Below, in pieces: positions 1 to 48,329 of a DNA stretch of 48,329 nucleotides (the first letter of the stretch is position 1; every line of letters begins with the position of its first letter). The notes beneath the pieces are model-generated. The model did no database searches. It was not told the origin of the DNA and was given only the letters and a program-made list of their open reading frames with translations. Position numbers and translations under genes: made by a program. Source of the DNA: Flavobacteriia bacterium (lineage in GTDB: Bacteria > Bacteroidota > Bacteroidia > Flavobacteriales_D > Crocinitomicaceae); contig RFQZ01000020.1 of assembly GCA_009924735.1 (NCBI GenBank), positions 1 through 48,329 on the forward strand, written 5' to 3'.

Positions 1-752
1 GTAAAAAAGAGAATATTAGCAAAATTGAGGAGGATTCAAAACTAAAGGAAAAGTTTATTACTGAATTTACTAATTATCAAACAGAAATTGAGTTTAACTT
101 CGCTACATGGAATGGAGTTTGTGGTTCTTATCATAGCTGTCAAAAACACAGATTAAGATTGATTCCAGGTATTGAAAGTGGCGATAAGTATTTTTATTCT
201 ATTGAAAAAAGCACCTTATTTCTGGGCCAAATTCCTTGTTATGACACCCTCCTTTATACTCCATGGCAACAAATTCAAGGTTATTATAGATATTCATTTG
301 AAGAGAAAAGAGGATTGTATTATCAAAATATAAATGATCTGAATCCAAAAGTATTGATGGATTTTAACTGTCAGGTTGGAGATACAATTATAATGGATCA
401 GTCAAGTTTCACGTCCATAATTGTTACATCTATTTCAAGTGTAACTATACAAAACATAGATTTTCCAAAAATCATTGGCCGTGTTGTTTCGTTTAGTAAA
501 ACTGGTCTTCCAAACCCTGAATTCAAACCGGAGGATGCTAGTCATATCAAATTATTAGAATTGACACCATTTTCATGCAATCCCTTTTGGTATGGAGGTA
601 TTTTAAATGATATAATTGATGATGGTTGGGATCCAGGCTATAATTGGTGTGTAGCCCTTAACTCTTGCAACCTTATAGAAGTGATTACAATGTCATGCAC
701 CAATTCATTGACGAATTCAGAATATTATAAGCATGGCTTTTATATTTTATAA
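1..752 (+). CDS. Hypothetical protein, 5'-truncated by window edge
   Basis: The frame is open from base 3 to the TAA at 750-752, giving at least 249 residues, so the true start lies outside the window. The TTG at 159 is not needed as a start because the frame continues upstream without a stop. The visible part has no recognisable catalytic motif, membrane segment or T9SS sorting domain. It is rich in aromatic residues, Asn and Asp, and carries scattered cysteines (a SCNPFW segment, later NWCVALNSCNL and TMSCTNS), which would fit a secreted or surface protein with disulphides, but that is inference. It is convergent with the photolyase operon and ends about 145 bases before a strong palindromic hairpin. 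I do not recognise the family. Confidence 0.7.
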   Translation, partial: KKENISKIEEDSKLKEKFITEFTNYQTEIEFNFATWNGVCGSYHSCQKHRLRLIPGIESGDKYFYSIEKSTLFLGQIPCYDTLLYTPWQQIQGYYRYSFEEKRGLYYQNINDLNPKVLMDFNCQVGDTIIMDQSSFTSIIVTSISSVTIQNIDFPKIIGRVVSFSKTGLPNPEFKPEDASHIKLLELTPFSCNPFWYGGILNDIIDDGWDPGYNWCVALNSCNLIEVITMSCTNSLTNSEYYKHGFYIL

Positions 753-897
753 GGGTCTGAATTAATATTCAAGTTTAATTCAGAAATGAAGTCATCCGAA
801 TAAATTGAACCGATATTAAATCTTCAAAGTTGAATTGGCGATTCGCTCAATATCGTGCCTAAGTTGGTTCGATATTTCAGACCTTTCGCCCACATAT

Positions 898-940
898 TTT
901 CCCTTTCCCTGGGTCCGCTGCGGACCCAGGGAAGGGAAAG
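898..940. terminator. Strong GC-rich palindrome between convergent genes
   Basis: A perfect 12-bp inverted repeat (arms 907-918 and 920-931, one base between them) is extended by a pyrimidine/purine outer stem with one bulge (898-906 with 932-940). It lies between the 3' ends of the partial plus-strand gene and the minus-strand photolyase operon, so a two-way terminator is the simplest reading. The run of four T at 898 would follow the hairpin as A, and no long U-tract follows it on either strand, so it is not a textbook intrinsic terminator. With almost no loop it could also extrude as a cruciform. Confidence 0.5.
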
Positions 941-960
941 TAGAACGGAAGGTTTCTTTT

Positions 961-2448
961 TTAAACCCCTATCTCATCGAGTGAGGCTAAATAGTTTCTA
1001 GCGTTCGTCAAATGAATTTCTTGTTTTTCCGTCGACATCTTATCAAAGGTATGCACCAACATTCCCAAGCGAGGATTCGATAAAAAGAAGGACCGTTGTT
1101 TGTCCATGAAATGCCAAAAAAGACCGTCCCAAGTCGCTTGCCAATCTCCTTTTTCGTAATCACTCATCTTCATCAAATAATTACTGCCACTGATGTACGG
1201 TTTGGTAGACATCATCCCGCCATCGGCAAATTGACTCATTCCATAAATGTTAGGAACCATAACCCAATCATACGCATCTATGAAAAAAATCATAAACCAC
1301 TCGTACACCTCGTCAGGATCAAATTCGCACAATAACATGAAATTCCCTAGTACCATCAAGCGTTCAATGTGATGACAATAGCCGGTATCAATTGCTTTTT
1401 TTAGGGTGATGTCTATGGGTGCAATCCCAGTGGTTCCGTTCCAAAAAGCGGCAGGTATCTTCCGTTTAAAACCCCAATAATTTCGCGTGCGCTCTTCTTT
1501 TCCCTTGATTTCGTAAACCATGCGAATGAACTCCCTCCAACCCATGATTTGACGTACAAATCCTTCCAATGAATTCATTGGGATGTGGTGCTTTTCAGCA
1601 AAGCCAAGTGCCTCATCTAGGACAAACTGAGGGGTCAAAAGTCCTACGTTCAGCATTGGCGTCAACACACTGTGATGCAAGACCAATTCATCTTTAACAA
1701 TGGCATCCTCATATGTTCCGAAGTCCGCAAAGCGCTCGGTAAAAAAGCGCTGTAACCATTCCTTTGCCCCTCCAAAGGTGGTTGGATATTCAATCCAACC
1801 ACCCAATTTACCTGGATTCTTGGAAAAATAAGTTTCCGTATATGCGTTTGCCTCCCGTTCTCGTTCATTCAATCTGGGAATTTTTATCTCAGGAGCTATG
1901 CCTTTCTTTGGAAACTTACTTCGGTTTTCTTCATCGAAAGACCATTTCCCCCCAAGGGGTTGCTGGTTGGTGTCCACCAAAATGCTGCGTTGTGTGCGCT
2001 GTTGCTTGTAAAAATCCGCTTGAAACAATTTCTTTTTGGATCCAAATTTCGCAGTTAAGGATTCGATGTCATTTAAAAACATCGGGCTCCCAAATTTAAC
2101 TGTCTTGATTTCTTCGGATTGACACGCTAGGGAAATGCGTTTTTCCAGCCACTGATCTGTGGTTTCGACATAATAAAGCGTTGGGTTTCCTAGGGATTTT
2201 ACGTAAGGAATCAGGTGACGTATGTCGGAAATATCTTCGTTGCTTGAAATGTACTTTACCGTCTTTCCTTTCACCAATAACCAGTCTTCATATTGCTTCA
2301 TGGAGCTCCGGTGAAAAGCGATTTTCCGTTTGTGAAAAGGATACTGTCGAAAATACAGGTATTCTTCGACCAGATAAATGATTTCACATGCTGGAAGCAG
2401 TGGGTTTTCTTCAAAAAGTTGATGCGGAAAAATAAGCCCTACGTTCAT
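961..2448 (-). CDS. COG3046 (FeS-BCP type) cryptochrome/photolyase lacking Fe-S cysteines
   Basis: 495 residues, usual for the COG3046 group, whose characterised members include bacterial (6-4) photolyases and CryB-like proteins. The N-terminal Rossmann-like domain (about 1-150) is followed by the helical FAD domain (about 200-490). The two adjacent active-site histidines of this family are present ([11 protein letters not shown], His359-His360), as is the family block [14 protein letters not shown] near 399-411. What is missing is the set of four cysteines that bind the [4Fe-4S] cluster: the expected C-terminal Cys cluster is replaced by [18 protein letters not shown] (428-445), and the upstream Cys position falls in APIDITL. 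The gene is last in the operon, and its ATG overlaps the TGA of the DUF2256 gene (ATGA). Repair of (6-4) photoproducts is inferred from the family. Loss of the cluster may change activity or make this a light sensor. Confidence 0.9.
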
Positions 2449-2591
2449 GCTTGTTGTTTATTCGTTCTACATCGGTCACTACAATATTTGACTTCCTCCC
2501 AAACTTTTTCCCATTTTTTCCTCCAGGTAAAGGGACGCTGACAGGTCAAACAGACTTTTTGCGGCAAATCACTCTTTTTTCGCTGTTTCAT
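2445..2591 (-). CDS. DUF2256 family small Cys-rich protein
   Basis: A 48-residue gene too short for the usual ORF cut-offs. It starts at the ATG 2591-2589, overlapping the TGA of the upstream photolyase (ATGA), and ends with a TGA overlapping the ATG of the downstream COG3046 gene. The protein has two cysteine pairs: [10 protein letters not shown] (Cys14, Cys17) and KYCSDRCR (Cys37, Cys41), separated by a basic and aromatic [12 protein letters not shown] stretch. This is the DUF2256 pattern, a probable single zinc-binding fold. DUF2256 genes are known to occur next to photolyase genes; their role is not established. Overlaps at both ends suggest translation in fixed ratio with the two photolyases. 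A DNA-binding or assembly-factor role is speculation. Confidence 0.92.
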
Positions 2592-4069
2592 TTTCTTGGG
2601 TTGACATGTTTTTTCACAATTCGTTTTGCGTCGTTCTTAACGGCGATTTCTTTTCGAAAGGACCAAACTTCTTCACTTGAAGAACGCTGCGTTTCTTCTA
2701 GGTTCACAATGGGAAACGGGTAATCCACCCCGACGCGAAAGGAATAAAGCGTCTGCTCCATCTCACTTAGCAACCAAGGTTCGTGTATAAATTCAACGGG
2801 AACTGGAGCGAGTTCAGGTACCCACTTTCGAATGAATTCGCCCTGTGCATCGTGCTTTTTTGAATTTTTGATTGGATTGTAGATCCGAATGATGTTCATT
2901 CCTGTTAATCCTGCTTGCATTTGAATCTGTGGGTAATGAATTCCGGGCTCGTAGTCCAAAAAGAGGCGCGCAAGAAAATGCAATTCACGCCAATCTTGAC
3001 CAAGGTTAAAAACATAGAAAGAAACCAACATGGCGCGCATTCGAAAATTGACATACCCCGTTTCGATTAAACAACGCAAACAAGCATCTACAAGCGGCAC
3101 CCCCGTTTTCGCACCATGCCAAGCGGATAAATAGGATTCATTTTTAGGTTTTTCTTTGCCGAGATAGGCCCTGTTAAAAGGTTCAAACTCGATTCGACAT
3201 TCATCTTCAAATTTTTGGATGAAATGGCAATGCCAATGCAGACGAGAAATGAACTGGGTCAAGGCACGTTTGTGGGTCGATGTTTTGTAATGCTGCATGG
3301 TATATTGATACACCATCCGCATGCTGATGTTTCCATAACTTAAATAGGGTGATATGCGGCTACAGCTTTTCCGACTCAAAGCGGGTTTGGAGATGTGATT
3401 TGCATAGTTTACGCCTCTTGTCTTTAGAAAACTGTCCAAGTATTTCCATGCAAAAGATTCTCCGCCAGGTTGGAAATTAGGATGGTCAGTGGTTATATCG
3501 GTTGGCAAATCAACGCCTTTAAGCTGACGATAGGTGGTCGTATCCAGCGCAAGTACATTCAAATCCTTTTCCGAGGCTAAAAAAGGCTTTTGTTCCATGA
3601 TGGCCTTCCATCTTTTTTCCCAACCTACCCTTGTGTTTCCACCTCGTTGAACCGCATTGTGTGTGTATTCATTCCACCTAATGTGATGTGCGTTACAAAA
3701 TGCTTGTACTTTTTTATCCCTTTGGAAAGTTAAACGGTTTCCAACTTCTTGGTGAGAGAAAATCGTTTGAATTTGATAGGTTTTTTGTAATTCACTGAAC
3801 AATGGAATTGCTTCCGAATGAAAATAGTAAAGCTGTGCGTTCCGTTCGCTAAGCTTCGCATTCATTTCCCGTAAGGATTGATATACAAAACGCCAATGCC
3901 TTACGTCGCTGTCGTGGTAGTGCATGACCGTTGGTTCAAAGCAATAGAGGAGAAGGATGGGCAACGACTGTTTTTGGGCTTGAAACAAGGCTTCGTGATC
4001 TGTAAATCGCAAATCTCGCTTAAACCAAACCACAACGATTTCCGGCTTGTCTAAATGTTGCTCGGCCAT
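2588..4069 (-). CDS. Cryptochrome/photolyase family protein with atypical FAD pocket
   Basis: 493 residues with the standard layout: N-terminal antenna-type alpha/beta domain ([17 protein letters not shown] at 12-28) and C-terminal FAD domain ([14 protein letters not shown] near 237-250, [20 protein letters not shown] at 321-340, RIYNP and EGF-like [11 protein letters not shown] near 395-420). The stretch that in classical photolyases carries the flavin-N5-proximal Asn and two Trp of the electron-transfer chain (consensus DGDLAANNGGWQW) reads [13 protein letters not shown] here (372-384). The Asn position is therefore His378, and the Trp positions are Ile382 and Met384. I recall this EPGIHY block as a subfamily feature in Bacteroidota and cyanobacteria. 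DNA photorepair is the family default; the substrate and even repair activity are uncertain. The start at 4069 overlaps the flavin reductase gene by 19 bases. Confidence 0.9.
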
Positions 4070-4680
4070 TTCTCAGGTTTAGCATAGGACAGACGATGCA
4101 AAAATTTGTTTTCATAATAGGCATCTAATCCCGCGCAGGTTAAGGTATTCGCTTTTGCAACGTCAATAAATCCGTCATCCGATAGCCACTGTTCATCCAA
4201 TTCGATGTACTGAATGCTGCCAATGATGAGTAAGGTTCCATTGATGGCGATGTTTATTTTTTCTTCGAACTTCATCCCTATTTTAATCGGAGCTTCCTCG
4301 ACAAAAGGAGCAGTGAAAGGTTCAATAATTCGCTCGGTGAAACCGCACGCCTCAAATTCTGAAACATTGCTGGGGTATTTTGCCGATGTCTGGTGTGCGT
4401 TCTCGGAATGATCTTTATGAATCATATTCAGGGTGTATTGTCCCGTTTCGAGGATGTTGCGTAAGGTGTCGCGCTGAACGGTGTCTGGCCGACAAATGAA
4501 TCCCCACAAGGGTGGATTCGCCCCAATGTGAACCAATGAGTTGAAAATGGCCACATTTGAATTTCCGTCCAACGATTTTGTTCCAATCAAAAAAGCTTGC
4601 TTAATACCAGCCAGGGAATTGATTAAAATCGCTCGGTAGCGATTCTCAAATTGATTGAGTTGTGAAGAATCAATGATCAT
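4051..4680 (-). CDS. Flavin reductase family protein (FMN-binding split barrel)
   Basis: 209 residues from the ATG at 4680, which overlaps the TGA of the upstream gene (ATGA). A longer frame to 4773 exists but would run into the upstream gene, so I reject it. The sequence matches the FMN-binding split-barrel flavin reductase family: an N-terminal strand block ([16 protein letters not shown]), then [42 protein letters not shown] (split over about residues 70-90) and a C-terminal [10 protein letters not shown]. Such proteins bind FMN and reduce or use flavins with NAD(P)H. Placed between two photolyase genes and translationally coupled to one, it may maintain reduced flavin for the photolyases, but this is inference; photolyase FAD is normally reduced by light or by general cell reductants. 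Confidence 0.88.
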
Positions 4681-5780
4681 GCGTGCAATTGTTTTTGAAG
4701 GAGTTCTTTGTTCAACACTTTCCAATAGGCAAAGAAAGAGGGGAAATATCCCGTTATTTCCTCTGAAATCCAATCCCTAGGATCCTCTGTTCCAGCATAA
4801 CCCTCATTCAAGGGATGTTCTTTGAAAAAAATTTCACCCAATGAATGGGTTTCCGTGAGTTCTTTGAAAGAGCCAACAAAAAGTTGGAGGTTCTCAATGT
4901 TCTTTCCAAGTTCCAAAATGAATTGTAGAACATTTGGACTTACAGGATGCTCCTTAAAAAAAACAGGATCGAGTAATAAAATGCGATTGCCCACTTCTTC
5001 ACGGTGCCATGTTGGATCGAGGTTGTAGGGGTTGTAAACAAACGTTGGAAGAGAGCCATTCACTTGAATTTTTTCAGCGGTAGGAAGAAGGGTCTCCAGC
5101 TGTATTTCACATGTTTCCATCAACGCTTTAGGAATTTTTTTTGGTGGCAAAGATTCATAGGGTGTGTCAAGAAAGGTCCCATTCTGTTGCGTGCCTGCGA
5201 AGCGATTGATGTTCTCCTGGTTTGCGACGTATTTTTTATTGCTATTCGCTCCACATACCCATTGCCAGCTGCAGCGGTTACTCGCCCAGTCGCCGTCTAA
5301 CAAATGGTAATACATCCATTTTGAAGGCAACAACCAATGTGATTTTCCGATGTTCGTTGCCACGGCTGCAGTGTACATACGCATGTGATTGTGCATGTAT
5401 CCGTGTTTGTAAAGCGTTTCTATGGCGTGGTCTATGCCTTGAATACCTGTTTGTGCATTCACGACCGCAGACGGAATCTCTCGATGCTCCACATCTGCTT
5501 GCGTAAATTTGAGATCTAAAGCCAAGTTTCGAACTTGTCCCAAACGTTGAAAGTAATCACGCCAAGCGAGCTCTTTGACAAAACTTTCCATGTCTTCTAG
5601 GTGATACCCTTTGGCAAGCATTGCTTCCAAGACCATTTTTGTACTGATTACACCCCTCGAAATATAGGGGGAGAGGTAGGTTACGGCCCCGGCCAAATAA
5701 TTACGTGTCTCGCCGTACTTTATCGGATCTATTTGCGCAATTCGGTCGAGAATTTCTGCATATTTGGTAGGGAAATTCAT
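4677..5780 (-). CDS. Antenna-less photolyase: FAD-binding domain first, alpha/beta-like domain last
   Basis: 367 residues that begin directly in the photolyase FAD-binding domain. Landmarks are YGETRNYLAGAVTYLSPYIS (22-41), ELAWRDYFQR (70-79), a GIQGIDHAIETLYKHGYMHN block (112-131), then DGDWASNRCSWQW (162-174) and NKKYVANQENINR (181-193). The flavin-proximal Asn (168) and both Trp of the WQW block (172, 174) are kept. No N-terminal antenna domain exists. After the FAD domain comes about 110 residues that look alpha/beta: RILLLDPVFFKEHPVS (266-281), LQFILELGKNIENLQLFVGS (285-304), EIFFKEHP (316-323), PRDW and GYFPSFFAYWK (344-354). These resemble the normally N-terminal photolyase domain, suggesting reversed domain order. 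It follows the TIGR03643 gene with no spacer. Confidence 0.9.
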   Translation of the reverse strand: MNFPTKYAEILDRIAQIDPIKYGETRNYLAGAVTYLSPYISRGVISTKMVLEAMLAKGYHLEDMESFVKELAWRDYFQRLGQVRNLALDLKFTQADVEHREIPSAVVNAQTGIQGIDHAIETLYKHGYMHNHMRMYTAAVATNIGKSHWLLPSKWMYYHLLDGDWASNRCSWQWVCGANSNKKYVANQENINRFAGTQQNGTFLDTPYESLPPKKIPKALMETCEIQLETLLPTAEKIQVNGSLPTFVYNPYNLDPTWHREEVGNRILLLDPVFFKEHPVSPNVLQFILELGKNIENLQLFVGSFKELTETHSLGEIFFKEHPLNEGYAGTEDPRDWISEEITGYFPSFFAYWKVLNKELLQKQLHA

Positions 5781-6050
5781 TTATCGCTTGCTGATTTTGT
5801 TCATCGAAATGCCCGTTTGACGGGTACATTTAAAGCGTTGAATTTCTGGATTGCGTTTTTTAGCGTGCTTTAGGCTTACCCCACTGTTCACACGTTCTCG
5901 CCATAAAATAAAACTGCTACGCTTTAGCTCCTTGCGCATCAATGCAATTACCTGAGTTTCTGTTTGGCCAAATTGTGAAAAAATCGCTTCGAAGGGTGTT
6001 CTGTCTTCCCAAGCCATTTCAATGATGCGATCTATGTCGACTTGTTCCAT
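5781..6050 (-). CDS. TIGR03643 family small protein, first gene of photolyase operon
   Basis: 89 residues. I recognise the TIGR03643 pattern: an acidic N-terminal helix pair (DIDRIIEMAWEDRTPFEAIF), a predicted helix-turn-helix-like stretch (GQTETQVIALMRKELKRSSF), WRERV, then a basic C-terminus (KHAKKRN, RFKCTRQ, KISKR). Members are known mainly as small proteins encoded near photolyase genes, with no assigned function. The high positive charge at the C-terminus and the helical N-terminus would suit nucleic acid binding, which is inference. The TAA is followed at once by the ATG of the FAD-domain photolyase, so the two are surely co-transcribed. The operon promoter should lie just upstream in 6051-6130, where I see no confident -7/-33 pair. 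Confidence 0.85.
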   Translation of the reverse strand: MEQVDIDRIIEMAWEDRTPFEAIFSQFGQTETQVIALMRKELKRSSFILWRERVNSGVSLKHAKKRNPEIQRFKCTRQTGISMNKISKR

Positions 6051-6143
6051 TTTTTATCGTGATTTCAAACCCATTTCCTAAACACGAATTTGAGATTATT
6101 GTTTAGATGTGTACGCTATTTTTGAATTTCCCCCCTCCATGAG

Positions 6144-6166
6144 ACTCAGGGACAGGGACGCAGGGG
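6144..6166. repeat. G-rich AGGGAC-type intergenic repeat, copy 1
   Basis: The sequence ACTCAGGGACAG followed by GGACGCAGGGG lies between the photolyase operon and the HEPN remnant. The first 12 bases are identical to a second copy at 9728-9739, which is also intergenic. Both copies contain tandem AGGGAC-like units. Its role is unknown. Confidence 0.5.
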
Positions 6167-6174
6167 CGGTGACA

Positions 6175-6377
6175 TTACGAATTTTTCAATTGGTTGATCT
6201 CTTGACCAAGAATAGGAATGTTATTTTGAATAATCCCCCAAAGGATTTCTGGCTCGACCGAATTGTATGCATGAGAAATAATATTTCGCAATCCAATGAT
6301 ATTTTTAGCGGAAGAAATTTGAATGCTTGAATAATACTTTCAATGTCAAGTATATATTTTAGAAGTTTAGGCTGCAT
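6175..6377 (-). pseudogene. HEPN (HepT-like) toxin remnant, internal deletion and frameshift
   Basis: Two parts of a HEPN toxin lie in different frames. The start (ATG 6377-6375) gives MQPKLLKYILDIESII, the typical first helix of HepT-like proteins. The rest is found only after a frame change: SIQISSAKNIIGLRNIISHAYN and VEPEILWGIIQNNIPIL in pieces, ending at the stop 6177-6175. It includes the RNIISH (R-x4-H) active-site motif. About 35-40 residues that normally separate these parts are missing. The junction sits at a short direct repeat, TTGAAT at 6319-6324 and 6327-6332 (plus strand), as expected for a slippage deletion. The start overlaps the end of the MNT gene, the normal MNT-HEPN arrangement. 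The toxin is therefore almost certainly inactive. Confidence 0.8.
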
Positions 6378-6675
6378 ATAGGTCAACTTTCGAACGATTG
6401 ATTTCTTCTATTAACACAGGGTTTTTCAATGATTTTAGGGTGACAAGGTCAATTTTACTTCCAAATAATTCTTTGAGTTTATCTAGTAAAGAGAAGTAAT
6501 TATCTGCGTAGGCCAAAACATTTAAATCCTCTGAAAACTGAACCAGAAAGTCAAAATCACTGTGCGTGTGCATTTGATCTCTTGCAGCCGAACCAAACAT
6601 GGCAAAAGATGTTACTTGATGTGCCTTGCAGAGTAAAATGATCTCTTGAAGCTTATGTTCGATTTGTTGGGTCAT
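6367..6675 (-). CDS. MNT-type nucleotidyltransferase (antitoxin of HEPN/MNT pair)
   Basis: 102 residues, normal for minimal nucleotidyltransferases. The catalytic motif FGSAARDQMHTHSDFDFLV (residues about 28-46) has the GS-x10-D-x-D arrangement that binds metal and NTP. A further acidic position is in KIDLVTL (about 75-81). In the type VII HEPN/MNT systems the MNT protein acts as antitoxin, in studied cases by adding AMP to the HEPN toxin. Its partner at 6175-6377 is broken, so this antitoxin may be an orphan or may act on another target. The reading frame itself looks intact. Intergenic G-rich elements lie on both sides of the pair. Confidence 0.85.
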   Translation of the reverse strand: MTQQIEHKLQEIILLCKAHQVTSFAMFGSAARDQMHTHSDFDFLVQFSEDLNVLAYADNYFSLLDKLKELFGSKIDLVTLKSLKNPVLIEEINRSKVDLYAA

Positions 6676-6993
6676 CTTAAATCAAATATAGGTCTTTTTT
6701 CAAGGAATGTACATTTTAAAACCATAAGGATTTCGGCAAAGGTAATCATAGCGATTCGCACCCCCTGCTCCCCCTCCCTTTCAGGAAGGAAGGGGCCAAG
6801 GGCCACAAAAATGAATGTAAAGCCCAATGAATTTATTTTTTCATGTTTTGGCCTTAATTAGCAGGTGAATATTTTCCTTACTGAATTCTTTAAAAAATTG
6901 GATACAAAAAAAGGGCACCATGGAATGATGCCCTTTTCACTTAAACTTAAAACTGGATTATTATCTTTTTTATGGATACAATAAGCTACGTTG
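6676..6993. other. Intergenic region with imperfect inverted repeat and a terminator
   Basis: There is no convincing gene in these 318 bases. An imperfect C/G inverted repeat (arms 6771-6780 and 6786-6795, one mismatch, five-base loop) lies in the middle. A clear minus-strand terminator is at 6906-6937. The MNT gene promoter should lie near 6676-6730, where the sequence is A+T-rich. Confidence 0.5.
6906..6937 (-). terminator. Intrinsic terminator of the 6994-7404 lipoprotein gene
   Basis: A perfect 9-bp stem (AAAAGGGCA at 6909-6917 with TGCCCTTTT at 6929-6937). On the minus strand it is followed by a run of seven T (6906-6912 on the plus strand, partly in the stem). It lies about 60 bases past the stop codon of the lipoprotein gene. 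Confidence 0.8.
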
Positions 6994-7404
6994 TCAACCT
7001 TTTCGCGGGTGTTTACATGTTTCATTTTCGTAGCATTTTACCAACGAAGAGTTACCTAGAATACCTTTCACTTGAGAAATAAAGTCCGCTTGGGATTTTA
7101 CGTCAAGTTCATTTAACCCAAAACAATAATCAACTTCACCTTCTCTTCCCCAATGAATTATTTCAACCTTCAAATTGATTTTATTGGTGGCGTTGAATTC
7201 TTGAATGAATTGATTGAACTTTTGTTTTGCTTGTTTATCGGTGCCACTTCCAATGCTAATAAATGAAACCCCAAATCGAAATACAGTATCCGATAAAACA
7301 GAATTTGAAGACTCTTTTTGTTTTTTGTTTCCAGCACTTGGATTTTTTGCACTGTTACAGGAAAAAAGAGAAAATAGGATGCAGAGCGTTATTAGACTTT
7401 TCAT
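6994..7404 (-). CDS. Putative lipoprotein, unknown function
   Basis: 136 residues. The N-terminus is a lipoprotein signal peptide with hydrophobic core LITLCILFSLF and lipobox LFSC (Cys16), so the mature protein should be lipid-anchored. The rest is hydrophilic, with a predicted beta strand (FRFGVSFISIGSG), a helix (QKFNQFIQEFNATN) and a second strand (LKVEIIHWGREGEVDYCF), then VKSQADFISQVKGIL. Two later cysteines (KCYENETCKH) may form a disulphide. I do not recognise a named family. It stands alone, with a good terminator downstream and the M43 protease gene upstream in the same direction, 42 bases away. Confidence 0.7.
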   Translation of the reverse strand: MKSLITLCILFSLFSCNSAKNPSAGNKKQKESSNSVLSDTVFRFGVSFISIGSGTDKQAKQKFNQFIQEFNATNKINLKVEIIHWGREGEVDYCFGLNELDVKSQADFISQVKGILGNSSLVKCYENETCKHPRKG

Positions 7405-7446
7405 AATTGTTTATTTTATCAAATAAAGAATTCTTTCGCTTGAATT

Positions 7447-8736
7447 TTATTTTGTGACGGTTACCTTTTTAGTGATGAATTTGCCAAAACTACTTATTTT
7501 GAAAAAATAGATGCCATTTGACAAATCATTCACATTTATTGTAAACGGAAATTGGTTTACACCCTCATATGTTTTAACATTCGATCCAAATACGTCATAA
7601 ACGGTTACGTTAATGTCAACATTCTTCTTGCAACCAATTGTTACTTCACCAGAACTTGGATTTGGGTAAACCTCAAATCCTAATTGCAAATTGGCTTCAT
7701 TAACCGAAGACGGATCCGCACAACCCATTGATGTTAAAAGACCACTTCTTTCCAAACTTAAAGCAGCCCACATTCTATCTGCTTGGTCAAAGGTGAACAT
7801 ATTCATGCAATAATCATCCACATAATCCATGTAGTTCATATACATTTCACCATCAGGACCAGATCCGCATAAGTTGTTAGGTCTATGAGGGAAAGATGGG
7901 CAACCATAATTTTCGCCTTCAGCAATTTCGGTGTCATTAACAAAATCATCCCCACACTGAGCGTCTCCCCAAATGTGTCTTAAATTAAGCCAATGTCCTA
8001 CTTCATGTGTGGCTGTTCTCCCCAAATCATTTGCACTGAATCCTCCTGTTCCTGCAGTTCCTATGTTACCAAAAGCTTCGTATCGAATTACCACCCCATC
8101 TTCATTAGGAGTGGTAGCTAAATCTGAAGGGAAAGTAGCATACCCTAAGGTCCCATTTGATGCATCTAAATTACAAACCCAAATGTTTAAATATTCTGTC
8201 GGATCCCAATTATCACTGCCCCCGGACGCTGTATACTTCTCATCATGGGTGGTTCCATCAAACGCTGTCACATTTGTAAATGTCCTAACAATTCCATTGG
8301 TTGGATTCCCATTTGGATCATAGCTTGCTAAACAAAATTCAATTTCAGAATCTACAGTGTAAGCCCAAAAAGGGTGGGAAGGATCTAAGGAATCTGCATT
8401 GAGCAATCTAAAATCTTCATTTAAGATATCAATCTGAGATTGAATTTGAGCCGTTGAGATATTCTCTATTGGATCGTTCCAAAGAACATGAACCACCACG
8501 GGAATATAAACTGAAGCTAAGCTTTTAGCATTTCCTTTCTTTTTCAAAGCGTTTGGATGATTAGCAATCCAATGTTGCGTCGCGGCCTCCATTTGGTTCA
8601 TTCGATCTTGAACCAAAGGATCATTTAATACCCTTTTGTTGAAATTGGACATTGTTGCACACTTTTCAGAGGGAGCCTGAGCAAAGGAGCTTAACATTAC
8701 AATGATGAATAGAAACGAGGTAATTATTTTTTTCAT
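7447..8736 (-). CDS. Secreted M43 family zinc metalloprotease with T9SS sorting domain
   Basis: 429 residues. Signal peptide at 1-20 (MKKIITSFLFIIVMLSSFAQ). The catalytic domain carries the extended zinc motif HEVGHWLNLRH (244-254) and the Met-turn MNYMDY (300-305), typical of pappalysin/cytophagalysin-like M43 proteases. Cysteine-rich stretches around the active site (CGDDF, YGCPSF, NNLCGSG) match the family. The C-terminus, from FEVYPNPSSGE (about 354) to the end (GIYFFKISSFGKFITKKVTVTK in outline), is a type A T9SS sorting domain, so the enzyme should be exported through the type IX system and released or anchored at the surface. The substrate is unknown; extracellular protein degradation is likely. 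It is transcribed alone or with its upstream lipoprotein neighbour, 36 bases away. Confidence 0.93.
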   Translation of the reverse strand: MKKIITSFLFIIVMLSSFAQAPSEKCATMSNFNKRVLNDPLVQDRMNQMEAATQHWIANHPNALKKKGNAKSLASVYIPVVVHVLWNDPIENISTAQIQSQIDILNEDFRLLNADSLDPSHPFWAYTVDSEIEFCLASYDPNGNPTNGIVRTFTNVTAFDGTTHDEKYTASGGSDNWDPTEYLNIWVCNLDASNGTLGYATFPSDLATTPNEDGVVIRYEAFGNIGTAGTGGFSANDLGRTATHEVGHWLNLRHIWGDAQCGDDFVNDTEIAEGENYGCPSFPHRPNNLCGSGPDGEMYMNYMDYVDDYCMNMFTFDQADRMWAALSLERSGLLTSMGCADPSSVNEANLQLGFEVYPNPSSGEVTIGCKKNVDINVTVYDVFGSNVKTYEGVNQFPFTINVNDLSNGIYFFKISSFGKFITKKVTVTK

Positions 8737-8772
8737 TTTTGATTAGTTAAATTAATATGAGTCGATAATAAG

Positions 8773-9201
8773 TTATAAAATTTGGTAAGTTGTACATGAC
8801 CCTGCGTTCATGGTGATATTTTGGTTGTACCATTCGTAATTGTTTTCATCCAAAACCTTAACATTGACGGTTTTAGTAGTTGAATTTCCAAAATCAATGG
8901 TTTTATTCAATTGACCATTTGAAGCGCAATCTGGAGCTGTAGCAATATACTCCGAGGTAGCGAAAGAACCTAGGTAGGCACCATCAACATAAATTTTAAG
9001 CACTGCGGAACCACCCCAAGTTTGTGTAGAGGCGTAATTTTGCCAAAATATGAGCTTTTCTGAATACGTACAGCTACCGTCATTTGTTTTCGCCTTTGAC
9101 GAATAATTGTCTGCCTTAAGGTCCGTACATCCTGCCTTTTTGCAAGAATTGAATGTTGCTAGGATTAGACCAAGGCCAATAAATAAAATGAATTTTTTCA
9201 T
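8773..9201 (-). CDS. Lipoprotein with one CTD-x-NY-DGSC repeat
   Basis: 142 residues from the ATG at 9201, chosen because it begins a lipoprotein signal peptide (MKKFILFIGLGLILATFNSC, Cys20). A longer frame to 9375 has no signal sequence at its start and is rejected. Right after the anchor comes GCTDLKADNYSSKAKTNDGSC, split here as GCTDLKADNY and KTNDGSC. This is a calcium-loop-like repeat common in Bacteroidota surface proteins. The remainder is predicted beta sandwich (AVLKIYVDGAYLGSF, TVNVKVLDENNYEWYNQNITM) with a C-terminal Cys (GSCTTYQIL). It is probably an outer-membrane lipoprotein; function unknown. Confidence 0.75.
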   Translation of the reverse strand: MKKFILFIGLGLILATFNSCKKAGCTDLKADNYSSKAKTNDGSCTYSEKLIFWQNYASTQTWGGSAVLKIYVDGAYLGSFATSEYIATAPDCASNGQLNKTIDFGNSTTKTVNVKVLDENNYEWYNQNITMNAGSCTTYQIL

Positions 9202-9449
9202 AAACTTGTTTTTAATTTTTGGGTAAAAATAATAATAAAAATTAAATACGACATAAATGTCTTGTGAAAATATCGTAAATTGTAAAAAAAAAATAGAATG
9301 GGCGTTCCACTCAGTGTTCTTCCAGTGAAAAGGTTCCTCCAAGGGAAGGGTTTCAACCATGAATTTTCCACACAACTGAAAGTTCTTTGCGCAATAGGCA
9401 ACAAATCAGATTTAAAAGACAATAATGTCGCTAAACTATTTTTTATTAT

Positions 9450-9465
9450 AGTCCATTTTTGGACT
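9450..9465. promoter_or_regulatory. Perfect inverted repeat just before an XRE gene, possible operator
   Basis: AGTCCA-TTTT-TGGACT, a 6-bp perfect inverted repeat, ends two bases before the GTG start of the small XRE regulator at 9467. Autoregulation by binding a palindrome at the own start is common for such regulators. The site could also form an RNA hairpin that limits translation. No experimental support is visible. Confidence 0.35.
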
Positions 9466-9466
9466 C

Positions 9467-9700
9467 GTGGATAAGCATGAACATCTGTTGTTTTACATTG
9501 GTCAGAAAATTAAAGCCAAAAGAACTTCCAAGAAAATGACCCAATTGGAACTTGCCTGTTTGGTTAATTGTGAAATAAAATCAATTCAGCGGGTAGAAAA
9601 AGGGACCATGAGCATGAACATAAGGTTATTTATGGCCTTGTGTGAAGTCCTCGAGATAGCGCCTGAAGAATTATTAAAATCATTCGATCTTAAAGACTAA
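9467..9700 (+). CDS. Small XRE-family helix-turn-helix regulator
   Basis: 77 residues, almost entirely one HTH_3 domain: IGQKIKAKRTSKKMTQLELA (helices 1-2), CEIKSIQRVEKGTMSMNIRL (recognition region) and FMALCEVLEIAPEELL (helices 4-5). The start is GTG at 9467; the only in-frame upstream codons before a TAG are not start codons, and no ATG precedes the domain. It is divergent from the lipoprotein gene at 9201 and followed by a G-rich repeat. A lone small XRE protein may repress its own promoter or a neighbour. Nothing nearby looks like a toxin gene. Confidence 0.85.
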   Translation: MDKHEHLLFYIGQKIKAKRTSKKMTQLELACLVNCEIKSIQRVEKGTMSMNIRLFMALCEVLEIAPEELLKSFDLKD

Positions 9701-9727
9701 TAACCTCTTTTTGTATCCTGCGCTGTC

Positions 9728-9750
9728 ACTCAGGGACAGAGGGACAGGGA
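9728..9750. repeat. G-rich AGGGAC-type intergenic repeat, copy 2
   Basis: ACTCAGGGACAG followed by AGGGACAGGGA. The first 12 bases equal the copy at 6144-6155. It lies between the XRE gene and the next promoter. Confidence 0.5.
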
Positions 9751-9775
9751 AAAATCTATTTTTAAATACTAAATG

Positions 9776-9784
9776 TAACTTTAG
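9776..9784 (+). promoter_or_regulatory. Candidate -7 element TAACTTTAG
   Basis: TAACTTTAG lies 32 bases before the start of the gene at 9817 and is close to the Bacteroidota -7 consensus TAnnTTTG. The same nine bases occur upstream of two other genes in this window (minus strand, 16321-16329 and 19453-19461). No clear -33 TTTG was identified. Confidence 0.4.
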
Positions 9785-9816
9785 CACGTTACGAGTCCCT
9801 AAACAAAAAAAAAACA

Positions 9817-10713
9817 ATGAAAAAAACACTTATTATTCTAGGATTACTTGGGGTATCCTTCACAAGTTTAAGCCAAATCAAAGTTACGCAAGTACATTTA
9901 TCAAGCGGAGCCTACCGACAATTTGGTTTCACTCCGTCAAACATTACTGACTTTGCTCCTTTGGCGCCCGGATCGTCAATTTTAACGAAGGATTTCAGTA
10001 ACTATCAGGGTGAAATGGGATACTATAACCTTAGCTATCCGTTCAGCATGGGTATGCAAAACATCTCAACGTTCCAGTCCCTTCAGGTGGGATTATCGCT
10101 ACCTAAATGCAAAGGGACCTTGCGTTTAGGAATATCCAATTTCTCCAATCAATTGATGAGTGCTTATGGTTCTTATTATGAATCACATGTGGTGGACACC
10201 TTAATTTCATCACAAAATGGAAGCATGACCTTTGTAGATTCAACCCTGAGCAGAAATGTATATGGAAATTACAGTAACCAACAAATTCGCTTAGAAGTAG
10301 CCTATGTTTGGGAGATGAATGCAGGCGAACGATGGGCATTCTCTGCAGGGGCAGGAATGTCTTTTGGATTATCTTACCTATCAAAAACCACCTTGCATTT
10401 TACCGAGTACACGAACAGTTATCAAGGGTATGGCTCGTATACTGGTAACCAAACAGACACGCATGAAAGTGAAACCTATAAGAATCCTATGAATTGGGGA
10501 GCAAATATTTATGTGCCGCTGGGTATAAATTTCCGCCTAGGGACCAAACGTGCGTTTTGGAAACCATGGATGATTTATTCTGAACTACGTCCTCAATTGT
10601 CGTTTAACTCAATACCTAAGGTGGGTGTTAAATTTAGTCCAGGAATAGGTTCTACCAGTGGAATTCGATACAACATCCCAACCATTACGAGAAAAGCGCA
10701 CGCAGATTTTTAA
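9817..10713 (+). CDS. Putative outer membrane beta-barrel protein
   Basis: 298 residues with a signal peptide (MKKTLIILGLLGVSFTSLSQ). The mature part is made of alternating polar and hydrophobic stretches rich in Gly, Tyr and Ser (MGYYNLSYPFSMGM, LQVGLSLPKCKGTLRLGI, IRLEVAYVWEMN, WAFSAGAGMSFGLSYL, WGANIYVPLGINFRLGT, WMIYSELRPQLSFN), the usual look of an outer-membrane barrel strand series. The C-terminus (KAHADF) ends in Phe, which fits barrel assembly. There is no TonB box or plug domain and no T9SS signal. I cannot name the family. It is a single-gene unit with a candidate promoter upstream and a strong terminator downstream. Confidence 0.65.
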   Translation: MKKTLIILGLLGVSFTSLSQIKVTQVHLSSGAYRQFGFTPSNITDFAPLAPGSSILTKDFSNYQGEMGYYNLSYPFSMGMQNISTFQSLQVGLSLPKCKGTLRLGISNFSNQLMSAYGSYYESHVVDTLISSQNGSMTFVDSTLSRNVYGNYSNQQIRLEVAYVWEMNAGERWAFSAGAGMSFGLSYLSKTTLHFTEYTNSYQGYGSYTGNQTDTHESETYKNPMNWGANIYVPLGINFRLGTKRAFWKPWMIYSELRPQLSFNSIPKVGVKFSPGIGSTSGIRYNIPTITRKAHADF

Positions 10714-10782
10714 ACTATGTTTATAAAGATTGTGTTCCAGCAGTTGTAATTCACTGAACACGTTTTATATTTTTTCAAAGAG

Positions 10783-10826
10783 AAGGAAAAGTAATCCGTT
10801 TGTAACGGTGCTTTTCCTTTTTTTTA
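10783..10826 (+). terminator. Intrinsic terminator after the 9817-10713 gene
   Basis: AAGGAAAAG (10783-10791) pairs with CTTTTCCTT (10811-10819), with an inner CCGTT/AACGG stem. A run of T follows through 10826. Confidence 0.85.
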
Positions 10827-10898
10827 TCTCCACAGCACGATAACTTCCCTAGGGTGGGGAGAGGTACGGAAGCTAGTTTCGCAAGCTGTTTTCTACCG

Positions 10899-11918
10899 TT
10901 ATTCAACAATGTAACGCATCAAAACGTAGGTACCTGAGGAGGATTGAACGATGATTTTTAGGTCGCCAGAAACCATTGGCGTGTAGCGCTCAATGTAATT
11001 CCCGTTGTTTCGCTTGAGCGGTTTCCAAATTTGGTTTTCATCAAGTAAGAAGAATTTTAAATCGGGTTCGTTGCATTCGATTTCAAATTCAATCAGTTTT
11101 CCAATGGTTAAGGTGCGTTCTTTCGGTGCTTTCCGTATGCTGTATTCTCCGTCCACAGGAAACAAAATAGGTAAAATGATGGGTTTCTTGGTCTTTAATT
11201 TTGCCAAGATTTCCTCTGCAGTGAGAAACCCTTGTCGAAGATAATCTGGAGATACATCTGGTAAACTTTCGAAATCTTCCAAGGTTATTTTTTGGGTGGT
11301 AAAGAGCTCCATCGGATTTTCTGGGTAATGGGTGAAAACGGCCTGCTCCGGCGAAACATTAAACCAATGATCATTGAATTCTTTGATGGATTTTAGCCGT
11401 CCCTTCTTGTCTTTTACTCCGCCTCCTTCTCCCCAAGTCGCATCGAAGATCCGCCAAGCGTTGTCAATTTTTACCGCGTTCCAAACATGGTTTGATTCAC
11501 TGAAATGATCTCCCTCCTCATAGTTATTTCCCTTTGCATAACCTACGATTGAGATGGCTTCGATGCCCGTGTTTTTTGCAATGGCTTCGAATAAATCAGC
11601 ATACCCAGCACACACAGCCACCCTTGATTTTAGTACCCCCTCCGCAGAATTGTCTCCGAAATTATGTGAATTGTACCCCTTGTCGTTGTAGGAAATGTTA
11701 TCCGTTAACCAGACATAAACCCCTCGTGCTTTCTCGAGGTCGGTTTTTGCACTTCGGTTAATGTAGGCCGCAATGCTCTGAATGCTGTTCTCTTCATGGT
11801 CTGGACAATTTCGAATGTAGGCATCGAATTCGTTGAAGGGTTTGTTTTCATTCGTTTTTAGGGGTTCAGCTGCCATGTAAATGTTGGCAAAAAGGAGGCA
11901 AAAAAAGAAGGTTCTCAT
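10899..11918 (-). CDS. Secreted transglutaminase-like domain protein
   Basis: 339 residues from the ATG at 11918, which begins a signal peptide (MRTFFFCLLFANIYMAAEP). The frame extends upstream to 11984, but that part is basic with no signal, so I prefer the inner start. The transglutaminase core is complete: catalytic Cys in SRVAVCAGYADLF, His in SNHVWNAVKI, Asp in WRIFDATWGEG. The helix before it (EKARGVYVWLTDNISYN) is typical of the CYK3/COG5279-like group. The C-terminal part (about 210-339) is a beta-rich domain. It should act in the periplasm or outside the cell as a protease or amide-bond transferase; the substrate is unknown. It is convergent with the barrel gene, separated by a terminator. 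Confidence 0.82.
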   Translation of the reverse strand: MRTFFFCLLFANIYMAAEPLKTNENKPFNEFDAYIRNCPDHEENSIQSIAAYINRSAKTDLEKARGVYVWLTDNISYNDKGYNSHNFGDNSAEGVLKSRVAVCAGYADLFEAIAKNTGIEAISIVGYAKGNNYEEGDHFSESNHVWNAVKIDNAWRIFDATWGEGGGVKDKKGRLKSIKEFNDHWFNVSPEQAVFTHYPENPMELFTTQKITLEDFESLPDVSPDYLRQGFLTAEEILAKLKTKKPIILPILFPVDGEYSIRKAPKERTLTIGKLIEFEIECNEPDLKFFLLDENQIWKPLKRNNGNYIERYTPMVSGDLKIIVQSSSGTYVLMRYIVE

Positions 11919-12045
11919 AGGCGGTTTGTTTAGGAGTACAATGCTCGTTTCGGTTTTGGTAACAGTTTTTTTTCTGCGCGCCAACCCCTACGTTTTCCGT
12001 AACCTTTGAAGCGGTTTGCATTCACCTTACAACTAAACTTACCCT

Positions 12046-12780
12046 ATGAAAAAAAATCTTTTTAATTGTTTGTGTTTTTTTCTGCCGATGTTTTGTGTGC
12101 CCGTCACGGCCCAAACCGTCGTTGATATTGAGACCAACGTCTATGCCTGCGTAGCGCTCGACAATACCCTTTGGATGGCTGAAAACCTTAGGGTGAAAAC
12201 CTTTCGAAATGGAGATTTAATGTTCCAAGCACAAAGTGCGGACGATTGGATTCGAGCCAGTGAGAACAAAGAACCGGCATGGTGTTATTATGAAGATGAA
12301 AATGGCATGGATGTGAATACAATCCTCTACAATTGGTACGCAGTTACCGATGCCAGAGGCATTGCCCCCTTGGGTTGCCATGTTCCCGATGTTGCAGAAT
12401 TTGCAAGCTTGGTTAAAAGCGCGGGTGGCATCTTTTCCGCGGATGAATTTCTTATGTCTGACAACGGGTGGGAGGGTGATACAAAAGACCGTTCTACGGA
12501 GGCGAGTGGGTTTGATGCCTATCCCGTAGGAAGCCGATACGCTGCATTGGGTGCCTCCTTTTATTGGAACGATGGCAAAAGTTTTGGGAAGTACACAAAT
12601 TTTTGGACAACGAATTCTTTGAACAACAAAAGAAAAAGCCAGCACGCGCATCGAATCGGGTTGAGTTTTGACAGGGACCACGTCATAAATGATTTTGAGT
12701 TGAACCGTTTTACTGAACACGAGCTAAACCTCAAGGGAAATGGATATGCGGTTCGTTGCGTGGTAGACAAACCACAATAG
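12046..12780 (+). CDS. FISUMP (TIGR02145) domain secreted protein
   Basis: 244 residues with a signal peptide (MKKNLFNCLCFFLPMFCVPVTAQ). The body follows the Fibrobacter succinogenes major paralogous domain: WMAENLRVKTFRNGD, PAWCYYEDENG, LYNWYAVTDARGIAPLGCHVP (in part), a GGIF stretch, SGFDAYPVGSRY, a WTTNSLN segment and the terminal YAVRCVVDK. The domain is a C-type-lectin-like fold found in surface proteins of Bacteroidota and Fibrobacterota; function is generally unknown. It has no T9SS tail or lipobox, so it may be periplasmic. It stands alone between the divergent transglutaminase gene and a convergent operon. Confidence 0.85.
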   Translation: MKKNLFNCLCFFLPMFCVPVTAQTVVDIETNVYACVALDNTLWMAENLRVKTFRNGDLMFQAQSADDWIRASENKEPAWCYYEDENGMDVNTILYNWYAVTDARGIAPLGCHVPDVAEFASLVKSAGGIFSADEFLMSDNGWEGDTKDRSTEASGFDAYPVGSRYAALGASFYWNDGKSFGKYTNFWTTNSLNNKRKSQHAHRIGLSFDRDHVINDFELNRFTEHELNLKGNGYAVRCVVDKPQ

Positions 12781-12922
12781 CAGAAAAAAACCTGCAAAAC
12801 GCAACGACTTCACTCCGTTTGGTTGAAATGCACTGCATTTACCCAATCAATTGTTATCCGTTTGAGCCCCAAAGTCAATGCAAGACGAACTGCCAGCTGA
12901 GGTAGTTTAACCCTTACCCAAT

Positions 12923-13528
12923 TTACTCTTTTCTAAAATACAATTTGCATCCGAAGGATTCGGTAAGGGGAACGCTTACGGGTTCGTTTTTTAACAAGGA
13001 TTCCACCGCGTCTTGAATGAATGAATGCGCCATTTCAGGGTGTTCTCCGTTGTCGTCCAATGCGCCTTGGTATTGTACCACCCAATTTTCTTGAACCTTC
13101 CAAATGACAAAAGCTTGTGGGTTATGCGTCGCGTGAAACATTTTTGCCACCGATTGTGTGTAATCGTACAAATAGGGAAAGGTATACTTCTCCTTTTTGG
13201 CTTTCTTTTGCATCAAAACGAATTTCTCCTCGTCATACACCAAGGTATCCATAGAATTGATGGTCAGCAATACCACATCTTTTTTTGCATACATTTCATG
13301 AAGTTGTTTCAAGCGTTCTGTGTAGAGTTTCGCGAAGGGACAATGGTTACAGGAAAATACGATGATAAATCCCTTGGCCTTCGGGTAATCGCGTAAGGAC
13401 ACCATTGAATGATCCACATTTAACAGAGAGAAATCCTCGATTTTATTTGAAAAAGTGGGCTGTGTAACTTGTGAAAACCCAATGAAATGGACAGAGAATA
13501 GGATAGCCACAAAAAGGGCGCGCATCAT
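12923..13528 (-). CDS. Secreted thioredoxin-fold (redoxin/AhpC-TSA) protein
   Basis: 201 residues. Signal peptide at 1-20 (MMRALFVAILFSVHFIGFSQ). The thioredoxin-like domain has VFSCNHCPFAKLY with a CxxC motif (Cys55, Cys58), then VVLLTINSMDT and a cis-Pro region THNPQAFVI. The CNHCP motif is that of the redoxin-like group annotated as peroxiredoxin- or TlpA-like. It should act in the periplasm, reducing disulphides or handling peroxide. The start codon overlaps the stop of the multicopper oxidase gene (ATGA), so the two are made together; one possible job is keeping cysteines or copper of that oxidase in the right state, which is inference. Confidence 0.85.
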   Translation of the reverse strand: MMRALFVAILFSVHFIGFSQVTQPTFSNKIEDFSLLNVDHSMVSLRDYPKAKGFIIVFSCNHCPFAKLYTERLKQLHEMYAKKDVVLLTINSMDTLVYDEEKFVLMQKKAKKEKYTFPYLYDYTQSVAKMFHATHNPQAFVIWKVQENWVVQYQGALDDNGEHPEMAHSFIQDAVESLLKNEPVSVPLTESFGCKLYFRKE

Positions 13529-15231
13529 TCCACAATAAATTTCCGTGTGGTTTCAACCTTTGTTTTCGGTTCTGTAAAAATCAGATAATAGACCCCAGAA
13601 GCAAGTCCTTCTAATGAAATCCCTTGCGTGATGTCCGGTTGTGGCAACATCCTAACTGTTTTGCCGACAGCATTTAGAATCTTTACATAATAAGGTTTAG
13701 GAAGTTCTTGGTTTGAATACAAGAAGATTTTTCCATGTGCGGGATTGGGTACTACGTTAAAATCCAAGGATTCTGCATTGTTCTCTTGTAATCCGCTTCC
13801 GTTATCGGTAACGACAAACTGTCCCATCATCCCCTCGTCCTCATGTAATGCAATGTGACAGTGGTACATAAACGGGTGTTGGCTGTCCGCATAGTCCTCA
13901 AATTTCGCGATGAATCTTACGGTTTCTTGTGCTTTTACCAATACCACATCTTTCCACCCTTGTTCATAGGCTGGGGGCGCAACGCCATTTCTCGTAAGAA
14001 TGTAAAATTCTACGTCGTGAATGTGGAAGGGGTGACCAAAGTTGGAGGTGCTTTTCAATTCCCATATTTCTGTGTTGTTCAAAGGCACCGTTTTGTTGAT
14101 CGTGTTGATGTTGAACAACGCATGACCGATAACAAACGCAGTGGGACCGGTTGTTCCCGCCACACCATTGCTGTCGGTAAGGGTGATGACGCGTGTGATG
14201 TTGGCACTTGCTTCCGCAGGGAATACATTGGTCGTTAAGGTCGCTGGAATGCTCGTGATTGGATTGGCCGTTTGACTTCCAACGTTTAAATGCAGAATTT
14301 TAAAGTCTGAATGTTGAAGGAAATTGGCAAAGGGACCATTGGGAAATTGATCTCCGCCTGGAATGTTCTGTGCCAAAGAAGCGTTGTAGGCCTTCATGTC
14401 GAAGTTTGTGCCAGATTGACCCGTACAGTTCACCAAAATCTCAATGCGTTCTCCTGCATTTAGAAGGTATCTCGTCAAAGGAACCGGACTGTTGAGCAAT
14501 CCTCCGTCAGAAGTGATGACCGAAAAGCTGCGGTTGTCGCTGAAACCAATGTTGTATGAACGCTCAATGGCACCATTAAGGATGCGAAGTCGCACAACTT
14601 GGGCAGGGATTGTGGTTTGTGGGCGTAAGGTTCCGTTCACCATCATGCTGTCACCGTAAGGTACGACGCTGAATTGGTTGGAAGCAGAAAAATCCCTGTC
14701 TGTTAGTACCAAGGGAATGTCGTCCACGCCATATTTTCTCGGCAAGGCAAGTGCTGATTCGATGGGGTCTCTAACGATGATCAATCCACCGATGCCTTTG
14801 GTCACTTGTTCCATGGTCATCTCGTGTAAGTGCGGGTGAAACCAGTACAACCCAGCGTTGTTGGTCACTTTCCAATAAGGTTGCCATAGCGTCCCTGGAG
14901 GGATGATTTGGTGAGGACCTCCATCCATAACCGCAGGAAGGTGCATGCCATGCCAATGTATGGTTGTAGAATCGTTGAGTTGGTTATTCACATTCATATG
15001 AACGGTATCCCCTTTTTGAAAAAACAAGGTAGGACCCCAAATTTTCCCATTGATTCCCCCTGTGATGGTTTGGTTTCCTGTGGGAACGATTTGCGCAAAA
15101 GTATCCCGAATGTTGAGGTTAAAAACCGTACCCGAAAGCGTATCCGGAATCCAAAGGTTCTGGTAGGCTTGGGAAAAAGAAGTTCCTTGGGCGACCCAAA
15201 GGACAAGACTAAGAAGGATGATTTTTTTCAT
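13525..15231 (-). CDS. Secreted multicopper oxidase with T9SS sorting domain
   Basis: 568 residues with signal peptide (MKKIILLSLVLWVAQGTSFS). Three cupredoxin domains carry all four copper motifs: HWHG (92-95), HPHLH (132-136), HPFHIH (400-405) and HCHIALHEDEGMM (457-469) with the type 1 Cys458, His463 and a Met axial ligand. This is the CotA/CueO/bilirubin-oxidase-like class, which couples oxidation of phenols, bilirubin or metal ions (Cu, Mn, Fe) to reduction of oxygen. The tail from FNVVPNPAHG (about 491) to RKFIVE is a type A T9SS sorting domain, so it should reach the cell surface. No Met-rich CueO-type insert was seen, so copper detoxification is not specially favoured. Confidence 0.94.
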   Translation of the reverse strand: MKKIILLSLVLWVAQGTSFSQAYQNLWIPDTLSGTVFNLNIRDTFAQIVPTGNQTITGGINGKIWGPTLFFQKGDTVHMNVNNQLNDSTTIHWHGMHLPAVMDGGPHQIIPPGTLWQPYWKVTNNAGLYWFHPHLHEMTMEQVTKGIGGLIIVRDPIESALALPRKYGVDDIPLVLTDRDFSASNQFSVVPYGDSMMVNGTLRPQTTIPAQVVRLRILNGAIERSYNIGFSDNRSFSVITSDGGLLNSPVPLTRYLLNAGERIEILVNCTGQSGTNFDMKAYNASLAQNIPGGDQFPNGPFANFLQHSDFKILHLNVGSQTANPITSIPATLTTNVFPAEASANITRVITLTDSNGVAGTTGPTAFVIGHALFNINTINKTVPLNNTEIWELKSTSNFGHPFHIHDVEFYILTRNGVAPPAYEQGWKDVVLVKAQETVRFIAKFEDYADSQHPFMYHCHIALHEDEGMMGQFVVTDNGSGLQENNAESLDFNVVPNPAHGKIFLYSNQELPKPYYVKILNAVGKTVRMLPQPDITQGISLEGLASGVYYLIFTEPKTKVETTRKFIVE

Positions 15232-15263
15232 GGAAAAATTTATAAGGCTTTTATGTGCAAAAT

Positions 15264-16304
15264 TTACTGCTTGATGAGTTTATGACAAGCTGCGTGACCC
15301 CCAGATTGGATTTTCACAAAGTAAACCCCTGAAGGAACATTCGAAACATTTACCTGTGTATCGGCTCCGATCATTGAAGCATTGAGTGTCAGCATACGTC
15401 CTTCATTATCGAACAATTGAATTTCGGTGGGAAGTACATTTTGTACCGTGAAGAAATCGCGGGTAGGGTTGGGTTGGATTTGAAAGTATTCGTTGTTTGT
15501 CTCTTCCAAGCCTACACCGATGCCAGCCAATTCAGACCATGTGAATGTTTTCGGCATGCCAAGCGTATCAAATGTCATTTCTGCAATCGCAATTTTACCG
15601 CCTTTGCCCACCCAAGAATAGCTATGGGAAGTATCAGAACTTGTACTTACCAAACTCCATGTGGGAGGAAAAATAGGCAGCGCCCAAACCGAATCTACAG
15701 AAATTTCCATGGTATGCACGCGAAGTACATTGTAGGTGCCATGAGGGGTGGTTAGGAGTCCCCATGCATCGGTGGTGTCTTTCACAATTGAAGACCTTTT
15801 GAAATTAATTTGGTTTAAGATTGGGTTTATGGCAGCGCCAGGCACGGTAACGTCTAGGGCATAAGCATCGGTAAAACTTGAACCAAAAGTCCTTGGGAAC
15901 TGGTGCAGTGTTAAATCAGGGGAAAAGGGTGCGTTGATGTTTCCCGTTCCTAACAAATCTCCAGAAAGACCTTGCGTTGTAAAGCTTTGTGCGGATTTAT
16001 TGAAGTATAGGTAGCTTGCATTGTCGTTGGTCATGGCCATGTTTGAACTTCCAAACTGATTGCCATTGGGGGTTGAGGCTACAGAAACCACGTTGGTGTA
16101 TTCAGAAATCACATAATTGCTAAGCGCTGTGAAATTCCATACTTGATTGGGTCCACTTGCACCAGGACCGGGAAGTACCGACAGGGTATCTGATTTACGA
16201 GGAATGTAATCGCCCACAGAAGGCATGTCACTTTGGTCGATGGTGATTTGTGCGAATCCAGAAAAACTGAATAATACACAAAGAATGGCGTAGGTTTTTT
16301 TCAT
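15264..16304 (-). CDS. T9SS-secreted protein of unknown function
   Basis: 346 residues from the ATG at 16304, chosen because it starts a signal peptide (MKKTYAILCVLFSFSGFAQ). The frame to 16514 would overlap the end of ctaA and lacks a signal. The middle region is beta-rich with no catalytic motif I can name (QVWNFTALSNY, GLSGDLLGTGNINAPFSPD, GTYNVLRVHTMEISVDSVW, SYSWVGKGGKIAIAEM). The tail from FQIQPNPTRDFFTV to GVYFVKIQSGGHAACHKLIKQ (given in outline) is a type A T9SS sorting domain. Proteins with this layout are common in Flavobacteriales and poorly studied. It lies 32 bases upstream of the multicopper oxidase in neither order of need; transcription runs from this gene's upstream side after ctaA. 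Confidence 0.82.
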   Translation of the reverse strand: MKKTYAILCVLFSFSGFAQITIDQSDMPSVGDYIPRKSDTLSVLPGPGASGPNQVWNFTALSNYVISEYTNVVSVASTPNGNQFGSSNMAMTNDNASYLYFNKSAQSFTTQGLSGDLLGTGNINAPFSPDLTLHQFPRTFGSSFTDAYALDVTVPGAAINPILNQINFKRSSIVKDTTDAWGLLTTPHGTYNVLRVHTMEISVDSVWALPIFPPTWSLVSTSSDTSHSYSWVGKGGKIAIAEMTFDTLGMPKTFTWSELAGIGVGLEETNNEYFQIQPNPTRDFFTVQNVLPTEIQLFDNEGRMLTLNASMIGADTQVNVSNVPSGVYFVKIQSGGHAACHKLIKQ

Positions 16305-16320
16305 AGTTGGTTTTTGCGAA

Positions 16321-16329
16321 CTAAAGTTA
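16321..16329 (-). promoter_or_regulatory. Candidate -7 element TAACTTTAG (minus strand)
   Basis: The minus strand reads TAACTTTAG 17 bases before the ATG at 16304, overlapping the stop of ctaA. It is identical to the elements at 9776 and 19453. It would give the T9SS gene its own promoter. Confidence 0.4.
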
Positions 16330-17334
16330 CGCAATTTTTCTAAACCTGAATATCCCCATTCCAAGAATCGTAAAGAGCACCGTTGCAAAGATGAGATGGG
16401 CGGTCTGTACAAGTCCGGGTAAGTCAAAATAGGCCAGTAAAACCCCAGCAAACAATTCAATCGCGAGGGTGACGAAAGCCCAACGAACCATGCGGATTTT
16501 TGGCCCTTTTTCATTCTTAACGCCCAAATAAACCAGCAAGACCAAGACCAACCAACTGAAACTTCGATGAATCAAAAATTCCCACCCAAAATAATCACTC
16601 CAAGCATCCCTGCCCAAGCCTTGTTTGGTCAATGCATCTATGTGTTCTCGAACCTGTGTACCTAAAAACATCTGGTAGAAGGTAATTCCAAACACAATCC
16701 ACCAAATGATTAAAGTGGCTTTCTCAATTTGAATCTTGGCTTGAAACTTTGGGGAAATGCGGTAGATGATGTACAACTGAATCAACAAAATCAATAAGGC
16801 GAAAAACAAATGCACAGTGATGGTCCAAGGGACAAGATTCGTTGCCACAACGATGGAACCAAACCAAGCTTCAATGCCCATAAAAACCAAGTTGATTGCC
16901 GAAAGAAGCACCAATTGCCGGTTTCGATAGCGTATCAGAGTCCAAACAAAAACCAACAACATGATGTTTCCTGCCAAAAAACCCAGCAAACGGTTGATGT
17001 ATTCCGTATAGGTTTTTGCCACATTGAAGGGTTCGTCCTTATACATGTTCGGATCTTTTTGGATTTTCTCCGCTGTTTCATGCATGCCCAAGGCATTTAA
17101 AAACTTGCAGAATTTCAACATTTTTTTACTCCGCTTTTCTTGAAAAATCGTTAAGTAATCCGAGGGCAGTTGGCTGGCTTCAGTAGGAGGGACCCATTGT
17201 CCAAAACACTTTGGCCAGTCGGGGCATCCCATTCCTGATCCGGTAATGCGTACGAAACTTCCTGCGGTGATGACCAAAAACAAGGAAATCAAAGCGGCCC
17301 ATTGGGCAAAAATGTAAGGTTTGGAAAACTTCAT
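16327..17334 (-). CDS. ctaA: Heme A synthase (CtaA/COX15)
   Basis: 335 residues from the ATG at 17334. A longer frame to 17388 would start inside a terminator hairpin and adds a non-membrane leader, so I reject it. About eight membrane helices are visible. The family start is clear (FVRITGSGMGCPDWPKC with the Cys pair of the first outer loop). Heme-ligand histidines are visible in TITVHLFFALL, FLIHRSFSWL and TAHLIFATVL. The fourth expected position, E-x-x-H-R in helix 2, reads EYINR (His replaced by Asn). The enzyme oxidises the C8 methyl of heme O to make heme A for aa3-type cytochrome oxidase in the inner membrane. Its usual partner ctaB is not in the window. Confidence 0.93.
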   Translation of the reverse strand: MKFSKPYIFAQWAALISLFLVITAGSFVRITGSGMGCPDWPKCFGQWVPPTEASQLPSDYLTIFQEKRSKKMLKFCKFLNALGMHETAEKIQKDPNMYKDEPFNVAKTYTEYINRLLGFLAGNIMLLVFVWTLIRYRNRQLVLLSAINLVFMGIEAWFGSIVVATNLVPWTITVHLFFALLILLIQLYIIYRISPKFQAKIQIEKATLIIWWIVFGITFYQMFLGTQVREHIDALTKQGLGRDAWSDYFGWEFLIHRSFSWLVLVLLVYLGVKNEKGPKIRMVRWAFVTLAIELFAGVLLAYFDLPGLVQTAHLIFATVLFTILGMGIFRFRKIA

Positions 17335-17371
17335 ATGTTCAAAACAGCTGATGGCTTGTAAATGTTTAATC

Positions 17372-17396
17372 AAAAAAAAGGGGACCAAAGTCCCCT
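17372..17396 (-). terminator. Intrinsic terminator of the 17415-19433 gene
   Basis: AGGGGAC (17379-17385) and GTCCCCT (17390-17396) form a 7-bp stem with a four-base loop. On the minus strand it is followed by eight T. It ends the Omp28-like gene and sits 38 bases before the ctaA start. Confidence 0.85.
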
Positions 17397-17414
17397 GAAA
17401 TCCAGTATGCTAAA

Positions 17415-19433
17415 TCATTCAACCATCCACCTTAAGGTGGTAAGGTTCCCATTGATGTTCACATGCACTAAGTACAACCCTGCATTCAATTGTTGAGCGT
17501 CTAATGCAATGCTTTGTGCGCCAGATAGTTGCGAGAAATCACCTTTTTTAAGGATTTTACCATTCACGTCTACCACAGAAATACCTACATCGGAATTTTG
17601 TTTTAAGTTGAGGATTAAAGTCGTATTTCCGAAGCTCGGGTTTGGCACCAATTGCACGGCTGCATCCAAAGCACCATTCATATTTTCAGAAATACCTGCA
17701 TTCAGTCCGGTCTCAAATCCGTGGGCTACGGCTTCATCGATGGTTGCTTTTCCTGCATTGTCAATTTTGCCGGTTGGATCCAATATCATCCCAATGATGT
17801 GGATTTCATTTTCATCCCAAGTCGCTGGAAGGGTAAAGGTATAATTCACGATGTCTACATCGCCAACGTTTACCGTTGCTGGGAAAATTCCTGCAAATCC
17901 TGAGAACGAAGGGGCAATCGCGCGTGCGACATGGTCGTAGGTCATTTGTGCGGCAGGGACTGGATTAGACAAAGATTCAAAACCGCCCATCACGCCATTG
18001 TTTCCTCCGGCATAGGCATTGGATTGACTCCATCCTGAACCTGAACCGGTTACATTGTCTTCCGTCAACACACATGCAGACTTATAATTCCCATTTGCAG
18101 CCAGGGCAAAGGTGTATTTTACAGAAACATTCAAAACGCGTGTCACAGAATCCCAATTCGCACCATTTACAATCGTTGCAACGGGAGGCGTTTGAAGGCG
18201 TGTGAAAAAGTCTGGGGACATTCCTGAAGGATCTACATCGCCTAAACGATCGACCAATGCGCTTGGGTATCCAGCTATCAAGGTTCCAATCCCAGCATCG
18301 TAGTCGGCTACGGTCATTGGGTCTCCATTGTGAACCGCAATCCCTGCCCAGAAATCGTTGTATTTGTTTTCAAACATATCCATGAATACTGCGCCTCTTG
18401 GACACCATTGACACCAAGTACCTGTTCCTTCTTCTCCAACGACCATTTTACCAACGGCAGGAACCACAGGGTCCACCAATTCCGTTAAAGTGTCATCGCT
18501 GGATACATTGTCATTCATCGCGCCATTGACATTATAGACAACCGCAACTGCATTTTGGGCACCTGCTACCAATGTGGTTGTAGGCAATACAACATTGTAA
18601 ACCCCAGCCGTAATCAAATTGATTCCAGTGACATTTTGCGTTTGTGTTGTCCCGTTGTAAATCAAGTCCACTTTCATCGAGGTGATGGGGGTTGTCCCTC
18701 CGTTCACAACCTTCACGGTCGGTGCTGCACTTTGCGTCGCGATTTCAGCGCCCATGTTGAGGTCAGCAACCATTGCATTTACATTCGGAACCACAAAAGG
18801 GACATGGTTGAAGGAAACATCGTCGATGTACATTTGGGTGTTTTGTACAGGGAAGAAATCTGCGGAGGCAACGGAATTTACACCGTTTACCCAAGTTCCA
18901 ATTAAATTTCCATTTACATAGGCTTTCCATACGTGTAATGTCAAGTTTGCTTCAATTTTAAGTTCAAACCAGGTTGCTTGTGGATACGTGGAAACCACCA
19001 AATTGGGTGTTATTCCATCGTCAATGATCAGTTGGCCTGCATCCATGTTTACGTTCAATGCCCAAAGGTTACCGATGGTCATGGCGCCCTGGATATTGTA
19101 ATACCCTTTTTTCGCATTGTTGATGTAAAACTTATTCCGAAGGGTGAAAATCCCGCTGTTGTACAACTGCCCAAATTTTAAGACCACATCTTGAGGACCC
19201 CCATTCGCAGCGTTTGAGGCCAAATAGATTGAATTGGGTGCTGAACTCGATTGGGTGGCTGTAATTTGAGCGTCTTCCGCACCACCTTCCGTACCCGACC
19301 AAGTCGACCAAGTGAGCGATTGTGGACCGAGGTATTGTCCTACCGTATACGAATCAAAATTGTCAGAAAACAATTGGGCCTGTGCACTTTGAAACGCAAA
19401 AAGTCCCATAGCAATGAAGTATAATTTTTTCAT
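17415..19433 (-). CDS. T9SS-secreted Omp28-like protein with thioredoxin-fold segment
   Basis: 672 residues, signal peptide MKKLYFIAMGLFAFQSAQAQ. The N-terminal part (about 20-215) resembles a concanavalin-like carbohydrate-binding sandwich (DNFDSYTVGQYLG, FFPVQNTQMYIDDVSF). Next is a CARDB-like adhesion segment (about 215-320), then an Omp28-like region starting GEEGTGTWCQWCPRG with CxxC at 341-344, and a long beta-rich part. The tail (VQLVPNPSFGNTTL, about 590, to the end) is a type A T9SS sorting domain. Secreted or surface-bound; a redox role for the CQWC motif is possible because Omp28-like proteins have a thioredoxin-related fold. It is a single-gene unit with a candidate -7 element and a terminator. 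Confidence 0.85.
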   Translation of the reverse strand: MKKLYFIAMGLFAFQSAQAQLFSDNFDSYTVGQYLGPQSLTWSTWSGTEGGAEDAQITATQSSSAPNSIYLASNAANGGPQDVVLKFGQLYNSGIFTLRNKFYINNAKKGYYNIQGAMTIGNLWALNVNMDAGQLIIDDGITPNLVVSTYPQATWFELKIEANLTLHVWKAYVNGNLIGTWVNGVNSVASADFFPVQNTQMYIDDVSFNHVPFVVPNVNAMVADLNMGAEIATQSAAPTVKVVNGGTTPITSMKVDLIYNGTTQTQNVTGINLITAGVYNVVLPTTTLVAGAQNAVAVVYNVNGAMNDNVSSDDTLTELVDPVVPAVGKMVVGEEGTGTWCQWCPRGAVFMDMFENKYNDFWAGIAVHNGDPMTVADYDAGIGTLIAGYPSALVDRLGDVDPSGMSPDFFTRLQTPPVATIVNGANWDSVTRVLNVSVKYTFALAANGNYKSACVLTEDNVTGSGSGWSQSNAYAGGNNGVMGGFESLSNPVPAAQMTYDHVARAIAPSFSGFAGIFPATVNVGDVDIVNYTFTLPATWDENEIHIIGMILDPTGKIDNAGKATIDEAVAHGFETGLNAGISENMNGALDAAVQLVPNPSFGNTTLILNLKQNSDVGISVVDVNGKILKKGDFSQLSGAQSIALDAQQLNAGLYLVHVNINGNLTTLRWMVE

Positions 19434-19452
19434 ATGTTAAATTAAAATGTTC

Positions 19453-19461
19453 CTAAAGTTA
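19453..19461 (-). promoter_or_regulatory. Candidate -7 element TAACTTTAG (minus strand)
   Basis: The minus strand reads TAACTTTAG 20 bases before the ATG at 19433, in the 33-base gap after tcdA. It is identical to the elements at 9776 and 16321. Confidence 0.4.
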
Positions 19462-19466
19462 GGTAT

Positions 19467-20192
19467 TTATTTTTTATCAATGAGGTGTCTAATGACTTCA
19501 GAGGCACCAAAAAGTCCAAAAAGTGCTGGCATGTAACTGATTGTGCCATAGAAAGACCTTTTGTAATTCGCGCCATCGGTCATTTTGAGTGACTTTTTAT
19601 CTTGAATTTCTGAGGAGAAAACCGCCTTAATGCCTCGCAAGGAAGCGCCTTTGCGTTTCATTCGCTTTTTGATGTGGGTGCCCAGTTTACAATTGTAGGT
19701 GTCGACTAAATTTTTTACTTGAACCGAGGAAGGGTCTATTTTTCCGCCGGCGCCAAGATGGGTAATGATTTTTATCTTCAACTGTTTGCAAGCCAAAATC
19801 CATTCAAGTTTTGGACTCACAGAGTCGATGCAATCCATCACGTAATCCGGTTGGTATGCTTGTAAAATCTCCCAAACGCGTTCGGGTAGCACAAACTCTT
19901 CCAACACATTGATTTGGGCATCTGGGTTTATTTCCCTGATTCTTTCGGCCAAAACCACCGCTTTGTTTTTTCCGAGGGTAGAGTCTAAGGCTGTTAACTG
20001 CCTGTTTTTGTTCGTTTCATCGAAAACATCGCCATCTATCAACGTGATGATGCCCACGCCAGCGCGCGCAATGAATTCGGCTGCAAAAGACCCAATGCCA
20101 CCGAGTCCGACAATCAATACATGTGACTTCGTAAGTGTCTCGATGTTTTCATTGCCAATTAACAGTTCTGTTCGGGAAAGCCAATTTACCAT
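19467..20192 (-). CDS. tcdA: tRNA threonylcarbamoyladenosine dehydratase
   Basis: 241 residues from the ATG at 20192, chosen because family members begin at WLSRTELLIG. The frame to 20258 lies inside the TatD gene. The E1-like fold is clear: nucleotide-binding VLIVGLGGIGSFAAE (about 25-39), IDGDVFDETNKNRQL (acidic and Arg-finger positions), GKNKAVVLAERIREINP, and DCIDSVSPK. The enzyme uses ATP to cyclise t6A at position 37 of ANN-decoding tRNAs into ct6A. The start overlaps the TatD stop by seven bases, so the two are co-translated. Cysteines of the sulphur-carrying E1 homologues are not needed here. Confidence 0.92.
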   Translation of the reverse strand: MVNWLSRTELLIGNENIETLTKSHVLIVGLGGIGSFAAEFIARAGVGIITLIDGDVFDETNKNRQLTALDSTLGKNKAVVLAERIREINPDAQINVLEEFVLPERVWEILQAYQPDYVMDCIDSVSPKLEWILACKQLKIKIITHLGAGGKIDPSSVQVKNLVDTYNCKLGTHIKKRMKRKGASLRGIKAVFSSEIQDKKSLKMTDGANYKRSFYGTISYMPALFGLFGASEVIRHLIDKK

Positions 20193-20806
20193 GGGCCAAA
20201 AATAGCAAGAAAATTTTTCTCGATTTTCAAAGCAACGTCTTCCAATGGGCTTCCACAAGCTTCCGCATACCGCAAATAGACCTCGGAAATGGGCATGGGG
20301 GAATCGTCGGTTTCTAATAAAATGCGATCCTTTGGAAGATTGGAAACTTGGGATAGCATGTTGGGATTTTCAAAGGCGCTCGGACCCAGGCCAATGTAGA
20401 GGGAGCGTTTCAGTACTTCTTTGATTTGTTTTGGTGCATTAAATCCATGAAGAATCCATGGGGTTTGTGGGGTGTGTTTCGCATAGATTTGATAAAAGTC
20501 ACTCCAAGCGCGCACCACGTGAAGGATGATGGGCTTTCGATGGGCATTCGCCATAAGGATTTGTGCCTCAAAAACCTGCTTCTGAATGGCCAGCGATGGG
20601 CCTTTCAACGCATCCAGTCCGATTTCGCCTACGGCTCGGCATTCTGGGTGAAGAAGCAGAGAAGGCAAAAGGGTATCTTTCCATTGGTCCGCTTCCCAGG
20701 GGTGAACGCCTATCGAGTGAGGGATTTGAAGGTTTTGCATGGGTGCTTGAACGATTGCCTTTTCGCCCAACTGCGTGGCATGCGTGTGTGAATTGTAATA
20801 AGGCAT
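20186..20806 (-). CDS. TatD family metal-dependent hydrolase (short form)
   Basis: 206 residues, shorter than the usual 250-265 of TatD. Metal-site motifs are nonetheless recognisable: NSHTHA (5-10, with Asn in place of the usual first Asp), GEIGLD, PIILHVV, ILHGFNA (HCFSG in classical members) and LLETDDSP. Members are Mg/Mn-dependent nucleases or D-aminoacyl-tRNA-type hydrolases of the TIM-barrel amidohydrolase fold. The short length and altered motifs place it in the small Bacteroidota subgroup, whose substrate is unknown. It is the first gene of a two-gene unit with tcdA, and its upstream region (89 bases) is shared with the divergent peptide transporter. Confidence 0.88.
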   Translation of the reverse strand: MPYYNSHTHATQLGEKAIVQAPMQNLQIPHSIGVHPWEADQWKDTLLPSLLLHPECRAVGEIGLDALKGPSLAIQKQVFEAQILMANAHRKPIILHVVRAWSDFYQIYAKHTPQTPWILHGFNAPKQIKEVLKRSLYIGLGPSAFENPNMLSQVSNLPKDRILLETDDSPMPISEVYLRYAEACGSPLEDVALKIEKNFLAIFGPW

Positions 20807-20895
20807 CGTGTTTTCAAAATTAAAGTAAACCCATGATTATTTCTTTTCACTCCGTTAAATTTTCTTATATTCGGCTCACTCAATATTAAAATACT

Positions 20896-22953
20896 ATGAA
20901 GAACACCGAAAATAAAAATGAAATCCAAATGATGTTTGGCCATCCAAAAGGGCTTTGGTATATGTTTGGAACCGAGATGTGGGAACGTTTTGGTTACTAT
21001 TTGATGTTAGGAATTTTCTCTTTGTACATGCTGGATGGTTGGAACAATGGAGGGATGGGTTTTACGTCTCAGTTGAAATCTGATATTTATGGAACCTACC
21101 TTGGTTTGGTATACTTAACGCCTTTCATTGGAGGATTGTTGGCGGACCGATTGTTGGGATATCGTCGTTCCATTGTCATGGGAGGACTTATGATGGCGGC
21201 TGGCTATTTCATGTTGGCGATGCACACCATTCCGAGTTTTTACGCCGCACTTTTTCTGATCATATTGGGAAATGGGTTTTTTAAACCGAACATTTCAACG
21301 CTTGTTGGAAATCTCTACAGCGAAGATGCTTTGAAAAGTAAAAAAGATTCGGGCTTCAACATCTTCTACATGGGAATTAACATTGGTGCTTTCATCTGTA
21401 ACTTCGTGGCTGCTTTTATGCGAATCAATTACGGTTGGGGTTATGCATTTGCAGCGGCAGGCGTTGGGATGTTGGTAGGGGTGATCGTTTTCATGATTGG
21501 AAACAGACACATTAAAACCTATGACGTTGTAAAACCTTTGCAAAAAGGGGACATGTCTACCATGAAGATCCTAGGAATGACGGTTTTGCCAATGTTTGTT
21601 TTTGGCATCATCGGATACATCATTCCTGGTAATTTATTAGGAACAGACACCAACGATGCATTTATCATCGGTTGTTTGCCTGTCATTTTGTTTTTTATCT
21701 ACCTCGCTTTTAAATCCGAAGCAAAAGAAAGCCGTGCCATCAAAGCGCTCTTAGCGGTATTTGCATGTGTGATTTTGTTCTTTGCAATTTTTCACCAAAA
21801 TGGGGATGCCTTAACAACGTGGGCAGAAGATTATACCGACCGAGGAATGTCTTCTTCCATCACGAAACCGGCTGACCAAATTGGAATGGCCCAGAAACTT
21901 GAGAACAGCGCCGTTGTTTCTAATGGAGAAGAAGTTTTTGCTTCGAACATTGATTTCTTCAATACCACTCAAAACTTGATGCCTAAGAAATCTAAAGAAG
22001 ATCTACAGAAGGTTAAGGAATGCACCATGAAATTGGAAACATTCGACAAGTCGTATAAATATTTTGAAAACCTCAATAAAAAGGACGTGCCTACCTTGGT
22101 GGTTGTTCCTGTTGCACAAGAATTGTCACAAGCCATTCAGGCAGATACTTTTGCAAACGACAGAAGGGTGTTGAATGCCTTGTACGCAACGCCAAAATCC
22201 CAATTGCCGAATGTAATCCAAGAAAAGGCTGAATTGAAGAAACTGGCAGCTTTGGCCACAAAAAGCATTCAGGATTTGACAAAAGACCTTGCGAAAGAAA
22301 AAGATGAAAAGGTAAAGAAAGAAATCACTGCCCAAATCTCCGCGACTGAATCTTCCATGCGGGTGTATGAGTTTTTAGCGACAAACGCTGCGTTCTCCGA
22401 TGTGAAAAAAGACGTTCCGAACTTGAAGTTGTATTCTACGGAACTTTACCAATCCATCAATCCATTTTGGGTGGTTGTGTTGACTCCGGTCATGGTGGGT
22501 GTGTGGGGTTTCTTCCGTCGCAGAAAACGCGAACCATCCACGCCAACAAAAATTGCCATCGGTTTGATCATTACCGCATTGTCAGCTTTGGTAATGGTAG
22601 GCGCAGTGTATGCAACCAACGATTTGACCATCAAAGCAAGTTCATTGTGGTTGCTTGCATCCTATGGAGTGATTACCATTGGGGAATTGTGCTTGTCACC
22701 GATGGGACTTTCCTTGGTGTCTAAGTTGAGTCCACCCAGAATTACGGCCCTGATGATGGGAGGGTATTTCCTTGCCATTTCCGTTGGAAACAAACTGTCC
22801 GGAATGCTTTCCAGTTTATGGGATGGGTTTGGAGATGACAGCAAACAAAACTTCTTCTTATTGAACTTTGGATTGGTGATGGCAGCAGCCGTTCTCCTGT
22901 TCCTAATGTTGCGATGGTTGAACAAAGTTATGCGCGAAAACAACGTGCTTTAA
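20896..22953 (+). CDS. POT-family peptide/proton symporter with large extramembrane insert
   Basis: 685 residues, well above the 480-520 usual for bacterial POT transporters. Family motifs are present: ExxER in TEMWERFGYY (Glu27, Glu30, Arg31), the PTR2 signature GNGFFKPNISTLVGNLY (125-141) and HQNGDALTTWAEDY (300-313) in helix 7. The extra length is a hydrophilic, Lys/Glu-rich, partly coiled-coil stretch of about 190 residues (320-510) between helix 7 and YQSINPFW of helix 8, which in POT topology faces the periplasm. It should import di- and tripeptides with protons. It heads a tandem pair with the next gene, but a terminator lies between them. Confidence 0.93.
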   Translation: MKNTENKNEIQMMFGHPKGLWYMFGTEMWERFGYYLMLGIFSLYMLDGWNNGGMGFTSQLKSDIYGTYLGLVYLTPFIGGLLADRLLGYRRSIVMGGLMMAAGYFMLAMHTIPSFYAALFLIILGNGFFKPNISTLVGNLYSEDALKSKKDSGFNIFYMGINIGAFICNFVAAFMRINYGWGYAFAAAGVGMLVGVIVFMIGNRHIKTYDVVKPLQKGDMSTMKILGMTVLPMFVFGIIGYIIPGNLLGTDTNDAFIIGCLPVILFFIYLAFKSEAKESRAIKALLAVFACVILFFAIFHQNGDALTTWAEDYTDRGMSSSITKPADQIGMAQKLENSAVVSNGEEVFASNIDFFNTTQNLMPKKSKEDLQKVKECTMKLETFDKSYKYFENLNKKDVPTLVVVPVAQELSQAIQADTFANDRRVLNALYATPKSQLPNVIQEKAELKKLAALATKSIQDLTKDLAKEKDEKVKKEITAQISATESSMRVYEFLATNAAFSDVKKDVPNLKLYSTELYQSINPFWVVVLTPVMVGVWGFFRRRKREPSTPTKIAIGLIITALSALVMVGAVYATNDLTIKASSLWLLASYGVITIGELCLSPMGLSLVSKLSPPRITALMMGGYFLAISVGNKLSGMLSSLWDGFGDDSKQNFFLLNFGLVMAAAVLLFLMLRWLNKVMRENNVL

Positions 22954-22972
22954 GCCTCACTTTTTATCAATT

Positions 22973-23000
22973 AGACCTCTGTTTCAGGGGTCTTTTTTAT
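22973..23000 (+). terminator. Intrinsic terminator between the two POT genes
   Basis: AGACCTCTG (22973-22981) pairs with CAGGGGTCT (22985-22993), with one G-U pair and a TTT loop. Six T follow. It is only 20 bases after the first transporter stop and 11 bases before the next start, so readthrough or an internal promoter must serve the second gene. Confidence 0.85.
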
Positions 23001-23010
23001 TTTACACCGT

Positions 23011-24486
23011 ATGAAAACACTGGCAGACATTCAAGATTTTAAAGGGAAATACCCGAAACAAATTTGGTATTTGTTCTTCACTGAAATGTGGGAACGGTTC
23101 TGTTTCTATGGAAACCGAGGCATGTTGGTGATTTTTATGACCGATATCTTGCTCGTACCTGAAAAAGCAGCAAACCTAAAGTATGGCGCAATACAAGCTT
23201 TTGTCTATGCTTTTACCTTCATTGGGGGATTGTTTGCGGACAAAATATTGGGTTTCCAAAAATCATTGCTGTGGGGAGGAATCCTCATGATTACTGGCAG
23301 TGTGGTCATGGGAATTGATGCCCATCATTTTTTTTATTCAGGCATTTGTTTGATCATCGTGGGTACGGGGTTCTTCAAGCCAAACATATCCACCATGGTT
23401 GGGGAGTTGTACAAGGATGGCGATGGCAGAAGGGACGCAGGATTCAGTTTGTTCTATGCAGGCATCAACATCGGGGCTTTGTTGGGCGGTGGGATTTGCG
23501 TGTATGTGGGTAAACAATACAGTTGGAACATCGCATTTTTACTTTCTGGGATTTTTATGGCCATAGGCTTGGTAAATTTCTTGCTCACCAAAAAGTGGTT
23601 GGGTCCCATCGGATTGATGCCTACCAAAAATCCAAATGCCAAACGAAACCAGTGGTTTGTATACGTTGGCACCTTGCTGACACTTCCTTTGATTTACATC
23701 ATGATTCAAAATACCAAATACACCGATTTATTCATGTACATCATAGGACCGGTAACCTTGCTCTACCTCGTTTTTGAAATGCGAAATTTGAAATGGCCAG
23801 AAATCAAGAAAATGCTCGCTGCAATGATCTTCATATTCTTGTCGATTGTCTTTTGGTCGTTCTTTGAGCAAAGCGGTGGGTCTTTGAGTCTTTTCGCCAG
23901 GGATTTACTCAGTGATGATTTGGCAGGTTTAAAAATCGACCCGAATGTGGTGAACAATTCAGCCAATTCATTCTTTGTGATCCTGTTCAGCGCCTTGATT
24001 GGTTTGTTTTGGTTGTGGCTTAAAAAGCGAAAAATGGAACCCAACTATTTTGTGAAATTCGGCCTTGCCTTTTTGCTGTTGGGGATTTCTTTTTACATGT
24101 TCTATTTCCTTCGCTTTACCTTAAATGGAACAGGTTTGGCTTCCTTGGTGGTGTTTACCTTCGCCTACTTTGTCATTTCGATAGGAGAGCTCTTCTTGTC
24201 GCCCATTGGACTTTCGTTGATGACCAAGTTGTCTCCCAAGCATTTGTGGGGCATCATGATGGGGATGTGGTTTTTGGCTTCGGCGTATGGACAATACGTA
24301 GCGGGGATTTTGGGTTCGCGGATGGTAAGCCCAGATGAACATGCATCGATTGGCGAGCGGTTGACGGGGTATACGCAAGGTTACCTGCAATTGGCACAAT
24401 ACGCCTTCATTACGGGGGGCGTGGTGTTGCTGCTTTCCTTTTGGATGAATAAACTGCTAAAGGAGAAGACCGAAGCAGCGAATTAA
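23011..24486 (+). CDS. POT-family peptide/proton symporter, standard length
   Basis: 491 residues, normal for the family. ExxER motif in TEMWERFCFY, PTR2 signature GTGFFKPNISTMVGELY, and EQSGGSLSLFARDLLSDD at the helix 7 end (the first copy has HQNGDALTTWAED, with the typical Gln in both). The helix 7-8 loop is short, unlike the upstream paralogue. About 12-14 hydrophobic segments are visible. It should import short peptides with protons across the inner membrane. The two transporters are clearly related but diverged, so the pair is an old duplication rather than a recent one. The insert-free form is the likely ancestral state. Confidence 0.93.
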   Translation: MKTLADIQDFKGKYPKQIWYLFFTEMWERFCFYGNRGMLVIFMTDILLVPEKAANLKYGAIQAFVYAFTFIGGLFADKILGFQKSLLWGGILMITGSVVMGIDAHHFFYSGICLIIVGTGFFKPNISTMVGELYKDGDGRRDAGFSLFYAGINIGALLGGGICVYVGKQYSWNIAFLLSGIFMAIGLVNFLLTKKWLGPIGLMPTKNPNAKRNQWFVYVGTLLTLPLIYIMIQNTKYTDLFMYIIGPVTLLYLVFEMRNLKWPEIKKMLAAMIFIFLSIVFWSFFEQSGGSLSLFARDLLSDDLAGLKIDPNVVNNSANSFFVILFSALIGLFWLWLKKRKMEPNYFVKFGLAFLLLGISFYMFYFLRFTLNGTGLASLVVFTFAYFVISIGELFLSPIGLSLMTKLSPKHLWGIMMGMWFLASAYGQYVAGILGSRMVSPDEHASIGERLTGYTQGYLQLAQYAFITGGVVLLLSFWMNKLLKEKTEAAN

Positions 24487-24811
24487 GCGAAGCAGCCCGA
24501 TCTTTCAAGCATAGAACTCTTATTATTCCTGTAAGTCTGCGCTTGTACTCTTACCTACAAAAAATAGGTGAAACCCTAAATTTTCCCTTTTACACCCTAT
24601 TTTTTAACATCCCAGAAAGAAATTTCGCGTACATTCACACTGCAATCTTGTGTTCAACAAAAGCCTACGTCGATACAGATGTTTTTTTTTTCGCTCCGCC
24701 GCGGCGTTTGCGGAGTGATTTTGCGGGGTGTGGAATGGGAGTAACAGAAAAGGCCTTTAATATTTAAAGTAAGATAAGCAAAGAATTATAAACTAAATTT
24801 TAATAAAAAAA
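24487..24811. other. Intergenic region with GC-rich hairpin after a T-tract
   Basis: No gene is supported in these 325 bases. A T-run (24682-24691) is followed by a hairpin: TCGCTCCGC (24691-24699) with GCGGAGTGA (24710-24718), nine pairs including one G-U, and a GC-rich 10-base loop. The T-tract comes before the hairpin, so it is not a plus-strand terminator, and on the minus strand only A follows. The region marks the step from core genes into an A+T-rich accessory block. Confidence 0.45.
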
Positions 24812-25876
24812 ATGGATTTGAAAGACCAACTAAAGTTGATAGCTGACCGAGCAAAACATAAGGACAACATCCAAACAGAAGAGGCGACAAAAAACGCATT
24901 TGTTATGCCTTTTTTGCAAAGTTTAGGTTATGATGTATTTAATCCATTGGAAGTTGTTCCAGAGTTTATTGCTGATATTGGAATAAAAAAAGGTGAAAAA
25001 ATTGATTATGCTATTTTCAAGGATGGGCATCCAACAATTTTAGTTGAATGTAAAGATTGGAGGCAAAACTTAAATGTTCACGATGGACAGTTGTTAAGAT
25101 ATTTTCACGTTTCGAAAGCAAAATTTGGGTTGTTAACAAATGGAATTACATATAGATTTTATTCTGACTTAGTTGCTCCAAATAAAATGGATGAAAAACC
25201 ATTTTTGGAGTTCAACATTATTGATATTAAAGACAATCAAATAGAAGAATTGAAAAAATTTCATAAAGCAAATTTCGATGTTGAAAGTATCGTAAATACG
25301 GCAAGTGAAATGAAGTATATGAATGAGCTTAAACATTTGCTAAATAACGAACTAACAGAACCCAGTGCAGAATTTGTTAAATATTTTGCTAGTAAAGTTT
25401 ATATTGGAAGAGTGACAGAAAAAGTTTTGGAGCAATTCACGGAATTGACCAAAAAATCTATTCAACAATACATAAGTGATTTAATTACTGAAAGGTTAAA
25501 AACTGCATTATCAAAAGAAGATGAGAAGAATAAAGTAGAAAATTCTTTCGAAATATCACCTGAACAAAATCTTTCAGATATTAGTAAAATAAATACAACC
25601 GAAGAAGAACTTGAAGGGTTTTTAATCGTGAAAACTATTTTGAGACAAAAAATTCCTGTTTCAAGAATAACGTATCGAGATGCTCAATCTTATTTTGCTA
25701 TTTTCCTAGACGATAATAACCGAAAGGCAATTTGTAGATTGTATTTGAATGGTGGAAAAAAATTCATTGGAACTTTGGATGAGAACAAAAAGGAAACTAA
25801 AAACGAAATTCAAAGTTTGGACGAAATTTTTAATTATTCTAACGAACTTTTAAAAACAATTGAACAGTTCGAATAA
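24812..25876 (+). CDS. Orphan type I restriction R-subunit N-terminal domain protein (COG4748-like)
   Basis: 354 residues. The first half is an HSDR_N-type PD-(D/E)xK nuclease domain: EEATKNAFVMPFLQSLGYDVF (residues 23-43 in outline), PEFIADIG, KIDYAIFKDGHPTILVECKDW, where Asp and the ExK pair form the predicted metal site, and a QLLRYFHVSKAKFGLLTNG block. The second half is helical and has no helicase motifs, so it is not a complete HsdR. No hsdM or hsdS is nearby. COG4748-like solitary proteins are widespread and are suspected of defence against foreign DNA, but the role is not established. Base composition and codon use look A+T-richer than the neighbours, which suggests horizontal gain. 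Confidence 0.85.
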   Translation: MDLKDQLKLIADRAKHKDNIQTEEATKNAFVMPFLQSLGYDVFNPLEVVPEFIADIGIKKGEKIDYAIFKDGHPTILVECKDWRQNLNVHDGQLLRYFHVSKAKFGLLTNGITYRFYSDLVAPNKMDEKPFLEFNIIDIKDNQIEELKKFHKANFDVESIVNTASEMKYMNELKHLLNNELTEPSAEFVKYFASKVYIGRVTEKVLEQFTELTKKSIQQYISDLITERLKTALSKEDEKNKVENSFEISPEQNLSDISKINTTEEELEGFLIVKTILRQKIPVSRITYRDAQSYFAIFLDDNNRKAICRLYLNGGKKFIGTLDENKKETKNEIQSLDEIFNYSNELLKTIEQFE

Positions 25877-26040
25877 ATGCTACCATGTGACGTAGTTATT
25901 TGTTAAAAGTGATGGTTCTAAACAAACTTTTCGATCTCGAAACAAAAAATCGGAAGTCTTCAGAATTAAAATTTCACAGACTTCAGTAAGGTATTTGTGA
26001 CAATAACTAAACTATAAAAAAAAACATAAAAAATTAAATT

Positions 26041-26598
26041 ATGAAAAAAAATATTTACATCTTGCTCGTAGTTATTTTTGCTACAAATTTATCTTTTGCC
26101 CAAGAAAATAAATTTACTCTAACAAAAGAAGGTCTTACCGATTATATTGTTACGCCATTAGAAAACAAAACAGCAATTCAAATTTATAAAAAAACTGTAG
26201 AATGGATTTCGAAAACATATGCAGACCCGAAAGAAGTAATAAAAGCAGAAATTGAAAATGATTACATTAGAATTGAAGGTTCTAGTAATTCTTTGATTTG
26301 TATAAATGCTTCTGGTACCAAAATATGCAATCCTACAAAATATGTAATAGACATTTCAGTAAAAGAAGGAAAGTACAAATTAGACATTTTAGAGTTATCG
26401 CAGTTTTCATCACAAACTAACTCTTGGTATAATTTTAAATTTGATGCCGAACAAATGAAAAACGCTTATGATAAAAATGGAGAGTTCAAAAAATATTGTA
26501 TGTACTATCCTGAAATTCCCGAATACTTTAATTCTTTAAATGAGAATTTAAAAAACTATGTATTAGAACTAAATGACCCAACCATAAAAGGTTGGTAA
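26041..26598 (+). CDS. DUF4468 (TBP-like fold) secreted protein
   Basis: 185 residues. Signal peptide MKKNIYILLVVIFATNLSFA. The mature part fits DUF4468: KTAIQIYKKTVEWISKTY, ADPKEVIKAEIENDYIRIEG, VIDISVKEGKYKLDILEL, with a C-terminal helix (YFNSLNENLKNYVLEL) and the usual short ending with Trp (IKGW). The fold is TBP-like; function unknown. It lies alone in A+T-rich sequence with 164-base gaps on both sides. Confidence 0.8.
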   Translation: MKKNIYILLVVIFATNLSFAQENKFTLTKEGLTDYIVTPLENKTAIQIYKKTVEWISKTYADPKEVIKAEIENDYIRIEGSSNSLICINASGTKICNPTKYVIDISVKEGKYKLDILELSQFSSQTNSWYNFKFDAEQMKNAYDKNGEFKKYCMYYPEIPEYFNSLNENLKNYVLELNDPTIKGW

Positions 26599-26762
26599 AA
26601 AACCAAGCTGAAAAATTTAGCATCAAACAATAGCGATTTTACGGAACAAGATATAACAACCAGAACCAAAGAAATTACAAAGCAATTCATAAATTATTTA
26701 GTGCAAAATCAATTGATCAGAAAGAATTAACAAGAACCACAATACATAAACGATGATAATTT

Positions 26763-27503
26763 ATGGCAAAGTTTTTAAACACAACAGGAGTTTCTTATCA
26801 CCTAGAAGAACTAATCAAGGGGACAAAAGACAGACTAATCCTTATTAGCCCTTACTTGCAGTTTACCGATAGAATTAAAGAACACCTGAGTAATTTAAAT
26901 ATTCAAAAGCGTGACATACGGATAGTTTACAGAGAAAACAAATTGCAACTTGAAGAGAATAATTGGTTAGAAGGCCAAATTGGCATTCGGACAAGTTTGT
27001 GCAAAAACCTTCACGCAAAATGCTACATAAATGAGAACGAAGCCATAATTACTTCAATGAATTTGTATGAGTTTTCTCAACAGAATAACAATGAAATGGG
27101 AATTTTCATTTCAAAGGCAAAAGACGCAGACCTCTATAATGCAACACTTGAAGAAGTTCAGAGACTTTTGACAATAAGTGAAGAAATCAGAGTAACAGTT
27201 AAAAAGGTTACGGCTGACACACCACCTAAAACAGAAAAGAAAGTAGTTGAGACAAAACCTACATTTTCAAAATCTCCCGACAAGCAAACAGGTTTTTGTA
27301 TTCGGACTGGAGCACCAATTCCATTCAATGTTGAGAAACCAATGAGCTATGAAGCATTTAAATCATGGAGTAAATACTGCGATCCAGAATATGCAGAAAA
27401 ATTTTGCCACTTTACAGGTGAGCCATCCAACGGTGACACAAGTGTTAGCAGGCCGATACTTAAAAAGAATTGGAAAAAAGCGAAGGAAACATTTGACCGG
27501 TGA
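26763..27503 (+). CDS. PLD-family nuclease-like protein with eroded zinc ribbon
   Basis: 246 residues. The N-terminal phospholipase D domain (about 1-130) has the single catalytic motif LHAKCYINENEAIITSMNLYE (HxK followed by SMN), as in bacterial PLD-type endonucleases that act as dimers. After a linker rich in Lys, Thr and Pro (150-180) comes a region that in relatives is a double zinc ribbon with CxxC pairs. Here it keeps only the first Cys of each pair (GFCIRTGAPIP, KFCHFTGEPS), while the others are Thr, Ser, Ala and Leu. The zinc sites are therefore probably lost. It may act on nucleic acid in defence or repair, which is inference. It sits in the same A+T-rich block as the restriction-like gene. 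Confidence 0.83.
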   Translation: MAKFLNTTGVSYHLEELIKGTKDRLILISPYLQFTDRIKEHLSNLNIQKRDIRIVYRENKLQLEENNWLEGQIGIRTSLCKNLHAKCYINENEAIITSMNLYEFSQQNNNEMGIFISKAKDADLYNATLEEVQRLLTISEEIRVTVKKVTADTPPKTEKKVVETKPTFSKSPDKQTGFCIRTGAPIPFNVEKPMSYEAFKSWSKYCDPEYAEKFCHFTGEPSNGDTSVSRPILKKNWKKAKETFDR

Positions 27504-27605
27504 CACAATCTAATTAAATGGCTAATGATAACAGCGATTTGGCAAAAGTTTCGCTTCAGCATGCCCAACCCCCATCCCATCATGCCAACTCGGTTTCACA
27601 ATGCC

Positions 27606-27983
27606 ATGAGAACATTACCTTGGATCTTTCTATTCCTAACCTTGACCGCTTGCAACGCCGAGAAGAAACAATTTTTAACCGACAAGAACTTGGTAATCCT
27701 TGAAGAGAAGGTCTCCGCGGATAGAAAGCATAAGCTCATTTCCTATCATTTTGATTTGGGGGCATTCGATTATTCAAGGATGTATTGGGCAATTATTCCG
27801 ACGAACTTGGATAGAAAGGAACCGCTGAATGATTACATTCTGCCCGACGGGTATAAAGCCGTTGACTGGAATGCGAAAGATGAGGCAATGGTAGAAAAAT
27901 GGACGCCTTATTATTACAAAAACGAAGAAGTGAAACTGCAATCCGGAGATGAATTCAATGGCGTAATTCTGGAGCTTAAATAA
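27606..27983 (+). CDS. Small putative lipoprotein
   Basis: 125 residues from the ATG at 27606, where a lipoprotein signal starts (MRTLPWIFLFLTLTAC, Cys16). The frame opens earlier at 27525, but that extension is not signal-like. The mature protein has DLGAFDYSRMYWAIIP and a helix-poor C-terminus with YYYKNEEVKLQSGDEFNGVILELK. No family is recognised. Codon use is back to the less A+T-rich core style. The gene is transcribed with the flow from the PLD gene side but separated by 102 bases. Confidence 0.6.
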   Translation: MRTLPWIFLFLTLTACNAEKKQFLTDKNLVILEEKVSADRKHKLISYHFDLGAFDYSRMYWAIIPTNLDRKEPLNDYILPDGYKAVDWNAKDEAMVEKWTPYYYKNEEVKLQSGDEFNGVILELK

Positions 27984-28171
27984 ATCGATTTCTTCCCTTG
28001 TTTTTTCTGGATGGCTGTATGGGCCAAAGACGGTTTTGGCATTCAAAACGGTGTGTTAGCTTCTTTGATTCATCGGATTTGTTCGTTATTTTCGTGTAAC
28101 CTAAAGCAAGCTGTTTTCACCCTAAGACACTTCAAGTGGTCAAAGTTTTGGCAGCAACCTAAAACGACGGC

Positions 28172-28858
28172 ATGATGGTAAAAGAATTAAGAAAAGACAT
28201 CATACAATGGGATGTGAAATCTTGGTCAATTGCACTCTCCTATTGGGAGGAAAACATTGAATGGGACAACATTCAAAAGGGCTTGGAACTGGGTGGGCGA
28301 GAAGGTGGGCTTTCGCTTTGGTTGGCATTAAAAGGCAAAACCACGCTTTGCTCAGACCTGAAAGATGTTAAAATTACGGCGGAACCGCTGCACTTGCGCC
28401 ATGGTGTAACTTCATTCATTGACTACCAAGACATTGACGCAAGCAACATTCCCTATGAAAATCATTTTGACCTTATTGTATTCAAATCAATCATCGGAGG
28501 GATCGGGAGAAACGACAACTATGAGATTCAACAAAAGGTTTTCAAAGAAATACATAAAGCATTGAAGCCAGGCGGGAAACTTTTGTTTGCAGAGAATTTA
28601 ATTGCCTCCCCTTTTCACCAACAACTGAGAAAACGATTTGTCAACTGGGGAAGTTCTTGGAGGTACGTTTCTTTACCGGAAATGGAAGAACTGCTGCAAG
28701 ACTTTTCATATGCCCAAATCAAGACAACCGGTGTACTTGGAACCTTTGGAAGAAATGAAAGTCAGCGAAATTTTTTGTCAACGATTGACCAAGTGCTGTT
28801 AAACAGAGTTTTTCCTGATTCTTGGAAATACATTGGTTATGGAATGGCTGTGAAGTAA
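28172..28858 (+). CDS. Class I SAM-dependent methyltransferase
   Basis: 228 residues. Motif I is GLELGGREGGLSLWL (about 37-51); motif II acidic LCSDLKD; motif IV FDLIVFKSIIGG; motif post-IV KALKPGGKLLFAEN, typical of the Methyltransf_11 Rossmann fold. The N-terminus (WDVKSWSIALSYWE) resembles small-molecule or lipid methyltransferases, but the substrate is not identifiable. Two ATG codons are adjacent at 28172 and 28175. It converges with the next gene with only 10 bases between stop codons, so no terminator can be placed there. Confidence 0.85.
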   Translation: MMVKELRKDIIQWDVKSWSIALSYWEENIEWDNIQKGLELGGREGGLSLWLALKGKTTLCSDLKDVKITAEPLHLRHGVTSFIDYQDIDASNIPYENHFDLIVFKSIIGGIGRNDNYEIQQKVFKEIHKALKPGGKLLFAENLIASPFHQQLRKRFVNWGSSWRYVSLPEMEELLQDFSYAQIKTTGVLGTFGRNESQRNFLSTIDQVLLNRVFPDSWKYIGYGMAVK

Positions 28859-28868
28859 GTCGCTTGGT

Positions 28869-29408
28869 TTAAAGCCGGTATTTCTTGAAAAACGCATCCC
28901 AATTCCAAAGGAAATTGACCATGAGTTCATCCATTCTTTTTAGAAAGATGGGATTGGGTGTGTTCATGCGCTTGAAGTAGTCGTCTTGGTAAACGTTCAA
29001 ACCATATTTGTGAAAAATGGCTTTCGACATCGCGTAAATGGTGGTCTTGGAAGGAATATTTACCCGATTCATGTAGGATTTATATTCCTTAATCAAGGCG
29101 TGCATTTCCATGGTCTCCATCTTGTACATTTGAGCCAGTTTCTCATAGACCAATTTAAGAATGCGTTCGGAAAGGTGTCCTTCAAATTGTCTTTCGATTT
29201 CGATGATGTTTCCGGTGATGATGACCAAAGCGAACTCATGAATCTCTTGCTCGCGGATGGAAGGGGCAGAAATAAAAGCGGTGTCATCGTTGATTACGCC
29301 AACCACCAAATCAAAACCCTTGTCAATGGAATCAAACATCCCGTTGATGAAGATATTTGCCACTTGATTTTCCGTAAGTTTTTTCCGAAGCAGTCCTGAT
29401 AAAATCAT
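28869..29408 (-). CDS. Conserved hypothetical protein
   Basis: 179 residues, soluble, no signal or membrane segment. The N-terminal half has strands DLVVGVINDD and FALVIITGNIIEIERQF, the C-terminal half is helical (VYEKLAQMYKMETMEMHALIKE, given in outline) and ends NFLWNWDAFFKKYRL. I do not recognise the family. It shares a 130-base upstream region with the divergent cyclophilin gene; the minus strand has TAATTTTG (29432-29439), a possible -7 element, 24 bases before the start. Confidence 0.65.
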   Translation of the reverse strand: MILSGLLRKKLTENQVANIFINGMFDSIDKGFDLVVGVINDDTAFISAPSIREQEIHEFALVIITGNIIEIERQFEGHLSERILKLVYEKLAQMYKMETMEMHALIKEYKSYMNRVNIPSKTTIYAMSKAIFHKYGLNVYQDDYFKRMNTPNPIFLKRMDELMVNFLWNWDAFFKKYRL

Positions 29409-29511
29409 TCTATGTAACTCTTTTACTTATGCAAAATTACGATTACTGAATTGTTAATTAATTCTCGAGGGTTTTTTCTTATTAACGTAGTTTTCAACAA
29501 AAATCCTTTCT

Positions 29512-29519
29512 TATATTTG
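29512..29519 (+). promoter_or_regulatory. Candidate Bacteroidota -7 element TATATTTG
   Basis: TATATTTG matches TAnnTTTG exactly and lies 19 bases before the cyclophilin start. A -33 TTTG at the usual spacing is weak. Confidence 0.5.
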
Positions 29520-29538
29520 CAAAAATTGATATTCACCT

Positions 29539-29988
29539 ATGAAAGCCCACATTAAAACATCAAAAGGCGAGATGATCGCTGAATTATTTGATACGGATGC
29601 ACCCTTAACCGTACAGAACTTTGTAAAACTAAGCAACGACGGATTTTACAATGGACTGAGATGGCACCGAGTGATTCCAAACTTCGTCATCCAAGGAGGT
29701 TGTCCAAATTCCAAAGAAGGTTCAAACGGCATTCCAGGAACAGGTGGACCGGGGTATCAAATTCCATGTGAGTTGGACGGAACCCTTCAACGTCATGACA
29801 GAGGTGTTTTGTCTATGGCACATTCAGGAAGAAATACTGGAGGATCTCAATTTTTTGTATGCCATTCCAGGGAAAATACCGCGCATTTAGACCGCAACCA
29901 TACTTGTTTTGGAAAAGTAATCGAAGGGTTAGAGGTATTGGATAGCATCCGCGAAGGAGATGACATCCTTTCCATCGAAATTCAATAA
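29539..29988 (+). CDS. Peptidyl-prolyl cis-trans isomerase, cyclophilin type
   Basis: 149 residues, a minimal cytoplasmic cyclophilin with no signal peptide. Active-site blocks: [13 protein letters not shown] (catalytic Arg, Phe, Gln), [19 protein letters not shown] and [15 protein letters not shown]. It catalyses isomerisation of Xaa-Pro bonds during folding. It converges with serA with 19 bases between the stop codons and no hairpin. Confidence 0.95.
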
Positions 29989-30007
29989 TTCGTTACAGCA
30001 ATTTCGG

Positions 30008-30964
30008 TCAGTGTTTTCCGAATTTCTCAGTAATTAAGTCTGCGAGTTCTTCCCCGATTCGGTCTTGTGCCTCTAAGGTCGCTGCGCCTATGTGTGGCGT
30101 GCAAGCGATTTTCGGGTGAGAAATCAACTTTTGATTTGGGTTGGGTTCGTTGTTGTAAACATCCAACGCAGCAAAGGAAACCGTTCCGTTATCGAGCGCG
30201 TCCAACAATGCTTCTTCATCGATAACCCCACCGCGGGCTGCATTCATGATTCGGATGCCTTTTTTCATTTTTGAGAATGCATGGGCATCAATTACGGCAC
30301 TTCCATCTTTTTGCTTAGGCACATGGATTGACAAGAAGTCAAGCTCGTGCAACACCGATGCTAAGTCGTTAACGGTGGTTAATTCAACGCTTACCGTGCT
30401 GTCCAACCCAATGCTCACCTCCACCTTGTGTGTGGTTATGGTTTTTCCTATCGGAATCACACGCATACCTGTACCCAGTGCATAGGAAGCAAGGCTTTGT
30501 CCAATCCTTCCGAAACCTAAAATCCCAAGTGTTTTTCCGCGAAGCTCAATTCCCTTTCCGTAGTTCTTTTTCAGTGCAGAAAAATTGTTTTCTCCTAAGT
30601 TCTTGTAAGAATCGTTCAGAAACCTTGAAACCGAATACATCTGTGCCATCACCAATTCTGCAACGGATTGCGAGGAAGATGCTGGGGTATTGATTACCTC
30701 AATTCCTTTTTCACGTGCATACGCAACATCGATGTTGTCCATACCCACGCCCCCTCTTCCGATAAGTTTGATGGAAGGACAAGCGTCAATCATGTCCGCG
30801 CGAACCGTAGTGGCGCTGCGTACCAAAATCATCGCTATTTCATTGGATTGAATGTATGAAATCAAATCTTCTTGATTCACTTTATCTGTAATGACTGTAT
30901 AGCCTGCAGCCTCCAATTTGGTTTGACCTGCTTTTGAAATGCCGTCGTTTGCAAGGATTTTCAT
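30008..30964 (-). CDS. serA: D-3-phosphoglycerate dehydrogenase, short form
   Basis: 318 residues from the ATG at 30964, one base after the serC stop. A frame to 30982 would overlap serC and is less likely. The protein has the D-2-hydroxyacid dehydrogenase folds: GRGGVGMDNIDVAYA, Rossmann TLGILGFGRIGQSLASYA, RIMNAARGGVIDEEALLDAL and the catalytic-His block PHIGAATLEAQ. It lacks the C-terminal ACT regulatory domain of long SerA, so serine feedback is not expected through that domain. It oxidises 3-phosphoglycerate to phosphohydroxypyruvate, the first step of serine synthesis, and is co-translated with serC, the second step. The phosphatase serB is not in the window. Confidence 0.93.
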   Translation of the reverse strand: MKILANDGISKAGQTKLEAAGYTVITDKVNQEDLISYIQSNEIAMILVRSATTVRADMIDACPSIKLIGRGGVGMDNIDVAYAREKGIEVINTPASSSQSVAELVMAQMYSVSRFLNDSYKNLGENNFSALKKNYGKGIELRGKTLGILGFGRIGQSLASYALGTGMRVIPIGKTITTHKVEVSIGLDSTVSVELTTVNDLASVLHELDFLSIHVPKQKDGSAVIDAHAFSKMKKGIRIMNAARGGVIDEEALLDALDNGTVSFAALDVYNNEPNPNQKLISHPKIACTPHIGAATLEAQDRIGEELADLITEKFGKH

Positions 30965-30965
30965 A

Positions 30966-32030
30966 TTATGCTTTTTGTTCAAATTCTTTCATAACCGCTA
31001 CCAAAACTTCAACACTTTCAAGAGGAAGCGCATTGTAAAGCGACGCCCTGTAACCACCCACTGATCTGTGACCTGTTAATCCAACGATGCCGGCTGCTTT
31101 CCACATGCTGTCAAATTCCGCTGCTTTAGATTCATCGTGCAACAAGAAGGTTACGTTCATGTGCGAACGGTCCTCGACTTCCACAGCACCTTTGAATAGG
31201 GTGTTTCGATCGATTTCGTTGTACAACAAACTGGATTTGGCTTGGTTTCTCTGTTCTACGGCTTTCACCCCGCCATTGGCAATAAGGTTTCTTAAATTCA
31301 ACATGGCTACATACACCGAAAACACCGGTGGTGTGTTCAACATAGAATCTTTGTCAGCATGCTTTTTTAAGTCCAAATACGTAGGCATGAAAGGAGAAGT
31401 GGATTTGCCCAATGCCTCGTCTTTTACGATGTATAGGGTAGCACCCGCAGGGCCTAAATTCTTTTGAGCGCCCGCATAGATGAGGTCGAAGTCTGCCACA
31501 TTGATTTCCTTAGAAAATATGTCAGAAGACATGTCGCAAACCAAAGGCAAATCTGTTTTCGGAAATGCATGGAATTGCGTACCGTAAATGGTATTGTTGG
31601 AGGTGAAATGTATGTAATCTACGTCCGTTGGTACCTCATATTGTTTAGGGATGTAGGTGAATTTTTTGTCTTCAGAACTTGCAAACACGTTAACATCTAT
31701 CCCAACTTTTGTAGCCTCTTTGATCGCTCCGGTTGCCCAAGTACCTGTGTTCATGTACCCAGCCGCTTTGTGCGTTCGTGCCATGTTCAATGCAGCAATC
31801 GTGAATCCTAACGTTGCGCCTCCTTGGATGAAAATCACAGAATACCCTTCGGGTACATTCAGTGCTTGTTTTGTCAAAGCAATGGCTTCGTCCATGACCG
31901 CTACAAAATCTTTGTGTCGATGCGAGACTTCCAAAATGGACAATCCATTAAAATCCAATACTGCCTGTGCAGCTTCTTTAAAAACATCTTGTGGTAAGAT
32001 GCAAGGTCCGGCTCCAAAATTATGTTTCAT
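30966..32030 (-). CDS. serC: Phosphoserine aminotransferase
   Basis: 354 residues, usual for SerC. N-terminal NFGAGPCILP, the substrate-loop SHRHKDF, and the PLP lysine in GAQKNLGPAG. C-terminal GLTGHRSVGGYRASLYNALP is typical. It transfers the amino group from glutamate to phosphohydroxypyruvate, giving phosphoserine, and also serves pyridoxal phosphate synthesis. It leads a two-gene unit with serA. The gap to the upstream bTHX gene holds a terminator that ends only 38 bases before this start, leaving little room for a full promoter. Confidence 0.96.
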   Translation of the reverse strand: MKHNFGAGPCILPQDVFKEAAQAVLDFNGLSILEVSHRHKDFVAVMDEAIALTKQALNVPEGYSVIFIQGGATLGFTIAALNMARTHKAAGYMNTGTWATGAIKEATKVGIDVNVFASSEDKKFTYIPKQYEVPTDVDYIHFTSNNTIYGTQFHAFPKTDLPLVCDMSSDIFSKEINVADFDLIYAGAQKNLGPAGATLYIVKDEALGKSTSPFMPTYLDLKKHADKDSMLNTPPVFSVYVAMLNLRNLIANGGVKAVEQRNQAKSSLLYNEIDRNTLFKGAVEVEDRSHMNVTFLLHDESKAAEFDSMWKAAGIVGLTGHRSVGGYRASLYNALPLESVEVLVAVMKEFEQKA

Positions 32031-32067
32031 GATAATCTAATTTAATGTTAACTAAAACTTAAAGCAT

Positions 32068-32093
32068 AAAAAAAGCCGTCGTCGGACAGCTTT
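32068..32093 (-). terminator. Intrinsic terminator after bTHX gene, or attenuator before serC
   Basis: On the minus strand AAAGCTGTC and GACGGCTTT form a 9-bp stem with one G-U pair and a CGAC loop, followed by a T-run (plus 32068-32074). It lies eight bases after the bTHX stop. Confidence 0.85.
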
Positions 32094-32100
32094 AAGGTTC

Positions 32101-32307
32101 TTATTCGGCAGTTGCCTTTTTCGTTGTTGTTTTCTTTGCGGCGGTTGTTTTCTTAGCCTTTGGTTCTTTAACTTCAGCTACAGGCGCTGCTGCCACTGCT
32201 TTAGGTTTGTTTACCACTGCAGGTAGGTCAGATTTTCTTTTTCTTGTATTGCCATAAGACCCAATGGTACGTTTACCTTTCGCGGTCTTTTTATCTCCTT
32301 TTCCCAT
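32101..32307 (-). CDS. Small ribosomal subunit protein bTHX with histone-like tail
   Basis: 68 residues. The first part, MGKGDKKTAKGKRTIGSYG followed by NTRKRK, matches the bTHX (Thx) family, a very small basic 30S protein typical of Bacteroidota (about 25-30 residues in its minimal form). Behind it is a tail of about 40 residues made of Ala, Lys, Pro and Thr (KAVAAAPVAEVKEPKAKK, TTAAKKTTTKKAT). This low-complexity tail resembles histone H1-like or HU-extension sequences. The protein should bind the head of the 30S subunit; the tail may contact RNA or DNA. It is followed by a strong terminator. Confidence 0.88.
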   Translation of the reverse strand: MGKGDKKTAKGKRTIGSYGNTRKRKSDLPAVVNKPKAVAAAPVAEVKEPKAKKTTAAKKTTTKKATAE

Positions 32308-32346
32308 GTTATTTATTTCGTGTGTTTCGTTTAACGTCTAACAAAG

Positions 32347-33042
32347 TTAAAATTCTTTTTCTAAAAAAGCTTTTCGATAGCTGTTTTCCAATGATTTTCC
32401 ACCATTTAATATTTCCGCACACCAATCTATCTTCAGTTGAACCTGTTCTGCCTCACTTAATTTCCATTGGATGTCAGACAACGTCAAGCGTTGTCGAAGG
32501 GTTTGAACGACCAGTGCCACAGAAACGGAAAGGTTAAAGCTCTCTGTAAAACCATACATTGGAATTTTCATGTGGTAATCTGCATTCTCCATTACGGTTT
32601 CACTCAGCCCATGATGTTCTGTCCCGAAAAAAAGGGCTACGGGTTTGTCTAATGGAAGATTGTGATGGGTGTACGCATCGAGGTGGGGTGAGGTCGCAAC
32701 CAAGGCATATCCCTTTGATTTTAGGGAATCAATACAATCTTGGGTGGATTCCCCACGGTCTAAATACCGAAACAAATCAATCCAACGTCCTGCCCCTAGG
32801 GCGATTTTTCGTTGCAATACATATTTGTGTTTCTTTTCAATGGCATGTAAATCCTGAATGCCAAAGCAATCACACGTTCGAATCACGGCGGAAGCATTGT
32901 GCTCTTGGAATACGTCCTCCAACGCAAGGGTTAGGTAACGCGTGCGCTCGCTCGCAATGCGGTCAAACATTTCAACTTTATTGGGCGTAATGATGTCGTA
33001 AAATTGTTCGAGGACGAAGGTGTTTTCTTCAAAAGTCGGCAT
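32347..33042 (-). CDS. trmH: TrmH/SpoU-family RNA 2'-O-methyltransferase
   Basis: 231 residues from the ATG at 33042, the family-typical start; the frame to 33123 would overlap corA. SPOUT motifs: motif 1 HNASAVIRTCDCFGI, motif 2 PVALFFGTEHHGLSE, motif 3 IPMYGFTESFNLSVSVAL. These form the deep-knot SAM site. The length and C-terminal part fit tRNA (Gm18) methyltransferase TrmH. It acts in the cytoplasm on tRNA G18. It comes after corA at 29 bases and is probably the last gene of a long minus-strand run. Confidence 0.9.
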   Translation of the reverse strand: MPTFEENTFVLEQFYDIITPNKVEMFDRIASERTRYLTLALEDVFQEHNASAVIRTCDCFGIQDLHAIEKKHKYVLQRKIALGAGRWIDLFRYLDRGESTQDCIDSLKSKGYALVATSPHLDAYTHHNLPLDKPVALFFGTEHHGLSETVMENADYHMKIPMYGFTESFNLSVSVALVVQTLRQRLTLSDIQWKLSEAEQVQLKIDWCAEILNGGKSLENSYRKAFLEKEF

Positions 33043-33071
33043 GGATAGGCTTAGTGAATTCGAAAATTGGT

Positions 33072-34112
33072 TTACTTTTTTTGTTTGTTTTTTTCGAGGG
33101 AGTAGTCGCTCCTTTTCACCCACCCTCTGCGAAGAAAATACATAAACAAGGTTACCCCGATGCTGATCATGACCCCCAAAACCACGAAATACGCATTTTT
33201 CATTCGAAGTTCAGGCATGTTGTCAAAGTTCATCCCATACACACCCACAATGAAGGTCAACGGAATGAAAATGGCACTTACTATGGTTAAAATTCGCATG
33301 ATTTCATTCATCCTTTGTCCTTGGGCAGCGTAGTAAAAGTTTGCCATACCATCTAAAATTTGAATTTGACTTTCAATCTCTTCAATCACATGGCCGCAAC
33401 TGTTGTTCAAGTTTCGAAAATAGCGCTGGTTTTCTGCTTCGATAAAAGGACTTTCTGTAGAATTCAATTGCTCTGTAACATCGCGCATGGGCCTTGCGAT
33501 TCTTCGCAGTTGAATTAATTTTTTCTTTTGGTGTTCGATGTCGTGAAGCATGGCTTTATCTTCTTCGGTGTGCAAACGCGCTTCAATCAACGTTGATTCC
33601 AGAATGACGTCGTCAATGATTGTATGGTAATTGTCGATAATGGCCTCCATACAACGGTACAATAAGAAATCGGATTTTTTGGCTCTGATCTTTCCCCTGG
33701 GCTTTTCGATGCGGTTTCTGACGTCATCAAAATAACCTTTGAGTCCATTTTGAAATGAAAGAAGGTAATTTTCCCCCAGAAAAAAAGTCACTTGATTCTG
33801 AGATATGTTTTCCTCAGGCGCTAAGGTTGTCTCTGCAAAAATCACACTGAAAAACATGTAATCAGCATATTCTTCGACCTTCGGTCTGCGCAAGAATTGA
33901 TAGATGTTTTCAATGCTTAATTTATCGATGTGCAGTTTGTTGCACAGTTGCCCTATGGACAGATGATTTGATAAATCGGCGATGTTCAGCCAACAGACAT
34001 GGTCGTCGTCTAATTCAGTATCCAGAAAATCCGAAGCGAAATACCCGATCTCATCCCTCTTTGTCGCATAAAAGCTTGGATTGTATTTATACAGTTCACA
34101 GGTTTTGGTCAT
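33072..34112 (-). CDS. corA: CorA family magnesium/cobalt transporter
   Basis: 346 residues from the ATG at 34112. The frame continues to a TTG at 34127, which is less likely. The N-terminal cytoplasmic domain is followed by a long helix region (EARLHTEEDKAMLHDIEH, QKKKLIQLRRI) and two C-terminal membrane helices around the selectivity motif YGMNFDNMPEL. The end is basic. It mediates Mg2+ (and Co2+) influx as a pentamer in the inner membrane. The start overlaps the FeoB-associated gene by 17 bases, so it belongs to the feo transcription unit; that link between iron and divalent-ion uptake may be simple convenience. Confidence 0.94.
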   Translation of the reverse strand: MTKTCELYKYNPSFYATKRDEIGYFASDFLDTELDDDHVCWLNIADLSNHLSIGQLCNKLHIDKLSIENIYQFLRRPKVEEYADYMFFSVIFAETTLAPEENISQNQVTFFLGENYLLSFQNGLKGYFDDVRNRIEKPRGKIRAKKSDFLLYRCMEAIIDNYHTIIDDVILESTLIEARLHTEEDKAMLHDIEHQKKKLIQLRRIARPMRDVTEQLNSTESPFIEAENQRYFRNLNNSCGHVIEEIESQIQILDGMANFYYAAQGQRMNEIMRILTIVSAIFIPLTFIVGVYGMNFDNMPELRMKNAYFVVLGVMISIGVTLFMYFLRRGWVKRSDYSLEKNKQKK

Positions 34113-34251
34113 GCTGGATGGTATCAAATGGGGTGTTAAGGTTACACGAACTGCATCCTTTTGTCTTGTTTTTTTTGGTGGGTAAGAACTTCATCAGTAA
34201 AAAAACGACTGCGGCAACCACAGATAAAATGACAAGGAGGTTCTGTATCAT
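34096..34251 (-). CDS. FeoB-associated Cys-rich membrane protein
   Basis: 51 residues, below the length of most gene calls and hidden inside a longer frame (to 34404) that overlaps feoB. Real start at 34251. One membrane helix (MIQNLLVILSVVAAVVFLLM), then a basic stretch (KFLPTKKNKTKG) and a Cys pair (CSSC), which is the FeoB_associated family pattern. It follows feoB at 29 bases. It may act as a redox or metal-handling partner of FeoB, similar in position to FeoC in other bacteria; function not established. Confidence 0.88.
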   Translation of the reverse strand: MIQNLLVILSVVAAVVFLLMKFLPTKKNKTKGCSSCNLNTPFDTIQHDQNL

Positions 34252-34280
34252 GGTACGAAGGTAAGAAATCAAAGATGGAA

Positions 34281-36227
34281 TCAAAAAACGATTTGGCAAA
34301 GGAAAGCCATCAAATAAGCCATGCCACCATACGTAAGGGTTTGAAGGATGGGCCATTTCCAACTTTTGGTTTCGCGTTTCACTACGGCTAAGGTCGACAT
34401 GCATTGGAGCGCGTAAACGTAGAATACCATCAGTGAAATTCCTGTGCCTAAATCATAGACAAGGGTACCGTTTTCATGTCGATCTCGCTTCATTTTAGTG
34501 CGCAGACTTAGGTTGTTCTCGGTTTCATTCGCAGCGTAAATGGTTGCCATAGAGCCCACAAACACCTCTCGTGCAGCGAAAGAGGTAATCAAACCTATCC
34601 CAATTTTCCAATCGTATCCCAAAGGTTTAATGACCGGGACCAGTGTCTTACCGAAAATACCTATATAGGAATGCTCAAGTTTTACCGATTCAACCATGCT
34701 TTGCTTTTCGGTCATGGAAGCTTTTTGGTAACGACTTGTTTTATGTAGGCAAGACAGTGCCTGTTTTTTTTCGGTTGTGGGACCATGGCTGGAAAGTGCC
34801 CAAAGCACAATGGAGATTGCAACGATGATTTTTCCCGCTTCAAAAGTGAAGAGCTTTATTTTATCCAAGACTGTGATTCCAACATTTCGCCACACGGGGG
34901 CTTTGAAATCTGGAAGTTCCATGAGTAAGAAATTTTGGTTTTTTTCTTTGAGTAACTGCTTCATTACCCATGCGACCGCCAAAGCCGAAAACATTCCTAA
35001 AAAATAGAGTGCAAACAAGACCAAACCCTGCAATTGAAAGATCCCCAAAATCCTTTCCTTTGGTATGACCAAAGATATCAACAAGGTAAAGACAGGAATC
35101 CTTGCGCTGCAGCTCATCAAGGGTGCGACAAAAAGGGTAATGGTACGTTCTTTCCAACTTGGGATGGTACGGGTAGCCATAATTCCTGGAATGGCACAGG
35201 CCATACTGGAAAGCAAAGGAACGATGCTTCTTCCGTTCAATCCAAAAGGTTTCACAATGCGGTCCATGATAAAAACAACCCGGGTTAAATAGCCGGTTTC
35301 TTCCAAAATGGCAATAAAGAAAAACAACAAAGCAATTTGGGGAATGAAAATAAATACCCCCCCTAATCCAGGAAGCACACCCGAACAAATGAGGTCGGTG
35401 AATACACCAGGGGGCAGCGCATTTCTGCTTGCATTTGCTGCTTTTTGTATGGCAATTTCTATCCATTCCATGGGATAAGCGGACAGCGTAAAAACACATT
35501 GAAAAATAACGAACAAGATCAAAGAAAAGATTGCATACCCAAAGAAGGGATGGGTTAACATTGCGTCTAATTTTGACTTCGATTGGGGCAAAGGTTTTTG
35601 TGTAACGACCTCCTCAAGCCAAAAGTCAATCTTTTTATAACGGTCTTCAGCTTCCTTTTTTTGTGCTGCGATGTCCTCTAAGGATAGCATTTGGTACCCC
35701 TCTAAAAACATGGGGTTGACTTTCTTTTCTTTAATTTGTAAATCAATGGCTTCCAACAAGCGATTCTTTCCAAGGCCGACCCTGGCATTCATTAATACAA
35801 TGGGGGTATTTGGAATCTGCTTTTGAAAGGTGGCCAGGTCGATTTCAATTCCTTTCTTTGCCGCAATGTCCTGCATGTTCAAGACCAACACCAATGGAAT
35901 TTGAAGGTCTGACAATTGGGTGAAAAGGTAAAGGTTCCTCTGTAAGTTGGCGGCATCGATGATTACAATGCCAAGTTCTGGATAGTTTAAGTCACTGGGA
36001 TTTTTTAAAATGTCGTATACCACTTCTTCCTCTTTCGATCTCGGGTAGACACTGTAAATCCCCGGTACATCGAAAAGACTGTGCATCTCTCCGTTTCGTT
36101 CGAATTTTGCTTCCTTTTTTTCTACCGTAACCCCCGGGAAATTAGCTGTTTTCTGTTTTAAACCGGTTAAAAGATTGAAAAGGGAACTTTTACCTGTGTT
36201 GGGATTGCCAAAGAGTGCGATTCTCAT
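34281..36227 (-). CDS. feoB: Ferrous iron transporter FeoB
   Basis: 648 residues. N-terminal G-protein domain: G1 GNPNTGKSS (7-15), G2 threonine in NFPGVTVEK, G3 DVPG, G4 NMQD. It continues into a membrane region with eight or more helices with the Cys-containing segments ACAIPGIMATRTIP and PLMSCSARIPVFTLL, the conserved Gate motifs of FeoB. Fe2+ import through the inner membrane, coupled to GTP hydrolysis. The gene lies in feoA-feoB-FeoB-associated order, 24 bases after feoA, so it should be Fur-controlled in general, but I did not identify a Fur box. Confidence 0.96.
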   Translation of the reverse strand: MRIALFGNPNTGKSSLFNLLTGLKQKTANFPGVTVEKKEAKFERNGEMHSLFDVPGIYSVYPRSKEEEVVYDILKNPSDLNYPELGIVIIDAANLQRNLYLFTQLSDLQIPLVLVLNMQDIAAKKGIEIDLATFQKQIPNTPIVLMNARVGLGKNRLLEAIDLQIKEKKVNPMFLEGYQMLSLEDIAAQKKEAEDRYKKIDFWLEEVVTQKPLPQSKSKLDAMLTHPFFGYAIFSLILFVIFQCVFTLSAYPMEWIEIAIQKAANASRNALPPGVFTDLICSGVLPGLGGVFIFIPQIALLFFFIAILEETGYLTRVVFIMDRIVKPFGLNGRSIVPLLSSMACAIPGIMATRTIPSWKERTITLFVAPLMSCSARIPVFTLLISLVIPKERILGIFQLQGLVLFALYFLGMFSALAVAWVMKQLLKEKNQNFLLMELPDFKAPVWRNVGITVLDKIKLFTFEAGKIIVAISIVLWALSSHGPTTEKKQALSCLHKTSRYQKASMTEKQSMVESVKLEHSYIGIFGKTLVPVIKPLGYDWKIGIGLITSFAAREVFVGSMATIYAANETENNLSLRTKMKRDRHENGTLVYDLGTGISLMVFYVYALQCMSTLAVVKRETKSWKWPILQTLTYGGMAYLMAFLCQIVF

Positions 36228-36251
36228 AGGAGGTAGCTTTGAATCAAACCC

Positions 36252-36476
36252 TTACTTAACCTTGTCGACCAATAGGTAATTGGCTTCCTCACTTCGAATG
36301 GAAAGGGTAGTGTTACCAAAATGAATGGCAATGGGACCGTTGAAAGGGGCCTTTAAAATCAGAGAAAACCTTGTTCCTTCAATCAATCCGAGTTCTGCAA
36401 GTTTCGTAGAAAAAAGCGGATTGCTGATGCTTTTAAGGATGGCGCTTTGACCCAATGAAAGAAGATTCAATTTCAT
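36252..36476 (-). CDS. feoA: Ferrous iron transport protein FeoA
   Basis: 74 residues, a single SH3-like FeoA domain: LNLLSLGQSAILKSI, LAELGLIEGTRFSLILKAPFNGP and IAIHFGNTTLSIRSEEANYL (given in pieces). It is a small cytoplasmic protein needed for FeoB-mediated iron uptake. It lies 52 bases after lysC and 24 before feoB. Confidence 0.92.
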   Translation of the reverse strand: MKLNLLSLGQSAILKSISNPLFSTKLAELGLIEGTRFSLILKAPFNGPIAIHFGNTTLSIRSEEANYLLVDKVK

Positions 36477-36528
36477 ACAACAAAAATAACACGGAAGTCT
36501 ATGATTCCCTATACCTTAAAATAGGTAT

Positions 36529-37797
36529 TTATCCCCTTAATACAAATCGCGCCGTTTGCCGAGATCGCTGTGCAATAAGTATCTCTTTGTCTCTCGTGAT
36601 TTGGCGAATGGTATGGTCGTCATAATGGCGTATGGTAACCAATTCAACGGGTGTGTTGTATTTGCACTTGTAATTTGGACTCAACCGTAGAATTAACTTG
36701 TCAATCTCAACCTTGTCGGCATCTACCAAAGTCGAAAAATTCAAGGCGGAGTTTTGCATTAAGTTGATTTTGATGCGAGCAGTGTAAAAAATGTCAAAAA
36801 TCTTTGCCAATGCATCCTCATTAATGAAAGAAAAATCCGTCGCCGAAATGGATATCAATGTTTGGTTCTTTTTTACAATAAAAGAGGGAATCAAATGGTC
36901 TCTGTCGCCTTCTTCCTGAATCGTTGTTCCCGGCGCTTCGGGTGCTAAAAAACCTTTGACATACAGGGGGATGTTTTTGTTTTGTAAAGGTTTTATGGTT
37001 TTCGGATGAATGACACTTGCCCCAAAATAGGCCAATTCAATCGCCTCTTTATAGGAAATGATAGGTAGCAATTTTGTTTTTTCGAAGTATTTAGGGTCAG
37101 CATTCAACATGCCAGGTACATCCTTCCAAATGGTGACACTTTCTGCATTCGTACAGTAAGCAAAAATCGCTGCGGAATAGTCAGATCCCTCTCTGCCCAA
37201 CGTAGTTGTGAATCCCTCTGCCGTATGCCCAATAAATCCTTGGGTCACAAAAATGTTTGATCGGTGTTCAATGGCTTTGATTTTATTTTGAATCAACATT
37301 TCTGTCTTGTCCCATTTAACATTCGCTTCTTGGTAATGGTGGTCTGTACGGACCAATTGTCGCGCATCCATCCATTCGCAAGGCATTCCCAATTCGATAA
37401 GATACTCGGTGAGAATGTTTGCGGAGAGATACTCTCCAATGGAAATGATTTGATCGTACTCAAATCCAGGATGATCCGAAATGGATTGCGTAAAACGGTC
37501 TTGTAATTCGTCAAATGTTTTCTCGATCCTTTGAAAGACCTTGTGTTGCTTCTCACGGAACAATCCACCTGCAATCAACATATGAAACGCCTTGAGTTCC
37601 TCCACTTGGTGAAAGTAATTTGCTTCGTTTTGGGTCTGCAAAGAATGTAAAATTGCCTCCAACGCATTCGTTGTTTTCCCCATGGCTGAAACCACAAGGA
37701 TCAAAGGGTCATGCTCGAATTTTTGAACCAGGTTGCCTACATTAACGATGGCATCCGAACTTTTCATAGATGCACCTCCAAATTTGAATACTTTCAT
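36529..37797 (-). CDS. lysC: Aspartate kinase (monofunctional)
   Basis: 422 residues. Catalytic N-terminal motif KVFKFGGASMKSSDAI, VVSAMGKTTNAL, TTLGREGSDYSAAIFAY and DVPGMLNADP, then ACT regulatory domains from about 300 on (ISISATDFSFINEDALAKIF). It phosphorylates aspartate, the first step toward lysine, threonine and methionine. No homoserine dehydrogenase domain is fused. It begins two bases after the gpsA stop. Feedback by lysine or threonine is usual for the family; specificity is not readable here. Confidence 0.94.
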   Translation of the reverse strand: MKVFKFGGASMKSSDAIVNVGNLVQKFEHDPLILVVSAMGKTTNALEAILHSLQTQNEANYFHQVEELKAFHMLIAGGLFREKQHKVFQRIEKTFDELQDRFTQSISDHPGFEYDQIISIGEYLSANILTEYLIELGMPCEWMDARQLVRTDHHYQEANVKWDKTEMLIQNKIKAIEHRSNIFVTQGFIGHTAEGFTTTLGREGSDYSAAIFAYCTNAESVTIWKDVPGMLNADPKYFEKTKLLPIISYKEAIELAYFGASVIHPKTIKPLQNKNIPLYVKGFLAPEAPGTTIQEEGDRDHLIPSFIVKKNQTLISISATDFSFINEDALAKIFDIFYTARIKINLMQNSALNFSTLVDADKVEIDKLILRLSPNYKCKYNTPVELVTIRHYDDHTIRQITRDKEILIAQRSRQTARFVLRG

Positions 37798-37799
37798 GG

Positions 37800-38804
37800 C
37801 TAACTCAATTTTTTAGTAAGGGCTTGAATGACCGTTTTGGCTGGTTGGTTTTCATAAATAATTTGATAAACGGCATTCAATATGGGTAAATCCACTTTAA
37901 ATTTCTGGTTGATTTCCACCAAGCTTTTTACGGCATAATATCCTTCGGCGATCATTCCAATTTCGAGGCTTGCTGCCTCAACCGTGTGACCTTGACCTAA
38001 CAAATAGCCAAATTTCCGGTTCCGAGAAAATTTTGAATACGCAGTGACCAATAAATCTCCGAGATAGGCACTGCTTTTTACATCCCTGTGCACTGGGTTT
38101 ACCACATCGATGAATCGTTCAATTTCTTGAATTGCGTTGGAAACCAATACCGCTTGAAAGTTATCACCGTACCCAAGTCCATCACAAATACCTGATGCCA
38201 AGGCATATACGTTTTTTAAGATGGCTGAAAATTCAGCCCCAAATAGGTCTTCGCTCACATTTGTAACGATGTACTCGCATTGAAGAAGAGCGGCGAGTGC
38301 TTTGGCTTTTTCGATGGCTTCACATCCAATGGTTAAATAAGACAGCCTTTCCAGGGCGACTTCTTCCGCATGGCAAGGACCACAGATGATTCCAATATTG
38401 CCGTAAGGAATTTCGAAGGTTTTGTGCAGGTAGCGCGCTGGAATGGCGTTGAATTCCGGTACAATGCCTTTGATCGCTGAGAATACTGTTTTTCCATGAA
38501 AATCTTGGGCGGTAAGTGGTTCCAAAAGGGAATGTAAAAAGGCGGCAGGCGTAGCCAGTACAATGAGGTCAGCTTCGCGTATGATGTCTCTTAGGTTGGT
38601 AGAAAGGTTCAGTTGATTGGCTTGAAATGCGATGGAAGGCAAATACTTCGGTTGATGGCCGTTCGCTCGTATGTATTCCACCGAATCCATGTTGCGCATC
38701 CACCAAGAAACCTTAGGTAAATGGTTGGAAAGCAATTTTACCAGGGCAGTTGCCCAGCTTCCTCCGCCGATGACGGCTACTGTTGGTTGTTTGAATGCAC
38801 TCAC
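37800..38804 (-). CDS. gpsA: Glycerol-3-phosphate dehydrogenase [NAD(P)+]
   Basis: 334 residues from the GTG at 38804 (MSAFKQPTVAVIGGG). A TTG at 38813 is the next candidate. Rossmann motif IGGGSWATAL, substrate-Lys motifs FSAIKGI and ILKNVYALASGICDGLGYGDN, and GPCHAEEVA. It makes sn-glycerol 3-phosphate from dihydroxyacetone phosphate for phospholipids, in the cytoplasm. It precedes lysC with two bases between the genes and follows a helical unknown gene by 28. Confidence 0.94.
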   Translation of the reverse strand: MSAFKQPTVAVIGGGSWATALVKLLSNHLPKVSWWMRNMDSVEYIRANGHQPKYLPSIAFQANQLNLSTNLRDIIREADLIVLATPAAFLHSLLEPLTAQDFHGKTVFSAIKGIVPEFNAIPARYLHKTFEIPYGNIGIICGPCHAEEVALERLSYLTIGCEAIEKAKALAALLQCEYIVTNVSEDLFGAEFSAILKNVYALASGICDGLGYGDNFQAVLVSNAIQEIERFIDVVNPVHRDVKSSAYLGDLLVTAYSKFSRNRKFGYLLGQGHTVEAASLEIGMIAEGYYAVKSLVEINQKFKVDLPILNAVYQIIYENQPAKTVIQALTKKLS

Positions 38805-38832
38805 GCATTGCAAAGTTAAGAAAAAGCTAAGG

Positions 38833-39186
38833 TTAATTGAAGTTTACAACTTCGCCTGAATTTAAGGCTACTAAAAAAGATTCACGCATTCGCTCCAATT
38901 TTAGTTTCGCATGCGGATTCCCTGCGCGGGCATCATCTTTTAGGCGATAATAGGTGTCTAAAGATTGACCGAATAAATCCTGTTCCAGCTTCTTTTTGAT
39001 GTCCATGATTTTGGCATTCACCCCGATGAGGTAATGTTCTATCTCACCCAATCGCGTCAATTCCTCATTGGAAAGCTCTTCTTTTTTAAGCAAATGGTGG
39101 TAATGCGGGAGCAATTCACTCAACAAAGTGATGAACCTTTCGAGTTCTTCATCTAGTTCTTTCTTATTGGATTTGAAGTTTGCCAT
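38833..39186 (-). CDS. Helical hypothetical protein
   Basis: 117 residues, charged, no signal peptide, predicted almost wholly alpha-helical with a coiled-coil look (KKELDEELERFITLLSELLP, then IMDIKKKLEQDLFGQSLDTYYRLKD in pieces). No named family is recognised. It is the first gene of the run toward gpsA and lysC, 99 bases after the end of fmt on the same strand. Confidence 0.65.
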   Translation of the reverse strand: MANFKSNKKELDEELERFITLLSELLPHYHHLLKKEELSNEELTRLGEIEHYLIGVNAKIMDIKKKLEQDLFGQSLDTYYRLKDDARAGNPHAKLKLERMRESFLVALNSGEVVNFN

Positions 39187-39285
39187 TTCCGTTTTTACCT
39201 GTTTAAATATAATGGTAATTCAATAATGCAAACATGAATGTTAAAAATTTAACATTAAATTTTTTTGAAACGTAAAATAATTTTT

Positions 39286-40239
39286 TTAAGACACTATTTC
39301 CCAGGCGGATAAAGAATTGCCCGCCAAGAATTCCTTGTGGTTCATTCTGCGTTTTCCCTCGGGTTGAAGTTCGGAAACACTCAAATAAAAATCAGCACAT
39401 GGAAAAAGAATTCCCGAAGGATCTGATTTTAGAAAGGCATTGCCTTCCACAAGGATTTCGGTTGCTTTTGCTTCATGAATTTTGAAATTCTGCGTTTGTT
39501 CTTTCACTGTGTTTCGCAACTGGCAATAGGAAGAAGGATACGGATGCAGTCCACGAACCAATTGTTGCAATTCGAAGGCTGTTTTTTCAAAGTGTAATTT
39601 TGTGTTTACCTTGGTTAGTTTTGGCGCTGCAAGCAAAGGCGTGTTCGATGGGAATGCTTGGGGTTCAGCCGTAAGGGTTTCATTTTCAATTTCATTCAGG
39701 GTTTCTACCACCAATTCTTTTCCAACGGCAATCATCTCATCGTGTAAGGTTCCAGCGTCCCATTCTGCATCGATGTTGATTTCTTGCTGCATCAATATCT
39801 TTCCTGCATCAATTTCTTCATTGATAAAAAAGGTAGTCACACCCGATATTTTCTCACCATTGATGATGGCCCAATTGATAGGGGCTGCGCCACGGTATTG
39901 GGGGAGGAGGGAAGCATGCAGGTTAAAGGTTCCCAACCTTGGCATTTGCCAAACCTCTTTTGGCAGCATGCGAAAGGCAACGACCACGAATAAATCCGCA
40001 TTGAAGGCCCGAAGTGTTTCCAAAAAATCCAAGTCTTTCAGAGAGGTAGGCTGTAAAACGGGGATGTTGTGATGGCTTGCTGTAATTTTCACATCACTCT
40101 GCTTAAGTTGCTGACCGCGTCCCGCAGGTTTGTCGGCAACCGTCACCACTGCTGCAACCTCATGCGCTGAGTCTAAAAGACGTGCTAAAATCCTTTCTGC
40201 AAAAAAAGGGGTGCCCATGAAAACAACTTTTAATCCCAT
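39286..40239 (-). CDS. fmt: Methionyl-tRNA formyltransferase
   Basis: 317 residues. N-terminal formyltransferase domain with VVFMGTPFFAERIL and the catalytic block NLHASLLPQYRGAAPINWAI (Asn, His, SLLP), then a C-terminal tRNA-binding beta domain (about 205-317; LRGLHPYPSSY-like stretch). It formylates Met-tRNAfMet using 10-formyl-THF. It starts one base before the MATE gene ends, in close order after it. Function is certain. Confidence 0.96.
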   Translation of the reverse strand: MGLKVVFMGTPFFAERILARLLDSAHEVAAVVTVADKPAGRGQQLKQSDVKITASHHNIPVLQPTSLKDLDFLETLRAFNADLFVVVAFRMLPKEVWQMPRLGTFNLHASLLPQYRGAAPINWAIINGEKISGVTTFFINEEIDAGKILMQQEINIDAEWDAGTLHDEMIAVGKELVVETLNEIENETLTAEPQAFPSNTPLLAAPKLTKVNTKLHFEKTAFELQQLVRGLHPYPSSYCQLRNTVKEQTQNFKIHEAKATEILVEGNAFLKSDPSGILFPCADFYLSVSELQPEGKRRMNHKEFLAGNSLSAWEIVS

Positions 40240-40240
40240 G

Positions 40241-41581
40241 CTAAATCATTTTTTGGTTCCACTTAAATAGGCGTAAGTACAAAATGGATAAGGTTCCTAT
40301 CGTTCCAAAATAGATATACTCAATGGTCCATACGTGCAAGATGTCGAAATGCCAAACTTTAATAAAAAGATAAGCTGAGGCGATGTACACCGAAACACTC
40401 ACGAATTCGATGATCATTGATGAAACCGTATTACCACTTCCGTGAATGGTTTGGAAATACACCGAAATAAACCCGTAAAGCAAAATAGAACCCACAATGA
40501 GCCGCAAGATTTCTGCACTGTCTTTATTGTAACTTGGGTCCGGATTGATCCACGAAATCAAGGTTTCTGGGTACAATATAGCGCCATGAAAACTCAAAGT
40601 CATAAAACACAAGGTAAGAAATTGAATCCGCCGCTGAATTTTTGGTAAAGCATCCTGCCTGTTCGCTCCAATGTATTGTGAAATATAGGTTTTTGTCGTG
40701 CCCGCAAATCCCCAAATGGGTACAAAAGCCAAGAAATAGATCGAGCGAATGTTTTGAGAAACCGTTAATTCATGTTGTCCCATCTGCTCAATCCACATGA
40801 AAAATACCGTCCACGTAAACAAGCCTGCAAATCCTTGAATCATTAAAGGCGTACCCACACGAAGCAATTCTTTGATTTCGTATCCGATGGCTTTGATGCG
40901 TGTAAAAACTTGGTATTCTTTTCGGTCTTTTGAGACGAGGGTATAACTTAAAATGAAAACCATTCCAAGCCCGTCGGCAATGCTCGATGCGGTTGCCGCT
41001 CCCGCCACGCCCATTTTCGGAAAAGGACCGATGCCAAATACAAGGTAATAATCCAATACAATGTTGGAAGTTGCGGTAAGCAAGGCTGAAATTAATACCA
41101 CCCAAGTTTTTCCCCGGGAAAGGTAATACGCTTGCAATCCCAAAGTGACCACACCAAAGAACAAGGCGTAACTCCTGTGTCGGATGAAAACCCCCTGCAA
41201 TCGACCAATTTCTTTGTTGTTGGATAGGAATGCAATCCAGTCTGGAACAAAAAAGTAAAGCAAAGTAAACAGCACAATCGCCATAACAAAGAGTACAATC
41301 CACGTTGCATTTAAGATTCTTCCCACTTGCTTTCCATCCGATTCTCCGATCCGTCTTGCCATGATGATTTGGGCACCATCGCTCATCCCTAACAACACCA
41401 TGTAAAAAGTAATGTACGCCAATCCTCCATTTCCAACGGCGTCAAACGCGTGAATGGAATAGCGACTTACAAACGCTGTATCTGTAATCAACACAATGGA
41501 TTGTATAAAACCAGACACCATCATTGGTAAGGCCACGCGAAGGATGGTACTGTATTTTAGGTCAAGCAGTTTATTCGACAT
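40241..41581 (-). CDS. MATE family efflux transporter
   Basis: 446 residues with about 12 hydrophobic segments. Typical MATE N-terminus (STILRVALPMMVSGFIQSIV, TDTAFVSRYS) and the second-half repeat (LRVGTPLMIQGFAGLFTWTV). It exports cationic compounds with Na+ or H+ in the inner membrane; the substrate is unknown. Its start overlaps the methyltransferase gene end by 11 bases, and fmt follows at once, so three genes form one unit. Confidence 0.92.
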   Translation of the reverse strand: MSNKLLDLKYSTILRVALPMMVSGFIQSIVLITDTAFVSRYSIHAFDAVGNGGLAYITFYMVLLGMSDGAQIIMARRIGESDGKQVGRILNATWIVLFVMAIVLFTLLYFFVPDWIAFLSNNKEIGRLQGVFIRHRSYALFFGVVTLGLQAYYLSRGKTWVVLISALLTATSNIVLDYYLVFGIGPFPKMGVAGAATASSIADGLGMVFILSYTLVSKDRKEYQVFTRIKAIGYEIKELLRVGTPLMIQGFAGLFTWTVFFMWIEQMGQHELTVSQNIRSIYFLAFVPIWGFAGTTKTYISQYIGANRQDALPKIQRRIQFLTLCFMTLSFHGAILYPETLISWINPDPSYNKDSAEILRLIVGSILLYGFISVYFQTIHGSGNTVSSMIIEFVSVSVYIASAYLFIKVWHFDILHVWTIEYIYFGTIGTLSILYLRLFKWNQKMI

Positions 41582-42743
41582 AGAGGATGAGGCCTTTTAA
41601 ATACTCACCTTCTGGGTGAAATGCGTTTATGGGATGATCGGCGGGTTGGTGAAGTTGGTGCAAAATTCGAACATTGCGTTTCGCTTCAATGGCGGCTGAA
41701 ATGACTGTATTCGTAAACAATACCTTGTCGATCACCTGGGAACACGAAAAAGTCATCAGCATCCCACCGCTTTTAATTTGACGTATGGCATGTGCATTCA
41801 AGCGTTTATAGCCTTGAATCGCTTGGTGTTTTTTGTCCCTGTGTTTTGCAAAAGCAGGTGGGTCCAAAACAATGATGTCATAATCGATCGGAAGTTCTTT
41901 CATATAGTCCATCGCATCGGCAAGGATGGCGTGGTGCTCCCCTTCAAATTGATTCAATGCAATGTTTTCCTCTGTAAGGGCAATCGCTTTCTTGGAACTG
42001 TCCAACGAGCTTACAACGGTAGCCCCTTGCACCAAAGCTTGCAGACTAAATCCTCCTGAATAGCAAAAGGTATTCAATACTTTTTTTCCTTGTGAAAGCA
42101 ATCCTAAAAGGCGTCTGTTTTCTCGCTGGTCAATGAAAAACCCTGTCTTTTGACCATTTACCCAATCGATGGCGTATGTAATTCCATTTTCTTTTGCGTA
42201 ATGTGGCACCGTGCAGTCCCCGAAAACATAGCCGTCTTGCTCGTCTTTACGCTTGGGAAGTGTCTCCGATGATTTGTTGTAAACGGCAATCAAATCGGAT
42301 GTAAGAACTTGTTGCAATGCAAGAGAAATCGCTTCAAGGTGTTGGGTCATTCCAATTGAATGGCATTGAATGACAGCGACTTTTGCATAATAATCAATCA
42401 CAAGTCCAGGTAAATTATCACCTTCACCATGACAAAGTCGACAGATTTCATTGCTGTCCGTGAAAAGGCCCAGTTTTCTCCTTAGTTGTACAGCATTTTC
42501 AATTTTCTTCAACCAAAATTCTGAGTCAATGACACATGGTTCAAAAGAAAGTACGCGAACGGCAATCGATGCGTGCTGGTAATGCCCAACGGCTAAGAAC
42601 GCTTTCTTTGCATCCGTAACCGTTACCAATTCTCCATCGGTTAACGCACTACAATCCGTTGAAATGGCCCCTGAAAAAATCCAAGGATGCTGACGCTCAA
42701 TGGAAAATTCTTTTCCTTTCTTTAATTGGATTTCAGGATACAT
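41571..42743 (-). CDS. RlmI-like class I rRNA (cytosine-C5) methyltransferase
   Basis: 390 residues from the ATG at 42743. N-terminal PUA domain (KGKEFSIERQHPWIFSGAI, 8-26) and a SAM Rossmann domain with GFFIDQRENRRLLGLL, VLNTFCYSGGFSLQALVQGA, ILADAMDYMKELP, DIIVLDPPAFAKHRDKK and the Cys motif TFSCSQV. This is the RlmI/COG1092 layout, modifying 23S rRNA cytosine. The precise target is inferred. It leads the unit that includes the MATE and fmt genes, with 11 bases overlap to the first. Confidence 0.9.
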   Translation of the reverse strand: MYPEIQLKKGKEFSIERQHPWIFSGAISTDCSALTDGELVTVTDAKKAFLAVGHYQHASIAVRVLSFEPCVIDSEFWLKKIENAVQLRRKLGLFTDSNEICRLCHGEGDNLPGLVIDYYAKVAVIQCHSIGMTQHLEAISLALQQVLTSDLIAVYNKSSETLPKRKDEQDGYVFGDCTVPHYAKENGITYAIDWVNGQKTGFFIDQRENRRLLGLLSQGKKVLNTFCYSGGFSLQALVQGATVVSSLDSSKKAIALTEENIALNQFEGEHHAILADAMDYMKELPIDYDIIVLDPPAFAKHRDKKHQAIQGYKRLNAHAIRQIKSGGMLMTFSCSQVIDKVLFTNTVISAAIEAKRNVRILHQLHQPADHPINAFHPEGEYLKGLILYVE

Positions 42744-42833
42744 GGTGACAAAGTTAGCCAATTAATACAAACCTGATTTTTAAGTATAGACGAAGTGTTG
42801 TGTAAAATGAATAACTTTGGAAAAAATGCAATA

Positions 42834-43094
42834 ATGGCGAATAAAAGAATCCTTAAAAAGGAAATTAATGTGATGGTTTTTGATGTGATTGACGAGTGTC
42901 TGTATATTCAAGAAATCAATGAAGATAAATTCGAGGCAACAGAGGCCGTAATCGAAGAAGCCATTTCATTTTACAACGCGTCTTTGGAAGCCATGAATAA
43001 AGGAAAAGCCAAAGCTGATTTTCGCAACATTGTGGCAAGCGTAGAGGAGAAATCTATTTATTTCACAGATAAACTCAATACACTGAACGCATAA
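42834..43094 (+). CDS. Small conserved hypothetical protein
   Basis: 86 residues from the ATG at 42834 (MANKRILKKEINVMVFDVID). The frame opens earlier, at 42795, but TAACTTTG at 42812-42819, a -7-like element, lies inside that extension, so the inner start is better. It is a helical acidic protein (EINEDKFEATEAVIEEAISF, YNASLEAMNKGKAKADF) with no motif I can name. It lies divergent from the rRNA methyltransferase and 95 bases before the acyl-CoA ligase. Confidence 0.68.
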   Translation: MANKRILKKEINVMVFDVIDECLYIQEINEDKFEATEAVIEEAISFYNASLEAMNKGKAKADFRNIVASVEEKSIYFTDKLNTLNA

Positions 43095-43189
43095 GGTTCA
43101 AGTGCATAGTTTTCAGGTGTTTACCACGTGTTCGTTGGAAGCCAAATTACTTCGCCTATTAATTTTGTTATCTTAGCGTAAATTAATTT

Positions 43190-44953
43190 ATGGCTATACC
43201 TACAAGATTATTCGACCTTCCTTCTCATCAACTTAAGAATTTTCCTCGTACGGATCTCTTTAATACAAAGCACGAAGGTAAGTGGACCTCAATGAGTACA
43301 CACGCTTTCATGGCAAAATGTACCCAATACGCAAGGGGTTTGATACAGTATGGAATTAAACCGGGAGATTTTATCGCCGTTGCTTCCGCAAATAGAGTGG
43401 AATGGAACATCCTAGACATCGCAGTGCAACAAATAGGTGCCGTTTTGGTGCCCTTGTATCCCAACATTTCTTCAAAAGATTATGCCTACATCCTAAATGA
43501 TTGTGGCGCTGTTCTGATGTTCGTTGGAAATGAAGAGATAGCCTTAAAAATCAATGAAATTCGCGACAACGCATCCAAACTTAAAGAGGTTTTTGCATTC
43601 GATACAATCGCAGGAACCACACATTGGACGAATCTATTACTGGCGTATGAGTCCATTCCAGAGTCCGAAGTGAACGACCGTATGCAACAGGTCAAGGAAG
43701 ATGATTTAGCTACCATTATTTATACATCCGGTACTACGGGAAATCCAAAAGGGGTAATGTTGTCCCATAAAAACATCCTGTCCAATGTTTTGGCTTGTGT
43801 GGAACCGATTCCTGCCGACAACCAGTCAAGGGTGTTGACTTTTCTTCCCATCTGTCACATCTATGAGCGCATGCTACACTACCTCTACATGTACATCGGA
43901 TGCGCCATCTATTTTGCCGAATCAATGGATACCATTGGGGAAAATATTAAAGAAGTTAAACCCCATGTTTTTTCTGCCGTGCCTCGCCTAATTGAAAAGG
44001 TGTTTGATAAAATCATGTCGAAAGGGGAAGAGCTGAAAGGCATTAAAAAAGTACTGTTCTATTGGGCTGTTAATTTGGCTGAAAAGTATAATGATGTGCA
44101 CAATTCAGCTTGGTACCGTTGTCGTTTAAGCGTCGCTCGAAAACTGATTTTTAAGAAATGGCAAGAAGCCCTTGGGGGAAATGTTAATGCAATCGCCTCC
44201 GGAAGCGCGGCCCTACAACCACGTTTGGCTAGGATATTTTTAGCTGCGGGAATCCCGATTCTTGAAGGCTATGGAATGAGTGAAACCTCTCCAGTCATAT
44301 CAGTGAATTGCCATTCGAAAGGAATTCGTGTAGGTACCGTTGGTGCGTTGATTGAAGGCGTCGAGGTGAAATTCGAAGCCGATGGAGAGATTTTGGTAAA
44401 AGGTCCCAATGTAATGCTGGGCTATTTTAACAATCCTGAAGCTACGAATGAAGTTTTTACCGAAGACGGTTGGTTGAAAACAGGTGACATCGGAACTTTT
44501 CAAGATGAAGTATTTCTTAAAATTACCGATCGAAAGAAAGAGATTTTCAAAACTTCTGGCGGAAAATACATCGTCCCTCAGTACATCGAAAATACCATGA
44601 AAGAATCTCGTTTCGTTGCACAAATCATGGTGGTAGGAGAGAACCAGAAATTTCCAGCAGCCTTTATTGTACCGAATTTTTCATTTGTGAAGGAATGGGC
44701 CGAGCGCCACGACATGGATTTCACAGGAATGAAGAATGAAGAAATTGTCGAAAATCCAAAGGTAATTGCGCGAATCGAAAAAGAAGTAGCTGAAATGAAC
44801 GGACAGCTTGGGTCTTGGGAACAACTGAAAAAAATTAAGTTGATTTCACAAGAATTTACCATAGATGGAGAAGAGCTCACGCCTACCTTGAAACTGCGTC
44901 GTAAGAACATCTTGGCAAAATACAACCAAGCCTTTCAAAACTTGTATCAATAA
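43190..44953 (+). CDS. Long-chain fatty acid--CoA ligase (AMP-forming)
   Basis: 587 residues. ATP-binding P-loop IIYTSGTTGNPKGVMLSH (about 177-194), EGYGMSETSP, the substrate gate GWLKTGDIG, and the C-terminal hinge DRKKEIFKTSGGKYIVP. It matches the FadD15/ACSL-type long-chain acyl-CoA synthetases rather than the shorter CaiC group. It activates fatty acids for beta-oxidation or lipid synthesis at the cytoplasmic membrane. A perfect terminator follows. Confidence 0.94.
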   Translation: MAIPTRLFDLPSHQLKNFPRTDLFNTKHEGKWTSMSTHAFMAKCTQYARGLIQYGIKPGDFIAVASANRVEWNILDIAVQQIGAVLVPLYPNISSKDYAYILNDCGAVLMFVGNEEIALKINEIRDNASKLKEVFAFDTIAGTTHWTNLLLAYESIPESEVNDRMQQVKEDDLATIIYTSGTTGNPKGVMLSHKNILSNVLACVEPIPADNQSRVLTFLPICHIYERMLHYLYMYIGCAIYFAESMDTIGENIKEVKPHVFSAVPRLIEKVFDKIMSKGEELKGIKKVLFYWAVNLAEKYNDVHNSAWYRCRLSVARKLIFKKWQEALGGNVNAIASGSAALQPRLARIFLAAGIPILEGYGMSETSPVISVNCHSKGIRVGTVGALIEGVEVKFEADGEILVKGPNVMLGYFNNPEATNEVFTEDGWLKTGDIGTFQDEVFLKITDRKKEIFKTSGGKYIVPQYIENTMKESRFVAQIMVVGENQKFPAAFIVPNFSFVKEWAERHDMDFTGMKNEEIVENPKVIARIEKEVAEMNGQLGSWEQLKKIKLISQEFTIDGEELTPTLKLRRKNILAKYNQAFQNLYQ

Positions 44954-44958
44954 AAAAA

Positions 44959-44980
44959 AAAGGCCTCGTGAGAGGCCTTT
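44959..44980. terminator. Bidirectional intrinsic terminator
   Basis: AAAGGCCTC (44959-44967) and GAGGCCTTT (44972-44980), a perfect 9-bp stem with a GTGA loop. It is flanked by A-run on the left and T on the right. It separates the convergent acyl-CoA ligase and small Cys-pair peptide genes. Confidence 0.92.
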
Positions 44981-44983
44981 TGA

Positions 44984-45190
44984 TTAATGTTTGTCGGTTG
45001 TAGTGGTTTTTTTATCACCAGCTGAACAACATTTGCTCGGTTGTGCAGAGCAACAAGCTTTTTTCTTCTTTTTCTTTTTCTTGTCGTCGTCGCGAAGTTC
45101 CATTTTTACTTCAGTAGTTGAAGCATATACTTTAGCAGCCATTGAACCCATAAAGGTTAATAAGGCGATAGACATAAATAAATTTTTCAT
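44984..45190 (-). CDS. Small secreted Lys-tract, Cys-pair peptide
   Basis: 68 residues. Signal peptide at 1-23 (MKNLFMSIALLTFMGSMAAKVYA). The mature peptide is about 45 residues: an acidic patch (LRDDD), eight lysines in a row (37-44), two Cys-Cys pairs (ACCSAQPSKCCSAGD, at 46-47 and 54-55) and a Thr/Lys tail ending in His. The twin CC motif suggests metal binding or disulphides; the Lys run suggests binding to acidic surfaces or nucleic acid. Both are inference. Reading frame and start are well supported by the signal peptide and terminator. No family name is known to me. Confidence 0.7.
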   Translation of the reverse strand: MKNLFMSIALLTFMGSMAAKVYASTTEVKMELRDDDKKKKKKKKACCSAQPSKCCSAGDKKTTTTDKH

Positions 45191-45217
45191 GGTATTTTTT
45201 TTTAAAAGTAGTGAATT

Positions 45218-45871
45218 TTATAGTTTTCCAAGTACATTCAGTTTGTTTTTAACAAGATCCCCAATTTTTATATCCAACTTCGCTTCCAGCGGTAAAAATA
45301 CATCTACCCTTGAACCAAATTTGATGAAGCCAAATTCTTGCCCTTGCTTTAAATCATCACCCACCTTCGGATAAAAACAAATTCTTCTTGCCACGGCTCC
45401 TGCAATTTGACGAATCAAAACTTTTTCTCCGTTTTTTGTCTCTATTACCAAGGTGGTTCGCTCATTGTCAGTAGAACTTTTGGGATTCCAAGCGACCAAA
45501 TGTTTGCCCGGGTGGTACTGTGTGTAAAGTACTTTTCCTTCAACAGGTACATAATTCGCATGGACATTCAGTGGCGACATAAAAATGGAAATTTGCGTGC
45601 ACTTCGTTTGAAGGTATTCAGTTTCAAAGACTTCTTCAATGACAACTATTTCCCCATCTGCTGGACAGACAATGTCATCCGCCTCATAAGATTTGTGGCG
45701 TTTGGGAATCCTAAAAAACTGAGTAATAAAAAACAAGAAACACAACAAAACAAGCGCTCCAATGGCCATGAGCCAATATGGAAAACCACTTATGCCTAAC
45801 AGATAGCCCAATCCGCCCGTTAATAAAAGCGCGATTGCTATTGTATTTCTACCTTCCTTGTGAATTTTCAT
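45218..45871 (-). CDS. psd: Phosphatidylserine decarboxylase, short (archaeal-type) form
   Basis: 217 residues. Two N-terminal membrane helices (IAIALLLTGGLGYLLGISGF and LMAIGALVLLCFLFFITQFF), then the catalytic domain with ADGEIVVIEEV, FMSPLNVHANYVPVEG and the self-cleavage site near FIKFGSRVDVFLP, where the Ser becomes pyruvoyl. It makes phosphatidylethanolamine from phosphatidylserine in the inner membrane. It lies nine bases after cdsA, which feeds the same pathway with CDP-diacylglycerol. Confidence 0.93.
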   Translation of the reverse strand: MKIHKEGRNTIAIALLLTGGLGYLLGISGFPYWLMAIGALVLLCFLFFITQFFRIPKRHKSYEADDIVCPADGEIVVIEEVFETEYLQTKCTQISIFMSPLNVHANYVPVEGKVLYTQYHPGKHLVAWNPKSSTDNERTTLVIETKNGEKVLIRQIAGAVARRICFYPKVGDDLKQGQEFGFIKFGSRVDVFLPLEAKLDIKIGDLVKNKLNVLGKL

Positions 45872-45880
45872 CGGTCAAAT

Positions 45881-46696
45881 TTACCAATAATAATAAAGCA
45901 TATGCCAGCAATAGAAGAAGGGTATGGTAAACAGGGCAGCATCAAAACGATCCAAAACCCCGCCGTGACCCGGTAACAATTTCCCGCTGTCTTTTAGCGC
46001 CAAACTTCTTTTGAATAAGGATTCTAACAAATCTCCAAATATGGCACATGGGGCAATGATACATGCTGCAATGAGCCAAAAGAATGTTTGTCCTTGGTTC
46101 ACATAGGTCCCAATAAAATACCCCACCAAAACAGTGAATACAATGCCCCCAATGCTGCCTTCCCAGGTTTTTTTCGGAGAAATTCTTTCAAAAAGCTTGT
46201 GCTTGCCAAAGAACCTTCCAATGAAATAGGCCATGGTGTCATTGGTCCAAATTAACAAAATCATCCCGGCCACACTTGGTAAGTATTGATTGTTTCTAAG
46301 GTTTAAATCAATGGTCAAATAAAAAGGGATGACAATGTAAATGATGCCAAATACAAGCACAGATATGTTAATCAAAGGTTGGGCTTCTCGTTTCCATAAC
46401 TCCGTTAAAACCAATAAGAAAAACATCGGGAAAATTACGGTGATAGATATAACGGGCAAGAACTTCATGCTGATTCCCACCAATAAGGTGTATATAAAAA
46501 TCCCTATGAAAATACCCAATTCTTTGCTGACTTTAACGACCGAATGGCTGTCAAACATTTTGTAGAATTCCCATAAGCCGACAATCATGAAAAAACTGAA
46601 GGTAAGGCCTTGCGCAAGTGGACTGTAGAGTGTGGATCCTAACACAAACAACCCGAAAACCAATGCTGTAATTGTCCTTTGTTGTAGGTTGGTCAT
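45881..46696 (-). CDS. cdsA: Phosphatidate cytidylyltransferase
   Basis: 271 residues from the ATG at 46696; frames to 46720 and 46744 are possible but add a basic leader with no conservation I can judge. About eight membrane helices. The C-terminal CdsA signature is complete (KR-x4-KDSGKLLPGHGG-x-LDR), with WTNDTMAYFIGRFFGKHKL and ISPKKTWEGSIGG before it. It makes CDP-diacylglycerol from phosphatidate and CTP. Order ftsH-cdsA-psd is common in Bacteroidota. Confidence 0.94.
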   Translation of the reverse strand: MTNLQQRTITALVFGLFVLGSTLYSPLAQGLTFSFFMIVGLWEFYKMFDSHSVVKVSKELGIFIGIFIYTLLVGISMKFLPVISITVIFPMFFLLVLTELWKREAQPLINISVLVFGIIYIVIPFYLTIDLNLRNNQYLPSVAGMILLIWTNDTMAYFIGRFFGKHKLFERISPKKTWEGSIGGIVFTVLVGYFIGTYVNQGQTFFWLIAACIIAPCAIFGDLLESLFKRSLALKDSGKLLPGHGGVLDRFDAALFTIPFFYCWHMLYYYW

Positions 46697-46808
46697 CCTT
46701 TTTTTTACGAAGTTACGCATAAAAACAGGTGTGTGTTTAATCAACCTTATTAAGTTTCTTGCGCCTTAACAGGAAATTATTTTGAAATTAATCTTGAATA
46801 AATCGAAC

Positions 46809-48329
46809 CTAATCTTTATTGGAATCTGGCCCTGTTTCCTCCTCCGATTTCTTTGCTTCCTCAGGTTGCGTCGCTTCAGGGGTTTCTTCAACGCTGTTTT
46901 TTTGCGCCTCGTTTTCCACTGTCTCTACTACCGGTCTTACCGAATCATTGTGTAAATCGATAAGTGGATCCCATGGTCGTTTTCCGAAAATAGATTCTAA
47001 ATCTTCCTTGAAAATCACTTCCTCTGTAAGCAGTTTTTCTGCCAGAGAAATCAAATGGTCTTTATTTTCAGTAAGCAAAACCAATGCTCTTTGGTATTGC
47101 GTTTCTATCAAATTTGAAACTTCTTGATCGATGATTTTTGCCGTTTCCTCTGAATAAGGTTTGGTAAAGGTATCTCGTCCCTGTGAATCGTAAAAAGAAA
47201 TGTTTCCTATTTTTTTATTCAAGCCATAAATGGTGACCATGGCGTAGGCTTGCTTGGTGACTTTTTCTAAATCACTCAATGCGCCCGTGCTGATTTTACC
47301 AAACATAAGCTCTTCCGAAGCCCTTCCGCCAAGCGCAGAACACATTTGATCCAACAATTGCTCAGTGGTGGTTATGCTGCGTTCTTCAGGTAGGTACCAT
47401 GCCGCCCCCAAAGATTGTCCGCGAGGTACGATGGTAACTTTTACCAAAGGAGAAGCATGTTCCAACATCCAAGAAATGGTTGCGTGACCTGCTTCGTGAA
47501 AGGCAATGGTTTTCTTTTCCTCAACCGTAATGATTTTGTTTTTCTTTTCTAAACCCCCAACAATTCGGTCAACGGCATCTAGGAAGTCTTGTTTACCAAC
47601 TTTCTTTTTATCCTTTCTGGCCGCAGTCAAGGCTGCCTCGTTACATAAATTCGCGATGTCAGCCCCAGAAAAACCAGGTGTCTGTCTTGCTAAAAAGTCG
47701 ATGTCAATATCCTTTTCAAGTTTTAAAGGCTTTAAATGAACCTGGAAAATCTCCTTGCGTTCATTAATGTCAGGCATGTCGACATAAATTTGACGGTCAA
47801 AACGACCTGCCCGTAACAAGGCACTGTCCAAAACATCCGCTCTGTTTGTTGCTGCAATGATTATAACGCCGCTGTTTGTCCCAAAACCATCCATTTCAGT
47901 TAAGAGTTGGTTGAGGGTGTTTTCGCGTTCGTCGTTTGAGTTGAAACCATTGTTTTTACCGCGCGCTCGACCTATCGCATCAATTTCATCAATAAAGATA
48001 ATGGCCGGTGCTTTTTCTTTGGCTTGCTTAAAAAGGTCGCGTACCCTGGAAGCACCTACGCCCACAAACATTTCGACGAAATCCGAACCTGACAAAGAAA
48101 AGAAAGGAACTTTTGCTTCTCCTGCAACTGCTTTTGCAAGCAAGGTTTTTCCAGTTCCCGGAGGCCCTACCAACAAAGCACCTTTAGGGATTTTTGCGCC
48201 GATGTCCGTGTATTTTTTCGGGTGTTTAAGGAATTCAACAATTTCAACGATTTCTTCCTTAGCGCCTTGCAATCCTGCCACATCTTTAAAAGTAATGTTG
48301 GTCGATTTACCTTTGTCGTACAATTGTGC
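46809..48329 (-). CDS. ftsH: ATP-dependent zinc metalloprotease FtsH, 5'-truncated by window edge
   Basis: At least 506 residues, running off the right edge of the window; the frame stays open to the last base, so the N-terminal membrane part is missing. AAA+ domain: Walker [14 protein letters not shown], Walker [12 protein letters not shown] and SRH with RAGRFDRQI. The protease domain has the zinc motif HEAGH (about 276-280 of the visible part) and the third ligand Asp in [15 protein letters not shown]. The C-terminal tail (last 60 residues) is acidic and low in complexity. It degrades misfolded and short-lived membrane proteins. Confidence 0.97.

Follow-up and report, generated by a model that had tools for sequence, protein, structure and literature searches.

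A putative photoreactivation operon with three photolyase-family proteins, a flavin reductase and two small proteins, and its modular recurrence in Bacteroidota

Photolyases are usually regarded as stand-alone enzymes. The original studies of the NewPHL/SPL proteins are reportedly those of Emmerich 2020 and Xu 2021. These proteins are described, with citation of original work, in passages of PMC13274461 and of PMC9178010; passages of the latter also name a DASH-like group and place the Fe-S-free prokaryotic (6-4) proteins in a subgroup M. In Synechococcus sp. PCC 7335, a two-gene photolyase operon with overlapping frames is induced by UV-B, according to passages of PMC9649867. The locus described here shares with that operon the presence of photolyase-family genes with overlapping frames, whereas the operon of Synechococcus consists of two genes only, and the words “reductase” and “TIGR03643” occur 0 times in the main text of PMC9649867. 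Each gene family of the present locus has already been described; the assembled cassette and the tie between DUF2256 and the (6-4) photolyase were not met in the searched literature. DUF2256 together with a photolyase was not found there (most subscription papers lay outside the scope of the search), none of the retrieved passages on DUF2805 or DUF2256 was about photolyases, and no description of the cassette was seen among the titles and abstract starts of the matches listed.

The window, that is, the whole analyzed stretch of 48,329 nt from a Flavobacteriia bacterium, carries six minus-strand genes from position 6050 to 961 (Table 1). A first-pass annotation had proposed this gap-free run with its junctions, a family for each gene and three photolyase-family proteins of different kinds; all three claims were confirmed, by the open reading frames and junction letters, by Pfam and NCBIfam scores, and by these scores together with PDB matches, respectively. 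The genes point in the same direction, each abutting or overlapping the next. The TAA of gene 1 is directly followed by the ATG of gene 2 (spacer 0), genes 2 and 3 are joined by ATGA, genes 3 and 4 overlap by 19 nt (4051-4069), and ATGA is found again at both the gene 4/gene 5 and the gene 5/gene 6 junctions. The start of gene 3 was set at the ATG at 4680, given that the longer TTG frame of the ORF list (from 4773) would extend back into gene 2 and that, counted from this ATG, the match to PDB 3fge begins at residue 5.

Table 1. Features of the putative operon in the window.
Feature	Product	Coordinates	Strand	Basis
Gene 1	TIGR03643/DUF2805 protein P0001, 89 aa	5781..6050	-	TIGR03643 109.6 bits, cut-off 66.55
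Gene 2	Predicted short photolyase P0002, 367 aa, NewPHL/SPL type	4677..5780	-	FAD_binding_7 only
Gene 3	Flavin reductase P0003, 209 aa from ATG	4051..4680	-	Flavin_Reduct 65.8 bits, cut-off 27
Gene 4	“PhrH” P0004, 493 aa, putative His-at-N5 photolyase/cryptochrome subfamily	2588..4069	-	DNA_photolyase + FAD_binding_7
Gene 5	DUF2256 mini-protein P0005, 48 aa	2445..2591	-	DUF2256 82.5 bits, cut-off 25
Gene 6	Putative prokaryotic (6-4) photolyase family protein (DPRP/COG3046) P0006, 495 aa	961..2448	-	DPRP 157.9 bits
Inverted repeat	20 nt, 90% complementary, 1-nt gap	899..939	.	Begins 22 nt past gene 6 stop

The promoter scan of the operon gave a signal not above chance. The inverted repeat is a possible 3′-end hairpin without a T-run and was absent from the terminator scan output. 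Just upstream of the operon, a nucleotidyltransferase-domain protein (Polbeta/NTP_transf_2; 6370-6681, minus strand) is encoded, presumably of the kind seen in MntA-HepT pairs; the short frame behind it (6186-6386, minus strand), which has no Pfam match, may be its decayed partner. A fourth photolyase-type gene is located elsewhere in the genome (C16:41490-41942, within a 434-aa frame).

Judged from sequence, the six genes are read, with a probability of about 0.75, as a photoreactivation operon in which complementary photolyases would be combined with a reductase and two accessory factors, probably on a single transcript. After UV irradiation, the short NewPHL-type protein would repair CPDs, by precedent in single-stranded DNA, and the Fe-S-free prokaryotic (6-4) photolyase would repair (6-4) photoproducts. 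The His-type PhrH would be a divergent flavoprotein, because the Asn and one of the Trp residues normally present at the flavin site are missing; its role may be in light reception or in the repair of a different class of lesion. Flavin would be held reduced by the flavin reductase, or delivered in reduced form to these proteins. Two accessory factors, both perhaps nucleic-acid-binding, would complete the set: DUF2256, of the metal-binding TRASH-clan type and linked to the (6-4) enzyme, and TIGR03643, which has a basic tail and is at best HTH-like. It seems improbable to us that the genes form a dedicated photorepair machine in which the reductase, not a Trp chain, charges the flavin of PhrH and of the Fe-S-free (6-4) protein, with DUF2256 and TIGR03643 serving as photolyase loading factors and DUF2256 being specific to (6-4) repair across bacteria.

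Gene 2 is predicted to encode a NewPHL/SPL-type short photolyase. In its AlphaFold model (pLDDT 97) the FAD domain comes first: residues 1-217 correspond to residues 196-461 of the 1dnp chain (the structure search covered residues 1-223), there is no N-terminal alpha/beta domain, and no room for one exists ahead of the FAD domain. An alpha/beta segment (residues 246-366, pLDDT blocks of 92-99) follows the FAD domain in the predicted model, giving an inverted topology. To see whether this C-terminal domain is akin to the antenna domain of photolyases, it was compared by hhalign, and aligned with the Phr-family N-domain (both types) at a probability of 23.6 (E 8.6e-4, 64 columns) and with the DPRP N-domain at a probability of 0.2. 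Asn168, Trp172 and Trp174 were kept in 91/91 members of the short-photolyase family. The family sets were limited to frames above a minimum length and below 700 aa, so that contig-end fragments and the 268-aa cysteine-bearing short photolyase of L120 are outside the 91; A2 does not include L164 and L171. Like the NewPHL/SPL proteins, gene 2 has an N-terminal FAD-binding domain with another domain behind it, and its full-length profile matches four alphaproteobacterial plasmid proteins (three annotated as “FAD-binding domain-containing”, one from an unannotated record), which we take to be NewPHLs. In contrast to NewPHL, its C-terminal domain is shorter and, alone, not recognizable against NewPHL C-terminal domains, and the gene is located in a multi-photolyase cassette. 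A Deinococcus plasmid protein (L212, 2396-3811) likewise has the FAD domain first, and its cysteines resemble the set seen in Fe-S short photolyases; its C-terminal part, judged by eye, has an alpha/beta look.

Gene 4 shares both of its domains with CRY-DASH and class I CPD photolyases, but it lies far under the curated cut-offs, below that of every NCBIfam class model listed, and has His at the N5-Asn position. Assignment to CRY-DASH was rejected on 149.5 bits against a cut-off of 317.05 (TIGR02765), and assignment to the class I CPD photolyases on 159.5 bits against 506 (PRK10674), with the N5 Asn and the neighboring triad Trp missing. The best PDB match was 1np7, a Synechocystis cryptochrome. 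In a gap-free stretch of this alignment, His378 stands at the position of the flavin-N5 Asn and Ile382 at that of the triad Trp next to it (one triad position was examined); we take these positions to be those of the Asn next to flavin N5 and of the triad Trp of photolyases. Among 92 collected Phr-type proteins, the N5 position was occupied by His in 47 and by Asn in 45. His-type PhrH occurred in 23 of the runs of 80 short-photolyase loci and the Asn type in none; an Asn-type Phr was present in 37 of 92 DUF2256 runs. By this residue, gene 4 is assigned to a His-type photolyase/cryptochrome subfamily, which is pointed out here and whose flavin chemistry should differ. His in place of the N5 Asn in 47 of these 92 proteins would also suit a light-sensing or regulatory operon, in which PhrH would be a cryptochrome-like receptor signaling through TIGR03643, the latter binding DNA as a regulator and the repair enzymes being the output; the weak resemblance of TIGR03643 to HTH domains and the bacteriorhodopsin-like genes near some cassettes are consistent with it as well. 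We consider such an operon unlikely and keep to photoreactivation as the preferred reading.

The product of gene 3 matches PDB 3fge, a split-barrel putative flavin reductase, with 188 bits. On a Vibrio plasmid, a flavin reductase gene of this family comes directly after a PhrH gene. In 11 of 172 neighborhood sets, a flavin reductase belonging to another family lies close to the cassette (e.g., L144, 2582-3130; one member was scanned with Pfam).

Gene 6 is a predicted member of the prokaryotic (6-4) photolyase family of the Fe-S-free type, with putative repair activity. A weak FAD_binding_7 match (21.6 against a cut-off of 27) accompanies DPRP, the best PDB match was 7ykn, and the relatives of known structure that match best are Fe-S-containing prokaryotic (6-4) photolyases. 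Compared with the FeS-BCP proteins (PhrB, CryB and those of V. cholerae and Caulobacter), gene 6 has the DPRP and FAD domains and the lesion-site residues but has no cysteine at any of the four positions that align with the Fe-S ligands: Pro344 stands at Cys1, and the CxxC...C loop is absent. An FeS-BCP with [4Fe-4S] ligands was ruled out on these grounds. Likewise Fe-S-free are the subgroup M proteins (PromaPL). Fe-S cysteines are missing in several orthologs according to passages of PMC12082625, and in 7% of 464 proteins according to passages of PMC4619345. The latter source also gives, from mutants, the roles of PhrB His366, Tyr424 and Tyr430. With numbering carried over from PhrB Cys438 via the 7ykn alignment, their equivalents in P0006 are His360, Tyr418 and Tyr424, which were found in 70/70 members.

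Over these 70 collected DPRP members, including that of the window, the first ligand position was Pro in 52 and Cys in 18, and the CxxC...C motif was present in 18. In a tree of the 70 rows (bootstrap not fully settled; L115 a long row), the Fe-S type lay on one side of a branch with a support of 100/100, and the trait required 1 change compared with 16.1 in shuffles. Since PhrB became insoluble once its Fe-S ligands were lost (PMC4619345, in the passages seen), the Fe-S-free gene 6 protein would have to be stabilized in some other way. A locus was shared with a short photolyase by 44/52 Fe-S-free and 3/18 Fe-S DPRP members, 80 of the loci having been picked by short photolyase. In the set chosen by DUF2256, counted per genome, a NewPHL-type enzyme stood alongside the Fe-S-free type in 10/16 and the Fe-S type in 1/16 (Fisher 0.002, not corrected for phylogeny). 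These counts show one genomic setting in which Fe-S-free (6-4) photolyases occur, often alongside NewPHL-type enzymes.

Gene 5 has the cysteine pattern CxxC...CxxxC, and DUF2256 is placed in the TRASH metal-binding clan in passages of PMC4047054. For gene 1, a helical core (residues 3-56, four helices) and a basic, conserved tail were predicted, the tail being uncertain; the structure matches of TIGR03643 were at noise level, many of them to HTH domains. Nucleic-acid binding by the two small proteins is therefore a guess. At L115 (3869-4348), DUF2256 carries an additional C-terminal stretch, which we take to resemble DUF3253.

The neighborhood was compared over runs with gaps of up to 400 nt, short fragments being dropped (1 of 93 DUF2256 loci yielded no run). 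Within 8 kb of the short photolyase at the 80 loci found by it, DPRP was present in at least 41, DUF2256 in at least 38, a Phr type in at least 26 and a flavin reductase in at least 23, these being lower bounds because many contigs are short. TIGR03643 directly preceded the short photolyase in 36. Flavin reductase, PhrH, DUF2256 and DPRP follow no set order within the runs, and the next open frame mostly starts before the previous stop (sPhr-PhrH, 18/20; DUF2256-DPRP, 16/17). All six genes were found in two of the 80 runs (L178 and L184, the latter from Gillisia hiemivivida), and also at L154 with one gap of ∼500 nt. Such tight overlaps and recurrence would fit the proposal of the first-pass annotation, a stable multiprotein light-driven complex of photolyases, reductase and small proteins passing on electrons or lesions; its members are, however, freely lost and shuffled, the short photolyase standing alone in its run at 11 of the 80 loci and with TIGR03643 only at 12 (some on short contigs), and we regard such a complex as very unlikely.

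A survey of close kin covered 40 genomes, 20 of which matched at E 1e-60 (own included), among them 14 of 24 other same-genus genomes. Thirteen of these 14 loci were read (the fragment of G305 was left out), together with six order-level loci, which come from five genomes. The exact six-gene order was kept in G310 (L228), and the other 12 same-genus loci hold two to five of the six genes in one run. Five of six genes in order were seen in same-genus G313 (TIGR03643 call missing, 6-kb contig) and G315 (flavin reductase missing) and in order-level G330 (T3643-sPhr-PhrH-D2256-DPRP). G312 and G314 have sPhr-PhrH-DPRP only, and eight of the 13 hold just sPhr-PhrH, their short photolyase being more divergent. 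His-type PhrH follows the short photolyase on the same strand in 13/13, with the reductase between them in two. The remaining order-level loci read T3643-sPhr-PhrH-DPRP (G327), an sPhr-PhrH-FlaR fragment (G329), sPhr-D2256-SDR-DPRP (G321) and sPhr-FlaR, twice (G319). The proposal of a linked light-repair unit whose order is kept in relatives therefore stood in part: neighborhood and co-occurrence recur, but the exact order is found at just 1 of 13 same-genus loci. Because the other 12 hold partial sets, we read the genes as a photoreactivation cassette that recurs in Bacteroidota in modular form, and not as a fixed machine.

DUF2256 co-occurs with the (6-4) photolyase, and TIGR03643 does so less tightly. 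Across 296 genomes of the phylum, DUF2256 was found in 94 (partial and weak in G011 and G082), DPRP in 100 and both in 86, leaving 8 with DUF2256 and 14 with DPRP alone of the two. TIGR03643 was present in 84 genomes, in 70 with DPRP and in 70 with DUF2256; of the 10 in which it accompanied neither, eight carried only a weaker paralogue. This separate paralogue (∼69-84 bits, mostly 97-aa frames) is found in genus g7 (G021, G025, G057 and others), and also in 8 genomes without DUF2256 and DPRP. Nine g7 genomes carry DUF2256 together with DPRP, whereas eight others carry neither. A full-length short photolyase (match of at least 370 bits; in G150, two pieces of one frame) was found in 17 genomes, all 17 with DUF2256 and DPRP and 14 with TIGR03643; some short-photolyase match occurred in 196 genomes, as other photolyases also match. 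Fisher values for co-occurrence were as low as 2e-49, genomes being taken as independent and phylogeny ignored. Among 14 control genomes, those of Caulobacter and Synechococcus elongatus had both DUF2256 and DPRP, that of Haloferax had DPRP only, and none had TIGR03643. As the families co-occur over the 296 genomes and run together at many loci, their association exceeds chance.

The link between DUF2256 and photolyases looks looser on plasmids: 19 records match DUF2256, and among 13 read, a photolyase-type gene lay within ∼5 kb in six and in seven did not. Of the 92 DUF2256 runs, 56 include one or more photolyase-type genes, and the other 36 consist of DUF2256 alone, all other cassette genes being absent from the same strand within 400 nt. 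Modular, shuffled content and parts carried on plasmids would fit mere co-inheritance, with UV-resistance genes gathered as a cassette and no biochemical interplay. DUF2256, however, tracks the (6-4) enzyme even when apart from it, sharing 86 of its 94 genomes with DPRP while a DPRP gene is present in only 31 of the 92 runs, a pattern that linkage alone does not predict. Co-inheritance alone is judged rather unlikely, and the photoreactivation operon remains the favored reading. Since the set recurs in related bacteria, the two small proteins are testable as helpers of sunlight-powered DNA repair, and the recurring cassette with its reductase and two conserved small proteins offers a concrete hypothesis for DUF2256 and TIGR03643.

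Further genes were noted around the cassette. A short-chain dehydrogenase of one family (phmmer, E 1e-40) lies in or near it at 31 loci (e.g., L243, 10031-10756; L236, 8170-8874), its open frame overlapping that of the short photolyase at eight same-genus loci; it is a possible seventh cassette member. Bacteriorhodopsin-like genes were found near the cassette in 6 of 172 sets by BLAST grouping (L057, L151, L153, L166, L171 and L179), and another (L228, 6632-7360) lies two genes before TIGR03643 in same-genus G310; PF01036 was confirmed for L171 and for L228. A bacteriorhodopsin search of the window genome gave no match, as did that of the control genomes. An ABC1/UbiB kinase was seen in 13 of the 172 sets and a TetR-type regulator in 12, one member of each being scanned (examples of the two types are L074, 10991-12334; L037, 6862-7530; L211, 3727-5076). 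On a Ruegeria plasmid, a NewPHL-like gene is followed by an ABC1/UbiB gene.
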